From Streptomyces canus (GTDB taxonomy: Bacteria; Actinomycetota; Actinomycetes; Streptomycetales; Streptomycetaceae): 64,000 nt of DNA. Below the pieces are notes generated by a model. The model searched no databases, was not told the DNA's origin, and worked only from the letters and a program-made list of their open reading frames with translations. The stretch covers positions 10,292,001-10,356,000 of the forward strand of contig NZ_CP107989.1 in assembly GCF_041435015.1 (NCBI RefSeq). The letters are read 5' to 3'. Within the stretch, counting starts at the first letter, position 1, and the number at the start of each line of letters is the position of its first letter. Shown here one piece after another: positions 1 to 64,000 of this stretch. Position numbers and translations under genes: made by a program.

Positions 1-10
1 TCGTATCGCA

Positions 11-1627
11 TCAGACAGTTCCTGCTTGCGGGATTGCCTCGGTGCGGTGGAGCACTGCGTCTTTGATCTCCTTCTTCATCAGCTTTCCAAGGGAGTTCAC
101 CGGTAGTTCGGCGGCCGTCTCGAGCTGGACCGGGAACTTCCGCCGGTTCACGCCGCGCCCGTCCAGGAAGTCGCACAGCGACTGGAGGGAGGGCGGCTCG
201 CCGGTCGGTACGATGACCGCGCAGACGCGTTCGCCGGTCTTGTCGTCCGGGAGGCCGATGACGGCGACCTCCCGGACGGCAGGGTGCTCGGTGAGGGCCA
301 GCTCGAGTTCGCGCGCCGAGATGTTCTCCATGTTCCTGATGATGATGTCCTTGAGACGTCCGGTGACGATGAGGAAGCCTTCGTCGTCGATGCGTGCCAG
401 GTCGCCGGTGCGGAAGTAGCCATCCTCGTCGAAGGCCTCCGAATCGAGGTTCGCGTCGACGTAGCCAGCCATCAGCGAGTTTCCGCGAACGCGGACCTCG
501 CCCGACTCTCCTGGTGGCACGGGGGCGCCGTCTGGCGTGGTGATCTTGAGACAGACGCCACTGGGTCGGCCGTCAGCGACCGCAAGGTGCGCGAGGCTGT
601 CGTCGAGGGTTGCCATGCTGATCAAGGGCATCTCGGTCATGCCATAGCCAGAGACGATCTTGGCTCCGAACGTCTCCATCACCTGCTCGTGCAGGGCCTT
701 GGCGCGGGGGGCGCCTCCGATCAGGAAAGCCCTCAGGTCGGGGAAGAAGCGGGTCTCTGAATTCTGCCGCTGGACCTCCAGGAAGCCCTGGACGAATGGA
801 AGACCGGAACAGCACAGAGTGGTACCGGCGGCCGTAAGATGCCGAGCGGTCTCGAGGGGCGCGAAGCTCTCGGTGACCACCAGGTGAGCCCCCGACCGTA
901 CCGCGCCGAGGAAGAACACCAATCCCCCGATGTGGGCGACCGGTGCGATGGAGGAGATGACGTCGTTCGGACCAGGCGACACGGCTGCGCAGAACGTTCG
1001 CGCGGCGGCGACGAGGTCGCTGTCGCGGTGGCGGGCTCCCTTCGGGACCGCCGTGGTGCCTGACGTGTAGTAGAGCCAGCGCACGTCGTCAGGAGCCGCC
1101 CCGCGGGCGCGGGGAAGCGGGGCGGAGGAGCCATGGGGGAGCGCTGATTGGAGTACCAGCGCTTGGAGACCCGGCACCCTGCCCTCGAGCCGACGTGCCA
1201 TCGACGCATGGTCGTACCGTGGCTGGCTCTCTGGCACCAGAAGGAGGGCAGAACCCGCCTGCCGAACCATGAACTCGACGTCCGGTTCGCGCAGCGTTGT
1301 GACCAGCGGGTTTTGGACGGCACCGAGGCGCGAGAGTGCTACCGAGACCAGGAGTGCGTTGATCGTGGTCGGTAGTTGCCACGAGACGACGCTGCCCTCG
1401 CGAACACCTCGTGCGTACAGCCAGGCTGCGACGCGTTCGGCCTCGTCGGCGAAAGCCCCGGCGCTGAGGGTCCTGCCGTGCTCATCCGACACGAGTGTTG
1501 AGCCTGGATCAAGATCCGCACGGTGGGCGAGTGACTCCCACAGCGTCGGCGACCATTGTCCGTCCGTCGCCGGCAGAGCTTCGGATGTTCCCTGCGTCTG
1601 AGTTCCTGCTGAACGCCCTGCCCTCAT
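11..1627 (-). CDS. Class I acyl-CoA ligase (AMP-forming)
   Basis: Adenylates a carboxylic acid and transfers it to CoA, the entry step for fatty, aromatic or steroid-side-chain acids. The 538-residue product has the usual length. Visible motifs are the P-loop YYTSGTTAVPKG, the YGMTE adenine-binding motif, the YFRTGD hinge aspartate and the C-terminal GKLMKKEI lysine. The same frame stays open far upstream to 2350, but similarity to ligases begins at the ATG at 1627, which has a GAAAGG purine stretch about 10 bases before it. The N-terminal extension of the open frame covers a decayed monooxygenase gene and is not real protein. Substrate cannot be told from sequence. Its neighbours (broken LLM monooxygenase, broken acyl-CoA dehydrogenase, intact thiolase) indicate acyl-CoA catabolism. 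Confidence 0.88.
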   Translation of the reverse strand: MRAGRSAGTQTQGTSEALPATDGQWSPTLWESLAHRADLDPGSTLVSDEHGRTLSAGAFADEAERVAAWLYARGVREGSVVSWQLPTTINALLVSVALSRLGAVQNPLVTTLREPDVEFMVRQAGSALLLVPESQPRYDHASMARRLEGRVPGLQALVLQSALPHGSSAPLPRARGAAPDDVRWLYYTSGTTAVPKGARHRDSDLVAAARTFCAAVSPGPNDVISSIAPVAHIGGLVFFLGAVRSGAHLVVTESFAPLETARHLTAAGTTLCCSGLPFVQGFLEVQRQNSETRFFPDLRAFLIGGAPRAKALHEQVMETFGAKIVSGYGMTEMPLISMATLDDSLAHLAVADGRPSGVCLKITTPDGAPVPPGESGEVRVRGNSLMAGYVDANLDSEAFDEDGYFRTGDLARIDDEGFLIVTGRLKDIIIRNMENISARELELALTEHPAVREVAVIGLPDDKTGERVCAVIVPTGEPPSLQSLCDFLDGRGVNRRKFPVQLETAAELPVNSLGKLMKKEIKDAVLHRTEAIPQAGTV

Positions 1628-1741
1628 GTCTGCGTCGGCCTTTCGAATGTCATCCGGCAGTGTCGTGGGGAAGTAACTCCAGTGCAGTAGATAGGATGTC
1701 AGATCTTGGAACCGATGTGGTGGCCTCCCGGGACGTCCGGC

Positions 1742-2086
1742 TCCTTGGGAGGCGATGGTGGTCAGGTCACGTTCGAAGCCGGCGACCGAGCGGCTCACCG
1801 GCTCGATCAGCAACCACGTGTGAACCCTGCGCCGCCGTACTCGGCGAGTCGAGTCATCACCTCGGCCGGGCGCTAACCAGCGGCGGCACAGACCACGTTG
1901 ATCTCTGCCACTTGCTCCGCGAGGACCGAGAGGGGGTCGAGAGTCGGCGAGCCGGTGACTGCGGCCGGTTCCGGGCTTTGCGGCAAGGGCATCCAGCCCT
2001 CGCCGAGTTCCGACGCACGTCTCCGCGCTGCGGCCGTTGCCGCCGAACCCGATAGGCGGTCCGCCCGGTGTGAACAGACGGGGCAT
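1742..2086 (-). pseudogene. Remnant of an F420-type luciferase-like monooxygenase
   Basis: C-terminal part of a luciferase-like (LLM, F420-dependent type) oxidoreductase split over several frames. One frame reads FTPGGPPIGFGGNG (about 2074-2033). A second reads ASELGEGWMPLP followed by PLSVLAEQVAEI and ends at a stop at 1873. A third continues with LIEPVSRSVAGFERDL. In order these match the end of the family: the GGPP..GGNG strand, the ELGDGWMP motif and the final helix. The N-terminal two thirds are missing. It lies directly upstream of the acyl-CoA ligase and was probably once in its operon. Confidence 0.6.
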
Positions 2087-2439
2087 CGCTCGCCCACTTG
2101 GAATATCGTAGACACTGTTGTCAGATTTGTCTTCTACTTGTGGCGTGCTACGAATGGGCGCCCAGGGCGGCGGCCGTGGGGGAGCTGGGCGTCCCGATGG
2201 CGAGATGAGTCGCCAGCCGTATGGTTGTGACGCAAACGCGAATCTGACAGTATGTATATCAAAGCGAAGGGAAGTGGCCGGGGAGTCAACCGTGCCTGGG
2301 CACCGTCGACCGGTCTTCACGCGGCGGGCAGCAGACCATGAGCGTGCCAACGAACCTGCTGCACACGACCTACGCCGTCGGCCAAGGCGTCAGGTCGTCG
2401 TCTGATGCTGAACCGTCCGGAACGGCGCAATGTGCTTCG
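2087..2439. other. Intergenic stretch between two decayed genes
   Basis: No convincing gene is visible. The stretch is locally AT-richer. It carries the octamer GTCAGATT at about 2120 and its inverted counterpart AATCTGAC at about 2244, roughly 125 bp apart, which could be the remains of a divergent regulated promoter. It sits between the minus-strand monooxygenase remnant and the plus-strand acyl-CoA dehydrogenase remnant. Confidence 0.3.
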
Positions 2440-2766
2440 TCTTGCCGACCGGTGCCTACCAGGCCGGAGCACGCGTGCGCCGATACGGCGATGCACGGCG
2501 AGGTGAGCAGGTCCCAGCTCCTGTATGCCGCCGCCGAGTTCCGAGCCGGACACGGGGGCGTCGCCTATCAGGCCTCCGTCGCCCGCGTGATAGCTGCACG
2601 GGCGGCGAGTGACAACGCGCGAATGGCGCTCCAGCTGCATGGAGGAAACGGCTACACCTGGGAGCACGACCTCCACCTTGCCGCGAAACGAGCAACTGTC
2701 CTGGCGCTCCAGCTGGGCAGCAGAGACCTGCACTTGTCCCGAGTGCTGGAAATGGAGGACGCGTGA
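2440..2766 (+). pseudogene. C-terminal remnant of acyl-CoA dehydrogenase
   Basis: The last 100 or so codons resemble the C-terminal helical domain of acyl-CoA dehydrogenases: EVSRSQLLYAAAEF, then MALQLHGGNGYTWEHD (the conserved GGxGYTWE(H/Y) region), then LHLSRVLEME. The flavin- and substrate-binding N-terminal domains are absent, and the open frame upstream to 2338 shows no similarity. The stop overlaps the GTG start of the thiolase gene (GTGA), so the two were translationally coupled before the dehydrogenase was truncated. Confidence 0.7.
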
Positions 2767-3908
2767 CTCGACGGGTAGCGATCGCGGGAGTAGGTCTTTC
2801 GGGCGTGGGAGACGACCAGCTGACCAACCCGTACGCGCTCATCAGCGAGGCCGCACGACGAGCTGTCGAGGAGGCCGGACTGGCTCCGAACGAGATCGAC
2901 GGGTTCGCATCGACGGGTCTGGGCGCCCTTCCTCCGGTCGATGTTGCGGAGCATCTCGGTATCCGGCCGACGTGGATCGACTCGACCGCGGTGGGTGGTG
3001 CGGCCTGGGAGGTGATGGCCGCGCACGCTGCGGACGCGATTTCCCTGGGCAGGGCCGACGTGGTCCTGCTCGCCTACGGCTCCTCCTCCCGTTCGGACAT
3101 CAAGAACGGTCTGCGCACGGCCACCTTGGACTGGGGGTCGCGAGGCCCGTTGCAGTGGGAAGCGCCGTATGGCCACACCGTCATCAGTAAGTACGCCATG
3201 GCCGCGCGACGACATATGTACGAGTACGGCACCACTGTGGAGCAGCTGGCCGAGATCGCGGTCTCGGCCCGTTACAACGCCTCGCTCAATCCGGACGCGA
3301 CGTTCCGCGTTCCCTTGACGGTGGAGGAGGTGCTCGCCGGCAGAGTCATCGCGGACCCGTTCACAAAACTGCAGTGCTGCATCCGTTCCGACGGAGGCGC
3401 CGCGTTGGTCCTGGTGGCTGAGGACCGCATGCAGGATCTACCTGGTCTGCCGGTGTGGATACTCGGGACGGGGGAGGCCATCTCCCATATGTCGACGAGC
3501 CAATGGGAGGACGTGACGGTCGGACCCGCGAAGATCTCGGGCACTCTTGCATTCGAACGAGCCGGGGTCACGCCGCAGGAAATCGATGTGTGCGAGATCT
3601 ACGACGCCTTCACCTCCATGCTCCTGGTGAATCTCGAAGACCTGGGCTTCTGCAAGAAGGGCGAGGGCGGGGACTTCGTCCAGGACGGCCGGCTGCGCGT
3701 CGGCGGGGCGCTGCCGACGAACACCGATGGAGGTGGCCTCTCCGCAATGCATCCGGGCCAGCGTGGGCTCTTCCTGATGGTTGAAGCGGTGCGCCAACTC
3801 AGGGGGCAAGCCGGTGCTCGCCAGGTAGCGGATGCCCGATTGGCCTGCGTGAGCGGTACAGGAGGATGGTTCTGCTCGAGCGGCACCATGATCCTGGGAG
3901 CCGACTGA
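2763..3908 (+). CDS. SCP-x/lipid-transfer-type thiolase-fold protein
   Basis: A 381-residue thiolase-like protein of the SCP-x (sterol carrier protein x) group, which cleaves 3-ketoacyl-CoA during breakdown of branched or steroid-type side chains. Diagnostic stretches are the early RRVAIAGVGLSGVG strand, CIRSDGGAALVLVAEDR in the middle, and LPTNTDGGG followed by MHPGQRG near the end. The GTG start at 2763 overlaps the stop of the dehydrogenase remnant. In many actinobacteria such thiolases act with a DUF35 OB-fold partner. None is adjacent here, although a broken DUF35 gene lies at 10.1-10.4 kb. The gene looks intact; activity and substrate are inferred. Confidence 0.82.
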   Translation: MTRRVAIAGVGLSGVGDDQLTNPYALISEAARRAVEEAGLAPNEIDGFASTGLGALPPVDVAEHLGIRPTWIDSTAVGGAAWEVMAAHAADAISLGRADVVLLAYGSSSRSDIKNGLRTATLDWGSRGPLQWEAPYGHTVISKYAMAARRHMYEYGTTVEQLAEIAVSARYNASLNPDATFRVPLTVEEVLAGRVIADPFTKLQCCIRSDGGAALVLVAEDRMQDLPGLPVWILGTGEAISHMSTSQWEDVTVGPAKISGTLAFERAGVTPQEIDVCEIYDAFTSMLLVNLEDLGFCKKGEGGDFVQDGRLRVGGALPTNTDGGGLSAMHPGQRGLFLMVEAVRQLRGQAGARQVADARLACVSGTGGWFCSSGTMILGAD

Positions 3909-4015
3909 CGAGGACGCCATGACGGAACTGCCAGCCGGATGAAAGCGACACCTGTTTGTGTAGATGGACTCCGTTCCTGTTCGAGCATGAGTGGCGTCGA
4001 GTCTGTCCGGCCTAG

Positions 4016-4851
4016 AGGTTGTCCCGTATGGGGCGTGAGCTATCCGGTGAGGGCCAGGTTGTGGAGCCGGGCGATGCCGAGCATGGCCTGGTGAACGCCG
4101 TTGCCCTTGAGGCGGCAGTCCCGAAGGATCTTCCAGTTCTTCAGCCGGGATAGGGCGTGTTCGACTCGTGCCCGTGCCCGGCGGTGGACGGCGTTCTCTG
4201 CTTCCTGTTGCGGGCTGAGGTGTCTCTGGCCTCGTCGCCTGCGGTGCGGGATGAGAAGGCCAGTGCCCTGGTAGCCACCGTCGGCGATGGTCGGGGCACC
4301 GCGGCAGACCCGGTCCACACCGGATTCGGTGAACGCCCGGCAGTCGTTGCGACTGCCGGGCAGCGGCAAGCCGATCGCCACCACCAGGCGGCTGTTGGCG
4401 TCGATGACGACCTGCAGATTCGTCGAGTACCGATAGTTCTTGCTGGACGCGGCGACGCTGCGGTCCCGGGTAGGCACCAAGGTGCCGTCGACGATGTAGA
4501 CAGTGTCCCTGCGCGGACGTCGGGCCGGCGCGATGGCCAACAGCGGTGCCAGGTGATCGAGGATACGGTCGGCCGCGGACTTCGAGACCCCGAACAACGG
4601 TGCCACCTGCCGCAACGTCAGGTTCGTGCGCCAGTACGTCGCCACCAGCAACACCCGGTCCTCCAGCGGCAACCGCCAGGGACGGCCCCGCTGAACGTCA
4701 CCCCCGCGACGCCGCACCAACGCCACCAGCCTGGCGAACTGCACCTCGCTCAACCCGGAGAACGGCTCGATCCACTTCGGATCATCAGCTGAAATCACCC
4801 CACCCATGCCCAGCCAACGCACCAACCACCCCACCGGTTACGGGACAACCT
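4016..4851. mobile_element. IS5-family insertion sequence, apparently complete
   Basis: An 836-bp element bounded by perfect 13-bp inverted ends AGGTTGTCCCGTA (4016-4028 and, inverted, 4839-4851). Each end is flanked by CTAG (4012-4015 and 4852-4855), which fits a 4-bp YTAR-type target duplication. Because CTAG is itself a palindrome, the ends could instead be read as 17-bp repeats. It holds a single minus-strand transposase gene and separates the thiolase from the double-TetR gene. Confidence 0.85.
4040..4834 (-). CDS. IS5-family DDE transposase
   Basis: A transposase of 264 residues if it starts at the GTG at 4834, or 255 if it starts at the ATG at 4807. An N-terminal helix-turn-helix region (LTLRQVAPLFGVSKSAADRIL) precedes a DDE nuclease domain: first Asp in YIVDGT, second in IADGGYQG, Glu in ARVEHALSRLK. 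The frame is intact and almost fills the element between its inverted ends, so this copy may be active. It is related to, but not the same type as, the broken IS5-like transposases at 17.9 and 19.4 kb. Confidence 0.88.
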   Translation of the reverse strand: MGWLVRWLGMGGVISADDPKWIEPFSGLSEVQFARLVALVRRRGGDVQRGRPWRLPLEDRVLLVATYWRTNLTLRQVAPLFGVSKSAADRILDHLAPLLAIAPARRPRRDTVYIVDGTLVPTRDRSVAASSKNYRYSTNLQVVIDANSRLVVAIGLPLPGSRNDCRAFTESGVDRVCRGAPTIADGGYQGTGLLIPHRRRRGQRHLSPQQEAENAVHRRARARVEHALSRLKNWKILRDCRLKGNGVHQAMLGIARLHNLALTG

Positions 4852-4963
4852 CTAGCGGTGCCCTGGCTTGCCGCTTACCACTTCCACGGTCTGACACCCT
4901 ATACACTTCAGGGCGAAGGCTCTCGGTCCGCTCGACAGTCGCTCAGCGGAAAGGAATCAGACA

Positions 4964-6331
4964 ATGGAACGGCGTCCTAGTTACGGTCCGAACAGCATCA
5001 CTATCGGGGACCGCGGTGCAACCACAGTCGGAAACGTCCTGCAGACCGCACTGGCGCTTTTTGGTGAAAAGGGATTCCACAATACGACGATCCAGGATAT
5101 CGCCGACCAAGCCGAGATGTCTCGCGCTACGCTCTACCAATACTTCGAGAGCAAAGAAAGAATCTTCATCGAACTTCTGGAAGAATGCGGGGCGTCACTG
5201 CTGGACCTTGCTCGCCACCTAGAACCGCTCAGCGCCACGGAGCGAGGCTTCAGCAACCTTCGATGGTGGCTCGACCGATGGGCTGAGGTATACGAGCGGT
5301 ACGAGATTTTGTTCCGCGAATGGTCGAATATCGACACTCCGGGAGCGCCGGTACGGCCCCTGGTAGCAAAATTCAATGAAACGTACAACACGCGGATAGC
5401 GGATTGGCTTTCGAGCAGCGGCGTCAACGGAGTCGATCCCCGTGATGCCGCCAACATGTTGACGAGTCTGATCATTTATCTCAACTATGCGGACCATGCG
5501 AGCAAGGAATCCGGCAGCGGTACCCGGCTGCCGAGTGAGGAGCTGCGTTACTACTTCTCCGTATCACTGCAGCTCATGCTTTTTCCGGAGACTCCAGTGG
5601 ACGTGACACGCGGGGATCGTACCGTGCCACGGGCATGGAAGAACCACCGTATCACCGGCAAACTTGCCTCCCGTGATCTGGGGCCGATGCCCACCCCATA
5701 CTCAGACCGGGTCGCCGGCCTGACCGCTCGAGCCGTCCAAACGGTGAACATCCTGATGCGCGCAGGTGGGGAATGCTTCGCCGAGTTTGGATACCAGAAG
5801 ACCAACATCGACGACATCGTTCGTACGGCCGGGTTCGCGCGAGGGACCTTCTACAAGTACTTCGACACCAAGGTTGAGCTACTGGAAGCCTTGGCCGAGA
5901 TGTGTGCCCGCGACCTGATCGCTGGTGCGCTTCGCCTCGAACGTGTCAACGAGAATGACTATACGAACGACTTCAAGGAGTGGGTGCGCACCACACTGAA
6001 GGCGAGCAGCGAATATCGTGGGGTGATTCGCGCCTGGCGGGAGCGGAGGCCGGCAACCACTGCCATGGAAGGCATGCGCGCGCATGTGGCCACGTCCATT
6101 CGGCGAGCGCTCTTTCTGGCACTCAGCCGATCACGGCGAGGCCATCCCATGCACCTGAGCGCCAGCCGAATCTTTGTCGGCGGTGTCTTCGATCAATTTC
6201 CCGACACATTGGTGCTCCATTACACCGACCCGTCGCCCGAATATCTGGAGACCCTTATCGCTGACCTGCTGGACCGGGCGATCCTCGGGTTCACCGATGA
6301 AGCCAGGCACTCGCCCGGGCCTCGCGAATGA
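4964..6331 (+). CDS. Tandem double-TetR transcriptional regulator
   Basis: At 455 residues this is about twice the length of a TetR protein. It contains two complete TetR-type DNA-binding domains. The first lies at about residues 20-70 with TTIQDIADQAEMSRATLYQYF, the second at about 255-305 with TNIDDIVRTAGFARGTFYKYF. Each is followed by its own helical ligand-binding region. It would work as a fused pseudo-dimer or a four-headed regulator. The ATG has a good site, GGAAAGGA, 8 bases upstream. Codon use is more AT-tolerant than in neighbours, suggesting a separate origin. It sits alone between an IS element and a convergent amidohydrolase gene. Targets are unknown; the nearby acyl-CoA genes are the obvious candidates. 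Confidence 0.85.
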   Translation: MERRPSYGPNSITIGDRGATTVGNVLQTALALFGEKGFHNTTIQDIADQAEMSRATLYQYFESKERIFIELLEECGASLLDLARHLEPLSATERGFSNLRWWLDRWAEVYERYEILFREWSNIDTPGAPVRPLVAKFNETYNTRIADWLSSSGVNGVDPRDAANMLTSLIIYLNYADHASKESGSGTRLPSEELRYYFSVSLQLMLFPETPVDVTRGDRTVPRAWKNHRITGKLASRDLGPMPTPYSDRVAGLTARAVQTVNILMRAGGECFAEFGYQKTNIDDIVRTAGFARGTFYKYFDTKVELLEALAEMCARDLIAGALRLERVNENDYTNDFKEWVRTTLKASSEYRGVIRAWRERRPATTAMEGMRAHVATSIRRALFLALSRSRRGHPMHLSASRIFVGGVFDQFPDTLVLHYTDPSPEYLETLIADLLDRAILGFTDEARHSPGPRE

Positions 6332-6565
6332 GGGCTCGCGCCCGGGGACGGGCCACTCGTGCCCCGTTCCGAACGCAATCACGGCGAAGGTTAGCCAGGA
6401 CTGGGCCGAGCGCGCTGTGACAACTGGGGCACCATGATGCCGCCGTATGTCTCGGCCGTGCTCAAACACCGGTCCCGCCGTTCACGACCGACCTGAGTCA
6501 GTCGCCCGCCGCGTACCAGGCTCCCGGCCATTGCCGGAACAGTCCCGCGGGCTGGGCTGCTGCGG

Positions 6566-7501
6566 TCAGGTGGCGAATCGAGGGAAGAGGAGTTCGGCGT
6601 TGCGGTGTTCGATCGCCTCGCGGTCGGGTTGGGTGAGTTCGGCGGTGTCCAGGAGATGATTGAAGTATTCGGTTCCTGCCGTGCCGGCGTAGGGCCAGTC
6701 GCTGCCGTAGAGTACGTGGCCGGGTTCAGCGAACGCGGCCAGCAATTTCAGGGCGTCGTGGCCGGTCGACAAGGCGGTGTCGAAGTAAAAGCGTTTGAGA
6801 CCGGCCAGGATGGCGTCGGGGGTCGACGGAGTGGACTTCGGCGAGCTGAGAATCGGGATGATCCCGGCGAAGCGCTGCGCCGCGTAGGGCAGGAATCCGC
6901 CAGCATGGGACAGGATGACCTTGACGTGTCGATGGCGGTGCATCACTCCGGAAACCACGAGGTCGACGGCGGTACGAGTAGTGTCGAACGGGAAATCGAC
7001 CACCGCTGGGCTAAGGCCGTGGAGGGGTCGGAGTTCGGTGGCCGTGGGGTGGATGAAGACCACGGCCTGGCGACGATCGAGTTCTTCCCAGACCGGTTCC
7101 CATCGCCGGTCGCCGAGGTATATGCCGCCGGCGTTGGACAGCAGCACCACCCCGTCTGCCTGCAGGGTGTCGAAGGCATAGCCGACCTCCTCGAGCACGC
7201 TGGCGGGATCGTGATCAGCCATGGGCAGGCTGGCGAAATGTCCGAACCGGTCCGGGTGGTTCTTGACCAGTTCTGCGGTGAACTCGTTGACTTCCCGGGC
7301 CAGGCGGGGACCACCTCCGTCGGCAGTGGACGGGAGACCTGGCGCCGACACTGACATCACCGCTGCGGTGACACGGTGATCGTCCATCCATGACAGCGTG
7401 GACGCGGCCGACCACGGCGTCGACGTGCCCGCGAAACGTTCGAAAACAGGGGGAATCACGTGATGATGAACATCGAGCCGCCCCGATGCAGGTGTGGCCA
7501 T
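6566..7501 (-). CDS. ACMSD-type amidohydrolase/decarboxylase
   Basis: A 311-residue TIM-barrel metal hydrolase of amidohydrolase family 2, the group that includes aminocarboxymuconate-semialdehyde decarboxylase and 5-carboxyvanillate or resorcylate decarboxylases. Metal ligands are visible as DVHHH near the N-terminus, FIHPT in the middle, LSHAGG, and the late aspartate in LYGSDWP. The ATG at 7501 is preceded by GAGAGGAAGA. A likely role is non-oxidative decarboxylation of an aromatic or ring-cleavage acid. The shared TACNGTA operator lies about 180 bp upstream, so it may belong to the same regulon as the acyl-CoA genes. Confidence 0.82.
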   Translation of the reverse strand: MATPASGRLDVHHHVIPPVFERFAGTSTPWSAASTLSWMDDHRVTAAVMSVSAPGLPSTADGGGPRLAREVNEFTAELVKNHPDRFGHFASLPMADHDPASVLEEVGYAFDTLQADGVVLLSNAGGIYLGDRRWEPVWEELDRRQAVVFIHPTATELRPLHGLSPAVVDFPFDTTRTAVDLVVSGVMHRHRHVKVILSHAGGFLPYAAQRFAGIIPILSSPKSTPSTPDAILAGLKRFYFDTALSTGHDALKLLAAFAEPGHVLYGSDWPYAGTAGTEYFNHLLDTAELTQPDREAIEHRNAELLFPRFAT

Positions 7502-7667
7502 TAGTTCTTCCTCTCAGTAACACCGACTTGCGACGCGACGTGGGAGCCCCCGAGTGCTGGCGGGTACGACTGCCCACGGGATTCGCCCCGCGGAGGCGGG
7601 TAGCTCGGCAGTCCGCTCCACGACCAAGACCTTGTGTGGCTACCCGCCCCGAGCACTTGCGGTAAGT

Positions 7668-7680
7668 TGTTTAGTAAACA
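7668..7680. promoter_or_regulatory. Perfect 13-bp palindrome TGTTTAGTAAACA
   Basis: TGTTTA and its exact complement TAAACA around a central G, directly next to the TACNGTA operator. It may be a second regulator site or part of one extended operator upstream of the amidohydrolase gene. Confidence 0.4.
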
Positions 7681-7681
7681 T

Positions 7682-7700
7682 TACCGTAAGTATTACGGTG
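7682..7700. promoter_or_regulatory. TACNGTA-type operator (site 1)
   Basis: TACCGTA, five bases, then TACGGTG: an almost perfect inverted repeat (ACCGTA/TACGGT arms). The same architecture recurs at 8592, 15797, 23397 and, with slightly different spacing, at 25580 and 25954. It lies between the amidohydrolase start (minus strand) and a broken plus-strand gene at 7714, and fits a TetR-family binding site. Confidence 0.6.
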
Positions 7701-7713
7701 CTACTGTACCACT

Positions 7714-8099
7714 GTGAGTCAATCCCGCAAGCGGACAAGGCGCTCGCCTCCTGTGCTGGTGAGCCCCGTGCCGGCCGATGTCGAAGAGCTCGCCGTGGCC
7801 GCGGACGCCTGGTTCGCGCGGACGTGGCCGCGGGCCGGCTGGCCTGTGCGTGCGGATGACCGTACGCCCCGTGGGGCTTCGCCCGGCCCCGCACCATCCA
7901 CCAGGCCGACGGTGCGGGGCTGGTGGTCCGGCCCACCCGCGTGCGCTGCCGCGGCTGCCAGGTCACGCACGTGCTGCTCCCAGCCGTCTGCGCGCCACGC
8001 AGCGGGTACGCCACCGACGTCATCGGCCCGGCACTGATCGCCGGCGCTCTGGGCGCCGGGCACCGCGTGATCACCGCCGAGCTGCAGCTGATCCGCTAA
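7714..8099 (+). pseudogene. Broken zinc-ribbon-like protein gene, possibly DUF6431 type
   Basis: A GTG-started frame reads LVSPVPADVEELAVAADAWF and then ARTWPRAGW. The frame must then shift, passing an in-frame TGA, to continue with WGFARPRTIHQAD, TRVRCRGCQVTHVLLP and YATDVIGPALIAGALGAGHR before a TAA at 8097. The CxxC motif followed by THVLLP resembles short zinc-ribbon proteins often found beside insertion sequences in Streptomyces. The family name is given from memory and is uncertain. The gene is clearly interrupted. Confidence 0.5.
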
Positions 8100-8579
8100 C
8101 CCCATTCGTCGTCGGGTATGCCGAGGACGGCAGCGTCATGGACGTCCGGGTGACGCTGGAGCGCGGCTTCGATCTCGGCCGGGGCGATGTTCTCGCCACC
8201 CCGGATGATGGTGTCGTCGGCACGGCCCCGGGCGAACAGATAGCCGTCCGTGTCGAGATGCCCTCGTCGCGGGTGGCGAACCAGCCGTCGGCGTCGGTGA
8301 CCGGGCCGCTCCCGCGGCACTCCCCCGCGACCGGGGACCCCTGACGTGAATCGTTCCGACGGTGCAGGGCGGGCAGGGCCAGCCGTCCGCGTCCCGGATC
8401 TCGACGCTGACCGACGGCAACGGGCGTCCGACTGATGTCAGCCGGGCCCGGACCTCGACGTCGGGGCTGCTGAGAGCCTCGCGATCTCGACCGCGCCGAC
8501 CCAGCGGTGCAGATGCGTTCCCACTGCGAGTCCTGCCATCGCGACGCTTCCTCTGTTGCGTAGTCGCGGAGCGCGGCAC
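8096..8579 (-). pseudogene. Internal remnant of an acyl-CoA ligase
   Basis: Two overlapping frames together encode a middle-to-late segment of an AMP-forming ligase: DVEVRARLTSVGRPLPSVSV, then GTIHVRGP, then DGYLFARGRADDTIIRGGEN and IEAALQRHPDVHDAAVLGIP, ending DDEWG-stop at 8096. The same segment in the intact ligase at 21460-22983 is closely similar, so this is a decayed paralogue. Both the N-terminal half and the final catalytic-lysine domain are missing, and there is a frameshift near 8320. Confidence 0.75.
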
Positions 8580-8591
8580 CGGCCCTTTCTA

Positions 8592-8610
8592 TACAGTACT
8601 AATTACCGTA
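8592..8610. promoter_or_regulatory. TACNGTA-type operator (site 2)
   Basis: TACAGTA, five bases, TACCGTA. An overlapping perfect inverted repeat, ACAGTAC/GTACTGT with an 8-nt spacer, covers 8593-8614. It lies just upstream of the ligase remnant (minus strand) and downstream of the enoyl-CoA hydratase gene, so it marks the former promoter of the lost ligase gene. Confidence 0.5.
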
Positions 8611-8625
8611 CTGTTTTCTGTATTT

Positions 8626-9450
8626 TCAGCGGCCCCGGAACACGGGTGCCCTGCGCTCCTCGAAGGCCCGCCCGGCCTCCTGGGCGTCCTCCCCGATGCC
8701 CAGGCCCAGGAGGGTTACCTCGTTCTTCCAGACCTGGTCGAACGACGAGTCATAGGCGTCGTTGATCTGGCCCTTGACGTGTCCCAGGCCGATCGTCGGT
8801 CCTGCGGCCAGTCGGTGGGCGAAGTCCGCCGCGGCGCTGAGCAGTTGGTCGTCCGGGACGCACCGGTTGGCGAGGCCCCACTGCTCCGCCTGCCGCCCGC
8901 TCACCGGCTCGCCGAGCAGGGCGATCTCCTTCGCGCGGACCGGGCTCAGTGAACGCGCGAGCAGATACGCGCCACCGGCCTCGACGGGCAGCCCGCGCGT
9001 CACGAACACCTCGCAGAAGCTCGCCGACTCGGCGGCTATGACCAGGTCGCAGGCGAGCGCGAAGTTGCAGCCGAAGCCGTAGGCCGCGCCGTTCACGGCG
9101 GCGACGAAGGGCTTCTCGTTCTCCCAGACGTCGCGGATCAGCCGCCACCAGCCGTACCGACGGCCGTCCTCGCGGGCGATGTTGGCCTGGGCGCCACGCC
9201 GCCTCTCGGGCCTGATCTCGATGTGGTCCGCCTCGCTGAGGTCGGCGCCCGAGCAGAAGGCCCGGCCCGTGCCGGTGACCACCGCCGCGCGGATGGAGGG
9301 GTCGTCGCGCACCTCCGCGATCGCGGCGATGAGCGCGTTACGCAGCGATTTGTGCACGGCATTGCGCAGGTGCGGGCGGTTCAGCGTGATCCAGGCGATG
9401 CCGTCCGCGACCTTGAACTCCAGTCCGGCCTCGGAGAATTCGTCGAGCAT
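8626..9450 (-). CDS. Enoyl-CoA hydratase/isomerase family protein
   Basis: A 274-residue crotonase-fold protein that hydrates or isomerises 2-enoyl-CoA in beta-oxidation. The oxyanion-hole stretches are AFCSGADLSEAD and AAVNGAAYGFGCNFALACD. The position of the catalytic glutamate is filled in GLPVEAGGAYLL. The ATG at 9450 was chosen because family similarity begins there; the frame stays open upstream into a thiolase remnant. It appears to be the only intact gene in a minus-strand block whose other members (CaiB, SDR, DUF35, thiolase) are all fragments, so expression may be compromised. Confidence 0.85.
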   Translation of the reverse strand: MLDEFSEAGLEFKVADGIAWITLNRPHLRNAVHKSLRNALIAAIAEVRDDPSIRAAVVTGTGRAFCSGADLSEADHIEIRPERRRGAQANIAREDGRRYGWWRLIRDVWENEKPFVAAVNGAAYGFGCNFALACDLVIAAESASFCEVFVTRGLPVEAGGAYLLARSLSPVRAKEIALLGEPVSGRQAEQWGLANRCVPDDQLLSAAADFAHRLAAGPTIGLGHVKGQINDAYDSSFDQVWKNEVTLLGLGIGEDAQEAGRAFEERRAPVFRGR

Positions 9451-9484
9451 GGTGTACCGCCAATCCGGTAGTGGGTGCGATGGT

Positions 9485-10139
9485 TCAGAACTGGGACGGG
9501 GCGAGGGTGCCGGCGGCGCTGAACAGGCCCCGGATGCCCTGGACGAGACTGGTACGCACGCCCTCGACGGGTACGGCGGCATCCCCGCGCAACTGACGCA
9601 CTGCCCTGGATGGCGAACATGGCGTACATGCCGGCGTGCGTGTACAGCAGTCCGCCGCCGTTGGTGTTCATCGGCAGGGAGCCGCCGGGGCGGGTGGCCC
9701 CGCTCTCGATGAAGACGACGGCCTCGCCCCGTCCGACGCATCCGAGGTCCTCCACCCCGTAGAGGGGGATGCGCGCGTAGGCGTCGTAGACCATGAGTGG
9801 TCGACGTCGTCGGTGGTCAGCTCCGCCTCGCTCAGGACCGTGGCCGAGGCCTCCCGGAAACCGGCGAACGTGGTCAGATGCTCCATGGACGACGGGCCGG
9901 GGCCCTCGCTCGACTCGCCCGAGCCCAGGACGGTCCCCGGCGGATGGCGCAGGTCCAGGTCGGCGGCGCGCTCCGCGGACATCAGCACGAGGGCGCCGCC
10001 GCCGTCGGTGACGGGGGCAGCACTCCAGGGCGAGTGCGCCGACCATCGACTCCACGGCAAGGCCGATCGCCGACTTGTCCGGTACGACGCCGATCCGTTC
10101 TGACTCGGCCGCAGCGGCAATGACCACGGTGGATGTCAT
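9485..10139 (-). pseudogene. Broken SCP-x-type thiolase
   Basis: It starts at an ATG (10139) with MTSTVVIAAAAESERIG and after about 38 codons jumps straight to the family's middle region, APVTDGGGALVLMSAER, in another frame. Further pieces are SMEHLTTFAGFREA, MVYDAYARIPLYGVEDLG and GGSLPMNTNGGGLLYTHAGM. The end reads RQLRGDAAVPVEGVRTS up to a stop at 9485. Some 150 codons are deleted near the start, and at least two frameshifts follow. It is the counterpart of the intact thiolase at 2763-3908. Confidence 0.75.
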
Positions 10140-10425
10140 GGGCGTGCCCCTTCCCGGACCGAGTCCCCCCGCGGCGGCCGGGCGTGCCCGTTCCTCGGGC
10201 ACGGGCCGGAACTGCGGCAGAACGACCTCGCGCCGCTTTTCGAAGTGACCTCCACCGGGAGGCCTGTGCGGATGTGCTCGGGCGTCTGCGGGACGTCGAA
10301 GATGTTCGCCGTCAGTCGGGGGGCCTTCGTCGAGCTTGACGAAGGCGATGGCGTAGGGCGCGTCGCCCTCGTAGCCGGGCGACCGTATGTGGTTGATGAC
10401 GAAGGATGCTCGCGATACCGCCCTT
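10136..10425 (-). pseudogene. Broken DUF35 zinc-ribbon/OB-fold partner protein
   Basis: The OB-fold half of a DUF35 protein, the usual partner of SCP-x-type thiolases. Visible pieces in two frames are YEGDAPYAIAFVKLDEGP, then LTANIFDVPQTPEHIRTGLP, then FEKRREVVLPQFRPVP. The N-terminal zinc ribbon is missing. Its end overlaps the start of the thiolase remnant (ATGA), which preserves the original operon order of DUF35 followed by thiolase. Confidence 0.65.
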
Positions 10426-10429
10426 GGCC

Positions 10430-10560
10430 GCACCGCAGTTGGCCTGGCCGAAATTGCCGGAGAGGCCGCTGCCCGACGAGGTGTTGACCACGCGCGCGTC
10501 CACGAGCTCGTCCGTCTTGGCCCGGTTCCGCCATTGCGGCCCGCGGCCTGGGTCATGGCG
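10430..10560 (-). pseudogene. Short-chain dehydrogenase fragment
   Basis: About 40 codons with the SDR active-site region: RVVNTSSGSGLSGNFGQANC and GAAKGGI. This resembles the catalytic serine strand and the start of the (Y)xxxK helix, with cysteine where the family usually has the catalytic tyrosine. Both ends are missing. It is joined directly to the DUF35 fragment on one side and the CaiB fragment on the other. Confidence 0.55.
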
Positions 10561-10564
10561 AAGG

Positions 10565-10764
10565 TGCCATCATGAAGTCGCGGTCCGCGCGGGCGTTCTC
10601 GCGCCGCAGGCCGGAGACGACGAGACTGCGGCCGGGGTCGCCGCCTCGTACATCCTCGACCTTGATGACGTCCGTCCCCGGTCCGCGAACACGGCGCCCG
10701 CCGACGGGACGAATGTCCATGACGCCAGTTCGACGACGAGAACCCCCTGCAGGATGCCGGTCAT
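10565..10764 (-). pseudogene. N-terminal fragment of a CaiB/BaiF CoA-transferase
   Basis: From the ATG at 10764: MTGILQGVLVVELASWTFVP and SAGAVFADRG. After a frameshift it continues with TDVIKVEDVRGGDPGRSL and SGLRRENARADRDFMM. This is the start of a family III CoA-transferase, including the GADVIKVE motif. About 330 of roughly 400 residues are missing. A TACGGTA half-site lies about 55 bp upstream. Confidence 0.7.
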
Positions 10765-10817
10765 ACGGCACGTCGCCCCCAGTTCGGCGGTGCTTCCGCA
10801 ACTCAAACCGCATGCCT

Positions 10818-10824
10818 TACGGTA
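10818..10824. promoter_or_regulatory. TACGGTA half-site
   Basis: One well-preserved arm of the shared operator upstream of the CaiB fragment. The partner arm at the expected spacing is degenerate (TTCGACA). Weak on its own. Confidence 0.3.
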
Positions 10825-10873
10825 GCCAATTCGACATAGCTGGACAAGGCTCTTGCGTCGCCGACCTGTGAAG

Positions 10874-12011
10874 TCAGCCGTCGAGCCGCTCCACGACCGT
10901 CGCGTTCGCCAGGCCCCCGGCCTCGCACATCGTCTGCAGCCCCAGCCGGCGGCCGCCTGTCTCCAGCACGTCGAGGAGTGTGCACAGCAGCCGGGCCCCG
11001 GACGCGCCCAGCGGATGGCCGAGTGCGATGGCGCCGCCGTGCGGGTTCAGGCGCCGCGGGTCCGCGCCCGTCTCGGCGAGCCAGGCAAGGCGGACGCTGG
11101 CGAAGGCTTCGTTCACCTCGAAGGCGTCGATGTCGTCCACCGTCAGGCCCGTGCGCCGCAGCGCCTTGAGAGTGGCGGGGCCGTCAGCATCAGGACCGGG
11201 TCGTCACCCACGACGACCGACGAGCGGATACGGGCCCGTGGCCGCAGCCGTCGCTGATCTGAGAGGAGTTGCCCGCCGCGACACGCCAGTCGATCTGGGG
11301 GAAGCGCCGGGTGTACGCCTCGTCCCGGAACGCGGGACGCAGCCCCGCGAGCTTGTGCACGTCGGTGTCGGTGCGGATCCCGTCGTCCCGGTGACCGCCG
11401 GCGCGCTCCGGTCGACGGTGACGGGCACGACGCTGAGGCCCAGGCGTCCGGCTCGGCGCGCCTCGGCCGCCAGTTCGTGGGAACGCACGGCGAACTCGTC
11501 GAGCGCGCTGCGGCCGATGTCCCACTTCGCCGCCACCAGCTCCGCCGCGATGCCCTGCGGTACCAGGCCGCCGCCGTACCGAGCGGCCACCGAGGCTCCG
11601 TACGGGTCGGCCCCGGCCTGGTTGGTGAACATCGGCACTCTGCTCATCGACTCGATGCCGCAGGGATGACCAGGTCGTACGCCCCGGAGACGATGCCCTG
11701 GGCGGCGAAGGCCACCGCCTGCTGGCTCGAACTGCACTGCCGGTCCACCGTGGTCGCCGGAACCGACTCTGGGAAACCCGCCGCGAGGACCGCGCCGCGG
11801 GTGACGTTCGCGCTCTGCTCCCCGACCTGGGTGACGCAGCCGCCGATCACGTCGTCGACCGCACCGGGATCGATCCCGGTGGCCTGGACCATCCCGCCGA
11901 GCACCTGGGCCAGCAGCTCGACGGGATGGAGCTGTGAAAAGGCGCCTCCTGCCCTGCCCGCACCAGGGGGCTGCGGACCGCCTCGATCACGACCGCCTCA
12001 CGTGCGCTCAT
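10874..12011 (-). pseudogene. Acetyl-CoA acetyltransferase (thiolase II) with several frameshifts
   Basis: All parts of a classical thiolase are present but distributed over frames. The start is MSAREAVVIEAVRSPLVRAG (ATG 12011), then VELLAQVLGGMVQATGIDPG with the nucleophile region RQCSSSQQAV. Next come SMSRVPMFTNQAG and DAFEVNEAFASVRLAW, then ALGHPLGASGARL with the catalytic histidine, and MCEAGGLAN with the second cysteine. At least three frame changes are needed. The ATG overlaps the stop of the upstream acyl-CoA dehydrogenase (ATGA). Key catalytic residues are intact, so recent inactivation or assembly errors are both possible. Confidence 0.78.
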
Positions 12012-12949
12012 GCCGGCACCAGCTCCAGTGCGCGGGCGAGCCAGGCCCGGTGCTCGGTGGCGTTTCCGTACAGCACTTCGAGGGTCTTGGCCCGCCGCAG
12101 ATACAGGTGGGCGGGGTGCTCCCAGGTGAAGCCGATGCCGCCGAGCACCTGGACCAGGGTCTCGGCCGTCCCGGGCGCTGCCTTGGAGCAGTGGGCCTTG
12201 ACGACGGAGGCGACCTCCGCGAGGTCGGCACCGTCGCGGCCCCGGGCCGACACCACGCCCTCCGCGATCTCCGCGGCGCCGCCGACCGCCGCCCGCATCT
12301 GCTCCACCGCCACCAGAGAGTCCGCCAGGAGGTGTTTCACCGCCTGGAATCCGTCGATGGGCCTGCCGAACTGCTCACGGTCCAGGGCGTACTCCACGGC
12401 GGTCTCCAGGCATCTGCCGGCCACCCCGAGGAGTTCCGCACACGCCAGGACCGCGGCAACGTACAGCGTGAGCGAGAGCCCGGCTCCGAAGTCCTTGTCC
12501 AGCAACTGACCTTTCACATCGGTCAGTTCGACCCGGTACTGCTTGCGCGTACGGTCCAGCACGGTGAGCGGACGCAGCTCGACGCCCTCCGCGCGGGGGT
12601 CCACGGCGAACACCTGGACCCGCTCGCCCCGCACGGCCGTCACGAGCAGGACATCAGCGATGTGCGCGTCCAGCACATGCGTCTTCGCCCCGCTCAGCCG
12701 CCCTCCGGCGGCGTCGTCCGAGACGGTCGTCCGAGCGCCGTGCACGTCGTCCGACGCGAGCGTGGCGACGCAGGCGCCGCGGCCGCCGTGCTCCTCGCTC
12801 CACGCGGGGGCGGGCCACTTGCCGCCGGCCGTGGTGCGCTGCCAGGCGCAGCGTGCCTCCCAGGAGCCGGCATCGTCGCCCCACTTCTCGCGGAACCGCG
12901 GCACCTCCGCGTCCAGGAACGACCTGAGTTCTTGAAGCAGTTGCTCCAT
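12008..12949 (-). CDS. Shortened acyl-CoA dehydrogenase
   Basis: A 313-residue acyl-CoA dehydrogenase-like protein. Its C-terminal domain is well preserved (YALDREQFGRPIDGFQAVKH, LGGIGFTWEHPAHLYLRR). The segment between SEEHGGRGACVA and GRLSGAKTHVLDAHIAD is about 50-60 residues shorter than in typical members, and the middle flavin-binding strand motifs are not recognisable there. The ATG at 12949 follows a strong GGAGGAGGA site and overlaps the stop of the DUF2889 gene by one base. It may be an in-frame deletion product without FAD binding, or a structural partner of another dehydrogenase. Confidence 0.75.
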   Translation of the reverse strand: MEQLLQELRSFLDAEVPRFREKWGDDAGSWEARCAWQRTTAGGKWPAPAWSEEHGGRGACVATLASDDVHGARTTVSDDAAGGRLSGAKTHVLDAHIADVLLVTAVRGERVQVFAVDPRAEGVELRPLTVLDRTRKQYRVELTDVKGQLLDKDFGAGLSLTLYVAAVLACAELLGVAGRCLETAVEYALDREQFGRPIDGFQAVKHLLADSLVAVEQMRAAVGGAAEIAEGVVSARGRDGADLAEVASVVKAHCSKAAPGTAETLVQVLGGIGFTWEHPAHLYLRRAKTLEVLYGNATEHRAWLARALELVPA

Positions 12950-13950
12950 CAGTCTCCTCCTCCCGCGATACGGGCGCCGAGCGGTTCCACGAACCTGAGG
13001 AAGCGCAGGACGTCCGACAGGTGGGTGCAGCCGAGGGTGCCGGGCAGGCGTGCCTTGACCTCGCTGTCCGCGGCACGCAGGGACGTGCCCAGCAGGGCAT
13101 GGACGTTGCCCGACGCGAGCGGGCACTCCGGGAACGGCAGGGCCCGCGGGGTCACGGTGATCGCCGAGAGCACGAGCGAGTCCCGGTCGGCCACGGCGTG
13201 CAGCTCGTACTCGTGCAGGGAGCCCTCGCGCCCGTCACGATCCACGTGGCTGTCCCTGAAGTACTCGTAGATGGCCAACTCCTGTCCTTGCGCGGTGACT
13301 TCGAGGATGCGGCGCCTGTGCATGGAGCTGGACCGTGAGGGGTGTTCGAGATGGAAGTCGGCGGGGTGGTCGAGCATCGCGGGGAAGTCGGGGGCCTCGG
13401 GCGTCCGGCTCAGGAGGTGGCCGCCGGTCTGTGACAGGCGGTGCGCGGTGCCGTCCGCGGCCCAGCCCGTGCAGACGCCGACCAGGGGCGTGGGCCGCGG
13501 ACGGGGTGGTTCGCCCAGCTCCGCGATCCTGCCGTAGCCCGAGACCAGTCGCACCGTCGGCAGGTCGTCGAGGAGGGCGGCGTCGAGCGAGTCGGGCGGC
13601 AGCCCCGCGTCCGTGAGCGCCCGGAGCCTGGCGCGGAATCCGCTGACGGCGGGGTGGCCGGTCACGGCTTCGACGACGGATCGCGGAAGCGGCGCCGTCA
13701 GCCGGGAGAGCACGGACCCGTTGTCGAGTACGGCGCTCAGGCGCGCGGACGCCGTTTCCGTGAGGCGGCCGTGTCCATCCACGACGGCGTCGCGCGCGGC
13801 AGCCCGCACGAGGAGGTCGTGGTCCCAGGTCGGATGTGGGGTCACCTGGAGGTCGGACGTGCGCCGCGCCGACGACGGCCGACGTGCGGGCAGCCGCGCG
13901 GCGACCCCGAGCAGGGCGGGCGGCGTACTGCCCGCGGTCAGCTGCACCAT
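12949..13950 (-). CDS. DUF2889 family protein
   Basis: A 333-residue protein whose C-terminal half carries the DUF2889 pattern: MHRRRILEVTAQGQELAIYE, then YELHAVADRDSLVLSAITV and LGCTHLSDVLRFL. Members are common near acyl-CoA ligases and steroid or aromatic catabolism genes, but no biochemical role is established. It is the second gene of a four-gene operon in a row of overlapping or close genes: MFS remnant, LLM oxidoreductase, DUF2889, acyl-CoA dehydrogenase. The N-terminal 170 residues show no recognisable domain. Confidence 0.7.
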   Translation of the reverse strand: MVQLTAGSTPPALLGVAARLPARRPSSARRTSDLQVTPHPTWDHDLLVRAAARDAVVDGHGRLTETASARLSAVLDNGSVLSRLTAPLPRSVVEAVTGHPAVSGFRARLRALTDAGLPPDSLDAALLDDLPTVRLVSGYGRIAELGEPPRPRPTPLVGVCTGWAADGTAHRLSQTGGHLLSRTPEAPDFPAMLDHPADFHLEHPSRSSSMHRRRILEVTAQGQELAIYEYFRDSHVDRDGREGSLHEYELHAVADRDSLVLSAITVTPRALPFPECPLASGNVHALLGTSLRAADSEVKARLPGTLGCTHLSDVLRFLRFVEPLGARIAGGGD

Positions 13951-13996
13951 GGATTCATCACCTTCTGTATGGAACTTCCAGTACGGCTGCGGCCGT

Positions 13997-15031
13997 TCAC
14001 ATCAGACGGCGCAGGATCTCGACCGTTTCGGCCGGTCCGGCGCCGCCGATCACCGTGATGTCGAGCGTGCTGACTCCCGACTCGGCGAAGGCCGCCAGCC
14101 GCTCGGCGATCCAGGACTCGGGGCCGACGAGGTTGCCGAGGGACAGCCACTCAGCGGGCACGGCGGCAGCGGCCTCGGCGCGTCGCCCGGCCAGGAAGTG
14201 GTCCTGGATCTCGGCGGCCTCGCGCTCCCAGCCCATGCGGCGGGCCAGTGCGTTGTAGTAGTTCGACTGCCGTGAGCCCATTCCGCCCACGTACAACGCG
14301 ATCCGGGAGCGGGCGGGGGCCAGGAGCCGGTCGGCGTCGAGGCCCTCGCCGACGGCCACGTCGACGTGTGCCACCACGTCCAGTGCACCGAGTACGGGAT
14401 CCCTGCGTTTGGTACCGTCCCTCAGCGCGTCGCCGAAGGCCCGGTCGGAGCGCTCGGGCACGAAGAAGAAGGGCAGCCAGCCGTCGGCCGTCTCGGCGGC
14501 CGCGGTGACCGACCGGTCGCCGCGCGCCGCCCAGTACACCGGGACCGCGGGACGGACCGGCTGGTTGACGAGCTTCAGCGGTCTGCCGCGCTCGGTCAGC
14601 GGGACGGTGACGGTGCGGCCCTCATAGCGCAGAGGCTCGCGCCGCCACACCATGCGGCAGACGTCGATGGTCTCGCGGATCCGGGTGAGCGGCCGGTCGT
14701 AGCCGACCCCGTGGAAGCCCTCGACGACCTGCGGTCCGGACGAGCCGAGGCCGAGCGAGAACCGGCCGCCGCTGAGGTGGTCGCAGCCCGCGGCCGTCAT
14801 CGCGAGCAGGGCGGGGCTGCGGCTGAACACGTTGAGAATCGCCGTACCGAGCCGGATACCCCCAGTGTGCGCGGCGAGGAACCCGATCGCGGACACGGCG
14901 TCGAAACTGTAACCCTCCTGGATCCACAGGCCGTCGACGCCCGCTGACTCCAGCGCGCGGATCTCGGGCAGCAGGGCTACGACGTCCTGTGTGTAGTCCA
15001 GGGTCACCGACAGGTCCATGGTGCGGCTCAT
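13997..15031 (-). CDS. LLM-class F420-dependent oxidoreductase
   Basis: A 344-residue luciferase-like TIM-barrel oxidoreductase that probably uses F420 or FMN for hydride transfer or monooxygenation. Features are the N-terminal MDLSVTLDYT strand, GVDGLWIQEGYSFDAVSAIG, the GTAILNVFSRSPALLAMTA strand, GRFSLGLGSSGPQVVEGFHG and the conserved VPVYWAARGDRSVTAAAE stretch. The ATG at 15031 has an AGGAG site and overlaps the end of the MFS gene. In actinobacterial catabolic islands such proteins often act on CoA esters or oxygenated intermediates. The substrate here is unknown. Confidence 0.85.
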   Translation of the reverse strand: MSRTMDLSVTLDYTQDVVALLPEIRALESAGVDGLWIQEGYSFDAVSAIGFLAAHTGGIRLGTAILNVFSRSPALLAMTAAGCDHLSGGRFSLGLGSSGPQVVEGFHGVGYDRPLTRIRETIDVCRMVWRREPLRYEGRTVTVPLTERGRPLKLVNQPVRPAVPVYWAARGDRSVTAAAETADGWLPFFFVPERSDRAFGDALRDGTKRRDPVLGALDVVAHVDVAVGEGLDADRLLAPARSRIALYVGGMGSRQSNYYNALARRMGWEREAAEIQDHFLAGRRAEAAAAVPAEWLSLGNLVGPESWIAERLAAFAESGVSTLDITVIGGAGPAETVEILRRLM

Positions 15032-15756
15032 TTCTCCGACAACTCCTCTCTGAGGACGACGACCTCCGGGTCCGGCAGGGTCTCCTCCGCCGGACGGACG
15101 AGCACGAGGAACCGCAGGATCAGCAGGGTCACCAGAGAGCACATGGCAGCCGCCGCGAAAGCGGACCGGTAGCCGCCGACAGCGGCGGCGATGCCTCCGA
15201 CGAACTGCCCGCCGGATCCGGTCGCGATGTCGAAGAACATCGTGAACGTGAAGGGGCGCGCGGACGTTCGTCGTCGGAGACAGGTTGAACGTCAGGGCCG
15301 GCAGCCCCGGGCGCTGGAACGCGATACCGGTGCCCAGCGGCACGAGGCTCACGTAGATGCCCCAGACCGCCGGAGTGACGGCGGAACCGGTCATGCCGAG
15401 GCAGATCAGCACGGTCGCCGTCCATCCGGTCCTGGCCGGTCCCATACGGTCCGGGACGTTGCCGCCGCCGATGCACACCAGGAGGACGACCACCGCGTAG
15501 TAACAGGAAGAGCCGCTGCGTGCCCGACGCGCGCAGGTCGTCGACGAACAGGGTGCGCCGGGGCACGAACGGGCGGATGGCGATTGATGCCATGGCCATG
15601 ACGCCTCCGACAATCCCGACGGCGAGATCCGTGCCGTGCAGTCGGTCCATTCCGCGAGCGAAGAAGAAGCACAGCACCGCAAGAAAGCCCGATGAAGCTT
15701 CCCCAGAGCAGCCTGGGAGGCGTCGCCTCCATCGCTGTCCTGTCACCACGCTTCAT
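15028..15756 (-). pseudogene. Broken major-facilitator transporter
   Basis: Pieces of a multi-spanning transporter in different frames: an N-terminal LLWGSFIGLSCGAVLL, then GIVGGVMAMASIAIRPFVPR, SYYAVVVLLVCIGGGNVP and AVWGIYVSLVPLGTGIAF. The last is FVGGIAAAVGGYRSAFAAAA with LVTLLILRFLVLVRP, up to a stop at 15028. The total is only about 240 codons against the usual 400 or more, so at least one large deletion and three or more frameshifts have occurred. It is the first gene downstream of operator site 3 and was probably the uptake system for the pathway. Confidence 0.7.
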
Positions 15757-15796
15757 GCGAGCTCGCGCTGACTGTCCGCATCCTTGCAGGAAATTA

Positions 15797-15815
15797 TACC
15801 GTAAGCAATACGGTA
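15797..15815. promoter_or_regulatory. TACNGTA-type operator (site 3), best match
   Basis: TACCGTA, AGCAA, TACGGTA: perfect 7-bp arms, extended to 8 bp by A and T on the outside. It lies in the 146-bp divergent region between the MFS/LLM/DUF2889/dehydrogenase operon (minus) and the VOC-domain gene (plus), and could control both. Confidence 0.68.
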
Positions 15816-15901
15816 TGCTATTTGATTGATGATGGCAGCCACCGTGCGTCACATCAACGCCCCATGTCAGCAATCGATCCCAGCGCTTCAAGGAGAGGCC
15901 G

Positions 15902-16816
15902 ATGAACGCTGCACCGATCGTGGGAACTCCGGTGGTACGACCCGGGCACTTCCATCGACTGGGCATTGCATGCGAGCCCCGCCAGCACATGGACGCGTGG
16001 CTGCGCCGCGTGCTCGGGGCCCGGCCGCTCCAGGCACGGACGCGTCAGGTGCACGGCCTCCCGATAGGCACCCCGGACGGCAACCACTGGCAGGAGTCGG
16101 GTGTCGACATTCAGCTCCTGTGGCTCGGCCAGGACCCCGTCGCGCTGTTCACGGCGACGGACGCCTCGGGGCCGCTGGGACGCTACGTAGCGCGCTACGG
16201 CCCCGGGCTGCACTCGGTCGCCTGGACGATCGACGACCTGTGGGCGGCGGAGACGCTGCTGCGGCGCAGGAACGTACGGATCACCGGGGCCGATGTGCCG
16301 GGGCGGCACTTCTTCATGCATCCGGCGGACACATCGGGGCTCTTGGTCGAGTGGACGGACAGCGAGTTCGTCGACGACCCACGCGACGGCGGGCCGACGG
16401 TCCCCGGCCGGCCGGGACTCGTCGACGTACAGGGTGTCGCATGGCTGACGGTGACCGTGCGCGACGCCCGAAAGAGCGCGGAGCTGCTCGCCTCGCTCAT
16501 GGAGACGGCACCGGCTCCGGGACACCCGGTCGGACAACACGAGGACTCCGTCGATCTACGCATCGGCGACGTGAGGGTACGCCTCGTGTCACCCCTCAGC
16601 GGCCGCAGTCGGTACGCCGAGGCGCTGGAGCGGCATGGCGAGCGGCTGCACGGCGTGTGCCTCGTGGTGGACGAACTCGACACCGCACTGGGACAGTTGG
16701 AGGACGAGGGCGTGACGGTCGTCGAGCGTGCGGGGCCTCAGGCGTGGACGGATCCTGCGAGCACGCTCGGCCTGCCGCTGGAGTGGATCGACCGGCGGGC
16801 CCTGCCGGCCGGATGA
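15902..16816 (+). CDS. Two-domain VOC (glyoxalase/dioxygenase-fold) protein
   Basis: A 304-residue protein with two vicinal-oxygen-chelate modules. The first carries likely metal ligands in FHRLGIACE, GPGLHSVAW and TSGLLVEW. The second is recognisable from VAWLTVTVRDARKSAELL, HGVCLVVDELDTAL and LGLPLEWI. This resembles ring-cleavage dioxygenase-like or epimerase-like VOC proteins rather than resistance proteins. The ATG has an AAGGAGAGG site. Placement opposite a catabolic operon across a shared operator suggests a role in the same pathway. Confidence 0.8.
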   Translation: MNAAPIVGTPVVRPGHFHRLGIACEPRQHMDAWLRRVLGARPLQARTRQVHGLPIGTPDGNHWQESGVDIQLLWLGQDPVALFTATDASGPLGRYVARYGPGLHSVAWTIDDLWAAETLLRRRNVRITGADVPGRHFFMHPADTSGLLVEWTDSEFVDDPRDGGPTVPGRPGLVDVQGVAWLTVTVRDARKSAELLASLMETAPAPGHPVGQHEDSVDLRIGDVRVRLVSPLSGRSRYAEALERHGERLHGVCLVVDELDTALGQLEDEGVTVVERAGPQAWTDPASTLGLPLEWIDRRALPAG

Positions 16817-16822
16817 GCGCGC

Positions 16823-17185
16823 TCACCCGGTGCGGAGCCTGATCTCGTCCACCAGGCCCCACTCCAGGGCGCGTCGGGCACGGGCCAGGAAGGCGGTGCG
16901 CCACCGCCCGGCCCGGCGATGATCCGGACCGTGCCGCCCGCGCCGGGGATCAGCCCCATCGCGATCTCGGGCAGCCGGACGCGGATGTCGGGATCGGCCG
17001 GCACCAGGGAGGCGAAGGACGGCACTTCGATCCCCGCGCCGATGCACGTCCGGACAACCGGGCCAGGAGTGCGGCGGTGCTCCCGGCGGTACCCATCGCA
17101 TGCGTGCGGAACGGGTCGGGCCCGGTGTCGAACTCGGCCAGGTCGCCTCCGCTGCAGAAGTCCCCGCCCGCTGCCGCCCGGGCCC
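16823..17185 (-). pseudogene. Enoyl-CoA hydratase remnant
   Basis: Fragments of a crotonase-fold protein in shifted frames: a substrate-loop stretch before 17085, then CIGAGIEVPSFASLVPADPD and RLPEIAMGLIPGAGGT (the catalytic-glutamate region). The end is RALEWGLVDEIRL with a stop at 16823. Both ends are incomplete. It is convergent with the VOC gene, and the cupin gene begins just upstream of it. Confidence 0.65.
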
Positions 17186-17210
17186 CAAACCACGAGAGGG
17201 TCTATTAGCG

Positions 17211-17666
17211 ATGATGGACACCACAGCCGGCGATATCCCTGCTCCGGAACCGAGCGATGACACTGAAAAGCACTATGGGCACATCCCCGATCGGAAGGCC
17301 TGGGATATCGCTCTGGGTGGCGACGTCAGCACCGATCTCGACTTTCAGGTGTTCACAGGTGGGCGCGCACCCGAGGCTAAGAGGGTCGAGGCCCTTGTCC
17401 GAACGCCGGAAGTGGGTCTGTACCGGGCGCGCTACCGGGCGGGAGGCGGCGAGAACGGGTTGCACTCTCACCCCGGCGACTCAATCTGGATGGTACTGGC
17501 GGGCTCTGTGCGGTTCTACGCCGAAAAGTCCAGGCTAATCGCCGACCTCGGACCGGGCGGCGGCGTCATGATTCCTTCAGGCGCGACTTACCGATTCCAA
17601 TGCACCCAGGATAGCGAAGTCGTCCGGTTCGCGGGCCCGCCACCGCCGCCAAGAGCACAAGCTTAG
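17211..17666 (+). CDS. Small cupin-domain protein
   Basis: A 151-residue protein with one cupin beta-barrel: LYRARYRAGGGENGLHSHPG supplies the metal-binding histidines and DSIWMVLAGSVRFY the second part of motif 1. PGGGVMIPSGATYRF forms motif 2. Such proteins are metal-dependent isomerases, dioxygenases or binding proteins; the exact role is unknown. Two ATGs (17211, 17214) follow a GAGAGGG site. GC content is lower than in the neighbouring genes, which suggests separate acquisition. Confidence 0.75.
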   Translation: MMDTTAGDIPAPEPSDDTEKHYGHIPDRKAWDIALGGDVSTDLDFQVFTGGRAPEAKRVEALVRTPEVGLYRARYRAGGGENGLHSHPGDSIWMVLAGSVRFYAEKSRLIADLGPGGGVMIPSGATYRFQCTQDSEVVRFAGPPPPPRAQA

Positions 17667-17887
17667 AGCGTTCTTCATCCGCGAAGCAGACTCGAAGGCC
17701 GAGGATCGGGGCGATCAGAGCTGACGAGCCTTCAACGCAACATCCGCTCACTCGCGAATTTCTTCTTGCTGATGAGTTGTTGTGGAACGGTGTTGGTGTC
17801 GGCGGCAGTGGGTTGTCGGTGCACCTTGGTTCCCGTCGGCTCATTGAACCCTTCTCGGTAACGTCTCGTGACGGTTCGTGATCTTCG

Positions 17888-18711
17888 TCAGGCGGTGCGG
17901 CCGTGTTCCAGCTGGAGCAGGACGAGGGCGGCTCGGGCGATCCGGGTGATGCCGCTGGGGTCGAGGCTGACCCGGCGCAGGGCCTTGAAGGTGACCTTGA
18001 GCAGGGCGTTGGCCCGCTCGGCGACCGCATGGACGCCTCGGATGACCGAGTTGAATGCCTGCTGCTCGTCGTCGAGTTCGCTGCCGTTGGGCCTCTTGAC
18101 CGGGTGGCGGAAGCCGTCGCCGGCGTTCTCGTAGCCGAGGTCTGTCAGGGTGGGAATGTCCAGGGTGGAGGCGAGCCGGTTGAGGGCGTCGACCAGGCCG
18201 TGGGTGCGGGCGCAGGTGGTGTCATGCTCGCGGCCGGGGCGGACCGGGGAGACCCAGATCGGCCAGCCGTCGGGGGCGGAGACAACCTGGACGTCGCCGC
18301 CGTGGTGCTTGTGCTTCCCGGACCACCAGAGGTCGGCGCCTTTGGGGCCGGGGGCGGCGATGCGGTCAGTACGGATGACGCTGCCGTCCAGGTTGAGATG
18401 GGTGTAGCCGGCGGCCGCCGCCCGTTCCAGCGCGGTGGACAGATCCGGGGCGTGGTCGGCGAGCACGGTCAGCCCTTCGTGCACGTAGCGGTACGCGGTG
18501 GGCACCGAGACCCCGTTGTCCCGGGCGAGTTAGGCCAGCCGGGTCCCGTCGACGAACCACCGCAGCACCAGGACACCCTGCTTGAAGACGCCCAGAGCGC
18601 GGGTCCCCCTGCGGGTGCCGAGCCGTTCGCGGTGCTTGCGCAAGAGCTGGGCGAGAGTCTCGGCGGTCTCCCTGCCGACGTCGAGTGTTGCGGTGTAGGT
18701 GATACTGGTTA
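17888..18711 (-). pseudogene. IS5-type transposase interrupted by a stop codon
   Basis: One continuous reading frame encodes TYTATLDVGRETAETLAQLL and RALGVFKQGVLVLRWFVDGTRLA. It then meets a TAA (18530-18532) and continues with LARDNGVSVPTAYRYVHEGL, LNLDGSVIRTDRIAAPGPKG, DLGYENAGDGFRHPVKRPNG and AVAERANALLKVTFKALRRV. The helix-turn-helix sits right at the stop and the DDE residues lie beyond it. No ATG or GTG start is visible at the N-terminus. The downstream end, near 17843, begins TCATTGAACCCTTCTCGGTA, which resembles the end of the related copy at 19312-19331. Confidence 0.78.
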
Positions 18712-18896
18712 ACGCGTGAAGCCTCTGGGTTCCGGAACGTGATCTTCGCAGACCTGTTCCTACCAGGGGCTTCTCGCGTATCTGATGCCGGGTCAGGCCC
18801 GTCTGATGGCCCTGGTCAGCCAGGAAGATCGCGGATCTGTCGGACGGGCGGCGTGGCCAATACTCTGAGCCCCATCCGCACTACCTGGGGAGAGTC

Positions 18897-19248
18897 ATGA
18901 CAAGTAGGTTCACCGAGTTGGCCGTTGACTGCCACGATCCGGAGAGGCTGGAGCGAGGGCAAGGTCGAGATCGGCTCCTGGATGCCGACCATCGAGGATG
19001 TTCGGGCCCGCCAGATGCCGCCCACCCTGCTGTTCATCCAGGTACCTGAGGGCAAGACCGTGAAGAACCGGCTTCACCTCGACGTCAGCCCGATCGACGG
19101 CAGCACCGAGGATGAGGTGACCAGATTGCTCGGCCTCGGCGCCACCAAGACGGATGTGGGCCAGGGGTCAGACCGAAACTGGGTGGTCATGGCCGATCCC
19201 GAGGGCAACGAGTTCGACGTCGCACGCACCCTGGCACCGCAGAACTAG
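18897..19248 (+). pseudogene. VOC/glyoxalase-like protein with internal deletion
   Basis: The ATG at 18897 starts MTSRFTELAVDCHDPERL, a standard VOC N-terminus. The frame then breaks, and the rest is in another frame: WSEGKVEIGSWMPTIEDVRA, PPTLLFIQVPEGKTVKNRLH, LGLGATKTDVGQG, VVMADPEGNEFDV. About 15-20 residues are missing at the junction near 18955. The metal-ligand strands of the second half remain. It lies between two related IS5-type remnants. Confidence 0.7.
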
Positions 19249-19349
19249 GCCGCGAGCGGGCACCCGCACCCCGTCACACACCGCAACCGTCACGTTGCCG
19301 AGAAGACCTCATTGAGCCTTTCCCAGTAACAGATCATGACGTTGTGTGA

Positions 19350-19820
19350 TCAGGTGGTGAGGTTGTGCTCGAGTTGGAGCAGGACGAGAGCTGCGGCGGC
19401 GATCTGTGTGATGCGGCTGGGGTCGAGGCTGACCATGCGCAGGGCCTTGAAGGTCGTCTTGAGCAGGGAGTTGGCACGCTCACAGACGCCGTGGATGCCG
19501 CAGATGACCGTGTTGTACGCCTGTTGCTCCGCGGTCAGCGCGCTCTGGCGGGTTTCTTGACGGGGTGAGGGAAACTGCCGCCGGTGTTTTCGTAGCCGAG
19601 GTCGACCAGGGTCGGCATGTCCAGCTCGGCCAGCCGTCCGGGGTGGAGATGACCTGTGCGTTTCCACCATGGTGCTGCGTTTTCCGGACCCCCAGAGGTC
19701 TGCGCCGTTGGGGCCCGGAGCGGCGGCGTGGTCGGTGCGGATGACAGTTCCGTCGAGGTTCACATGCGTCAGCCCGGCCGCCTTCGCCAACGCCGCAACA
19801 CCCACCACGCCCCCGAACAT
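19350..19820 (-). pseudogene. Remnant of a second IS5-type transposase
   Basis: Paralogue of the transposase at 17888-18711. It keeps LTHVNLDGTVIRTDHAAAPG, then loses frame and about 50 codons, and resumes with TAEQQAYNTVICGIHGVCER and NSLLKTTFKALRMVSLDPSR, ending LVLLQLEHN. The whole N-terminal third is missing. It is inactive. Confidence 0.75.
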
Positions 19821-19829
19821 GGGAACGGG

Positions 19830-20153
19830 TCACGGACGGTCCGCAGCCGTCACGTTGAGTCGAACACGGGCGTGTCGGGCGATGGTGTACTCGTCGAATC
19901 CCGCACACCGCCACAGCAGGCGCAGCAGGCGCGGGCGGTCTTCGACATCGAGGTCGGGATGGTCGACGGCATGCCGGACGGCTGCATAGAGGAGCCGATG
20001 CCGTGTGCCGAGAATCCGGCCCCAGTCGGCACTTGTGTAGTTCAGCTCCCAAGCGACGCTGGGTCTGAAGTCGGCGTGGTAGAGCTCGCGGCCCCAGCGC
20101 AGAACGAACTCCGCGCGCGGTTCCCGGTTCACCGGTGCGGGCGTGCTTCGCAC
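19830..20153 (-). CDS. Hypothetical protein, possibly a fragment
   Basis: A 107-codon GTG-started frame with sensible composition: RAEFVLRWGRELYHADFRPS, then AWELNYTSADWGRILGTRHR, then RPRLLRLLWRCAGFDEYTI. The frame is open further upstream (...ADEFWLFVRSTPAP), so the true start may be lost. No family is recognised. It lies in IS-rich, decayed DNA and could be a truncated gene. Confidence 0.3.
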   Translation of the reverse strand: MRSTPAPVNREPRAEFVLRWGRELYHADFRPSVAWELNYTSADWGRILGTRHRLLYAAVRHAVDHPDLDVEDRPRLLRLLWRCAGFDEYTIARHARVRLNVTAADRP

Positions 20154-20305
20154 GAACAGCCAGAATTCGTCAGCCGGCCGTCCGCGAGCAGAATACGTTG
20201 CGGCCCGGCTGCGCGGCGGCTCCCGCCGGACTGCTGCGGGCGATGGTTCGCGGAAGACCCAGGGTCTTCATGGGGCGCCTGTAGGCGCAGGCCGCGCTGC
20301 ACCTG

Positions 20306-20500
20306 GTGCACCGCCACGGGGTGACGTCGGCGGAGGCGGCCTTCCACCTTGCCGGGCTGCTCAACGGGGCCGAACGCACCGGCTTGGGCACAGGCCCTCT
20401 CACCGACTACCTCGTGCGTGACGAGACCCCACCGTCCGCGCTCGTCGAGTGGGCCGCCCGTGCGGGGGTGGCCGTGCTGCCGGCACCGACCCGTGCCTGA
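20306..20500 (+). CDS. Hypothetical small protein or gene fragment
   Basis: A 64-codon frame (GTG start) that reads like real protein: GVTSAEAAFHLAGLLNGAER, TGLGTGPLTDYLVRDETPPS, ALVEWAARAGVAVLPAP. The frame is open for another seven codons upstream. The family is not recognised; it may be the C-terminus of a lost gene. Confidence 0.3.
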   Translation: MHRHGVTSAEAAFHLAGLLNGAERTGLGTGPLTDYLVRDETPPSALVEWAARAGVAVLPAPTRA

Positions 20501-20582
20501 CCAGGCCGGCCGGGCAGGAACCCGTGCTCACCGAGCCACCCCGCGGGCCGGGGAAGACCGACCGGCCGGCCCTCGTCCGCCG

Positions 20583-21434
20583 TCAGTCGTACGTGTAGAA
20601 ACCGCGCTTGGTCTTCCGGCCCAGCCAGCCCATCCGTACGTACTGCTTGAGCAGGGGCGGGGGCCAGTATTTGGGATCGCGGTACTCCTCGTACATGCGC
20701 GCGGCCATGTCGTGGACGATGTCCAGGCCGATCAGGTCGCTGAGCCTGAAGGGTCCCATCGGGTGGTTGAAGCCGAGCCTGAGGACCGAGTCGATGTCCT
20801 CCATCGAGGCCACGCCGCGCTCGAAGGCGCGGATGGCGTCCAGGAGGAACGGCACGACGAGCAGGTTGCCGATGAAGCCGGGCCCGTCCTTGATGATCAC
20901 CGGGGACTTGCCGAGGGCCTTCGACAGATCGACGGCGGCCCGGATGGTCTCCTCGCTCGTCGCCGGGGTGCGGATGACCTCCACCAGGTCCATGAGGGGG
21001 ACCGGGTTGAAGAAGTGCAGGCCGACGACCCGCTCGGGGGCGGACGTCTCGGCCGCCATGATCACGAGCGGGATCGTCGAAGTGTTCGAGGCGAGGACCG
21101 CGGTGGCAGAGGCGTGGCGCTCGAAGTCGCGGAAGAGCTCACGCTTGAGGTCGACGTCCTCGAACGCCGCGTCGATCACGATGTCGGCTCCGGCGATGGC
21201 CGCCCGGTCCGTGGAGGTGCGCAGGCGGGCCAGTGCCTGGGCTGCCTGTTCCCCGGTGAACTTCCCCTTCTCGACGAACTTCGCCAGCCCGGCGGCGACC
21301 CGTGCCCGACCTGCCCCTACGGCCTGCTCGTCCCGCTCGATGCCGACCACGTCGAAGCCGAGGGGAACGGCCGTCTGCGCGATACCGGCCCCCATGGTGC
21401 CGAGGCCGACTATCGCGAGTGTCTTGAACTCCAC
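20583..21434 (-). CDS. 3-hydroxybutyryl-CoA (3-hydroxyacyl-CoA) dehydrogenase
   Basis: NAD-dependent oxidation of 3-hydroxyacyl-CoA to 3-ketoacyl-CoA, third step of beta-oxidation. The 283-residue protein has the Rossmann motif GLGTMG (residues 10-15) and SNTSTIPL. The catalytic histidine is in VGLHFFNPVPLMDLVEVI, the asparagine in GFIGNLL, and the C-terminal domain carries DSVLRLGFNHPMGPFRLSD. The GTG at 21434 was chosen because AAGGA lies six bases before it. It is the last gene of the operon small protein, ligase, dehydrogenase. Confidence 0.9.
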   Translation of the reverse strand: MEFKTLAIVGLGTMGAGIAQTAVPLGFDVVGIERDEQAVGAGRARVAAGLAKFVEKGKFTGEQAAQALARLRTSTDRAAIAGADIVIDAAFEDVDLKRELFRDFERHASATAVLASNTSTIPLVIMAAETSAPERVVGLHFFNPVPLMDLVEVIRTPATSEETIRAAVDLSKALGKSPVIIKDGPGFIGNLLVVPFLLDAIRAFERGVASMEDIDSVLRLGFNHPMGPFRLSDLIGLDIVHDMAARMYEEYRDPKYWPPPLLKQYVRMGWLGRKTKRGFYTYD

Positions 21435-21459
21435 GCGCACTCCTTGTCTTCGGGTGCTG

Positions 21460-22983
21460 CTAGAGCACGGGTGTCCTGGTGGCCTCGGGAGCCCCGGCGT
21501 CCTTGTCGATGTCCGCGACCAGCTTGCGGCGCAGTACCTTGCCCGTCGGCGTGGTCGGGAGTTCCGGCAGGAAGACGATGTCGTCGGGGGTCTTCGAACT
21601 GCGCAGCCGGCCGCGGACGAACTCGCGCAGGACGTCGGCGTCCGGCCGCACGCCGGGCTTGACGACAACGAACGCGCCGATGCGCTGCCCCCATTCGTCG
21701 TCCGGGATGCCGGCCACGGCCACGTCCGCCACCCATGCGTGCTCGGTGAGCACGCTCTCGATCTCCGAGGGGGCGATGTTCTCGCCGCCGCGGATGATGG
21801 TGTCGTCGGACCGGCCCTCGACGAAGATGAAGCCGTCCTCGTCGATATGGCCGCGGTCACGGGTGGGGAACCAGCCGGCGCTGTCCAGCCGGCTGCCGGC
21901 CTCCAGATACTCACCGGCGACCTGCGGCCCGCGTACGACGATGTCTCCCACTACGCCGGGAGGGCACGGCAGCCCGTCCGGGTCATGGACCTCGATCTCC
22001 ACGCTGGGCAGCGCACGGCCCACCGACCCCAGTCTCGCGCGCACGGTGGGATCGTCGCTCGCGGCGGCCGTACGGTGGTCGTCCGGTCCCAGCACCGCGA
22101 TGGAGGAGGCGGTCTCGGTGAGGCCGTAGGCGTTGACGAATCCGGTGCCGGGAAAGAGCCGCAGCGCCTCCACGAGCACGGGTACGGCGATCTTCGCGCC
22201 GCCGTACGACATCGACCGCAGCGTCGAAGGGCCCCGCACGCCGGAGTGGACGAGTTCGCTGACGATGCGCACGAGCATCGTCGGCACCACCATCGCGTGC
22301 GTGACGGCCTGGGTCCGGACGCGATGCAGCCAGTCGGCGGCGCTGAAGTGGTCGAGATACACGATCCGGCGACCGGCGTACAGGTTGGAGAGCAGGTTCG
22401 CGACGGCGGCGATGTGGTAGGGCGGCACGCTGACGATGGTCGCGTCGCTCTGCTCGGCCGACGCGAACTCGACGGAGCCGAAGATGTAGGACGTCAGGTG
22501 CCGGTGCCGCAGTACCGCGCTCTTCGGGGCGGCGGTCGTCCCGCTCGTCATCAGCAGCACGGCGATCGAGTCGGGGTCCGGGTCGGCGGGCTCGGTTTCG
22601 TGATCGGCGGCAACGGCCGTCGGTCCGGTGAACTCCTCCAGCGTCACGGCCGCCATGCCCCGGACCCGCTCGGGTGAGTCGGTTATCACGAGCGGCCTGG
22701 CCTGGCGGCCGAGGATGTCGTCCAGCTGCTCGTCGCTCAGTCGGTAGTTGACCGGCAGGAACGGCACGCCGGCGGAGGCCGCGGCGAACAGGGCGACCGG
22801 AAACGCGGGACCGTTGCCGCCGAGGTAGACGACGGTGCCGGCATCGGCGGCCCGGACGAGATCCGCGCCCGAGCGCGCCCGTCGGGCGAGTTCGCGGGCG
22901 GTGAGGCCGTCCGTGCGGTCACCGATGAGGATCCGGTCGGGCATCCCCTCGACCACCATGTCGAGGAGCATCGTGAGGTTCAT
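21460..22983 (-). CDS. Class I acyl-CoA ligase (AMP-forming)
   Basis: A 507-residue complete ligase. Motifs are LLMTSGTTAAPKSA (P-loop), AYGLTETASS, WFPTRDRGHIDEDGFIFVEG with RSDDTIIRGGENIAPSEIES, and the catalytic lysine in TTPTGKVLRRKL. The hinge motif reads FPTRDRGHI where TGD is usual, a substitution worth noting. The gene follows a conserved small protein by 16 bases and precedes 3-hydroxyacyl-CoA dehydrogenase by 25 bases, forming one operon under operator site 4. A decayed paralogue of its middle segment lies at 8096-8579. Confidence 0.9.
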   Translation of the reverse strand: MNLTMLLDMVVEGMPDRILIGDRTDGLTARELARRARSGADLVRAADAGTVVYLGGNGPAFPVALFAAASAGVPFLPVNYRLSDEQLDDILGRQARPLVITDSPERVRGMAAVTLEEFTGPTAVAADHETEPADPDPDSIAVLLMTSGTTAAPKSAVLRHRHLTSYIFGSVEFASAEQSDATIVSVPPYHIAAVANLLSNLYAGRRIVYLDHFSAADWLHRVRTQAVTHAMVVPTMLVRIVSELVHSGVRGPSTLRSMSYGGAKIAVPVLVEALRLFPGTGFVNAYGLTETASSIAVLGPDDHRTAAASDDPTVRARLGSVGRALPSVEIEVHDPDGLPCPPGVVGDIVVRGPQVAGEYLEAGSRLDSAGWFPTRDRGHIDEDGFIFVEGRSDDTIIRGGENIAPSEIESVLTEHAWVADVAVAGIPDDEWGQRIGAFVVVKPGVRPDADVLREFVRGRLRSSKTPDDIVFLPELPTTPTGKVLRRKLVADIDKDAGAPEATRTPVL

Positions 22984-22999
22984 CGCGGGTGCGGTCCGT

Positions 23000-23299
23000 T
23001 CAGTCGGACGCCGGCAGCGCCTTGGCTGCCTTCTGCGTGAGTTGGCTGTCGCCGAAGGTCAAAGGGCCGATTCCGGCCTTGGTGCACAGCACCTCGATGC
23101 CGCTGGCGTCGTCCGTGTACCGCTTGCCGAGCTGGATCGGTGGGCCGTCGCTCACCTGTGGGGCGGGGGGATCGGGGGCCGTCGTGCGCATCTCCGCGCC
23201 GGCGCACATCAATACCGCGGGGCTGGCGGAACCCTTGACGACGATGACTTCGCACGTCGAGTTCTGTCCGCGCAGCCGGTTGCCGACCTGCAAACTCAC
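23000..23299 (-). CDS. Conserved small protein upstream of acyl-CoA ligase
   Basis: A 99-residue protein beginning MSLQVGNRLRGQNSTCEVIV and ending PLTFGDSQLTQKAAKALPAS, with TQLGKRY-like IQLGKRYTDDASGIEVLCTK in between. From memory, small proteins of this pattern precede acyl-CoA ligases in mycobacteria and relatives; no function is known. An ATG at 23323 is possible, but the GTG at 23299 has a GAGGAGGA site at ideal distance. First gene of the ligase operon, about 100 bp downstream of operator site 4. Confidence 0.65.
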   Translation of the reverse strand: MSLQVGNRLRGQNSTCEVIVVKGSASPAVLMCAGAEMRTTAPDPPAPQVSDGPPIQLGKRYTDDASGIEVLCTKAGIGPLTFGDSQLTQKAAKALPASD

Positions 23300-23396
23300 A
23301 TCGTCCTCCTCGGCGACGGGCATTGCTTGGGCACTGCTGATGCCGTCCGTCCCGCAGAGCGGCCGGGGCCGTCTGGAAGGGACGCCGCATCACCCA

Positions 23397-23415
23397 TACC
23401 GTAAGGTATATAGTA
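23397..23415. promoter_or_regulatory. TACNGTA-type operator (site 4)
   Basis: TACCGTA, AGGTA, TATAGTA: one perfect arm and one arm with two changes, at the same 5-nt spacing as site 3. It lies upstream of the minus-strand small-protein/ligase/dehydrogenase operon, at the far end of a roughly 450-bp divergent region shared with the alpha/beta hydrolase gene. No gene was found in 23416-23747. Confidence 0.55.
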
Positions 23416-23747
23416 CAGGGGTCAATAGGTGCGAGGGGTGCGACGGTCGGATCGCGCGCCGGGCCGACTACTGGGACACGAGTCTGCCAGGGAGATGATC
23501 CAGGGCGAGGACGTCTCGCCCCTGGTTCCCGCCGCGTACTGAAGTCGCACACGTACGGCAGGTGCCGGCGGAGCCTCCGCGGGAGGCGGGACCGGTGCCG
23601 GCGTCAGGAAGATCCCCGTGCAAGCAGGCTTGTCGGCTGCGCGACCGCGCAACTCCTCACTGCACGCTGCGCCGAGAGGTGCCGCGTGCGCTGACCGGCG
23701 ACGTGCGGGCGGAGGAAGTGACCCGAGAGATGGGAGGGTGCAACCGC

Positions 23748-24611
23748 ATGACCTGGACCGAGCCACTCATCAGGCGGATCCCCGCCGCCGGCGTGGAACT
23801 GGCCGCCGAGGAATATCCGGTGGACGCGCCGAAGGGCACCGCGCTGTTCCTGCACGGCGGGGGCCAGACCCGCCATTCGTGGAAGGGCGCGGCCCTGACG
23901 CTTGCCAGGAGCGGCTGGCGCACCTTCTCGCTCGACACCCGCGGTCACGGCGACAGCGGGTGGGCGCCGGACGGGGACTACTCGATGGACGTCCTCGTGG
24001 CCGATCTCGTCGCCGTGGCAGCCCGGGTCGGTGAGGGCGATCCGCGTCCTCCCGCGCTGATCGGCGCGTCGATGGGCGGCCTGACCTCGCTGCTGGCCGT
24101 CGGGGAAGGGCTGGTGGACGCTCGCGCGCTCGTGCTCGTTGATGTCGCCCCTCGCATGGAACGGGACGGCGCCGAACGGGTCTCCGGGTTCATGCGCCGC
24201 CACGTCGACGGCTTCGCCACCCTGGAGGACGTCGCCGCCGCGGTGTCCGAGTACAACCCGCAGCGTCGGCGTCCGAGAAGTCCGGACGGGTTGCGCAAGA
24301 ACGTGCGCCTGGCCGAAGACGGCCGCTGGTACTGGCACTGGGACCCGGCGCTGGTGCGGCGGGACGCCGACGGGCCCAGGCGGCAGCCCGACCCGGAGCG
24401 GCTGCGCGAGGCGGCCCGCGCCATCGGGGTTCCCACCCTCCTGGTCCGCGGTGCCCAGTCGGACGTGCTCAGTGAGGAGGGGGTGCGCGAGCTCCTGTCG
24501 CTCGTGCCCGGCTCGCGCGCGGTCGACGTCGCCGGCACCGGCCATATGGTGGCCGGCGACGACAACGACGCGTTCATCGACCAGGTAGGGCGATTCCTTG
24601 GCACCGTGTGA
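23748..24611 (+). CDS. Alpha/beta hydrolase
   Basis: A 287-residue hydrolase of the serine type. LFLHGGGQTRHSWKG gives the oxyanion-hole HGGG, and LDTRGHGDSGW and GASMGG (nucleophile serine near residue 107) follow. LVRGAQSDVL supplies the acid and GTGHMVAGDDN the catalytic histidine. Such proteins act as esterases, thioesterases or C-C hydrolases. The ATG at 23748 follows GGGAGGG. It is divergent from the acyl-CoA ligase operon and ends at a strong palindromic terminator, so it is a single-gene unit. Confidence 0.85.
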   Translation: MTWTEPLIRRIPAAGVELAAEEYPVDAPKGTALFLHGGGQTRHSWKGAALTLARSGWRTFSLDTRGHGDSGWAPDGDYSMDVLVADLVAVAARVGEGDPRPPALIGASMGGLTSLLAVGEGLVDARALVLVDVAPRMERDGAERVSGFMRRHVDGFATLEDVAAAVSEYNPQRRRPRSPDGLRKNVRLAEDGRWYWHWDPALVRRDADGPRRQPDPERLREAARAIGVPTLLVRGAQSDVLSEEGVRELLSLVPGSRAVDVAGTGHMVAGDDNDAFIDQVGRFLGTV

Positions 24612-24665
24612 CCGCGCAGACCCAACGGGTCCTGGGCCTCCGTGACCCGTCCGGTCCTGCGGTGG

Positions 24666-24686
24666 GTCACCCCCGCCGGGGGTGAC
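24666..24686. terminator. Bidirectional hairpin between convergent genes
   Basis: GTCACCCCCG and its perfect complement CGGGGGTGAC around a single central C, between the convergent alpha/beta hydrolase (+) and enoyl-CoA hydratase (-) genes. No T-run follows, as is usual for Streptomyces terminators. Confidence 0.65.
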
Positions 24687-25454
24687 TCACCGGCCCTTCC
24701 ACTGCGGTGCGCGCTTCTCCGCGAAGGCGCGAGCCCCTTCGAGCGCGTCCTCGCTCTTGAACACCTTGGAGTTTTCGGCTTCCTGCGCCGCGCGCGCCGC
24801 GGCGACGCCTTCGGTGAGCGTCACGCGCATGAGCTTCTTCGTCGCGAGGACGCCGAGCGGGCCGTTCTCGCCGATACGGCGGGCGAACTCCAACGCGGCG
24901 CCGACCACGTCTCCGGCTGGAACGACACAGTTGACCAGCCCCAGCGCACACGCGCGCTCGGCGTCGATCAGATCTCCGGTCAGCCCGAGTTCGAGAGCGA
25001 TCGCGAGGGGGATGCGGCCGGGCAGCGTGGTTCCGCCGCCGGCGGCGAACAGGCCGCGCTTGACCTCCGGGATGCCGAACCTGGCCTTGTCGGAGGCGAC
25101 GACGATGTCGCAGTTGAGCAGGAGCTCGAACCCTCCGGCGACGGCGGTGGCGTTGGCGGCACCGATGACGGGCTTGGGGTACTCGCCTCGGCTGAACATC
25201 GTGAAATGCGTGTTGTCGGACTCCGGCCCGGAGGAATCGGAACCGGAGGCGAACGCTTTGAGGTCCATGCCGGCGCAGAACGCCCGGTCGCCGGCACCGG
25301 TCAGCACCACCGCGCGTACCGCGTCGTCGTCCAGGCAGTCACGCAGCGCCCGCGAGAGTTCGGCGATCAGGCCGGGGCTGAGGGCGTTGCGCTGGTCGGG
25401 GCGGTTGAGTGTGATGACCTCGGCAGAGCCTTCACGACGTCGGAGCAGATCCAT
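24687..25454 (-). CDS. Enoyl-CoA hydratase
   Basis: A 255-residue crotonase-fold protein with all standard marks: RAFCAGMDLKAFA (first oxyanion strand), AANATAVAGGFELLLNCDIV, FGIPEVKRGLFAAGGGTTLP (glutamate position), and the C-terminal AFAEKRAPQWKGR tail. The predicted role is hydration of enoyl-CoA, the step before the 3-hydroxyacyl-CoA dehydrogenase encoded 3.5 kb away. It is transcribed away from the TetR gene at 26081; operator-like sites 5 and 6 lie in the 626-bp gap between them. Confidence 0.9.
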   Translation of the reverse strand: MDLLRRREGSAEVITLNRPDQRNALSPGLIAELSRALRDCLDDDAVRAVVLTGAGDRAFCAGMDLKAFASGSDSSGPESDNTHFTMFSRGEYPKPVIGAANATAVAGGFELLLNCDIVVASDKARFGIPEVKRGLFAAGGGTTLPGRIPLAIALELGLTGDLIDAERACALGLVNCVVPAGDVVGAALEFARRIGENGPLGVLATKKLMRVTLTEGVAAARAAQEAENSKVFKSEDALEGARAFAEKRAPQWKGR

Positions 25455-25579
25455 CTCGACCGCCTTTTGGTGGGTGTTTCGCTGAAGGGTGTCCGGCCCG
25501 GCGGCCCGACCGTCTTCCGCCGGTGGTGTGGCGCCGGCATACAGTCGGTTGCGGGACTGCGGCGGCCAGGCGCGTGCTC

Positions 25580-25599
25580 TACCGGTATTCTATCCGGTA
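25580..25599. promoter_or_regulatory. Operator-like palindrome (site 5, variant)
   Basis: TACCGG, eight bases, CCGGTA: a perfect 6-bp inverted repeat related to the TACNGTA operators but one base longer. It lies 125 bp upstream of the enoyl-CoA hydratase gene. Confidence 0.4.
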
Positions 25600-25953
25600 A
25601 AGGTTCCGGGAATGATTTCGGTAAGCTACCACCGGCTGATCGGAGGGACAACGGCGCGGTGCAGCTGTCGGAGGGGCCGTGACGCGGGGCCGACACCATC
25701 GTGGTGCTGCTCGAGATCGTCGGTCGGACGCGGGTCAGGCTGATGCTGTTCGTTCCCCGGGCGGAAGGCCGGTGCCGAGGCGGTGCGGTGACGGCTGCTC
25801 ACAGGAATCGCCGACGACTCGTCGAGCGTCCGCCGCGTGGCGGAACGGATCGCGGGTGAGGTGCCCGTTTCCGACCCGGTTCACCAGAACCGCGCTGAGA
25901 ACCAGCAGGCGGCGACGTGGTCCGGGGCGGTCGACCAGCCGTCGCGGCAGCGT

Positions 25954-25973
25954 TACGGTAATCCCTTACCGTA
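25954..25973. promoter_or_regulatory. TACNGTA-type operator (site 6), next to the TetR gene
   Basis: TACGGTA, six bases, TACCGTA. Both arms are perfect, but in the outward order and with a 6-nt gap. It lies 107 bp upstream of the TetR gene start, as expected for an autoregulated repressor. The rest of the 25455-26080 gap shows no convincing gene. Confidence 0.55.
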
Positions 25974-26080
25974 TGCCATGCCGGGAGGCATTGGCTGGTA
26001 CCGTGTCAGTCAGTTCGGAGCGCGGGCTCGGCCTACGCTCGGGCCGGGCCGGTGGGGTGGTGACAAGGAGGAGAAGCAGC

Positions 26081-26872
26081 GTGACCAAGGCCGATTCCGC
26101 CGGGACGCGTAAGCGTCGTCAGCGTAACTCGATCAACGCCGAGGAGATCCTCGGGGGTGCCTTCGAGGTCGCGCGGGGCACCTCGCTCGACCAGCTGAGC
26201 ATGCCGATCCTCGCCGAGCATCTGGGTGTCGGCGTCACCAGCATCTACTGGTACTTCCGGAAGAAGGAAGAGCTGCTCAATGCGATGACGGACATCGCCG
26301 TCGACAAGTACCTGCGGCTGATGCCGGAGGTCCGGGCGGATGACACCTGGCAGAACATGCTGTCCTCGCACTTCCGCGTGCAGCGCGAGATCCACCGCGA
26401 GGATGCGGTCCTCTCCGATCTGCTGTTGATCCGCACCTCCACATACAGTCGTGAGGCGACCCGCCGCATCATGGAACTGCTCGAGTCCGTGGTGGCGAAA
26501 CTGGTCGCGGACGGTTTCACGCCCGACAACGCGATGATGGTGTGCAACGCCATCGGTGTGTACACCCGCGGTTCGATCATCCACGAGCGCATCCTTCGGC
26601 TGGCCAACGCGCCGATGACCGACCCCGCCCGCCAGCGTCGCATCACGGACTGGTTCCACTTTCCCGTCCTGGACGGCTTGATCGACCGCCATCCGATCTC
26701 CGGGACGAGTGACGAGGACTTCGAGTTCAGCGTTGCGCGCCTGATGTGCGGGTTCGAGGTCCTCCTTAGCGAGCAGAGCCAGCGGCCTCGCAAGACGGCG
26801 CGCGGATCGACGGCCGCGCGGGGCACGACGACCGCTCGTAAGGCCCCTGCTCGCAAAAAAGCCGGATCCTGA
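26081..26872 (+). CDS. TetR-family regulator with basic C-terminal tail
   Basis: A 263-residue TetR regulator. The DNA-binding helix-turn-helix is SMPILAEHLGVGVTSIYWYF (about residues 35-55), followed by a helical ligand domain. The last 30 residues are a low-complexity basic tail (RKTARGSTAARGTTTARKAP, then ARKKAGS) like those of histone-like proteins, unusual in this family. The GTG start has a strong AAGGAGG site. It is the best candidate to bind the recurring TACNGTA operators, one of which lies 107 bp upstream. An acyl-CoA ligand is likely by analogy with repressors of beta-oxidation genes. Confidence 0.85.
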   Translation: MTKADSAGTRKRRQRNSINAEEILGGAFEVARGTSLDQLSMPILAEHLGVGVTSIYWYFRKKEELLNAMTDIAVDKYLRLMPEVRADDTWQNMLSSHFRVQREIHREDAVLSDLLLIRTSTYSREATRRIMELLESVVAKLVADGFTPDNAMMVCNAIGVYTRGSIIHERILRLANAPMTDPARQRRITDWFHFPVLDGLIDRHPISGTSDEDFEFSVARLMCGFEVLLSEQSQRPRKTARGSTAARGTTTARKAPARKKAGS

Positions 26873-26987
26873 CGGCTTCCGGGGAGCGCTGCGACACCGG
26901 GCCGGTTCGGTCGTGTCGAGGCCGGTTCCCGCAGGGCTCGGCCGAAAGTCTCCCAGGCGCATCAGGCCGTTCGCGTCCTCGTGGGAT

Positions 26988-27027
26988 GCATGTCGCCAAG
27001 GGCTGGGCCGGGGCCTTGGCGACATGC
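26988..27027. terminator. Long palindromic terminator
   Basis: A perfect 14-bp inverted repeat, GCATGTCGCCAAGG and CCTTGGCGACATGC, with a 12-nt GC-rich loop. It lies downstream of the TetR gene and downstream, on the other strand, of the thioesterase remnant and P450. It probably terminates transcription from both sides. Confidence 0.75.
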
Positions 27028-27040
27028 CGGCCGGGCAGGT

Positions 27041-27185
27041 TCAGAGCCGCTCGCCGGGCGCGGTCACCAGCGTGGTGCGGCGCCCGGCGGCGACGAGCCT
27101 GCCGCCGGGCCCCAGTGTGCTCGTGACGCAACCGGGCCCTGCCTGGACGGGAACCGGGACCCTCGCGGTTCGGCTCGCCGGCCGC
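27041..27185 (-). pseudogene. C-terminal fragment of a PaaI-like thioesterase
   Basis: One frame reads TARVPVPVQAGPGCVTSTLG and PGGRLVAAGRRTTLVTAPGE before a stop at 27041. The GRLVAxGRxTTLV strand is typical of the hotdog-fold thioesterases that accompany acyl-CoA pathways. Only about 45 codons remain; the catalytic part is missing. It lies directly downstream of the P450 gene. Confidence 0.45.
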
Positions 27186-28450
27186 TACCTGCGGACGGCG
27201 GCAGGGTCCCACCGCAGGGGGAGGCTGTGCAGCCCCAGCAGCATGCTGCGCGATTCGTCGAACGGGATGTCCGGATCGATCTCGTACACCGGAATGCGCT
27301 TGTGCCACTCCTCGTAGGCGATCACCAGCTCCTGTCGCGCGAGGTGAGACCCGAGGCACCGGTGCGGCCCCGCACCGAACGCCAGATGCGAGATGTCGGT
27401 GCGGTCGAAGTCGACCGTCGCGGCGTCCGGGAAGTGCTGCTCGTCGCGGTTCCCGGACGGCAGGCTGAGGATGAACCGCTGGCCCTTCTTCACCGGGCAG
27501 CCGTCCACTTCGGTGTCGGTCATCGCCGTCCGCACGATGTTCACGACCGAGTAGACGCGGAGGAACTCCTCGATCGCGTTGGGAATCACCGACGGGTCGG
27601 CCGCGATCCGCTCCCGGTCGGCCGGATGGCTCGCCAGATGGTGGAAGCCGTAGCCGAGCGAGGCGGTGACGGTGTCCAGACCGGCCTGGAACAGCAGGAG
27701 ATAGAAGGAGAGCAGGTCCTGGTGCGGGATCGGCTCACCGTCGATCTGCCAGTCCATGGCGCGCGAGATGAGGTCGGAGCCGCGCTCCTCGGCCGGCGTC
27801 TTCCTGCGCTCCTCCAGGATCTGCGACAGGTATGCGGTGACCTCGGTCTGGGCCCGGACCGAGGCCCGGTACGCTTCGGCCCGATCCGTCGACTCCGGGT
27901 GCAGGATGTCGGTCTCCCACGCGATGAACTTGTCCAGTTCTTCGACCGGCAGGCCGATGATGTGCTTGAGGAAGATGCTGGTCGGGAACCTGAGCGCGAA
28001 TTCCTTGGCGAAATCGCAGTGACCGCGGTCGATGAACCCGTCGATGATTTCGTTGACGCGCGCGCGGAGGGAGCCTTCCAGGCGGGCGACGGTGCCGGGT
28101 GAGAAGGACGAGGCGAGCAGCCTGCGCCACTTCACGTGGATCGGGCCGTCGATCTGATGCGGCACGAGGGTGAATGCCGCCTCCTCGCCGGTCACCGGAT
28201 CGTAGAACTTGCTGTGGAACACGTCGGCGCGCTGGGCGACCTCCTGCACCAGGTCGTAGGTGGTGTAGATGATCTGGCCGGTGCCGAGCGTGTGTGCCGG
28301 TCCGGCGTCCCGCAGGGAGTCCAGTTCCGCGTAACCGGCGAGCGGTTCGCGGCTGCCGCCCTGCATCACCAGGTCACTGTAGGGGCATCGCTGTGCGATC
28401 AGCGCATCCCGCTCATCCGCATCGCTCGTGGTCTGCTCCGTCTGCGCCAT
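27185..28450 (-). CDS. Cytochrome P450
   Basis: A 421-residue soluble bacterial P450. The heme loop is FGAGPHRCLGSHLAR (cysteine near residue 360), the K-helix ExxR is in EEFLRVYS, and the I-helix reads LLLFQAGLDTVTASLG. The usual I-helix (A/G)Gx(D/E)T(T/S) pattern is met as AGLDTV, with valine in the last position. It probably hydroxylates a hydrophobic acid or sterol-like substrate before CoA activation. The ATG has AAGGAGCG. No ferredoxin gene is adjacent. A TACGGTA half-site lies about 60 bp upstream, linking it to the acyl-CoA regulon. Confidence 0.92.
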   Translation of the reverse strand: MAQTEQTTSDADERDALIAQRCPYSDLVMQGGSREPLAGYAELDSLRDAGPAHTLGTGQIIYTTYDLVQEVAQRADVFHSKFYDPVTGEEAAFTLVPHQIDGPIHVKWRRLLASSFSPGTVARLEGSLRARVNEIIDGFIDRGHCDFAKEFALRFPTSIFLKHIIGLPVEELDKFIAWETDILHPESTDRAEAYRASVRAQTEVTAYLSQILEERRKTPAEERGSDLISRAMDWQIDGEPIPHQDLLSFYLLLFQAGLDTVTASLGYGFHHLASHPADRERIAADPSVIPNAIEEFLRVYSVVNIVRTAMTDTEVDGCPVKKGQRFILSLPSGNRDEQHFPDAATVDFDRTDISHLAFGAGPHRCLGSHLARQELVIAYEEWHKRIPVYEIDPDIPFDESRSMLLGLHSLPLRWDPAAVRR

Positions 28451-28511
28451 GTCGCTCCTTCGCGCTCCCGCATCCGTGCAACGCTTTTACTGTTGCAAGT
28501 CCCGTGATGCT

Positions 28512-28518
28512 TACGGTA
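28512..28518. promoter_or_regulatory. TACGGTA half-site upstream of P450
   Basis: A conserved arm in the context CTTACGGTAAC. The matching arm at 5-nt spacing is poor. It lies about 60 bp upstream of the P450 start and within the 3' flank of mftF. Confidence 0.35.
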
Positions 28519-28582
28519 ACGACTCCAGTCGTCGGTCACAATGGACGGGACGACTGTTTTCGCCGGGCGGGAACGGTGACGG

Positions 28583-29977
28583 TCACCGCGGCTGCCGCAG
28601 CCGAGGCCGCAGAGCCGCAGTGGAGCGTCCCTTGATGGCGGACCACCACACACCGGCGCCGTAGGCGAGGTCGTCGAGGCGGCGTGCGACGCCGTACCTC
28701 AGGGGATCCAGAGCGGCGCCCTGGTGCAGGTATTCCAGAGCGACGTCGGCGACCGCGGCCAGCGCGGTGGCCCGGCGTGCCCGGCGGGAGATCGTGCAGC
28801 CGGCCACCGTGAGGGGCCACCAGTGCCGGGTCAGCAGCGCGGACGTCTGGGCGAGCGCGCCGAGCGCGCCCATGGCCGTCAGTGAGGAGGCCAGCCGTAC
28901 CGGGTGCTCCGTGCCGTCCAGTTTCCGGCAGACGCGCAGGACGGTCGTCGCGCCGACGGCGCCTGCCACCGGGAGCGACCAACGGCGCTGGGCGACAAGG
29001 GCGAGGACGAAGGCGCCGCTCCAGGGGGCGAGGACAGCGGGCGCGATGAACTCGGGGTGTCGTTCGGCGAGCGGGTGCGCTCCCGTCCCGTAGGCGGCCT
29101 TGCGTCGAAACCAGTCCCCGAGGCGGCCGCGGTGCTCGTGGGCGGCATGGACCGAGGGCTCGTAGCGCACCCGCCACCCGCTCTTGATGGCGCGCCAGCC
29201 GATGTCGACGTCCTCGCCGATTCTCAGCCGCTCGTCGAAGCCCTCGCCCAGGGCGTCGACGCGTGCGACGGCGCAGGCCGTGGAGGCCCAGGAGACGGGT
29301 GTCCCGGGGCGTACCAGGGCGGGACGGCTGCCCAGGTCGAGTGAGGAGCGTGTGCGCTCGTACCGTCCGATCCAGGTCTCGGAGCCGGGTGTTTCGAGAG
29401 CGGTCACGCGGGGGACGGCCAGGGCGACCCGCGGGTCGCAGAAGTGCCGCAGCAGTGTCGGGACCGTGTCCTTGGGCAGGACGACGTCGGAGTCGACGAA
29501 GACCACATACGGCGTGCCGACCAGGCGAAGGCCCGCGTTACGGGCTCCGGCGGGACCGACGTTGACCCTCAGGGGGACGAAGCGCGCGCCATGCCGTGCG
29601 GCGGCCGCCTCGACCGGAGCGCGGTGAGTCGACGCGTCGTCGACCACGATCACCGGGGTGTCCGGCCCGATGCTCGCCAGCAGGCGGTCGAGCTCGCGCG
29701 GGCGGTCGCGGACGGGGACGACGACCGTGTACCGGGGGTCGTCGGGCAGGGGCAGGGCGCGGACGACCGGGTGCGCCAGCCCTGCCTCCAGGAGCCGGTC
29801 CGCCAGGAGGGCGCCCGCCCGGTCCCGTACGTGGACCGTACGACCGGTCAGCAGTGGACGTGCCCGCCGGGTCAGGCGCAGCAGCCGCAGGGGGGAACCA
29901 CCGAGGAGGGTGCGGCCGCCGTCCAGGACGCGGGTGTCACGATCGAGCGCCACGACGAATCCGAGGGGCAGCGTCAT
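28583..29977 (-). CDS. mftF: Mycofactocin glycosyltransferase MftF
   Basis: A 464-residue family 2 glycosyltransferase that adds glucose units to (pre)mycofactocin. The GT-A core shows YTVVVPVRDRPRELDRLLAS and VIVVDDASTH, then NVGPAGARNAGL with the DxD-like VFVDSDVVLP. The acceptor region holds FDERLRIGEDVDIGWRAI. Hydrophobic segments near the C-terminus (about 330-420) suggest membrane association. The ATG overlaps the mftE stop (ATGA). It is the last gene of the mft operon; its end lies about 130 bp from the P450 start. Confidence 0.92.
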   Translation of the reverse strand: MTLPLGFVVALDRDTRVLDGGRTLLGGSPLRLLRLTRRARPLLTGRTVHVRDRAGALLADRLLEAGLAHPVVRALPLPDDPRYTVVVPVRDRPRELDRLLASIGPDTPVIVVDDASTHRAPVEAAAARHGARFVPLRVNVGPAGARNAGLRLVGTPYVVFVDSDVVLPKDTVPTLLRHFCDPRVALAVPRVTALETPGSETWIGRYERTRSSLDLGSRPALVRPGTPVSWASTACAVARVDALGEGFDERLRIGEDVDIGWRAIKSGWRVRYEPSVHAAHEHRGRLGDWFRRKAAYGTGAHPLAERHPEFIAPAVLAPWSGAFVLALVAQRRWSLPVAGAVGATTVLRVCRKLDGTEHPVRLASSLTAMGALGALAQTSALLTRHWWPLTVAGCTISRRARRATALAAVADVALEYLHQGAALDPLRYGVARRLDDLAYGAGVWWSAIKGRSTAALRPRLRQPR

Positions 29978-30741
29978 CTCCCTGCCGCCTTCGTGCCGGG
30001 TCGGTCGCCGGCCGCGGGGTCCAGGAGGCGGCCGCGCTCGTCCGTCGTTGCGGCGGTGATCTGGCCGACGAGCCGGGACACCATGGTCCGCACATGCCGG
30101 CGGCCCTCCTCGGCCGAGGCGCCGGCCGGGTTACCGAGCACGCCCGACGGCGAGACGGCTTTGACGCCGTGGGCCGTCAGCAGAGGCATCAGGACATCCA
30201 GCGGGCGGGTGTCGCCGGCGACGGCCTCGAGGATCCGTACCTCCTCAGGGGCGAGATACAGCATGAGCGAGGTCTCGGTCCGGCCGGCGTGCGCGTCGCC
30301 TCCCGTGATGCCGCACCCGGCCCAGGCGACGGCGTGCCCCTCGGCGCGCAGGGCGCCGAGGGCCGCGTCCAGGGTGGCGGTGTTGCCGCCGTGGCCGTTG
30401 ACGAAGACGACGCGCCCGGCCCACAGCGACAGGGAGCGCACGGTTTCGACGATCACGGCGTGCAGGGCCTCGTGTCCGAGGGAGACGGTGCCGGGGAAGC
30501 CGGCGTGCTCGCCGCTGGCGCCGTAGGCGAGCGTGGGCGCCACCAGGGGCGGCGGGGTGAGACGGGCGGAGAGTTCCTCGGCGGCACGGCCGGCTACCGA
30601 CTCGGCGATGACGCTGTCGGTGTTCAGCGGCAGATGCGGCCCGTGCTGCTCGGTCGAGCCGATCGGCACCAGGACCAGGCTCTTGGCGGAAACGGTGGGC
30701 CAGGCCCGGTGCGCGAGCCGGTTGTGCCGTGCCGTCGTCAT
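29974..30741 (-). CDS. mftE: Mycofactocin peptidase MftE (creatininase family)
   Basis: A 255-residue creatininase-fold metalloprotease that releases the modified C-terminal Val-Tyr dipeptide from MftA. Metal ligands are visible in LVPIGSTEQHGPHLPLNTDS, VFVNGHGGN and GDAHAGRTETSLML. The ATG at 30741 overlaps the stop of mftD, so translation is coupled. Confidence 0.92.
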   Translation of the reverse strand: MTTARHNRLAHRAWPTVSAKSLVLVPIGSTEQHGPHLPLNTDSVIAESVAGRAAEELSARLTPPPLVAPTLAYGASGEHAGFPGTVSLGHEALHAVIVETVRSLSLWAGRVVFVNGHGGNTATLDAALGALRAEGHAVAWAGCGITGGDAHAGRTETSLMLYLAPEEVRILEAVAGDTRPLDVLMPLLTAHGVKAVSPSGVLGNPAGASAEEGRRHVRTMVSRLVGQITAATTDERGRLLDPAAGDRPGTKAAGR

Positions 30742-31940
30742 CCGGCGACCGGGGCGGGGGCACTCGTGCCGCCGAGGGTCAGGGTGAACCCGGGAGGAAT
30801 CACCAGGTCGTCGGGGGACAGCTCGTGGACGGACGAGCGGCCCAGACCCAGCACCGCGGAGTCGAGGCCGCCGCGCAGGATGTCCAGCACGTTCTCGACG
30901 CCGGCCTGGCCGTTCGCCGCCAGGCCCCACAGGTACGCTCGCCCGATCAGGACGGCCCGGGCGCCGAGCGCCAGTGCCTTGGCCACGTCGCTGCCGCGCC
31001 GGACGCCGCCGTCGAGCAGGACTTCGATGTCATCGCCGACGGCGTCCACGACGGAGGGGAGCACCCGGACGGTGGCGGGGGTGGTGTCGAGGTTGTTGCC
31101 GCCGTGGTTGGACACCGAGATCGCCGTCACCCCGGCGTCGACGGCCCGTCTGGCGTCGTCCACCCGGGTCACGCCCTTGAGCAGGAAGGGCCCGCCCCAC
31201 TCCTTGCGGAGCCAGGCGACGTCCTCCCAGGTGGGCGGGGTGGTCTGCATCCACTCGCCGTAGGCGCCGAAGAAGGTGGGTGCTTCGCCGCGCGGGGGGC
31301 GGAGGTTGGGGACCGTGAGGTCGGGAAGCCGGCCGGAGCGCAGATACGTCCACAGCCACCGGGGGCGGGGCAGCACGTCGGGAGCGAACTTCGCCATGGT
31401 CCTCACGTCGAGCTTGTCGGGGATCTGCGGGCTTCCCCAGTCGCGGCCGTGGGAGAAGGACCAGTCGAGGGTGGCGATGAGCGCTTTGGCGCCCGCGGAC
31501 CTGGCCCTGTCCATACGCTGCACCATGCTGTCCCGGGTGCCGCTCCAGTACAGCTGGAAGAAGGTGTCGGGGTTGGCCTGGACGACCTCCTCCACCGGTT
31601 TGCTCGCGAAGGAGCTCAGCCCCATGATGACGCCCCGGTTCGCCGCGGCCCGCGCCACGGCGACCTCTCCTTCCGGGTGCACGGCCTGCACACCGGTGGG
31701 AGAGATCAGCACGGGGAACGCCGTCTCGACGCCGAGGACGGTCGTGGTCAGGTCGCGTTCGGCATGATGGCCCACGACGTGCGGGGCGAAGCCGAGATCG
31801 ACGAAGGCCGCGGCGTTGTCGTCGATCGTACGGCCGCGCTCGGAGCCGGCGACGAGTGCTCCGTAGACGCTGCTGGGCAGGCGTTTTTTCGCCCGGCGCT
31901 GGGCCTCGGCGACCGTCTCGAACCAGGGGTTGTGGGCCAT
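30738..31940 (-). CDS. mftD: Mycofactocin FMN-dependent dehydrogenase MftD
   Basis: A 400-residue alpha-hydroxyacid oxidase/lactate dehydrogenase-fold flavoprotein. It oxidatively deaminates the cyclised dipeptide to the redox-active premycofactocin. FMN-binding and catalytic stretches are PVLISPTGVQAVHPEGEVAV, FQLYWSGTRDSM, PFLLKGVTRVDDA and ISVSNHGGNNLDTTPAT (catalytic histidine), with VLLDGGVRRGSDVAKALALG. The start lies 3 bases downstream of the mftC stop. Confidence 0.93.
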   Translation of the reverse strand: MAHNPWFETVAEAQRRAKKRLPSSVYGALVAGSERGRTIDDNAAAFVDLGFAPHVVGHHAERDLTTTVLGVETAFPVLISPTGVQAVHPEGEVAVARAAANRGVIMGLSSFASKPVEEVVQANPDTFFQLYWSGTRDSMVQRMDRARSAGAKALIATLDWSFSHGRDWGSPQIPDKLDVRTMAKFAPDVLPRPRWLWTYLRSGRLPDLTVPNLRPPRGEAPTFFGAYGEWMQTTPPTWEDVAWLRKEWGGPFLLKGVTRVDDARRAVDAGVTAISVSNHGGNNLDTTPATVRVLPSVVDAVGDDIEVLLDGGVRRGSDVAKALALGARAVLIGRAYLWGLAANGQAGVENVLDILRGGLDSAVLGLGRSSVHELSPDDLVIPPGFTLTLGGTSAPAPVAG

Positions 31941-31943
31941 GCG

Positions 31944-33194
31944 TCAACTCTTCTCGTGCTGGGGTGACGGAGTCCGGGCGAGCCGCAGCCCGGCCAAGGG
32001 GTCCTGGGCGCAGTCGCTGACGGGAGGGCGTTCCAGGTCCGCGCGGCGGGCCGGCAGCGGCAGGTCGACCGGCCGTCGCCGGGAGTGGTCCTGGGAGGGG
32101 CGCGGCAGGAGGGCCCGGTCCGCCGGGCGTTCGGCCAGCAGATCCTCGCCGTAGCCCTGGACGCATTCGGGGTCGGGGCCGTCCAGCGGCAGCCCGGTGA
32201 AGAACTTGGCGGCCATGCAGCCGCCCTTGCACGTGTCGTAGAACCCGCAGGAGGCGCAGGCTCCGCCGGTCTGAGGCGAACGCAGGTCGCGGAAGAGCGC
32301 GGACTCCCGCCACACACCGGTGAAGCCGCCGGGATCGCGCACGTTCCCGGCGAGGAACTCGTCGTGGATCGCGAAGGGGCACGCGTACACGTCCCCGACC
32401 GGGTCGACCAGGCACACCACCCGGCCGGCGCCGCACAGGTTGAGGCCGGGCAGTGCCTGACCGTAGGCGGACAGGTGGAAGAACGAGTCACCGGTCAGCA
32501 CCGACTCGCCGTGTGCCAGCAGCCAGTCGTACAGCAGGCGCTGCTGCTCCCGGGCCGGGCGCAGGTCGTCCCAGACATCGGCGCCGCGGCCGGACGGGCG
32601 CAGCCGGGTGAGCCGCAGCTGGGCGCCGTAGCGGTCGGCGAGTGCCTTGAAGGCGTCCATCTGGGGGATGTTGTGCCGGGTGCACACGACGGAGAGCTTG
32701 AAGTTCTTCATCCCGGCCGCGGCGAGGTTCTCCATGGCCCGAAGCGCGGTGGCGTACGAACCGGCCCCGCGCACCGCGTCGTTGACCTCCGGAGTCGCCC
32801 CGTCGAGGGAGATCTGCACGTCGACGTAGTCGTTGCGGGCCAGCCGGCGGGCCGCCTCGGGGGTGATGCGGACGCCGTTGGTGGAGAACTTCACGCCGAC
32901 GTGGTGGCTGGTGGCGTAGTCCAGGAGGTCCCAGAAGTCGGGGCGGACGGTGGGTTCTCCGCCGCCGATGTTGACGTAGAAGACCTGCATGGCCTCCAGC
33001 TCGTCGATGACGGCCTTCGCCTCGCTCGTGCTCAGCTCGCGCGGGTCGCGCCGTCCGGAGCTGGACAGGCAGTGCGCGCAGGACAGGTTGCAGGCGTAGG
33101 TGAGTTCCCAGGTCAGGCAGATCGGCGCGGCGAGGCCGTACTCGAACAGGTCGACCAGCCGGGTGCCGTGGGCGGATAGTGCCGGTGAGGTCAT
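31944..33194 (-). CDS. mftC: Mycofactocin radical SAM maturase MftC
   Basis: A 416-residue radical SAM-SPASM protein that decarboxylates the C-terminal tyrosine of MftA and links it to valine. The cluster motif CNLSCAHC (C35, C39, C42) follows LTWELTY, and GGGEPTVRPDFWDLL is the SAM-binding GGE. The SPASM cysteines lie in NLCGAGRVVCLVDPVGDVYA and ACASCGFYDTCKGGC. The last 60 residues are an arginine/proline-rich extension that is longer than I would expect. The stop of mftB overlaps its start. Confidence 0.94.
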   Translation of the reverse strand: MTSPALSAHGTRLVDLFEYGLAAPICLTWELTYACNLSCAHCLSSSGRRDPRELSTSEAKAVIDELEAMQVFYVNIGGGEPTVRPDFWDLLDYATSHHVGVKFSTNGVRITPEAARRLARNDYVDVQISLDGATPEVNDAVRGAGSYATALRAMENLAAAGMKNFKLSVVCTRHNIPQMDAFKALADRYGAQLRLTRLRPSGRGADVWDDLRPAREQQRLLYDWLLAHGESVLTGDSFFHLSAYGQALPGLNLCGAGRVVCLVDPVGDVYACPFAIHDEFLAGNVRDPGGFTGVWRESALFRDLRSPQTGGACASCGFYDTCKGGCMAAKFFTGLPLDGPDPECVQGYGEDLLAERPADRALLPRPSQDHSRRRPVDLPLPARRADLERPPVSDCAQDPLAGLRLARTPSPQHEKS

Positions 33195-33481
33195 GGGGCG
33201 GTCCTTTCGACGACCATGGACGACCGGGCCAGGGCGGTCAGGGCCGCGGTGAAGCGGGGGAGTTCGGCGGCGCCGACACCGGCTTGCGCGCAGGCGGCCC
33301 GGGCGGTGGGCACGTGCGGCAGGGCCCGCAGGACGGCGAGCAGGCGGAGGTCCTTGACGAACGACAGCCGGCGGGTGCCGAAGTGGTACAGCAGCGCGCC
33401 GAAGGGTTCCGGCCGCACCGAGACCTGCGGATGCAGGTCCCAGGCGCGGTCGATGTCCATGTCGGCGTTCACGGTGGGCAC
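33191..33481 (-). CDS. mftB: Mycofactocin peptide chaperone MftB
   Basis: A 96-residue RRE-type (RiPP recognition element) protein that binds MftA and delivers it to MftC. Typical stretches are WDLHPQVSVRPEPFGALLYH and GTRRLSFVKDLRLLAVL. The gene lies between mftA and mftC and overlaps mftC by 4 bases. Confidence 0.9.
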   Translation of the reverse strand: MPTVNADMDIDRAWDLHPQVSVRPEPFGALLYHFGTRRLSFVKDLRLLAVLRALPHVPTARAACAQAGVGAAELPRFTAALTALARSSMVVERTAP

Positions 33482-33497
33482 GCTGGTCCCCGTTCGC

Positions 33498-33647
33498 CTA
33501 GTAGACGCCGCACATGCCGTCGATCGAGACCTCCTCGATGAGGTCGTCCTCCTCGATCAGCGACTCGGGGGCCAAAACGTCCCCGGCGCCGGACTCGGCG
33601 TCGGCAACAGGGGCGGCCTGCGGGGGCAGGGAGTGGAGCGGGCTCAT
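33498..33647 (-). CDS. mftA: Mycofactocin precursor peptide MftA
   Basis: A 49-residue peptide ending EEVSIDGMCGVY, the diagnostic conserved C-terminus whose last Val-Tyr becomes mycofactocin. The acidic leader (ESLIEEDDLIEE) fits the MftB-recognition region. The ATG at 33647 follows GAGGAGG at good distance; the longer open frame upstream to 33731 does not look coding. Confidence 0.94.
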   Translation of the reverse strand: MSPLHSLPPQAAPVADAESGAGDVLAPESLIEEDDLIEEVSIDGMCGVY

Positions 33648-33725
33648 GCGAACCTCCTCGACGGCCGCGGCGATCCGGTCGACCGGACGGTCCCGGTGCC
33701 GCGGGTTCCTGTACCGTGAGGCTAA

Positions 33726-33740
33726 TGGCACCCGGTGTCA
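33726..33740. promoter_or_regulatory. Near-perfect palindrome in the mftA/mftG divergent promoter
   Basis: TGGCACC, one base, GGTGTCA: 7-bp arms with one mismatch, overlapping a TTGACA hexamer on the minus strand that could be the -35 of mftA. The 113-bp region between mftA and mftG holds nothing else obvious, so this is the natural candidate operator for the local TetR regulator. Confidence 0.5.
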
Positions 33741-33760
33741 AAACGGAAGGGTCGTGCGCC

Positions 33761-35323
33761 ATGCCGAGGAACGGCCCTGGTCGGCGCCCCGATGTCGTCG
33801 TGGTGGGGGCCGGCGCCAGCGGTGCCGCGCTGGCGGCGCGGCTGAGCGAGGACCCCGGCCGCTTGGTACTGCTGCTGGAGGCCGGACCGGTGCCGCGTCA
33901 ACTGTCGGACTTCCCACCGCAGTTGCTGGACGCCCGGCTCGTCCCCGGTGCGCAGGCGCAGTGCGCCGCGGTCTCGCACCACCCGGTCCGCCTCACCCCG
34001 GACCGGCCCTACTCGGTACCGCGGGGGCGCGTACTCGGCGGTTCCACCACCGTGAACGGAGGCTACTTCGTACGGGCCCGGCGCGAGGACTTCGCCCGCT
34101 GGTCGGCCGCGGGCGGGGCGGACTGGTCGTACGACCGCATGCTGCCGTTGCTTCGCGGCCTGGAGACCGACCTGGACCACGGCGCCGACGCCGTGCACGG
34201 AGACCGGGGACCGGTACGGATCCGGCGCACGGACCTGAGGCATCCGGCCGCCGCGGCGTTCGGTGACGCCGCCCGCGAACTGGGCCTGCCGCACGAGCCC
34301 GACAAGAACGCGCAGGACGTTCCGGGCTTCGGCCCGGTTCCGACGAACACGGTGGACGGTCTGCGGGTCAACACCGGCATCAGCCATCTCCTGGGCGCCC
34401 TCGGCCGGCCCAACCTCACGGTGACGGGCGACTGTCCGGTTCACCGGGTCGTCGTCCGCGATGGCCGGGCGAGCGGAGTCGTCGTCGAACACGACGGTGG
34501 GTTCGAGGTACTGGAGGCCGGCGAGGTCGTGCTCTGTGCGGGAGCCTTCGCCTCCGCGCACCTGCTGCACCGGTCGGGAATCGGCCCGGGTGCGGCGCTG
34601 ACGCGGGCGGGCATCCCCGTCGTGCTGGACGCCCCCGCGGTCGGAGCGCGGTTCAGCGATCACCCCCAGGTGGTGCTGGAGTGGGCGCCCCGCGGTGACG
34701 TGGCCGACCCCGTGGGATCCTGGCTCGGAGGCGCCCTGCACGTGTCCTCGTCCGACGGCGCGCACCCGGGCGACCTGGAGATCCTGCAGTCACTCGTCCC
34801 GATGGCCGGCCTGACCACCGGACGCACGAGCGTGGCAGGTGCCCCGCTGGCGTTCCTGGTCTCCGTACAGACGCCCCGCACGAGCGGCCGCCTGCGAACG
34901 AGGTCGGCGGACGCGGCGGACCCACTGGACATCGACTACGGCTATCTGCGCACGGCCGGCGACCGGCGCCGTATGCGTGAAGCCGTCCGCGTCACCGCGG
35001 CCCTGCTCGGCACCGCGGCCTTCGGCGAGGTGGCGTCGGGCCTGGTGGACCCGGACGCCACGACCCTCGACGACGACCGTCGGCTCGACCGCTGGATCCG
35101 GGCCGGGCTCGGCACGGCTCAGCACACGTGCGGAACGGTCCCCATGGGCCCGGCGGACGATGCCCGAGCGGCCGTCGACGGCTACGGCAGGCTGTACGGG
35201 CTGAGCGGGCTCCGGGTGGCGGACACCTCGATCCTGCCCACGGCTCCGCTGCGTGGCCCGGCGGCCACCGCGGTCCTCATCGGGGAGTTCGTGGCCCGTG
35301 CGATGCGGCACGGCCCGGACTGA
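33761..35323 (+). CDS. mftG: Mycofactocin-associated GMC oxidoreductase MftG
   Basis: A 520-residue FAD-dependent GMC oxidoreductase; in mycobacteria MftG passes electrons from reduced mycofactocin to the respiratory chain. The FAD motif is VVVVGAGASGAALAARLSED (residues 9-28), PRGRVLGGSTTVNGGYFVRA is the second flavin signature, and the C-terminal QHTCGTVPMGP and LRVADTSILPTAPLRGP carry the catalytic His/Asn-type region. The ATG at 33761 has GGAAGGG before it; a GTG at 33716 and an ATG at 33725 are less likely. Divergent from mftA. Confidence 0.9.
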   Translation: MPRNGPGRRPDVVVVGAGASGAALAARLSEDPGRLVLLLEAGPVPRQLSDFPPQLLDARLVPGAQAQCAAVSHHPVRLTPDRPYSVPRGRVLGGSTTVNGGYFVRARREDFARWSAAGGADWSYDRMLPLLRGLETDLDHGADAVHGDRGPVRIRRTDLRHPAAAAFGDAARELGLPHEPDKNAQDVPGFGPVPTNTVDGLRVNTGISHLLGALGRPNLTVTGDCPVHRVVVRDGRASGVVVEHDGGFEVLEAGEVVLCAGAFASAHLLHRSGIGPGAALTRAGIPVVLDAPAVGARFSDHPQVVLEWAPRGDVADPVGSWLGGALHVSSSDGAHPGDLEILQSLVPMAGLTTGRTSVAGAPLAFLVSVQTPRTSGRLRTRSADAADPLDIDYGYLRTAGDRRRMREAVRVTAALLGTAAFGEVASGLVDPDATTLDDDRRLDRWIRAGLGTAQHTCGTVPMGPADDARAAVDGYGRLYGLSGLRVADTSILPTAPLRGPAATAVLIGEFVARAMRHGPD

Positions 35324-35334
35324 CGGGGGCGAGA

Positions 35335-35991
35335 TCAGCAGGCGGCGTCGCGGGGCGGGGGAGGGGCCGTCCGCACCGTGCCGAGCCCCGCGCCCACCTG
35401 CTCGATGGTCCGGCCGAGCAGACGCGACAGCTCGGTTCCGGGCTCGCTCAGCCAGTGCTCGTACGCCGCCATGGCCGCCGCGAGGAGGGAGTAGCCGGCC
35501 AGCCGGGGCACCATGTCCGTCGGGGGCAGGCCCGTGCGTGCCGCGACGAACTCCGTGACGACGGCCCGCCACGAGGCATAGCGGAGGGTCGAATCCGCCT
35601 GCAGCGTCGGCACCCGCAGGATGAGCTCCATGCGCTGCCGGTGCCAGGGCACCTCCACGGGATCGAAGCTGTTGAACTCGACGACCGCCTCGCGGAGCGC
35701 GTCGACCAGCGGCGCGTCCGTGGAAGTCGCCGCCAGCAGCTCGCGCAGCCTGAGCAGGTGTTCCTCGAAGTCGCCCCAGACCAGGTCGTTCTTGGAGGAG
35801 AAGTAGCGGAAGAAGGTACGGCGGCCGATGCCCGCGGCCGCGGCGATGTCGTCCACCGTGGTGTCGTCGAAGCCCTGACGGGCGAACAGCTCGAACCCGA
35901 TCCGCTCCAGCTCGGCCCTCGAGGTCACGCGCGGCCTTCCGGTCCTGGCCGGCTCGACCGTGACCGTCGCGTCGCCGGGCGGTGACTTCAC
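35335..35991 (-). CDS. mftR: Mycofactocin-locus TetR regulator MftR
   Basis: A 218-residue TetR-family regulator whose N-terminus GRPRVTSRAELERIGFELFA, with TTVDDIAAAAGIGRRTFFRY, is the pattern found in regulators beside mft genes. Homologues repress the locus and respond to long-chain acyl-CoA, which would tie mycofactocin synthesis to the acyl-CoA catabolism encoded on the left. It is convergent with mftG, 11 bases apart. The start at 35991 is the only good one. Confidence 0.85.
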   Translation of the reverse strand: MKSPPGDATVTVEPARTGRPRVTSRAELERIGFELFARQGFDDTTVDDIAAAAGIGRRTFFRYFSSKNDLVWGDFEEHLLRLRELLAATSTDAPLVDALREAVVEFNSFDPVEVPWHRQRMELILRVPTLQADSTLRYASWRAVVTEFVAARTGLPPTDMVPRLAGYSLLAAAMAAYEHWLSEPGTELSRLLGRTIEQVGAGLGTVRTAPPPPRDAAC

Positions 35992-36114
35992 GGGGACTCC
36001 TTCCGGGGAACGGGGCGGTACGGCCGACCCGGAGCGTCGACCACTCCGCCTTCGAACCTACCGGCCTTGGACCGGAGCCGCAGAGCCCTTCCTCCTCTGC
36101 GGGTGTCCGCTGCG

Positions 36115-36600
36115 CACTACACATCATCCCAGGCGCCGAAGCGCGCGCCGGACGCCCCGCCGCCGGGCCGACCGGGACCGCTGGGCCGGCTCGGTGCCTG
36201 GACCGCCGGGCACTTCGGGCACGTACTGATCGGCTGGCTGCTCGTGGTGGGTGTGCTCGGTGCCTTCGCTCCGCAGGTCACCTCAGTGCTGTCGGGGGCG
36301 GGCCGGCAGAGCAACGGCTCGGAGTCGGTGCTGGTGCGCGAGCTGGCGCAGGAGCACTTCGGCCAGAAAGCCTCGTCGGCGATCCAGGTGGTCGTCAGCT
36401 CGAAGGGGCACAAGGTCACCGACGCGTCCGTGCGGAAGGTGATCGCCGAAGTCACCCGGGAACTGAGCGCCGACTGCCGGATCGGCGAGGTCGTGCCGCC
36501 GCAGCCGGGCGCCGGCGTCAGCCGGGACGGACGGACCGCCGTCGTCCTCGGCGGAGCCGACGCCAACACCGACGACATGAGGACCTCGAGGAATCCCTGC
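36115..36600 (+). pseudogene. N-terminal fragment of an MMPL-family transporter
   Basis: It reads GRLGAWTAGHFGHVLIGWLL, then VVGVLGAFAPQVTSVLSGAG (first membrane helix), then GSESVLVRELAQEHFGQKAS and DGRTAVVLGGADANTDDM. This is the first membrane segment and part of the first periplasmic domain of an RND/MMPL exporter. About 550 residues are missing after 36600. The start codon is unclear. Confidence 0.65.
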
Positions 36601-36697
36601 CGTGAACTGTCCTCCTTCGGTACGACCTTGATGGACGGCATCGCGGTCTGCAGGCCGAGCACAGGCACGGCCGGCGCGACGAGGGCGTCAGATCGTC

Positions 36698-37031
36698 GTG
36701 GCGTCCGCCGCGGTCAAGGGACACCTCGCCAATCTCGTCGCGGAACCGGGACGTTGCGATGAGCTCATCGCCGCCCTGCAGCCCATTTTCGGGCAGGTGG
36801 AGAAGGAGCCGGGCACCGCTTTGCCTGATGCATGTCAGCAGCGAGGACCCGGACGTGGTCTGGATGTGCGAACGCTTCGCCGAGGAGGTGGCCTTCGAGA
36901 CGCACGCCGTGTCGCCGGTGCACGCGGAGGTGACCAAATGCCTCCACGAGCTCGGTGTCGCGGGGACGGAACGCGTACCGGCTCGGCCTGGTCGCCGGGA
37001 AGGGGCTCCCCGCGGCGCCTTGAGGCAATGA
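36698..37031 (+). pseudogene. Broken antibiotic-biosynthesis-monooxygenase-domain protein
   Basis: The first frame reads VKGHLANLVAEPGRCDELIA and LQPIFGQVEKEPGTAL. After a frameshift near 36825 the protein continues LMHVSSEDPDVVWMCERFAE and AFETHAVSPVHAEVTKCLHE. Together they form one ABM ferredoxin-like domain of about 110 residues. A single indel separates it from a working gene. Confidence 0.65.
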
Positions 37032-37044
37032 CGCGTCCCGACGG

Positions 37045-37737
37045 TCAGGCGCCGCAGGCCCCGTTTCCGCCGAGGCTGATCATGGCGCGGTACAGCTGCT
37101 CCCCGGTGAGCGGCGGCGCCGGCAGCGGGTGGGCGCGGTCGGTTCGGAAGCCGTCGAGCAGAAGGTAAAGGTGACGGCGCCAGGCGTTTGGGGCGATGGC
37201 GTGGGTGGCCTCGGTGACGCGGCTGTGCGACCAGATGACGAAGGCAAGGTCCTCGGGGGTGAGGTCGGGGCGCAGGCTGCCCTGCTCCTGCGCACGCTCG
37301 ACGATGTGTACACCGAGTTCGCGGATGCGGGTCTGGGCGCCCGCCAGGCAGGCGCTCTCCGGCAACCGCATGGAGGCCAGGTCGTTGAACCCCCGGTCCT
37401 GTGACTGGAGTTCGCACATGGTCTCCAGGAAGTGGCACAGCCCCGCCCAGGCGTCGTCCATGGTGACGGCCTTCTCGGCGGCCTCCCGCCAGGCGGCCAG
37501 CTTCTCGGCGAAGGTTGCCTGCACCAGGTCCAGCCGGGTGGGGAAGTGCCGGTACAGCGTGCCGATGGCCAGCCCGGCCCGCTTGGCCACCTGCTCCAGG
37601 GGTGCCTCCAGGCCCTGCTCGGCGAAGCAGGAGCGGGCCGCGGTGAGCAGGGCCTCGCGATTGCGCTGCGCGTCGCGCCGCAGGGGGCGGGCAGGGGCCG
37701 GGTTTTCGGCGGAGGCGGACGGAGGGTCGATGGCCAT
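37045..37737 (-). CDS. TetR-family transcriptional regulator
   Basis: A 230-residue TetR protein. The DNA-binding domain is RNREALLTAARSCFAEQGLE, followed by LEQVAKRAGLAIGTLYRHFP. The ligand domain resembles regulators next to SDR genes (SMRLPESACLAGAQTRIREL). It is divergent from the SDR/deazaflavin reductase pair. The spacer contains GCCTCA and its complement TGAGGC about 25 bp apart, possible half-operators. Confidence 0.87.
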   Translation of the reverse strand: MAIDPPSASAENPAPARPLRRDAQRNREALLTAARSCFAEQGLEAPLEQVAKRAGLAIGTLYRHFPTRLDLVQATFAEKLAAWREAAEKAVTMDDAWAGLCHFLETMCELQSQDRGFNDLASMRLPESACLAGAQTRIRELGVHIVERAQEQGSLRPDLTPEDLAFVIWSHSRVTEATHAIAPNAWRRHLYLLLDGFRTDRAHPLPAPPLTGEQLYRAMISLGGNGACGA

Positions 37738-37886
37738 GTCTCTCAGCCTACCAACCGGAGGGGTGCCTCATCTTCTCTGCTACGCTCCAGAACGTGAGGC
37801 TGCCCTCGACTTTCAGTCCTGGCCGCTGTCGTGGCGGGAGGTGCCCCTCATCCGTCCAGCCCGTCCGAACCGGAGGAGCACCACCC

Positions 37887-38558
37887 ATGCCCATCATCGC
37901 CGTCATCGGGGCAGGCCCCGGCCTGGGCCTGTCCATCGCCCGCCGCTTCGGAAGGGAGGGTTTCCAGGTCGCCCTGGTCTCCCGGACCCAGGACAAGCTC
38001 GACGCGCTCGCCGCGCGGCTCGCCGAGGAGGGCATCGAGGCCGCGGGCTTCGCCGCGGACGTGACGCGTCCCGACTCGCTGCAGTCGGCGCTCGCCGCGG
38101 TCGCCGACCGGTTCGGGGCCGTCGACGTACTGGAGTACTCACCCGCCGACCCCACGTTCGCCGGCGCCGCCGCCGTCGACGCCACGGCGCAGGACCTCCA
38201 CAAGCAGCTCGACTACTACCTGTACGGAGCGGTCGCCGCGGTCCGTCAGGTGCTGCCCGCCATGCTCGAACGCCGCAGCGGCACCCTGCTGTTCTCCACG
38301 GGCGCCTCCTCCATCCGGCCGACCGGCGGCGCGTTCGGCAGCATCGGCGTCGCGGCGGCGGCCCTGCGCAACTACGCCATGGCCCTGGGCATCGACCTCG
38401 CCGAGCACGGGGTGCACGCCGCACACGTGGCCATCGGGGTGTACATCGGCAGCGGTCCCGGCACCGAGCCCGAGACCATCGCCGAGCACTACTGGGACGC
38501 CTACACCAAACGCGACCAGGCCGAGATCGTCCACACCGCCCCCGGCGGCATCCGGTGA
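37887..38558 (+). CDS. Short-chain dehydrogenase/reductase
   Basis: A 223-residue SDR. The nucleotide-binding motif is GAGPGLGLSIARRFGREG near residue 8. The catalytic serine region reads GTLLFSTGASSIRP. The usual YxxxK is not obvious: the matching helix reads GSIGVAAAALRNYAM, so the active-site tyrosine and lysine may be absent. This is a feature of some SDR proteins annotated as oxidoreductases next to TetR genes. The ATG follows GGAGGAG. The stop overlaps the next start (GTGA). Confidence 0.82.
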   Translation: MPIIAVIGAGPGLGLSIARRFGREGFQVALVSRTQDKLDALAARLAEEGIEAAGFAADVTRPDSLQSALAAVADRFGAVDVLEYSPADPTFAGAAAVDATAQDLHKQLDYYLYGAVAAVRQVLPAMLERRSGTLLFSTGASSIRPTGGAFGSIGVAAAALRNYAMALGIDLAEHGVHAAHVAIGVYIGSGPGTEPETIAEHYWDAYTKRDQAEIVHTAPGGIR

Positions 38559-39058
38559 GCACCTCCGGCACGCCCGCGGCGAACACGGCCAGGCCACCCA
38601 TGGTGAAGATCTTCCGAGCCGCCAACAAGGTCGTACGGCCGCTCCTCGCCTCCCGCTTCCACAAACCGCTGAGCGGACGCCTGATGCTGCTCACGTACAA
38701 GGGGCACAGGACGGGTCGCCAATTCACGGTCCCCATCGGCTACTTCGACTGGGATCCCGGCACGGTGCTCGCCATGTCCTCCCAGCTCAGCTGGATCCCC
38801 AGCATGCGCCAAGGGTCCGCCGTCCGCCTGCGCATCCGGGGCCAGGACCACGCCGCCGTCCCGACGGTCGTCGAGGACCCTGAGGAAGTCGCCGCCCTGC
38901 TGGGTGAGTTCGGCCGGCGCAAAGGACCCAAGGCCGCCAAGGGGCTGATGCTCGGCCTCCCGGGCGACCGGCAGCCCACCGACGACGAGCTGCGCACGGC
39001 CGCCGCGAAGACCCGCTTGGTCTGCTTCCGGATGGAGCCCGAGCGGCCGGGCCGGTAG
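38555..39058 (+). CDS. Deazaflavin-dependent nitroreductase-family protein
   Basis: A 167-residue DDN/DUF385-type split-barrel protein. Evidence is the sequence GRLMLLTYKGHRTGRQFTVP followed by IGYFDWDPGTVLAM, and RLRIRGQDHAAVPTVVEDPE. Such enzymes use reduced F420 for reductions. The GTG start overlaps the SDR stop, making a two-gene operon controlled by the divergent TetR gene. Confidence 0.82.
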   Translation: MSTSGTPAANTARPPMVKIFRAANKVVRPLLASRFHKPLSGRLMLLTYKGHRTGRQFTVPIGYFDWDPGTVLAMSSQLSWIPSMRQGSAVRLRIRGQDHAAVPTVVEDPEEVAALLGEFGRRKGPKAAKGLMLGLPGDRQPTDDELRTAAAKTRLVCFRMEPERPGR

Positions 39059-39063
39059 CACTT

Positions 39064-39336
39064 GTGAAGCGCCGGTTGCACATCGCCCGGCCCGGCCCGG
39101 GGAAACGGCGGGAGACGCGCCCGCGCATCGCGAATGCCGGCATGCGTGTGTTTCTTGCCAACGGCTTCGAGGCAACGATGCTGGACATGATCGCGGCGGC
39201 CGCCGACGTGTCGCGGCACACCTTCTTCTCCTCTTTCGACTCCAAGGACGCCGTTCTCGAGTCCTGGGAAGGCGGCCTGGCGGACGCCCTCCGCACCGCC
39301 ATTGCCGAACCCGCCGCCGCTCGATTCGGGGGTTGA
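39064..39336 (+). pseudogene. Truncated TetR regulator
   Basis: A 90-codon frame with a TetR DNA-binding domain, IANAGMRVFLANGFEATMLD and MIAAAADVSRHTFFSSFDSK. It stops after residue 90, without the ligand-binding domain. The truncation point is immediately before the Tn3-type transposase region, which probably replaced the rest. Confidence 0.65.
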
Positions 39337-39457
39337 TACATCGGAACGAAAAACCGGCGCTAAGCCTCCCGCGTACCTGAGAGCGCTTTGACCTGGACTT
39401 CTTCGAGGGCGGAGCCTTCAGCAGTCGTGTTGATCATTGACTGTGTGGAGGTCCGGG

Positions 39458-42400
39458 GTGCCGGTCAAGTTTCTGACGGATGCACAAGCCGCCGTGTACG
39501 CGGCGTACGACGGGGCGCCGTCCCGTACTGAGTTGGAGCGGTTCTTCTTCCTGGACGACGCGGACCGGGAGCTGATCGAGAGCAAGCGGCGGTCCCACAA
39601 TCGGCTGGGCTTCGCGGCCCAGCTCACGACCGCGCGCTATCTCGGGGTGTTCCTGGACGACCCGACCGACGTTCCGCCGGAGGTCGTCGACTACCTCGCC
39701 GAGCAGCTCGGCATCGCGGACGCGTCGGCACTGAAGGCGTACGGGGAACGGGAGAACACCCGGCTGACCCACGTCCGTGAGCTGCGGAAGGTCCTGGAGT
39801 ACACGGAGTTCGCCGAGGCGGAAGCCGAGTTGCGGGTGTGGGTGGATGCGCGGGCCTGGACGACCGGGGAGGGCCCGAAGGCGTTGTTCGACGCGTCGGT
39901 GGGGTGGCTGCGTGAGCGGCGGGTGCTGCTGCCCGGTGTGACAACGCTGGCCCGGCTGGTCGCGTCGGTGCGGGAGGCGGCGAACCAGCGGCTGTGGGAC
40001 AGCCTCTACGGGCTGCTGAACACCGGTCAGCGGGCGGTGCTCGACTCGCTGCTGACTGTGCCGCTCGGTGCGCGGGTGTCGGAGCTGGACCGGCTGCGGC
40101 GCGGTCCGGTTCGGATCTCGGGGCCGCAGATGAAGTGGGCGCTTGAGCGGGCGGCGGAGATCGACGCGTTCGGGATGGGCGAGCTGGACGTGTCGGGGAT
40201 ACCGCCGCGGCGGTAGGCGGAGCTGTCGCGGTACGACGTGGAGGGCAAGGCGTCCCTGCTGCGGCGCCACGGCGACTCCCGGCGCCTGGCCACCCTGCTG
40301 GCCACCGCGGTCTACCTGACGTCCCGGGCGGTCGATGACGCGCTGGATCTGCTGGAGGTGCTGCTCGCGCGGGCGGAGCGGGAGACTGCGAAGCAGAAGC
40401 TGAAGACGCTGCCGAGGATGGAGCGGGCCGGGATCAGGCTGGCGACCGCGTTCCGGGTCGTGTTCGACACCACGAGCGAGCAGGTCGACACCGAGTCCGG
40501 GGAGATCAGTCCGCCGGAGGTGGCGACGCTGACGGCGATGTGGGAGCGGATCGAGGAGGTGGTGCCGCGCGAGGAGCTGGCCGCCGCGATCGCCGCGCTG
40601 TTCGAGCTGGCGCCGCCGATCGACTCGGACGCGGGCGAGGCATGGCGGACGATGCTGGTCACCCGGTTCCCCACCGTACGGCCGTTCCTGGCTCTCCTCG
40701 TCCAGGTCGTCGACTTCGGCGCCACCCCGGAGGGCCTGCCGGTCCTCAAGGCGCTGCAGTCGTTGCCAGACCTGATGGGGCGCAAGAAGGTGAGCCCAGA
40801 TGAGATCGACACGTCGCTGCTGACCGGCTCGTGGCGGCGGCTGGTCCTGTCCGCGCCGCACATGGAGCCGGGGACGGTCGACTGGAAGGCGTACGTGTTC
40901 TGCGTGCTGGAGTCCTTCCACCGGCTGCTGCGTCGGCGGGAGGTGTTCGCGAAGAACTCCTCGAAGTGGGGCGACCCGCGGGCGAAGCTGCTGGACGGCG
41001 AGGCATGAGAGCAGGTCCGCCCGACCGTGCTGGCCTCCCTGAACCTGCCCGGCGAGGCGGGTGAGTACCTGGCGGCGCGGGCCGCGCTGCTGGACGGCAC
41101 ATACCGGGAGGTCGCCGGGCGGATGCCGGCGAACTCCCAGATCGTGTTCGACGACGGCGGCCGCCTGCACTTCGCCGCCCTGGAACCGGAGCCCGAACCT
41201 GCCTCTCTCCTGGACTTGCGGAAGACGGTGGAGGCAATGATGCCCCGCGTCGACCTGCCGGAGGTCCTGCTGGAGGTGTTCTCGTGGACCGGCGCCGACC
41301 AGGCTTTCACCTCGATCACCGGCGGCGAGGCCCGGCTCAAGGACCTGCACGTGACGGTCGCCGCGCTGCTGGTCGCGCATGGCTGCAACGTCGGCTACAC
41401 GCCGGTCATCGGCGGGATCGACGAGCTGAAGTACGGCAGGCTGTCGCACGTCGACCAGACGTATCTGCGGCTGGCCACCTACCGGGCCGCGAACGCCACC
41501 CTCATCACACACCAGGCGTCCATCGGCCTCGCGCAGGTATGGGGCGGCGGGCTGGTCGCCTCCGCGGACGGCATGCGGTTCGTCGTCCCCGTCCCCTCGG
41601 TCTACGCCCGGCCGAACCCCAAGTACTTCGGGCGCCGGGGCGGCGCCACCTGGCTCAACATGATCAACGGCCAGGCGGCGGGGCTCGGCGGGAAGGTGGT
41701 GGCCGGCACCCCGCGCGACTCCCTGTACGTGCTCGATGTCCTCTACGACCGCGACGGCGGCAAGCGCCCGGAGACGATCGTCACAGACACCGCCTCGTAC
41801 AGCGACATCGTCTTCGGACTCCTCACCTTGGCCGGGTTCGCGTACGCGCCGCAGCTCGCTGACCTGCCGGACCAGAAGATGTGGCGCATCGACCGCACCG
41901 CCGACTACGGCGCCTTCCAGGAAGTGGCCCGCGGCCGGGTCGACCTCGCCCGGATCGAGCGGCAGTGAGGAGGACATTCTGCGGATCATCGGCTCCCTCC
42001 ACACCGGCGCGGTGCGCGCGTATGACGTGATCCGGATGCTGTCGAGGGACGGGCGGCCGGCCCCGCTGGGGGACGCGATCGCGCACTACGGGCGGATCGC
42101 CAAGTCCCTGCACATCCTGCGGCTGGCCGACGAGCCCGGCTACCGCCGCCAGATCAAGGCGCAGGCCAACCTCCAGGAGGGCCGCCACGCACTCGCCCGG
42201 AAGATCTTCCACGGCCGCTCGGGGCAGCTCTACCAGCGCTACCAGGACGGCATGGAGGACCAGCTCGGCGCGCTCGGCCTGGTCCTCAACGCCGTCTTCC
42301 TCTTCAACACGAGGTACATGGACGCCGCGGTGAACCAGCTGCGGGCGGACGGGTTCGACGTCCGCGACGAGGATGTCGCCCGCCTCTCGCCGTTCGTGCG

Positions 42401-42500
42401 ACAGCACATCAACATGCTGGGCCGGTACTCGTTCAAGCTGCCCGAGCTGCCCGGCGGTATGCGCCCGCTGCGCGACAAGGACGCTGCCGACGACGAGTGA
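39458..42500 (+). pseudogene. tnpA: Tn3-family transposase with two nonsense codons and a frameshift
   Basis: About 1010 codons of Tn3-type TnpA. The N-terminus is MPVKFLTDAQAAVYAAYDGA and SRTELERFFFLDDADRELIE. A TAG interrupts the frame at 40214 and a TGA at 41006. Near 41966 the frame shifts. The catalytic domain is otherwise present: NVGYTPVIGGIDELKYGRLS, DGMRFVVPVPSVYARPNPKY, YDRDGGKRPETIVTDTASYS, and in the last frame GRIAKSLHILRLADEPGYRR, FNTRYMDAAVNQLRADGFDV. The start is taken at the GTG at 39458, after GGAGG. No resolvase gene and no terminal repeats could be identified, so the element is defective. Confidence 0.85.
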
Positions 42501-42539
42501 TGTCGTACGGCGGCGCGTCGTGGTCGCCACCATCTTGAC

Positions 42540-42722
42540 CTAGGCGTCCGTGCCGGCCAGAGCCCCGGAGCTGGTTCCGCGAGTCGTCACACCGGCCGGG
42601 GCCGTTACGGCTTCGCGGACCCGCTCGGCGGCCCGTCGGCGGGCCCGGTACGCCTTCTGTCGGCAGGCGGGGCGGTCGTAGAGGGCGTCCCGGCGATGGC
42701 CGCGACGGCGGCGTACCCCCGC
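42540..42722 (-). pseudogene. C-terminal fragment of a small Arg-rich (CxxC..RRRDALY) protein
   Basis: A clean short frame, RRGHRRDALYDRPACRQKAY, continuing RARRRAAERVREAVTAPAGV, to a TAG at 42540. The pattern RRDALYDRPACRQKAYRARR resembles the ends of small zinc-binding proteins carried on actinobacterial mobile elements. A stop codon just upstream and no start show that the N-terminal part was lost. It lies between the Tn3 remnant and a TetR gene. Confidence 0.4.
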
Positions 42723-42728
42723 GGTCGG

Positions 42729-43298
42729 TCAGTGGGCGGTGAGCCCGGTGAGCAGGAGGGCGAGCCATCGGGCGCGGGCGGTGGGTGGCTGGTCGGCGGG
42801 GAGGGTGGAGAGCATCAGGTACAGGTCGTCGAGGGTGAAGTCGGCGCGCAGACCGCCCTGGGCTTGTGCGGTGCGGATGAGTGGACCGAGAGCCTGGGTG
42901 ACGCGGGTCTCCACCTCCTGCTTGGCGGGGTGGGCTGCGTGGTCGGCGCCGAGCGCGTACGCGGCTGCTTTGACGGCGCGGTTGTGGGCGACGGTGTCCA
43001 TCACGCGGCTGAGGAAGCCGGTGAGCTCCGCCATGGCGGGTGAACCCTGGCTCTCGCGTTGCAGGCACTCTTCGGCGTCGTCGGCGAGTGTTTCGAACGA
43101 GGTGGCGACCACGGCTGTGACCAGGTCGCTCTTGTTCGGGAAGTGCTTGTACAGGGTTCCGACCGCGACGCCCGCAGCAGCGGCTATCTGCTCCATCGAC
43201 ACCTCGGGCCCGTGCTCGGTGATCTGCTCATGCGCCGCGGTCATGATCCGGGCGCGGTTGCGGGCCGCGTCGGCACGCAGCGGTCGGGGTGAGGTCAT
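42729..43298 (-). CDS. TetR-family transcriptional regulator
   Basis: A 189-residue TetR regulator: RNRARIMTAAHEQITEHGPE followed by SMEQIAAAAGVAVGTLYKHF, then a C-terminal ligand domain. The ATG at 43298 has GGAGGG before it; the longer open frame is not coding. It is divergent from the aldo-keto reductase gene with only 51 bp between. That spacer contains TGAA and TTCA six bases apart, a possible operator overlapping both promoters. Confidence 0.87.
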   Translation of the reverse strand: MTSPRPLRADAARNRARIMTAAHEQITEHGPEVSMEQIAAAAGVAVGTLYKHFPNKSDLVTAVVATSFETLADDAEECLQRESQGSPAMAELTGFLSRVMDTVAHNRAVKAAAYALGADHAAHPAKQEVETRVTQALGPLIRTAQAQGGLRADFTLDDLYLMLSTLPADQPPTARARWLALLLTGLTAH

Positions 43299-43349
43299 GG
43301 AGCCCTCCGGGACCATTTGACAAAAGATGAATGATGCTTCACTTGCGGC

Positions 43350-44273
43350 ATGGCGATCACGACACGTGCCCTCGGGCACACCGACACGGACGTGACCATC
43401 CTCGGCTACGGCGCTATGGAACTGGGCGGGCTGCGCAGAGGGCCAGAGCTGACCGACGAGGACGTCGGCCGGCTGCTCAACGCGGTCCTCGACGGCGGCA
43501 TCAACCTGATCGACACCTCGCCCGACTACGGCCGCAGCGAAGAGCTCATCGGCACGCACCTCGCCCACCGCAGGGACGAGTTCTTTCTCGCCTCCAAGTG
43601 CGGCTGCCCGATCGAGCCGCCCGTCGACACGCCGCCGCCCTACCCGCACGACTACAGCCAGGCGAACGTCCGCGCCGACGTCGAGCAGTCGCTGCGCCGG
43701 CTCCGGACCGATCGCCTCGACCTGGTCCAGGTGCACATGTCACCGAGCCGGGCCACGCTCGAAGAGAACCGCACCGTCGAGATGCTCAAGGAACTACAGG
43801 CCGAGGGCAAGGTCCGCTTCATCGGCATGTCGGGCATCCTGCCCAACCTGCCCGACCACCTCGCGATGAACGTCTTCGACGCTTTCCAGATCCCTTACTC
43901 GGCCGTGCAACGCGATCACGAGAACCTCATTACCGAGGCGGCGGACAAGGGCACCGGCACACTCATCCGCGGCGGGGCCGCACGCGGCGCGGCGTCGCAG
44001 GAGAAGAACTGGACCGTCGGTCCGCTCGCCCAGCAGCCGGGTGTCGGCCAGCGCAACTGGGAGACGTCGGGCATCGAGGACCTCATCGACCAGGCAGGCA
44101 TCGACAAGCAGGAGTTCATCCTCCGCTTCACGCTCAGCCACCCCGGCCTGTCTACCACGATCGTCGGCACCGCGAACCCGGCCCACCTGGCGGGCAACAT
44201 CGCCATCGCGGAAAAGGGCCCGCTACCGTCCGACCTCTACGAGGAAGCCAAGAAGCGCCTCCCGATGGGGTAA
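43350..44273 (+). CDS. Aldo-keto reductase
   Basis: A 307-residue (alpha/beta)8 NADPH-dependent reductase. The catalytic set appears as [14 protein letters not shown] (Asp, Tyr), [10 protein letters not shown] (Lys) and [10 protein letters not shown] (His). The cofactor end is [20 protein letters not shown]. The ATG sits close to the putative operator and has no clear ribosome binding site, so the mRNA may be leaderless. Probably repressed by the divergent TetR. Confidence 0.87.
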
Positions 44274-44284
44274 TCCTTGCCGGT

Positions 44285-44421
44285 GTGAGCGAGTGGGTGC
44301 TGCACGTGGACATGGACCAGTTCCTCGCCGCCGTCGAGCAACTGCATCACCCGGAGCTACGCGGGAAGCCAGTCGTGGTCGGTGGGGACGGCGACCCGAC
44401 CAAGCGCGGCGTGGTGTCGAC
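44285..44421 (+). pseudogene. dinB: 5' fragment of DNA polymerase IV (dinB)
   Basis: The GTG-started frame reads [20 protein letters not shown], then [20 protein letters not shown] and RGVVSTT. This is the exact start of Y-family polymerases, including the catalytic HVDMDxF and the KPVVVGG strand. Similarity ends abruptly near 44421, where an IS256-type fragment begins on the other strand. About 300 residues are missing. Confidence 0.75.
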
Positions 44422-44425
44422 CACA

Positions 44426-44603
44426 GGACCCGCTTGGTCAGCTGCTGCAGCAGCCCGCCCTGCCCGGTCAGCTGCAGCCCCTCCGACCGAGCCCGCTCCA
44501 CCAGCATCGCGACCAGTTGCTCGTCAGACACGGGCGCAGGCTGCCCCAACGGGGCACTCTCGACAGGTTCCTCGGTCTTCAACTCCACGGCGGTGTCAGT
44601 CAC
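44426..44603 (-). pseudogene. N-terminal fragment of an IS256-family transposase
   Basis: It reads [20 protein letters not shown], then [16 protein letters not shown], the characteristic start of mutator-type transposases. The catalytic domain is absent; the sequence breaks into the dinB fragment. Insertion of this element probably truncated dinB before most of the IS was lost. Confidence 0.7.
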
Positions 44604-44682
44604 TTGACGTCTCGCCCATGATCGTCGTATCCGCCGTTAGATTTACACTCCCGTTGTTCTGGGCCGGGCAAGCTCTCTCCAC

Positions 44683-45381
44683 TTGGGAGTGACCTTGTCC
44701 GGATGCGGATGCAGCCGCCGGTGTACCTGCACTGTGACCGCCGGCCCCGGCACGGAAGTCGAGGGCAACGGCAGCACGTCCAACCCCTATGTCGTCAGTG
44801 CCAAGCCGCCCGTCACCGGCTGCGGTCTGACCGGTGACGGCACCGCAGCAGCTCCCCTCGCCGCGCACGTCGGCACTTGGCCGTACGCGTGCGATCTCGA
44901 CACGGTCGCCGGAAGCGTGTACTGCGATCCGGCAACAGACGAGCTGCGCGCCGACCCTCCGTACTGGGCGGACTTCCAGGGAAACCAGGCGACCACGCTT
45001 CTGAGCACCCCGCTTCGGGTGCCGGCTGCGGAGCAGGCGGTGATTGACACGGTCTCCGTCGATATCACGAACCCCGATCTCTGCCGCAGGGCGATCGGGC
45101 TGCTGTTCCGTGAAGTCGACCTGGACTTCGTGCTGCCGCCGAACTCGGGCGCCATGGCCGGTATCGACGGCGACGACATGAACTATTTCGGCAACCAGGG
45201 CAACGGGACGATCTTCAACACGCACTCCCAGGACAACAAGCTCAGCGTCTTCACGCTCAACCCTGGGGAGACGCGCACGATCACGATGAACGTCGAGGCC
45301 GGTCGCGGCAGCGGCGGCGCGACGATCACCAAAATTCAGAAGTCGATTCGCGCCTGGGTCTGGTCGAACCAGTTCAACTGA
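44683..45381 (+). CDS. Phage-type hypothetical structural protein
   Basis: A 232-residue protein with a cysteine-rich start ([12 protein letters not shown]) and a glycine/threonine-rich middle: [40 protein letters not shown]. This pattern is common in tail or appendage proteins of actinophages. The C-terminal half looks like a beta-sandwich ([17 protein letters not shown]). The start could be the TTG at 44683 or the GTG at 44689. It is followed by two more phage-like frames. Function is inferred from context only. Confidence 0.55.
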
Positions 45382-45395
45382 CAGGAGCCGCAGTC

Positions 45396-45686
45396 ATGGC
45401 AGACCAGACCTTTTACTACGAGTACCCGGACGGCTCGATCGCCGAGCGGGTCACGACGGCAGCCGACCCGGAGCATCCGGAAGGCGTGACGCTGCTGACG
45501 GCGGCCGAGTACGCCACGAAGAAGGCGGCGATCGAGGCGGCTCACGCGCAGCAGCAAGCCGACGTCGAGGCGGCGCAGACAGATCAGAAGAAGAACGCGT
45601 ACGACGCGCTGATCACGGCCAACTTCGCCCCCGCTGTAGCGCAGACCCTGTCGGGCTACACGCCGCCGACAGGTGGTGACGCCTGA
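45396..45686 (+). CDS. Phage-type small hypothetical protein
   Basis: A 96-residue protein. An N-terminal MADQTFYYEYPDGSIAERVT is followed by an alanine-rich helix (about 40-80) that may form a coiled coil and a short proline-rich end. From memory such proteins occur between tail and lysis genes of Streptomyces phages. The stop overlaps the start of the next frame. Confidence 0.55.
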   Translation: MADQTFYYEYPDGSIAERVTTAADPEHPEGVTLLTAAEYATKKAAIEAAHAQQQADVEAAQTDQKKNAYDALITANFAPAVAQTLSGYTPPTGGDA

Positions 45687-45825
45687 TGTCCTGGTGCCCG
45701 TTCGCGAAGAAACTGGAGCTCCAGCCCGAGAGCGACGATCAGCCGGCCATACGGCCGACGCAATTCATCGTGCACACCATCGTCGCACCCTGGACGCCTG
45801 AGCGCACATACGAGTACTGGCGGGG
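45686..45825 (+). pseudogene. N-terminal fragment of a phage endolysin
   Basis: MSWCPFAKKLELQPESDDQP followed by IRPTQFIVHTIVAPWTPERT and YEYWR resembles the start of phage N-acetylmuramoyl-L-alanine amidases. The frame then runs into unrelated sequence that encodes, on the opposite strand, an endonuclease fragment. The catalytic domain is lost. Confidence 0.55.
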
Positions 45826-46089
45826 TTACTCGGCGCGGCTTCGCTCCAGGTACACGGATGCGGCGCGCAGGAGCGCAGGGTCGTCCCGGAACTTCCCGAG
45901 GCCGTGGTTGCATGCGGTGCACAACAAGCCGCGGACGCATCCACCGCAGGACGTAGCGGGGCCCGGGCAACAGGTGTGGTCATGATCAATGGACAGGGTG
46001 AGCCCGTTGTCGTCCAGCAGACCGCAGATGGCGCATACGCCGTTCTGACGGGCCAGTGGGTGCCCTACCCGTGCCTTCCGGCAGATCAA
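45826..46089 (-). pseudogene. Endonuclease VII-type HNH nuclease fragment
   Basis: The sequence [19 protein letters not shown] and [20 protein letters not shown] is the zinc-binding His-Me core of phage recombination endonuclease VII, followed by [13 protein letters not shown]. The upstream DNA-binding region is missing, and the only start is a TTG, so it is probably a fragment. Convergent with the endolysin fragment. Confidence 0.6.
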
Positions 46090-46143
46090 CCTGGTCGACG
46101 ACCAGGACGGCCAAGTGTCTATACGCCCAGCGCCGTGCAGCGT

Positions 46144-47172
46144 TCAGTATTGCTCGGTCTCCACGAAATGCGCGTCCGTGTCGCTGTTCGGGCCGAAGGC
46201 GTCGGCGGCGGCGGTCGGGTCGAATGCGGGCGGGCTGTCCTTGAGACCGAGGCCCATGCCGGCGAGCTTTTCCTTGACTTCGTCGATGGACTTCGCACCG
46301 AAGTTGCGGATGTCCATCAGGTCGGCCTCGGAGCGCGCCATGAGCTCGCCCACGGAGTGGATGCCCTCACGCTTGAGGCAGTTGTACGACCGAACGGTGA
46401 GCTCGAGCTCCTCGATCGGCAGGGCGAGATCAGCGGCAAGGGCGGCGTCCGTGGGGGACGGGCCCATGTCGATGCCCTCGGCGTCGATGTTGAGCTCGCG
46501 GGCGAGACCGAACAGCTCGACCAGGGTCTTACCGGCCGACGCCATGGCGTCACGCGGACGCATGGCCTGCTTGGTCTCGACGTCGACGATCAGCTTGTCG
46601 AAGTCGGTGCGCTGCTCGACACGGGTCGCCTCGACCTTGTACGTGACCTTGAGCACGGGGCTGTAGATGGAGTCGACCGGGATACGGCCGATCTCCTGGC
46701 CCACCTGCTTGTTCTGCACGGCGGAGACGTAACCGCGGCCACGCTCGACCGTGAGCTCCATCTCCAGCTTGCCCTTGCCCTTGCCGTTGAGCGTGGCGAG
46801 GACGAGGTCGGGGTTGTGCACCTCGACACCGGCCGGGGGCGCGATGTCGGCGGCGGTGACCAGACCCGGGCCCTGCTTGCGCAGGTACATCACGACCGGC
46901 TCGTCCTGCTCGCTGCTGACGACCAGCTGCTTGATGTTGAGGATCAGGTCGGTGACGTCCTCCTTGACGCCCGGCACGGTGGTGAACTCGTGCAGGACGC
47001 CGTCGATGCGGATGCCGGTGACAGCAGCGCCGGGGATCGACGACAGGAGGGTGCGGCGGAGGGAGTTGCCGAGGGTGTAGCCGAAGCCCGGCTCCAGCGG
47101 CTCGATCACGAACCGGGAGCGGAAATCCTCGACGACCTCTTCGGTCAGGGACGGACGCTGAGCAATCAGCAC
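46144..47172 (-). CDS. rpoA: RNA polymerase alpha subunit, extra genomic copy
   Basis: A 342-residue full-length alpha subunit. The N-terminal dimerisation domain is intact ([40 protein letters not shown]), as is the C-terminal DNA-binding domain ([40 protein letters not shown]). The GTG start with GGAGG 11 bases before it and the C-terminal FVETEQY match Streptomyces rpoA. A GGCAAG hexamer is present three times (46768-46785), giving GKGKGK where I recall GKGK, which would explain a length of 342 rather than 340. None of the ribosomal-protein neighbours (rpsK, rpsD, rplQ) is present. It lies between phage fragments and IS remnants, so it is almost certainly a second copy. Confidence 0.92.
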
Positions 47173-47509
47173 GTGGTGTTGCCTCCAGTGGTTTGGCGCC
47201 CGCCATGGGGCGCCGTGGACACCATGAAGGGTACGGGGGACAGGGACGATACGGCTTCGCAGAGGCCGAACGGCCCTTCTGCCCAACCCGGAGAGGAGGT
47301 TTCGGGCCAACCGTTCCTGTTTGGCCCGCGCCCAGCTCTCGGGCGCGGAGGACGGCAAGCGGCAGGGTGTCGCGCTCTACCAGCTCGGCCCAGGCGGCTG
47401 GTTCCAGGCCGGTGAGGCTAGGGTGAGCGAGCCAGGCGGGGGTCTTGTCGCCAGCCGGGAAGCGCCCGAACTTCGGTGGCTTCTTGGCTTCTTGGCTTCT
47501 TGGCGGCTT

Positions 47510-47967
47510 GTGGGGCGAGTCCGGCGGGGCGGAGCGTGTAGTTCCAGGTGCCGTGCCACTCGTGGCGGGCTGAGCGGCAGACGCTCCATGACGCCGTCGG
47601 AGGCGACGACGTCGGTGGGGTAAGCGCCGGGGTCGAGCTCGGCGTGGACGGCCGGCCCGGTGCGAGTTCGGGGCGCACCGATAGTGCTGACCACGACTTC
47701 ATGGCAGGTCAGGGGCCTGGCGCACCAGTTGATGCTGATCTGGGAGAACAGTCGGTGCTCTATTTTATTCCACTTTGAAGTACTCAGCGGGAAGTGACAA
47801 ACGGTCATCTCCAGACCGCTCTCGTGGGCGAAAGCGGCGAGCTCGCTCTTCCAGGCGCGGACCCGGTAGCCGTTGGATCCGCCGGCGTCCGCGGTAATCA
47901 ACAGGCGGGCGGCACGTGGGTAGCGGTGCCTTCCCTCCCCGTCCCACCAGCGGCGCAGGGTGGCCAC
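47510..47967 (-). pseudogene. ISAzo13-type transposase remnant
   Basis: It reads ARLLITADAGGSNGYRVRAW, then ESGLEMTVCHFPLSTSKWNK and IEHRLFSQISINWCARPLTC, then in another frame HEWHGTWNYTLRPAG. These are the catalytic C-terminal stretches of ISAzo13-family transposases. The N-terminal half is missing and the end is frameshifted. Confidence 0.7.
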
Positions 47968-47984
47968 GGCGAAGGACCTCGACG

Positions 47985-48130
47985 GCGAGCAGGCTGCCCG
48001 GCTGCTGGCGGCGCTCCTGACGCTTCGTGACCGGATCCTTGACCCACTTGTAGAACCACGACTCGCTCACCCCCAGCACTCGGCAGGCCACGCGGTGCGG
48101 GAGGCCAACTCCGTGAGCCTCGAAATTTCG
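47985..48130 (-). pseudogene. IS3-family OrfB N-terminal fragment
   Basis: About 45 codons, GLPHRVACRVLGVSESWFYK followed by WVKDPVTKRQERRQ, match the helix-turn-helix start of IS3 OrfB. It is joined directly to the ISAzo13 remnant. Confidence 0.6.
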
Positions 48131-48269
48131 TGACGGTCCGCCGAGGGAGTCGGTGGACCGTTTTCGTGCCATGGGCTGGGGCTGCGCAGGCTGAAGACCC
48201 GAGTGTCGCCTCGGGATGGCGCCGGATTCCACTGCTTTGGGTGTTGAGGTGCTGTCGAAGGGGCGGGGC

Positions 48270-48605
48270 ATCCATTGGTCAGACTGGGTCCGGGGAGTTG
48301 GTTGAGCCGGTCGAGGGCGGCGGTGATGTGGTTGCTCCAGGGCCGGTGCCGGGCCAGGCGGAGGATACGCCGATGGCCGGTGGTCACGCGTTGCCCGGCC
48401 GTGGTGAACGGGCGGAGCCGCAGGCGGCGGGGCGAGTCTGGTCTTGCTGGTCAGTGCGAGCATCGGCATCCAGGCCGGCGGGTCCAGCGCGATCTGCACG
48501 ATCTCCAGCCAGATCCGGTTCTGGGTCGTGCGGTGCAGGGGGAGATTCCGCAGGCCGGTGGCCCGGGCGGCGCGGATGCGGTCTTCGGCACGGGTGCGCT
48601 GGCGG
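48270..48605 (-). pseudogene. IS1380-family transposase C-terminal remnant
   Basis: It reads EDRIRAARATGLRNLPLHRT, then QNRIWLEIVQIALDPPAWMP, and after frameshifts LRLARHRPWSNHITAALDRL. This is the end of IS1380-type transposases with the conserved E-x-RIR...TGLRNLPLH motif. At least one frameshift and loss of the front part. Confidence 0.6.
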
Positions 48606-48790
48606 TCTGGCCACGGCGGATGCCTCGGCCAGGGCCTGTCAGGCCTGCGGGGTCTTTGCATCTCGGGTGAAAGGCTCCGCGACCACCCGGCCCCGGGATA
48701 TCCCTTGTGACGAGCGCGTGCTGGAGTTGTTGTGGCACAAGCGGCGCTGGTGGTGCCGCGAACCGGCATGCCTTCGGCCCCCACCCCCTT
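48595..48790 (+). pseudogene. ISL3-family transposase N-terminal fragment
   Basis: It reads CQACGVFASRVKGSATTRPR, then DIPCDERVLELLWHKRRWWC and REPACLRP, the zinc-finger front of ISL3-type transposases. The rest is missing. Together with the three preceding remnants it forms a 1.4-kb stack of dead insertion sequences. Confidence 0.65.
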
Positions 48791-48835
48791 GTCAGGGGCA
48801 TGGCCCTCTTCTACAGTCCCCGGATACGGAGATTG

Positions 48836-48849
48836 TGGGAGCGCTCCCA
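48836..48849. promoter_or_regulatory. CebR box
   Basis: TGGGAGCGCTCCCA, the exact 14-bp palindrome bound by the cellobiose-responsive repressor CebR in Streptomyces. It lies 94 bp upstream of the expansin-like gene and predicts induction by cellobiose or cellotriose. Confidence 0.9.
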
Positions 48850-48942
48850 TGGGTGAGGTGTTCCAGCGCTCACTCCCCTCCCTCCGAGAGGACTCCCATA
48901 CGAACGTCACGGCGCCCCGTCACGAAGAAGGCGGATCCCCCC

Positions 48943-50253
48943 ATGCAGCTTCTTTCGACCCTCCGCTCGCCCGCCCGAAAGCGCACCGCCACGTTGCTGG
49001 CAGCGCTCTGCTGCGCCGCGTTGCCCGTCGTGGCCGCGGCGGCCCAGCCGCCCGTGGCGAGTACCGCCGCCACTGAGGTCCTGGGCAACGCGACCCACTT
49101 CGCCGCGCTCGGCAGCCCCTACGGCGGCTGCGGTCTGCCGCAGCGCGAACTGGACAGCCAGGACTTCGTGGCGCTCAACGTGTTCAACACACCCGGCGAC
49201 TACGCGAGCACCTACCCCCGCCCGGTGCCGGACTCGAACGCCTCGGTCAAAGGCGTCTTCGACAACGGCCGCAACTGCGGCCGCTGGGTCAAGGTCACCA
49301 TCGGGGACTACTGCACCGGCTCCAATGACGGCGCCCCGGGCCAGCCCTTCTGCCGCAACGGCTCCTGGGTGGCCGACAAGTACAACGGGGCCACCCTGAA
49401 CATGCTCGTCGCGGACAGCTGCGCCGATTCCAACGCCTGGTGCCGGGACGACCCCAACCACCTCGACCTGGCAACCGACTCCCTCAACCGCTTCCGGATC
49501 GGCGGCACCCCAGCGGGGACGATGTACCCGGACCACTGGAACAACCGTCACGTCTCCTGGAGCTTCGTCCCGGCCCCGGACTACAGCGGTGACATCCGTA
49601 TCGGCTTCCTCAGGGGAGCCCAGCGGTACTGGCCCGCCATCGCCGTCTCCCATCTGCCGGACGGCATCCACGGCGTCCAGTACCTGGCGAACGGCACCTG
49701 GACCGATGCCACGATGAACAGCGACATGGGGCAGTCCTACGTCATCGGCGCGACGGCCTCCGGTCAGAGCAGCTTCACGATACGGATCCGCGACGCGGCC
49801 GACGCCTGGCTGGGCGGCAGCCGAACGTACTCCTTCTCGCTGCCGTCAGGCTGCGCGGGAGGCTGCCCGCAGGACTACACCGCCGTCCCCTACACCACCG
49901 ACAGCTCTGGAGGGACGCCATCTCCCACTCCCGCGCCGAGCCCCTCGGGCGACACCGCCTGCACGGCCCAGTGGAAGCTGACCGGCTCATGGCAGGGCGG
50001 ATACCAGGCCGACGTCACGGTCACCAACACCGGGTCCCGGCCGGTCACCGGCTGGTCGGTGCACCACACCCTGCCGGGCGGTGTGACCGTGGCGAACCGC
50101 TGGAACGCGGTGGTGGATCCGTCCCTCCCCGCCACCACGGTTCACAACGCCACGTACAACGGCTCGCTGGCACCGGGCGCGTCGACGACCTGGGGGATGA
50201 CGCTCAGCGGCGACGACCGAGACCTCGGCACACTCTCCTGCACCGCGTCCTGA
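48943..50253 (+). CDS. Secreted expansin-like protein with CBM2
   Basis: A 436-residue secreted protein. A signal peptide (about residues 1-37, arginine-rich start, hydrophobic LLAALCCAALPVVAAAA) is followed by a double-psi beta-barrel expansin/RlpA-like domain (about 45-180). That domain has several cysteines and the conserved HLDLA aspartate. An immunoglobulin-like second expansin domain (about 195-315) follows, then a proline/threonine linker and a C-terminal CBM2 cellulose-binding module (about 335-436, CTAQWKLTGSWQGGYQADVT). It loosens cellulose without hydrolysis, helping the adjacent GH5 enzyme. A CebR box lies upstream. The next gene starts 17 bases after the stop, so they form an operon. 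Confidence 0.87.
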   Translation: MQLLSTLRSPARKRTATLLAALCCAALPVVAAAAQPPVASTAATEVLGNATHFAALGSPYGGCGLPQRELDSQDFVALNVFNTPGDYASTYPRPVPDSNASVKGVFDNGRNCGRWVKVTIGDYCTGSNDGAPGQPFCRNGSWVADKYNGATLNMLVADSCADSNAWCRDDPNHLDLATDSLNRFRIGGTPAGTMYPDHWNNRHVSWSFVPAPDYSGDIRIGFLRGAQRYWPAIAVSHLPDGIHGVQYLANGTWTDATMNSDMGQSYVIGATASGQSSFTIRIRDAADAWLGGSRTYSFSLPSGCAGGCPQDYTAVPYTTDSSGGTPSPTPAPSPSGDTACTAQWKLTGSWQGGYQADVTVTNTGSRPVTGWSVHHTLPGGVTVANRWNAVVDPSLPATTVHNATYNGSLAPGASTTWGMTLSGDDRDLGTLSCTAS

Positions 50254-50269
50254 CTCCCGGAGATTGATC

Positions 50270-51454
50270 ATGGCCATGACTTCATTGGGCGTGCGCCGCC
50301 ACCGCCACCGCCTGCCGCTCTGGGCATTGGTGCTGACCGTGGTGGCGGTGACCCTTCCCGCCATCGCGACATCGCGCGCACAGGGCGCGGCGACGGGCTG
50401 CACGGTCACGTACACCACCAACGAATGGTCCGGCGGCTTCACCGCCCAGATCCGCGTCACGAATCTCGGCGCCGCCCTGAACGGCTGGCGGCTGGAGTGG
50501 ACCTACGGCGGCGACCAGCAGGTCACGTCCGCCTGGAACGCGCAGGTCACCCAGTCGGGCAGCGGGGTGACCGCCGTGAACGTCGCGCACAATGCCGTGC
50601 TCACCGCCGGGGGGTCCGTGGACTTCGGGCTCCAGGGCACCTGGCGCACCGTCGACCCGGCTCCCACCGCCTTTGCCCTCAACGGCACGCCGTGCGGCGG
50701 AACCGCGAGTCCCACCCCGACGGCGACCGCCTCACCGACAGCGACCGCGACAGCCACGGCGTCGGCCGAATGCGCCGGGGCTACGATCTGCTCCGACTTC
50801 GAGGACCAGACCGGCACCGTGCCCTCGGGCCCCTGGCAGACCACGGCACCCGACTGCCAGGGCACGGGGAAGGTCAGCGTCGACACGTCCGTCGCCTACA
50901 GCGGCACCAGGTCGCTGCGCGTCGACGGCGGCGTCGGCTACTGCAACCACGTCTTCGCGGCCTCCACCCGCGATCTGTCCTCCGTCGGGCCTGTGGTGTA
51001 CGCACGCATGCGGGTCCGGCACACCACCGCCCTGCCCACCAGCCACGTCACCTTCGTATCCATGCCGGACGCCTCACAGGGCGGCAGGGCACTGCGCGTC
51101 GGCGGGCAGAACGGCGCGCTGCAGTGGAACCGCGAGAGTGACGATGCGACCCTGCCGGAACAGAGCCCGGCGGGGGTCGCGCTCAGCACGCCGCTGCCGA
51201 CCGGCCGGTGGCTGTGCCTGCGGTTCCAGATCGACACCACCGCCCAGTCCATGCGCACATGGGTCGACGACCAGGAGGTCGCCGGACTGCACGTGGACGG
51301 GGTGCCGACCCAGGACGTCGACGGGCAGTGGCTCGCCCGTAGGACCCCGCCTCGCCCCACGGGCCTGCGCCTGGGGTGGGAGAGCTACGGCACCGGGGAC
51401 GACACTCTCTGGTTCGACGACGTGGCCCTGGGCTCCTCACCGATCGGCTGCTGA
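50270..51454 (+). CDS. Secreted CBM2 protein with Cip1-like domain
   Basis: A 394-residue secreted protein: N-terminal signal peptide (about 1-42), CBM2 module (about 43-145, CTVTYTTNEWSGGFTAQIRV), a threonine/alanine/proline linker (TATASPTATATATA), and a C-terminal beta-jellyroll of about 230 residues. The jellyroll contains ICSDFEDQTGTVPSGPWQTT and WLCLRFQIDTTAQSMRTWVD. It resembles Cip1, a cellulose-active protein first known from fungi and found in some cellulolytic Streptomyces. No catalytic residues are assigned. The ATG at 50270 follows GGAG; it is co-transcribed with the expansin gene. Confidence 0.8.
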   Translation: MAMTSLGVRRHRHRLPLWALVLTVVAVTLPAIATSRAQGAATGCTVTYTTNEWSGGFTAQIRVTNLGAALNGWRLEWTYGGDQQVTSAWNAQVTQSGSGVTAVNVAHNAVLTAGGSVDFGLQGTWRTVDPAPTAFALNGTPCGGTASPTPTATASPTATATATASAECAGATICSDFEDQTGTVPSGPWQTTAPDCQGTGKVSVDTSVAYSGTRSLRVDGGVGYCNHVFAASTRDLSSVGPVVYARMRVRHTTALPTSHVTFVSMPDASQGGRALRVGGQNGALQWNRESDDATLPEQSPAGVALSTPLPTGRWLCLRFQIDTTAQSMRTWVDDQEVAGLHVDGVPTQDVDGQWLARRTPPRPTGLRLGWESYGTGDDTLWFDDVALGSSPIGC

Positions 51455-51643
51455 CTCCGCGTGGGATCCGTCGGGAGGACGGGACTTGAACGCGCGACAG
51501 TTGTTGATTTCTTGATCCGTACGGCGCGCAGCGCCCGCCTGGTGGACCGGTCAGGTGCAGCCCTCGGCCTGGGCCCGGCTCACCAGCCTGTCGATCAGCT
51601 GGGTATAGAGCCCATCGATCCCTTACAGCAACGAGGAGATCAG

Positions 51644-53140
51644 GTGAAACGTCGTCACGCCTTAATGGCCACCGGCGCCGCCGGTGCACTGATCATGACT
51701 GGCCTTGCAGCCGCCACCCTGCCCGCATCGGCAGCCGCCACCGGCTGCTCGGTCGCGTACAAGGTGCAGAGCGAATGGCCGGGAGGGTTCACAGCGAACC
51801 TGGCCATCACCAATCTCGGCTCCCCCGTGCGAACGTGGACCGCGACGTTCGACTTCCCGAACTCCGACCAGAAGGTCACCAACGGCTGGAGTGCCACCTG
51901 GACACAGTCCGGAACCCACGTGTCCGCCGCCAGCCTCGACTGGAACGGGGCGCTGGATACGGGCGGGTCGGCTTCCATCGGGTTCACCGGTGCGTGGAAG
52001 GGCGCCAATCCGGAACCCGCATCGGTTGCGCTCAACGGCGTGACCTGTACCGGCTCGGTGACATCCCCGACCCCCAGCCCCACCACCACTCCGACCAGCG
52101 GTCCCAGTGGTCCGGCCCCGGAACTGAAGGTTTCCGGCAACAAGATCGTCACCGCCAGCGGCAAGCCGTACCGGCTGCTGGGCGTGGACCGCTCCAGCGG
52201 TGAATACGCTTGTGTGCAGGGCAAGGGGCTGTGGGACGGCGGCCCGGTCGACCAGGCTTCCGTCGACGCGATGAAGACCTGGAACATCCACGCCGTACGC
52301 CTGCCGTTGAACGAGGAATGCTGGCTCGGCATCAACGGCTCGCCCAATGGCACCACTTACCAGCAGGGCGTCAGAGACTACGTCAACCTGCTGGTGGCCA
52401 ATGGCATCACCCCGATCCTCGACCTGCACTGGACGCGGGGCGCCTACACCAACGGGCCGGACTGGCACTGCAAGGACGCCACCGCGACCTGCCAGAAACC
52501 GATGCCGGACGCGCAGTACGCCACCCAGTTCTGGACCGGTGTCGCCAACGCCTTCAAGGGCAACGATGCCGTCGTCTTCGATCTGTTCAACGAGCCGTAC
52601 CCGGAGATCGCCGCCGACTGGGACAAGACCGTCGGCTGGCAGTGCTGGCGAGACGGCGGTACCTGCACGGGCCTTCCCTATGAGACGGCCGGCATGCAGG
52701 ACCTGGTCGACGCGGTCCGTGCCACCGGCGCGACCAACGTCCTCATGCTGGGTGGCCTGGAGTGGGCCAACGACATGCGCGAGTGGCTGACGCACATGCC
52801 GGCCGACCCGTTGAAGAACATCGCCGCGTCATGGCATTCGTACAGCTTCAACGCCTGTGCGACCGAATCCTGCTGGGACACTCAGGTCGCGCCGCTCGCA
52901 CAACAAGTACCGGTCGTCATCAGCGAGTTCGGCCAGGACAACTGCGGCTTCGACTACATGCAGCGGCTGGTGGACTGGGCTGACGCGCACAGTATGGGTT
53001 ATCTCGCGTGGACGTGGAACCCATGGGGCTGCAGCACTGGCGCCGTGCTCATCAAGGACTGGGCGGGCACCCCGGAACCTGGCATCGGCGAGGGTCTGAA
53101 GTCCCACCTGATCAGCCAGGACCCCTACATGACCCCGTAA
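51644..53140 (+). CDS. Secreted endoglucanase, CBM2-GH5
   Basis: A 498-residue cellulase. Signal peptide at about 1-33, CBM2 at 34-135 (CSVAYKVQSEWPGGFTANLA), Pro/Thr linker, and a GH5 TIM-barrel domain from about 165. The acid/base glutamate is E317 in VFDLFNEPYPE and the nucleophile E428 in VVISEFGQDN. LPLNEECWLG and DLHWTRGAY are further GH5 marks. It hydrolyses beta-1,4-glucan internally. The GTG start follows GAGGAG. The 189-bp gap before it contains no CebR box, so it depends on readthrough or another promoter. Confidence 0.92.
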   Translation: MKRRHALMATGAAGALIMTGLAAATLPASAAATGCSVAYKVQSEWPGGFTANLAITNLGSPVRTWTATFDFPNSDQKVTNGWSATWTQSGTHVSAASLDWNGALDTGGSASIGFTGAWKGANPEPASVALNGVTCTGSVTSPTPSPTTTPTSGPSGPAPELKVSGNKIVTASGKPYRLLGVDRSSGEYACVQGKGLWDGGPVDQASVDAMKTWNIHAVRLPLNEECWLGINGSPNGTTYQQGVRDYVNLLVANGITPILDLHWTRGAYTNGPDWHCKDATATCQKPMPDAQYATQFWTGVANAFKGNDAVVFDLFNEPYPEIAADWDKTVGWQCWRDGGTCTGLPYETAGMQDLVDAVRATGATNVLMLGGLEWANDMREWLTHMPADPLKNIAASWHSYSFNACATESCWDTQVAPLAQQVPVVISEFGQDNCGFDYMQRLVDWADAHSMGYLAWTWNPWGCSTGAVLIKDWAGTPEPGIGEGLKSHLISQDPYMTP

Positions 53141-53237
53141 CCGCACACCCGGCGGCTGCCCAGTCGCGTACGACGCCGCCCCGGCCGGATGCCCCAACGG
53201 CACAACTCGGCCCGGGCGGCTTTCGACCACCACGAGT

Positions 53238-53528
53238 GTGAGTGTGGCGAGATGCTCGAACCGCAGCCCACAGGGGAGTCGTCGGCTCCCGGACTCCAGG
53301 GGTGAAACCGGTCGGCGGTTCTTCGCGGTGCACGAAATCCCGGTGGCGGCACGGCACCGACTGCAGCAACACGTGCGGGATACCTACGACGTCGCCCTGG
53401 ACGTGTTCGACGGGCAGGCTGTGGCCGGCATGCTCACCCAGGGCGACCGGGTCTGGATCGCCCAGCGGTTTCTGGATCTGCCCTCGTCGATGATCCCGGA
53501 CGAGCCGGCCGAGACACATCCGGACTAG
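53238..53528 (+). CDS. Hypothetical protein fragment
   Basis: A 96-codon frame whose second half reads like protein: RRFFAVHEIPVAARHRLQQH, VRDTYDVALDVFDGQAVAGM and TQGDRVWIAQRFLDLPSSMI. A similar pattern (RDTY..EIEVFD..AIA..L....WIAERFL.LP) is remembered from larger actinobacterial proteins of unknown function. It ends at the CTAG that bounds the IS701 element and is probably a remnant of a longer gene. Confidence 0.35.
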   Translation: MSVARCSNRSPQGSRRLPDSRGETGRRFFAVHEIPVAARHRLQQHVRDTYDVALDVFDGQAVAGMLTQGDRVWIAQRFLDLPSSMIPDEPAETHPD

Positions 53529-54969
53529 TAGGGCTTGGTCAGGTTGGTATCGGGGTGGGTATGTTGCGGCGGCAGGTGGGGCAGGCGCCGGTCCAGGTGG
53601 CAAGGAGTGTCTGCAGTTCCCGGACCACTTGATAGAGGCTCAGGCTCGCGCCGTGTCTTTTGGGTCTCGTGCCAGTCGTTGCAGGGTGCAGAAGGCGTGG
53701 GCGGCGGAGACGAGGGTGACGTGGTGGTGCCAGCCACCCCAGGTGCGGCCCTCGAAATGGGCCAGGCCCAGGCTTGTTTCATCTCGCGGTAGTCGTGTTC
53801 GATGCGCCAGCGCAGTTTGGCGAGCCGGACCAGGGTGGCCAGTGGCATGCCGGAGGGCAGGCTGGAGAGCCAGAACTGCACGGGTTCGGGTTGGGTGGCC
53901 GGCCACTCGGCCAGCAGCCAGCGTTCAGGCAGTTCAGGACCGTCGGTGGCCTGACGGACGCCGTGTCCGGCCGGGCGGATGCGCAGAGCCACGAACCGCG
54001 AGTACATACGTCTGAAGCCGCTGATCCCTTTGGCTGGGCGGGAGCCCTGGCGCCAGGACACCGGCCTCGCGGCCGTCCTACCGGCCGCGATGACCAGCTC
54101 TTTCACGGTCTGTGCAGGCTCGGAGTACTGCATCTTCGGTGGCCGGCCGGTGCCCGCATAGGCGGGCCGGACGAGCTGGACCCCGGCCGGATGGGCGGTG
54201 TGACGGCCGGAGATACCGACCGCGTAGGGCAGATCGCGCTCTTCCAGACCGCGGCGGAAGGCGGCGGCATCGCCGTATCCGGCGTCCGCGACGACCAGGG
54301 GAATGTCGATGCCCCACGACCGCGTCTCGTCGATCATGTCCAGGGCCAGCTGCCACTTCTCCACATGCCCCACATGAGCGCGGATCCCGCAGCGGGTGCG
54401 GCGGGCGACCTCGCCCGGGTCCGCTTCGGGGGAGGCGGGATCCCAGGAAGCGGGCAGGAACAGCCGCCAGTTCACCGCGGCCGAGGCATGATCCCGGGCC
54501 AGGTGCAGCGACACCCCCACGTGGCACTTGGTGACCTTGCCAGCGGTGCCGGTGTACTGCCGCGACACACACGCCGACGCGTCCCCGTCCTTCAGAAGGC
54601 CGGTGTCATCGACGATCAGCGCCTCCGGGCCGATCGCCTCGTGCATCCTCCAGGCCAGCCGGGCCCGCACATGCGCCGGATCCCACGGACTGGAAGTGAT
54701 GAAATGCGCCAGCGCCTGACGGTTACCGTCCTCACCCAGCCGGGCCGCCATCGGCTCCACCGATTTACGCCGGCCGCCCAGCAGCAGCCCGCGCACATAC
54801 GCCTGCCCCCACCGCCGCTGATCCGTACGGAAGAACCCGTCGAACAACTCCGCCGCGAACGCCTCCAGGTCCTCCCGGAGCGAGGCCATTTCCTCAGGTG
54901 TCACACCACCCCAACGACGCTCATGGACCAGCGGACACGCCACCCACGAATGAAGATGACCAAGCCCTA
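53529..54969. mobile_element. IS701-family insertion sequence
   Basis: A 1441-bp element with perfect inverted ends TAGGGCTTGGTCA (53529-53541 and, inverted, 54957-54969) and CTAG on both flanks (53525-53528, 54970-54973), the expected 4-bp target for this family. It contains one minus-strand transposase gene with a single frameshift. Its right CTAG is shared with the next element. Confidence 0.88.
53640..54904 (-). pseudogene. IS701-family transposase, frameshifted near the end
   Basis: From the GTG at 54904 the frame encodes about 375 residues of IS701 transposase: RRKSVEPMAARLGEDGNRQA, ALIVDDTGLLKDGDASACVS, DIPLVVADAGYGDAAAFRRG and LRWRIEHDYREMKQ. At 53780 the correct continuation, LGLAHFEGRTWGGWHHHVTL and SAAHAFCTLQRLARDPKDT, lies in another frame ending at 53640. 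The shift falls at AAACAAGCC just after the DYREMK motif that holds the catalytic glutamate. It may be a mutation or a programmed event; an upstream start at 54943 is also possible. Confidence 0.8.
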
Positions 54970-54992
54970 CTAGGGCGCGTATCGAGTAGTGA

Positions 54993-55994
54993 TCAATGGG
55001 TGGTCCGGGTGAGGTCTTTGATCCAGATCATCGAGGCGCGCAGGTGAAGACCGGCGAGGTAGCTGTCCGGGGTCTTGTCGTACCGAGTGGCGATGCCTCG
55101 CCGTGCCTTGAGCTTGTTGATCAGACGCTCGACAGTGTTGCGCTCCTTGTACAGGTTGGCGTCGAGGCTGGCGGGCCGACCACCACGGGAGCCCTTCTTC
55201 TTCCGGTTGGCGGCCTGGTCCTTCTTCTCCGGGATAACGGTCTTAATGTGGCGTTTGCGCAGGTGGTCCCGGTTACCGCGGGACGAGTAGGCCTTATCCC
55301 CGGCGACAGCGCCCGGCCGGGTGTGGGGGGCGGCCGACGGGCCCGCGGACCCGTATCTTCTTGAGCGCGGGGATGAACTGCGGGCTGTCCGCGGCCTGAC
55401 CTGCGGTCAGGACGAACACCAGGGGGCGGCATTTCCGGTCGGCGACGAGGTGGACCTTGCTGGTCTGCCCGCCCCTGGAGCGTCCGAGGAGCGCGGCCTT
55501 CAGGCGGAGTTTCTGCCGCCGTCGGACGCGTCGCCGCTCTTCCCGCTCGGGTCCGATCCCGGCCTCCTGCCTATTTTGTCCTTCGGAGTAGCCCCCTTTT
55601 GTCTGGCCTTCTCCTCCTCGGCGGCATTCTCCAGTGCGGTGATGACGTCCTGGCCCAGATGCATCCCGGCAGCGTCGTGGTGAGCGCGCACAGTGGTGGA
55701 GTCGACGCTGACCAGGGACAGGTCCACCCCACCCCGCTTCGCGGCCTCTGTGATCAGTCCGTCCAGCAGGGCTTCGAAGACGCTTGCGTCACGCCACTGC
55801 CGGAAGCGGTTGTGGACGGTCGACCAGGCGCCGAGCTCGGTCGGCATCTCCCGCCACTGCCCGCCCGTCTTGAACCGCCAGATCACGCCCTCGAACTGCT
55901 GTCGCAGCCGCTCGGGGTACGGGCCGTACCCGCCGATCGGCAGATACGGCTCGATGAACTCCCATTCGCTGTCGGTCAGTTGCACTCGCGTCAC
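54993..55994 (-). pseudogene. IS5-type transposase in two frames
   Basis: From the GTG at 55994: TRVQLTDSEWEFIEPYLPIG, RFKTGGQWREMPTELGAWST and DLSLVSVDSTTVRAHHDAAG (first Asp). Near 55505 the frame changes to LLGRSRGGQTSKVHLVADRK, CRPLVFVLTAGQAADSPQFI. Near 55330, at a run of six C, it changes back to PGAVAGDKAYSSRGNRDHLR (second Asp), TVIPEKKDQAANRKKKGSRG and ERNTVERLINKLKARRGIAT (Glu), ending at 54993. The first shift could be the programmed one known in this IS family. The second looks like a mutation, so the gene is probably inactive. Confidence 0.78.
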
Positions 55995-56159
55995 GTAAGA
56001 AGATCTAGCATCCCCGTGTGAGCCACTGCCCACGGCGAACGCGCCGCCGGGGTCTTGAACGGCCCTCGGAGCGAGGTGGGGTGCCGGCCGCCAGGAAGAG
56101 GAACGGCGAGCCAGGGCCTGGGGTTCGGACCGTGGTCCGCATGAGACCGCCTGCGGGCT

Positions 56160-57083
56160 TCAGCCTGCCGACGTGCGTGCCGTGCCCCTGGTGCGGATGT
56201 GCTGACTGAGAAAGAGAGCGGCGCGGTCCAGTGCCTCGTCGGCTTCGTCCAGGACGCCGGCGAACGCCTGGAAGACATGTGGAACGTCAGCGGTGATGTC
56301 CAGGATGACGTCCACTCCGGCTTCTCTCGCGCGCGTGGCCATGCGTGTGGAGTCGTCCAGGAGTATTTCGTTGGTGCCCGCCTGCAGAAGCAATGGGGGG
56401 AAGCCGGTCAGGTCGGCGAGGGTGGCGGGGCTGAGCATGGGCTGATGCGGATCCTGTCCCGCAAGGTACATGGTCCCGGTGTTTTCCAGGCCCTCACGCG
56501 TGAAGAACGGGTCGATGCCCGCCTTGGTGTCCATGCTCTCGCCTGTCCGCGTCATGTCGAGTCCGGGGGAGAACGCCACGATTGCGGCGGGCATGGGCAG
56601 GCCCGCGTCGCGGGCGGCGAGGCAGGTGGTGACGGTGAGGCCGCCACCGGCGGAGTCCCCGGCGAACGCGATCGCCGAAGGGTCTTCGCCGCTGTCGAGA
56701 AGTGCGCGGTAGGCGCTCAGTCCGTCCTCGATCACGGCCGGGAACGGATGCTCAGGGGCAAGCCGGTAATCCAGGGAGAACGCCCTGAACCCTGTTTTGG
56801 TCACCAGGTTCCCCGTCAGTGACATCGCCGTCTCCGGTGAACCGACCACGTAAGAGCCGCCGTGAAAGTAGAGGATCGTCCCGGCCTTCGGAGTGTCGGT
56901 CGGCTCGACGAGCAGCGCGGGCCGATCACCGAGCGTTGCAGTCCGGGTGCGGATCCCAGCCGGGACGATCATTCCCCCCATCATCGCCCTGAACCCGGCG
57001 CGGAGCTCCTCGGCCGACCGAGGGTCCTCCGGCCGAGGCTGTCGGACCATCGCGTCGATTTCCGCGCGCTGCTGCCTGCTCAT
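56160..57083 (-). CDS. HSL-family alpha/beta hydrolase (esterase)
   Basis: A 307-residue esterase of the hormone-sensitive-lipase group. LYFHGGSYVVGS carries the oxyanion-hole HGG, FAGDSAGGGLTVTTCLAARD the nucleophile serine, and PHVFQAFAGVL the catalytic histidine. It hydrolyses short-chain esters or lactone-type compounds. The ATG at 57083 follows GGAGGCG; upstream alternatives at 57095 and 57131 are weaker. It is divergent from the MarR gene and lies inside the IS-like element. Two MarR-type operators lie in the promoter between them. Confidence 0.88.
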   Translation of the reverse strand: MSRQQRAEIDAMVRQPRPEDPRSAEELRAGFRAMMGGMIVPAGIRTRTATLGDRPALLVEPTDTPKAGTILYFHGGSYVVGSPETAMSLTGNLVTKTGFRAFSLDYRLAPEHPFPAVIEDGLSAYRALLDSGEDPSAIAFAGDSAGGGLTVTTCLAARDAGLPMPAAIVAFSPGLDMTRTGESMDTKAGIDPFFTREGLENTGTMYLAGQDPHQPMLSPATLADLTGFPPLLLQAGTNEILLDDSTRMATRAREAGVDVILDITADVPHVFQAFAGVLDEADEALDRAALFLSQHIRTRGTARTSAG

Positions 57084-57116
57084 TGTCGCCTCCATCACAA
57101 GTGCATGCCAATGAAT

Positions 57117-57162
57117 TATATGCCCAGGCATCTAAGCTAGAATATATGCCATGGCATCTAAG
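57117..57162. promoter_or_regulatory. Twin MarR operators overlapping the MarR start codon
   Basis: Two near-identical 20-bp repeats, tatatgcccaggcatctaag (57117-57136) and tatatgccatggcatctaag (57143-57162), 26 bp apart. Each holds the palindrome ATGCCNNGGCAT. The second includes the ATG of the MarR gene, and a TAGAAT hexamer just before it suits a -10 box. The transcript is therefore probably leaderless and autorepressed. Confidence 0.75.
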
Positions 57163-57627
57163 TCAAGGCGTGCCCCGATCGACCTCCCGGGCTTCTTCGC
57201 CGATCTCGTCCGCTGCGAGACACGCCTCTACAATGCGCTGAACGACCGCCTTCGCGAGCGGCACGGGATCGTCACCTCGCAGTTCGAGTTCCTGCGCTTC
57301 CTGCGCGACCACCCCGGGTCCCGGGTCGCGGACCTCGCCACCGAATTCGCCATCGGGATCGGCGCGACCAGCAAGGGCATCGACCGCCTGGAGAAGCAGG
57401 CCTGGGTCATACGGCGGACCAATCCATCGGATCGCCGCTCATCACTGCTGGACCTGACCGCCGGAGGCCTGCAACTCGTCGAGGCGGCGGAGGCGACCTT
57501 CACCAAAACACTGGCCGAGCTGACCGCAGACGTCCTGGGCGGTCCCTCAGGACCGGCCGCCGCACAGATCTTCTCGGAGTTGCGCTCTGCACTCGAACGT
57601 GACCAGATCGGTCTGCCCACAGGCTGA
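57151..57627 (+). CDS. MarR-family transcriptional regulator
   Basis: A 158-residue winged-helix regulator: GIVTSQFEFLRFLRDHPGSR, LATEFAIGIGATSKGIDRLE (recognition helix), then the wing VIRRTNPSDRRSSLLDLTAG. It probably represses itself and the divergent esterase gene and responds to a small phenolic or ester-type molecule. The ATG at 57151 sits inside its own operator with no ribosome binding site, consistent with leaderless translation. Carried as cargo by the IS-like element. Confidence 0.9.
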   Translation: MASKSRRAPIDLPGFFADLVRCETRLYNALNDRLRERHGIVTSQFEFLRFLRDHPGSRVADLATEFAIGIGATSKGIDRLEKQAWVIRRTNPSDRRSSLLDLTAGGLQLVEAAEATFTKTLAELTADVLGGPSGPAAAQIFSELRSALERDQIGLPTG

Positions 57628-57754
57628 CCGGCATGTGCATCCAGTGCGACTGCCCGTTGGCCCCGTGATCAGCGTTTGTTGCGAGGGTGAATCCCGCGGA
57701 TTGATCACGACTCGATACGCGCCCTAGTTGCTCTGACCGCATGCGCCGGGTCGT

Positions 57755-57924
57755 TCAGGCCGCGGCGGCGAGCGGGCGTCCGCCCCAACGGATGCCTCTC
57801 TCGCTTCGGATGCGGGCGCGTTCCTTGCGTTCGGCGGCCAGGACGTCGCGGTGGCGGGCGTTGGCGTTGCGCCAGCGCAGGTAGGCGTGCAGGGCTCGGG
57901 TCTGCACGGTGTGGTTGGTGAGCG
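57755..57924 (-). pseudogene. C-terminal transposase fragment (possibly IS630 type)
   Basis: A clean minus-strand frame ALHAYLRWRNANARHRDVLA, then AERKERARIRSERGIRWGGR and PLAAAA, ending at 57755. The pattern YLRWRNANARHPDVLAAQRRERARIRSE is remembered from the ends of actinobacterial transposases. The rest is missing; it lies just outside the right end of the cargo-carrying element. Confidence 0.5.
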
Positions 57925-57930
57925 CGGTCC

Positions 57931-58944
57931 TCAGTCCGGCAGTGTCACCGGCTGTCCTGTCCGCAGTGATTCATAGGCCGCCAGCACCACCCGCAGGGAC
58001 CGCAGTCCGGCCTCCCCGTCCGGGGTGGGCCGGCGGCCGGTGCGGGCCGCGTCGAGGAAGGCATCGAGCATCGCCGCGTCGAGGTCGTCGCCGCCGGGCT
58101 CCCAGCGGGCGCGGGCGGTGGTGGTGTCGAAGCCGTCCAGCAGCCGGGGAAAGGCGTCGAGTTCGACGATCGCCCGTTCGCCCACACAGGTCAGCGTCAG
58201 GCCGCCCCAGGTGGGGTGGTCCTTGGGGTGGCTCCAGCTGCAGTCGATGGCGGCGACGGTGCCGCCGGGGTAGCGGATGGTGACCAGGCCGGCGGTCTCG
58301 ACGTCGAGGCCGAGGTCGGCGTCCAGGACGGTGTTGGCCTGGGCGTAGACCTCCGCGGCCTGTTCGCCGTCGAGGAGTACGTCCAGCAGGTCGGCGATGT
58401 GTACCGTGTGGTCCATCACCGCGCCGCCGCCGGCGAGTTCGCGACTGCCGAACCACGGGCTCGAACGTGCCGGATTCGAGCCGTTGTTGGCACCGTGGAC
58501 GCTGACCGGGCGGCCGAGGGAGCCGTCGCTGACGGCGCGGTGCAGCGCGGCGAAGGCGGAGCCGAACCGGACCGGGTAGGCGGTCATCAGGCCGACCCCG
58601 GCACGGGCGCAGGCGTCGATGACGGCCCGGGCGTCGGCCGCGGTGGTGGCCAGCGGCTTCTCGCACAGCACATGGGCGCCGGCCGCCGCGGCCCGCTCGA
58701 CGAGCCTGCGGTGGCGGGCGTTCTCGCTCGTGACGATGGCCGCGTCGAGCGGCTGCGCGAAGACCTCGTCCCAGGATTCGGCGTACGGCACTGCGAGCCG
58801 CTCGGCCAGGGCCCGGCCGCGGTCGGGGTCGCCGGGCGGGGCGTCGGGGTCGGCGGCGACGAGTTCGACGTCGTCGCGGTCGCGCAGCAGGGTGAGGTAG
58901 GTGGCGGCGTGCACGTGGGCGAAGGACAGGACGGCGACTCTCAC
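57931..58944 (-). CDS. Gfo/Idh/MocA-family oxidoreductase
   Basis: A 337-residue NAD(P)-dependent sugar or inositol dehydrogenase-like protein. The N-terminal RVAVLSFAHVHAATYLTLLR lacks the usual GxGxxG glycine pattern (SFAHVH instead). The EKP motif is intact in AGAHVLCEKPLATTAADARA, and the C-terminal domain has MDHTVHIADLLDVLLDGEQA. The GTG at 58944 overlaps the stop of the preceding gene. It is the last gene of the sugar-uptake operon, and probably oxidises or isomerises the imported carbohydrate. Confidence 0.82.
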   Translation of the reverse strand: MRVAVLSFAHVHAATYLTLLRDRDDVELVAADPDAPPGDPDRGRALAERLAVPYAESWDEVFAQPLDAAIVTSENARHRRLVERAAAAGAHVLCEKPLATTAADARAVIDACARAGVGLMTAYPVRFGSAFAALHRAVSDGSLGRPVSVHGANNGSNPARSSPWFGSRELAGGGAVMDHTVHIADLLDVLLDGEQAAEVYAQANTVLDADLGLDVETAGLVTIRYPGGTVAAIDCSWSHPKDHPTWGGLTLTCVGERAIVELDAFPRLLDGFDTTTARARWEPGGDDLDAAMLDAFLDAARTGRRPTPDGEAGLRSLRVVLAAYESLRTGQPVTLPD

Positions 58945-59945
58945 GCGGGGCTCCCTTCGAGGGTCACGGCCTGCCCGGTGCGCGCGGACGCGACGGCGGC
59001 TTCGGCGATGCGGACGGCCGCCACGCCATCTGTGGCGCTCACCCGGGGCTCGGGGCCGTGCCCGGCGAAGGCGGCGGCGAACTCGGCTATCTGGGTGGTG
59101 TACGGGGACTCGCCGAAGTCGCCCGACGGGATTCCCGCCGCTCCGGCGGCGCCGCGGTCGCTGCCGGTGACCCGCAGGCCGGGGGAGTCCAGCGAGTCGT
59201 GGCTGAGGGTGCCGCCGGTGCCGGAGACGTGGAAGGTCGTGCGGAAGGGAGTGTTCGGCGGTGCCCACACGCCCACCACCTGCGTGATCACACCGCTCTC
59301 GTGGGTGAGTACGGCGGTGCCGGAGGCCACGGCACCGTCCGGGGCGGGAGCGGTGAGGTGGCCGCGCTGGTGGGCGTGGACGCGGATGACCTCGCCGAAC
59401 AGCCAGCGGGCGATGTCGAAGTCGTGGATCATCTGGTCGACGAGGATCCCCCCGGAGCGCGCCGGGTCGGCGAACCAGGGGCTCCAGGTGGGGTAGCGGC
59501 CGGTGCGGGTGAACCGGGCCACCGCGACACGGCCCAGCGCCCCGTCGGCGACCAGATCGCGCAGCCGGGCGTAGGCGGGGAAGAAGCGCACCACGTGCCC
59601 GGGGTACAGGCGCAGGCGCGCGGCCCGGGCGGTGCCGGCGACCAGCGCGGCGTCGGCGGTGGTGAGCGCCAGGGGCTTCTCGCACAGGACGTGCGCGCCG
59701 GCGGCGAGCGCGGCGAGCGCGATTTCGGGGTGGGTGTCGGTGGGGGTGCACACGTCCACCACGGTCGCTCCGGCGATCGCCTCCTCCCGCGTGCCGGCGA
59801 GGGTGGCGCCGAACTCACGGGCCAGGGCGGGGGCCCGGTCGTCGGGTGCGTAGATGCGGACATGGGCACGCAGTGCGGTCCAGGCGGGCAGATGGGTACG
59901 GGCGATGCCGCCCGCGCCGATCAGCGCCACGTCGAGTTCTGCCAT
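58941..59945 (-). CDS. Gfo/Idh/MocA-family oxidoreductase
   Basis: A 334-residue paralogue with a standard dinucleotide motif, ELDVALIGAGGIARTHLPAW, and the EKP motif in AGAHVLCEKPLALTTADAAL. Substrate-domain residues appear in GGILVDQMIHDFDIARWLFG. The ATG at 59945 is 14 bases after the permease stop. Two different dehydrogenases in one operon suggest sequential oxidation or epimerisation of an unusual sugar or inositol. Confidence 0.88.
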   Translation of the reverse strand: MAELDVALIGAGGIARTHLPAWTALRAHVRIYAPDDRAPALAREFGATLAGTREEAIAGATVVDVCTPTDTHPEIALAALAAGAHVLCEKPLALTTADAALVAGTARAARLRLYPGHVVRFFPAYARLRDLVADGALGRVAVARFTRTGRYPTWSPWFADPARSGGILVDQMIHDFDIARWLFGEVIRVHAHQRGHLTAPAPDGAVASGTAVLTHESGVITQVVGVWAPPNTPFRTTFHVSGTGGTLSHDSLDSPGLRVTGSDRGAAGAAGIPSGDFGESPYTTQIAEFAAAFAGHGPEPRVSATDGVAAVRIAEAAVASARTGQAVTLEGSPA

Positions 59946-59959
59946 CTGCCGGGGGCCTC

Positions 59960-60799
59960 CTAGCCCTTGAGCGCGCCGCTGAGCACGCCGTTGATGAAGT
60001 GCCGCTGGAAGAACAGGTAGACGGCGAGGACCGGGGCGATGACGATGAGCGTCGCCGCGGCGAGCGATGGCACGTCGACGCCGTACTGTCCGGTGAAGAA
60101 GCCGAGTCCGGCCGGAGCGGTGCGCCTGCGCGGGTCCTGGATGAGAATCAGCGGCAGTAGGAACTGGTTCCAGCTCCACACGAAGTACAGGACGCCGAGC
60201 GTGGTGACGGCCGGTCGGGAGCTGGGCATCAGGACCCGCCACAGCGTGGTCCAGGACGAGGCGCCGTCCAGCCGGGCGGCCTCGATGAGGCTGCGCGGCA
60301 TGGTCGCGAAGTGCGCCCGCATCCAGAACACGCCGAACGGCATGAAGGCGGCGATCTCCGCCAGCGCCAGGCCCGGCACGGTGTTGGTCAGCCCCAGCGC
60401 CCGCAGGTCGTAGTAGAGCGGGATGACGGTGACCTCGGTCGGGATCGACAGCCCCAGCAGCAGGTATGTGTACAGCTTTCCGCCGCCGGGGACGTCCATG
60501 GTGGCCAGCGCGTACCCGGCGAGGGTGGCGCACAGGACCGCGGCCGGGACGACCGCGAGGGCGATGACCGCGCTGGAGCGCAGCAGCGGTCCGAACCCGG
60601 CCCGTGACCAGGCGTGCGCGAAGTTCTCCAGATGGATGCCGTGCCGGGGCAGGGCCAGCCCGGTCAGGGGTGTCCCGGCGGGCTGTACCGAGGCCAGCAG
60701 AAGTGACAGGAACGGGACGAGGACGGCGGCGCAGAACAGAGTGAGCACGACAGGCGCGGCCAGGCCCCGTACGGTGCGGACGGGTGTGAGGGGCGTCAC
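59960..60799 (-). CDS. Sugar ABC transporter permease, MalG type
   Basis: A 279-residue inner-membrane permease with six hydrophobic segments. The EAA loop, which contacts the ATPase, is SLIEAARLDGASSWTTLWRV, and VLYFVWSWNQFLLPLILIQD and VYLFFQRHFINGVLSGALKG are typical of the MalG group. The GTG start overlaps the stop of the MalF-type gene. No ATPase is encoded here; as in many Streptomyces, the shared MsiK-type ATPase probably serves. Confidence 0.9.
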   Translation of the reverse strand: MTPLTPVRTVRGLAAPVVLTLFCAAVLVPFLSLLLASVQPAGTPLTGLALPRHGIHLENFAHAWSRAGFGPLLRSSAVIALAVVPAAVLCATLAGYALATMDVPGGGKLYTYLLLGLSIPTEVTVIPLYYDLRALGLTNTVPGLALAEIAAFMPFGVFWMRAHFATMPRSLIEAARLDGASSWTTLWRVLMPSSRPAVTTLGVLYFVWSWNQFLLPLILIQDPRRRTAPAGLGFFTGQYGVDVPSLAAATLIVIAPVLAVYLFFQRHFINGVLSGALKG

Positions 60800-61746
60800 G
60801 GGGCCTCCCGGGCAAGACGGTTGATGACCAGCACGGCGATGGAGATGACCGCCGTCAGGACCACCGCGAGCGCGCTGGCCAGCCCCACCTGGCCGCCGCC
60901 GAAGGCGAGACGGTAGATGAGGATGCCGGGCACCACGGTGCTGTTGCCCGGCCCGCCGCCGGTGGTGATGTAGATCAGGTCGAAGCTGGACAGTGCCGCG
61001 ATCACGGTGATGGACAGGGCGACGGCGATCTCGGGCCGCAGCAGCGGCACGGTGATGGACCAGAACTCCCGTACCGGGCCTGCGCCGTCCATCCGCGCGG
61101 CCTCGTAGATCTCCTGGTCGATGCGTTGTGTGCCGGACAGGAACAGCACCATGCACAGCCCGGCCACCACCCAGGTGCCGATCAGTCCCACGGCGGGCAG
61201 CGACCAGGTGAAGCTGCCCAGCCACGAGTCGGCGAAGCGGCCGAGGCCGACCGCACGGAGCAGCTGGTTGAGGGTGCCGTCCTCGGCGTACACCCAGCGC
61301 CAGATGATGGCGACCGCGACCAGCGGGACGACCTGCGGCAGGAACAGCAGCGTGCGGACGGCGGCGGTGCCGCGGCGGCCGGAGCGGCGGGCGGCGATGG
61401 CCGCCGAGACCAGGCCGATGAAGATGGGCAGCGCGGAGAAGAACAGGACGAGGGCGCCCGCGTGCCAGGCCGCCGCGCGCAGTTGCGGATCGCTGAAGAC
61501 CTTGCGGTAGTTGGCGAACCCGGTGAAGGACGGCAGGGTCACACCGTCCCAGTCGAACAGGGACAGGTAGGCGGTGTGCAGGGCGGGCAGCACGGCGAAC
61601 AGCGTGTACGGCAGCAGGGCCGGCAGCACGTACAGCAGGGCCGTCGCGCGGCGGCGCCTGCGCCGGCGGGCCCCGGCGTGCCGCCCGGTCCGGTTGCGGG
61701 CGGGGCCGGGCGGCACGGGCGGGGGATGGTGGGTGGTGAGGGCCAT
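60796..61746 (-). CDS. Sugar ABC transporter permease, MalF type
   Basis: A 316-residue permease. An arginine-rich cytoplasmic N-terminus is followed by six membrane segments and the EAA loop EIYEAARMDGAGPVREFWSI. PALLPYTLFAVLPALHTAYL and DGVTLPSFTGFANYRKVF are family marks. The start overlaps the binding-protein stop (ATGA). Confidence 0.9.
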   Translation of the reverse strand: MALTTHHPPPVPPGPARNRTGRHAGARRRRRRRATALLYVLPALLPYTLFAVLPALHTAYLSLFDWDGVTLPSFTGFANYRKVFSDPQLRAAAWHAGALVLFFSALPIFIGLVSAAIAARRSGRRGTAAVRTLLFLPQVVPLVAVAIIWRWVYAEDGTLNQLLRAVGLGRFADSWLGSFTWSLPAVGLIGTWVVAGLCMVLFLSGTQRIDQEIYEAARMDGAGPVREFWSITVPLLRPEIAVALSITVIAALSSFDLIYITTGGGPGNSTVVPGILIYRLAFGGGQVGLASALAVVLTAVISIAVLVINRLAREAP

Positions 61747-63095
61747 CAGGCGTGGTACTGGTCGAAGTTGGACTGCAGGTTGGCGAGGAACTTCTCGACG
61801 CCGACCTTGCCGCCTGCCAGTAGTTGCAGCTGGGTGGTGAGCGTGTCCGGCATGGTGGGCGTGGAGGCGTTCTGGATGAACGGTTCCAGGCCGGAGTCCT
61901 TGGCGATCGCCTGCCAGCCGCTGCCGACGTCGCCGATCAGCCCGCTCTGCTGTGGCATGGAGGAGGCGTCGGGGGCCATGAAGCCGGACTCGGCGATGAT
62001 GGGCGCCGCCTCGGCGCTTGCGCAGAACTCAAGGAAGGCGGCGGCCGCGGCGGCGTTCTTCGTGTTGCCGGAGACGCAGTAGTACACGCCGGCGCCGGTG
62101 GTGTGCAGGGTGCCGCCCTTGTCGGCGGGCGGCGCGTTGAACAGACCCGCGTTGTCGCCGAGGCCCTTGGCGACCGCGGCCGCCGCCCAGTTGCCGCTGA
62201 TGCGGAAGACGCCGGTGCCCTTGGCGAAGGCGGCGGTGGCGTCGTTGTCGCTGACGCCGTTGACCTTCGGCGTCATGTAGCCCTTGTCCATCCAGCGTTT
62301 GAGGGTGGCGGCCGCGGCGACGGCCTCCGCGCCAGTGATCTTGGCGCCCTTGTGGCCGAACGCCCAGGCCTGCCGGTCGGCCGGCTTCATGTAGACGGAC
62401 AGCAGCACGTTGAAGGGGTGGTTGAGGCCGCCGTCGAGGTTGCCCGCGACGAGCGCGGTCTCACCGGCCGCCTTGGCCTTGGCGAACATCGCCTCCAACT
62501 CGGCGATGGAAGCGGGGGGAACGGTGATGCCGAGCTTCTTCACCTTGGCCTTGTTGTAGTAGACGCCCTCGAAGGACAGCCCGCCGGGCACGCCGTACAG
62601 GGCGCCGGTGCCGGTGGTGCGGCCATCGGCGGTGAAGGTGATCTGGTCGAGGCCGGGAAACCTGTCCGGCCAGCCGTACGCCGTGCTGTACGCGCCTACG
62701 TCGAGCAGGAGCCGGCCCTTGACCAGGTTGTTCATGCCGGACACGAACTGGGCGATGTCGGGGGCGGTGTCCGCCGACATCGTCGTGTTGATGCTCTTGA
62801 GGTAGTCGTCCCAGCCGGTGTACTGGCGCTTGAAGGTGATGTTGGGGTGCTTGGCGTGAAAGGCTGCCAGCAGGGCGGGCGTCATGGTGGTGTCGTCCGC
62901 GTCGGCGACCACCAGGGTGATCTTCTTGTCGGTCGGGATGGCGGTCGCCGCGGGGCCGGAAGCGCTGGGGCTCGCGGCCGACTTGGCCCCTGGGGTGAGG
63001 GAACTGCCGCATGCGGCGAGCAGAGTTGTTCCGGCGGCGGCGAGGAAGAGGCGTCTGGGCAGGTATGCCGGAGGACGGGGGCGGCTGTGGCTCAT
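61746..63095 (-). CDS. Sugar-binding lipoprotein of ABC transporter
   Basis: A 449-residue extracellular solute-binding protein of family 1. The twin-arginine-like start (PRRLFLAAAGTTLLAACGSS) contains a lipobox LAAC, so it is lipid-anchored. The binding domain includes HAKHPNITFKRQYTGWDDYL, IAQFVSGMNNLVKGRLLLDV and GVFRISGNWAAAAVAKGLGD. First gene of the five-gene uptake operon, divergent from the ROK regulator. Confidence 0.9.
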   Translation of the reverse strand: MSHSRPRPPAYLPRRLFLAAAGTTLLAACGSSLTPGAKSAASPSASGPAATAIPTDKKITLVVADADDTTMTPALLAAFHAKHPNITFKRQYTGWDDYLKSINTTMSADTAPDIAQFVSGMNNLVKGRLLLDVGAYSTAYGWPDRFPGLDQITFTADGRTTGTGALYGVPGGLSFEGVYYNKAKVKKLGITVPPASIAELEAMFAKAKAAGETALVAGNLDGGLNHPFNVLLSVYMKPADRQAWAFGHKGAKITGAEAVAAAATLKRWMDKGYMTPKVNGVSDNDATAAFAKGTGVFRISGNWAAAAVAKGLGDNAGLFNAPPADKGGTLHTTGAGVYYCVSGNTKNAAAAAAFLEFCASAEAAPIIAESGFMAPDASSMPQQSGLIGDVGSGWQAIAKDSGLEPFIQNASTPTMPDTLTTQLQLLAGGKVGVEKFLANLQSNFDQYHA

Positions 63096-63211
63096 GGCGG
63101 TGTCTCCTGGAACGGCGGAGAGGGATGCGGGGCGCCGGGTGGGGCCGGTCCGGGGCTTGGGCCGTGGGAAGGCGGGCGCTGCGCAGGATCCAGCGCCGCA
63201 CAGGGCTTTTA

Positions 63212-63231
63212 ATAAAGCAGCTGCGTTTTAT
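63212..63231. promoter_or_regulatory. Operator-like palindrome between binding protein and ROK gene
   Basis: ATAAA and TTTAT-type arms around a central CAGCTG (ATAAAGCAGCTGCGTTTTAT) in an AT-rich block of an otherwise GC-rich 183-bp spacer. It is a good candidate for the ROK regulator binding site controlling the uptake operon. Confidence 0.55.
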
Positions 63232-63278
63232 AATCAGCATGACGCCGGTCGGCGTCAAGACTTCACGAGGAGGTGGCA

Positions 63279-64000
63279 GTGGCGTTCCCGCATACGCAGG
63301 CCCTCTGGCCGCTGAGCGGAGCCGCGCAGCCGACGGCACCGAGCACACCGGCGGTGGTCGCCGTGGCGGACCTGCGTGCGACGAACGCGGCGGCCGTGCT
63401 CGCCGTCGTACGCTCGGCCGACCCGCACCCACGACTGTCCGAACTCGCCCAGGCCACCAGCCTGTCGCGCCCCACGGTGGAGGCCATCGTCGAGGAACTG
63501 GCCGACTGCGGGTTGATCGAGGCCGCGCCCGCGTTGTCCGCGCGCGGCCAGCGCTCGCCGGGCCGCCCGGCCCGCCGTTTCCGCTTCCGCGCGCACGCCG
63601 GCTTTGTCGTCGGCGTCGACGTCCGTCCCCGCTCGGTCACCGCCTGCCTCGCCGACCTCGACGGCGAACCGGTCTTCGTGCGGCGCCGGACGGTGCGCGC
63701 CGATCTCGCGGGTGCGGCCCGCGCCCGCACCGTCACCTCGCTGATCCAGGAAGCCATGGCCGAGGCCGCAATCGACCCCGCCCGGGTCTGGGCGGCCACC
63801 GTCGGCACCCCCGGCCTGGTCGACCGGGCCAACGCCCGCGTACGCAAGGCCGACAACCTGCGTACCTGGGCCGACACCGACATCGCCGGCATCCTGCGCG
63901 ACCTTCTGCACTGCCCGGTGGCCGTGGAGAACGACGCCAACCTCGCCGCACTCGGCGAGCAGTGGCGGGGGGGCGATCGGGCCCGTGTCGCGCCGCGAGG
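63279..64000 (+). CDS. ROK-family transcriptional regulator (runs off the right edge)
   Basis: The first 240 residues of a ROK repressor. An N-terminal winged helix-turn-helix is seen in LRATNAAAVLAVVRSADPHP and LSELAQATSLSRPTVEAIVE. The kinase-like sugar-binding fold starts with AGFVVGVDVRPRSVTACLAD. ATVGTPGLVD and VAVENDANLAALGEQWRGG follow. The GTG at 63279 comes after GAGGAGG. It probably represses the divergent sugar-uptake operon until the sugar binds. The 3' end lies outside the window. Confidence 0.87.
   Translation, partial: MAFPHTQALWPLSGAAQPTAPSTPAVVAVADLRATNAAAVLAVVRSADPHPRLSELAQATSLSRPTVEAIVEELADCGLIEAAPALSARGQRSPGRPARRFRFRAHAGFVVGVDVRPRSVTACLADLDGEPVFVRRRTVRADLAGAARARTVTSLIQEAMAEAAIDPARVWAATVGTPGLVDRANARVRKADNLRTWADTDIAGILRDLLHCPVAVENDANLAALGEQWRGGDRARVAPR

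Follow-up and report, generated by a model that had tools for sequence, protein, structure and literature searches.

We identified an intact second rpoA-like gene, encoding an RNA polymerase alpha subunit, on the minus strand of the window (the whole stretch of 64,000 nucleotides from Streptomyces canus analysed here; Table 1). Alpha serves bacterial RNA polymerase as assembly platform and as a main site at which regulators dock; as a rule it is taken to be single-copy. The reading frame has no stop, frameshift or TTA codon, and in third-position GC (0.915) it equals the canonical gene of the same genome. The N-terminal dimerisation and insert domains and the C-terminal domain are all present in the protein (the Pfam families RNA_pol_A_bac, RNA_pol_A_CTD and RNA_pol_L all exceed their cut-offs). 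It aligns over its full length (342 vs 340 residues) with the canonical Streptomyces alpha of the best solved chain, 7vpd_A, which we take to be that of Streptomyces coelicolor.

Only one other full-length rpoA was found in the genome (10.68 Mb, 5 contigs). This is the canonical gene (G000:C1:4246103-4247122:-), which lies 6.1 Mb from the window gene on the same 10,394,168-base contig. The two proteins are ~95% identical and the DNA differs by ~5%. The window copy carries 51 nucleotide differences, 14 amino-acid substitutions (8 of them at position 307 onward) and 2 inserted residues relative to its own canonical gene (dN 0.030, dS 0.120), and is also set apart by another leader and a GTG start. 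An earlier note, made from the letters alone, had described an intact extra rpoA outside the ribosomal-protein operon, with both functional domains and a ribosome-binding site of its own, and all of this holds; the possibility that it is the sole rpoA of the genome does not. Family searches gave one match each for rpoB (PF00562) and rpoC (PF04997), and thus no sign of a separate polymerase in this genome.

Table 1. Features at and around the second rpoA, in window coordinates.
Feature	Coordinates	Strand	Basis or remark
Second rpoA	46144..47172	-	342 codons; GTG start 47172-47170, stop 46146-46144; frame 100% open
GGCAAG x3 (GKGKGK)	46768..46785	-	One unit above canonical
Ribosome-binding site TGGAGGCA	47180..47187	-	Family-typical; junction pattern in 59/61 second copies, 0/46 canonical
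Conserved leader block	47195..47214	-	Here GGCGCCCCATGGCGGGCGCC, 17/20 vs GGCGTCACATAGCGGGCGCC
Further conserved leader stretch, CCCGTACCCTTCATGGTGTCC region	47217..47239	-	Alignment
DNA common to the second copies of genomes G193 and G009 (outer limits)	46115..47361	-	Gene plus up to ~190 bases upstream
Phage endonuclease VII match	45829-46089	-	Pfam/PHROG searches
Open reading frame	44683-45378		No PHROG or Pfam family matched
Open reading frame	45396-45683		No PHROG or Pfam family matched
Transposase-like open reading frame	47765-48910	-	Pfam matches under cut-offs
Open reading frame with cellulose-binding domain CBM_2	48130-50253		70.5 bits
DDE_5 transposase reading frame	53525-54943		Full match, 315 bits

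The surroundings fit the earlier description of phage fragments and dead insertion sequences only in part. The endonuclease VII match supports it, but two other reading frames match no phage or protein family, and the transposase-like frame stays below the cut-offs. Because the DDE_5 transposase match is full length, the mobile elements of the window are not all fragments. The reading frame with the cellulose-binding domain lies just past the transposase-like stretch, on the upstream side of the second rpoA.

The leader of the window copy matches second copies elsewhere, not its own canonical rpoA. Four second copies in other genomes outscore canonical ones, and upstream DNA is common to these and the window copy. 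The GTG start and a GGAGGC-type ribosome-binding site of the family are present. At least 18 of the 20 positions of the leader block are matched in 52 of 59 second copies, and the window copy has three changes there. The score of the rpsD terminator hairpin is reached by 12 of 59 second-copy leaders (1/59 when shuffled) and by 19 of 46 canonical leaders (1/46 when shuffled); the window leader falls below it, and a retained hairpin is suggestive only as a mark of origin. One canonical rpoA (L022, genome G158) has an ATG start together with a ribosome-binding site and leader end of the second-copy type (CTGGAGGC).

A second rpoA of the same leader and start type occurs in at least 63 of the 392 genomes of the genus (66 places), so the gene is not singular. 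The search used a 235-base leader probe (229 bases upstream of the start and the first 7 inside; query coordinates 47166-47400). Hits at E 0.001 or better occurred in 101 of the 392 genomes, and a second copy was called at E <=2e-7 if the match extended to probe base 222 or further, at or close to the gene start. Weaker hits fall in other parts of the probe, except in G008 (E 5.9e-4, 69% identity, match reaching the gene start), which was not counted. The count is a lower bound, as scoring was limited to two candidates in each genome and missed G286, whose second copy has a matching leader. By the leader, the family is present in 25 of 49 genomes of at least 10.0 Mb and in 21 of 246 smaller ones (Fisher p 5e-11, kinship ignored).

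In the protein search, the majority of 295 genomes had a single alpha match. Among genomes with extra protein matches and no strong leader hit, we inspected a further 15. Nine of these encode a full-length second copy, and the form of the leader block was recognisable by eye in 7 of the 9 leaders read. The others have shortened copies (G191 and G242, the latter with an internal stop), a single gene split across contigs (G115) or weak fragments only (G025, G060, G234). The junction pattern was found in 98 stretches of named genomes, which overlap with the 392-genome set and are not independent of it. Among the 80 listed are 77 from Streptomyces, one from Actinacidiphila glaucinigra and two from Actinobacteria bacterium OV320; 47 of the genes are full length, 29 run past the end of the available sequence and 4 have a premature stop. 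An order-wide leader search (281 of 293 genomes) was uninformative on second copies, since the probe also matches canonical rpoA. A literature search (titles and abstract starts, with subscription papers mostly outside it) returned no description of a second Streptomyces rpoA, a slight indication that the family is new to the literature.

We analysed 63 of the 66 places (G146, G084 and G373, near contig ends, were not fetched). An open frame of 330-360 codons plus stop was obtained for 54, and removal of G333, G069 and G033 left the 51 second copies used below. They were compared with 46 canonical genes (the window genome's own, 25 from the protein search and 20 from a later set). Five of the 63 fetched copies are disrupted internally (G333, G339, G317, G350, G295) and in two others the tail is shifted (G069, G033). 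Thus, the second rpoA is dispensable, at least in the carriers concerned. A contig end truncates five more (G319, G281, G336, G302, G279), all in draft genomes. Contigs end within the second rpoA at loci L088, L105, L107, L115 and L122. Draft assemblies probably undercount the family. One genome has a pair of second copies with identical coding sequence near opposite chromosome ends (G254:C1:608646 and G254:C1:10932054), as would fit a position in a terminal repeat.

Plasmids also carry the gene. An alpha match was found in 87 plasmid records, 21 of them from Streptomyces. The four Streptomyces records that we opened are linear (0.2 to 1.3 Mb), and in the three that are annotated the vicinity of the alpha gene includes transposases, replication or toxin-antitoxin genes. 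The leader block is present in all four genes but the start is ATG, and they therefore look like a sister branch. Carriage by phages was considered and set aside: 20 phage records match, all at <60% identity, and none of those listed is titled Streptomyces.

No constant neighbour of the second rpoA was identified within 7 kb at 60 loci, nor does any resistance, biosynthetic or phage gene recur beside it there. Neighbours were clustered as stop-to-stop reading frames of at least 100 aa at 60 of 63 loci (G254a, G142b and G295 omitted). The widest cluster spans at most 10 loci, and the distances of its members from rpoA are scattered; the two that follow in size represent one region directly upstream of rpoA. 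The family occurs in many unrelated contexts, but G110 and G013 have ~10 kb in common. In the upstream region lies a divergent gene of ~73 aa, which adjoins the second rpoA at 12 loci by motif (L097:7700-8100 and 11 similar), within 600 bases at 11 of them. Its start is CarD/RID-like, with a profile match slightly under the cut-off, and of 8 linked genomes searched, 7 have no other copy at >80% identity. Binding to RNA polymerase is a property of CarD-type domains, and the sequences offer a hint that this gene might be a partner of the second alpha. In the genome of the window, it occurs elsewhere with no adjacent rpoA.

Coding sequences and leaders tell different histories. Synonymous distances of second copies to their own canonical gene are 0.07-0.29, often below the median between second copies (0.249). 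The coding-sequence tree repeatedly pairs second copies with the canonical gene of the same genome (e.g., G067, G068, G207, G063, G040 and G161) and requires 15 changes between second and canonical labels, vs 32.5 in shuffles. The leader tree, which has few columns and few supported forks (G333, G295, G212b and G254a omitted), requires only 2. An independent, fresh duplication in each genome would be allowed by the coding-sequence tree but is disfavoured by the leader tree. The window copy clusters with its own canonical rpoA and that of G141, slightly closer to the latter. Exchange may be older than the split of these two genomes, or the window copy may have been acquired from such a relative.

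Pairing within genomes varies along the gene (21 same-genome pairs, G212b omitted). It is strongest in codons 91-230, where second copies differ from the resident gene at a mean of 8.48 positions vs 21.06 when compared with canonical genes from the remaining 20 genomes (0 of 20,000 permutations as low). Pairing is also seen in codons 21-90 and in codons 231-312, but it is weak in codons 1-20 (4.86 vs 5.51 differences) and undetectable in the tail (9.24 vs 9.47; 4865 of 20,000 permutations). The middle of the gene resembles the resident rpoA, as expected from gene conversion, while the leaders unite the second copies. The simplest reading of these patterns is an old family that has been partly overwritten from the resident rpoA. 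Overwriting is only partial, as second copies still cluster in the coding-sequence tree beyond chance.

The second copies encode 49 distinct proteins among 51, and the canonical genes 5 among 46. Mean pN/pS in five regions from codon 1 to the tail is 0.014, 0.147, 0.040, 0.108 and 0.357 for the second copies and 0.000, 0.044, 0.017, 0.030 and 0.008 for the canonical genes; these are pairwise means over related sequences, without a formal test, and are depressed by conversion. From the codon comparisons, the second copies look to be under purifying selection that is weaker than on canonical rpoA. Because gene conversion lowers pN/pS, low values can arise without use of the copy. In the comparison of the window gene with its own canonical gene, 22 of 51 differences are nonsynonymous, whereas an unconstrained gene should show 75% (binomial p 1.5e-6). 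This signal of constraint comes from codons 91-312, where nonsynonymous to synonymous ratios are 0:7 and 4.5:9.5; the ratio is 9.5:4.5 in codons 1-90 and 8.5:7.5 in the tail.

The window copy stands out within the family. Canonical rpoA has two GGCAAG units, and the third unit in the window copy adds one GK pair. This triplication, correctly read in the earlier note as an addition of two residues, is private to the window copy (0/50 other second copies and 0/46 canonical genes). With 8 private residues (2 of them the inserted G and K), the window copy is the top of 51; the next has 4 and the median is 1. Given these residues and the changed leader block, constraint on this copy may be relaxed, and it is perhaps decaying. 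Accumulation of random changes, raised earlier as a reason to doubt the gene, does not describe the family, in which pN/pS is below 1 in every region; the lead of the window copy in private residues is what remains of that concern.

The differences between second and canonical alpha concentrate in the core of the C-terminal domain and in the tail. Around the arginine that binds beta and around the residues of the C-terminal domain that contact DNA, presumably assigned correctly by mapping to E. coli alpha numbering, the window and canonical proteins have the same sequence. Among the second copies, the 12- and 13-residue segments are invariant in 51/51 and the 11-residue segment in 49/51.

The window gene is one member of an accessory, single-gene family of second alpha subunits in Streptomyces-type genomes (for which we propose the label rpoA2), and we consider the chances about even that it is a dispensable spare able to join the ordinary RNA polymerase. 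The family would have originated by duplication of rpoA plus the preceding intergenic region, and would be overwritten now and then by the resident rpoA. Translation is predicted to start from the gene's own leader, independently of the ribosomal-protein operon, and the protein to dimerise normally, with an N-terminal domain matched to the host, and to enter the ordinary polymerase as a spare or condition-specific alpha. As the dimerisation and beta-binding parts stay host-matched, we infer that the product should join the normal enzyme. Its differences from the first alpha would lie chiefly in the core of the C-terminal domain and in the acidic tail.

The second rpoA could instead be a useless passenger of chromosome ends and plasmids, refreshed by recombination with the essential rpoA, with the window copy decaying. 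This is a lesser but real possibility, in keeping with the disrupted copies, the many private residues of the window copy, the 9.5:4.5 ratio in its codons 1-90 and its altered leader block. It does not sit easily with the low pN/pS of codons 1-20, a stretch that pairs only weakly with the resident gene, or with a value still below 1 in the tail, where no pairing is detectable. Moreover, the start, ribosome-binding site and leader block are maintained family-wide, and 51 of 63 fetched copies are intact, with 5 more merely cut by contig ends. A copy that evades a phage protein or antibiotic directed against alpha, or that alters the response to activators, as the earlier note suggested, is improbable. 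Regulators do contact alpha at the C-terminal domain and tail, where the differences gather, but the DNA- and beta-binding segments are unchanged, substitutions in the domain core are mostly conservative, and the surveyed neighbourhoods and binding segments give no evidence for a role in phage or antibiotic resistance. We know of no antibiotic that targets alpha. An assembly or contamination artefact, which the repeat-like ends of five draft-genome copies at contig ends inside the gene might suggest, is hardly credible, as both copies lie on one 10.39-Mb contig with distinct leaders and flanks and ~5% DNA difference, and the same kind occurs in one-contig genomes (e.g., G009, G013, G110 and G193).

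The nearest known system to the proposed accessory alpha is that of Francisella, likewise a bacterium with two rpoA genes. These genes (alpha1/alpha2) are attributed to lineage-specific duplication and are present in all sequenced genomes of that genus, and their products assemble as an oriented heterodimer (PMC3294249). Unlike this pair, the Streptomyces second gene is accessory and not genus-wide, keeps its beta-binding segment and is homogenised with the first; diverged assembly determinants of the Francisella type were not found, given the invariant 12-residue segment. Rare actinomycetes offer another case of an extra polymerase subunit gene, rpoB2, a second beta gene with rifampicin-resistance mutations, described in a paper that names rpoA among conserved essential genes (PMC13118837). 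Unlike that type, the genome of the window has one rpoB family match and no indication of a specialist polymerase.

A broader proposal, which we regard as unlikely but worth stating, is that some large-genome actinomycetes owe a mixed RNA polymerase to a second alpha that is mobile and not fixed. Recombination would keep the N-terminal half, which serves assembly, in step with the host and leave the C-terminal domain and tail free to evolve, so that the copy would provide alpha with a regulatory half that can be exchanged. It would come into use under a plasmid or chromosome-arm programme, or while the ribosomal-protein operon is off.

For work on Streptomyces genomes, rpoA is not safely single-copy for typing or expression studies. 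A recurrent, dispensable and partly plasmid-borne alpha serves as a natural experiment for learning which regions of the subunit have to fit the host. If the second alpha is a real component of the enzyme, the polymerase of this antibiotic-producing genus could be mixed in composition.
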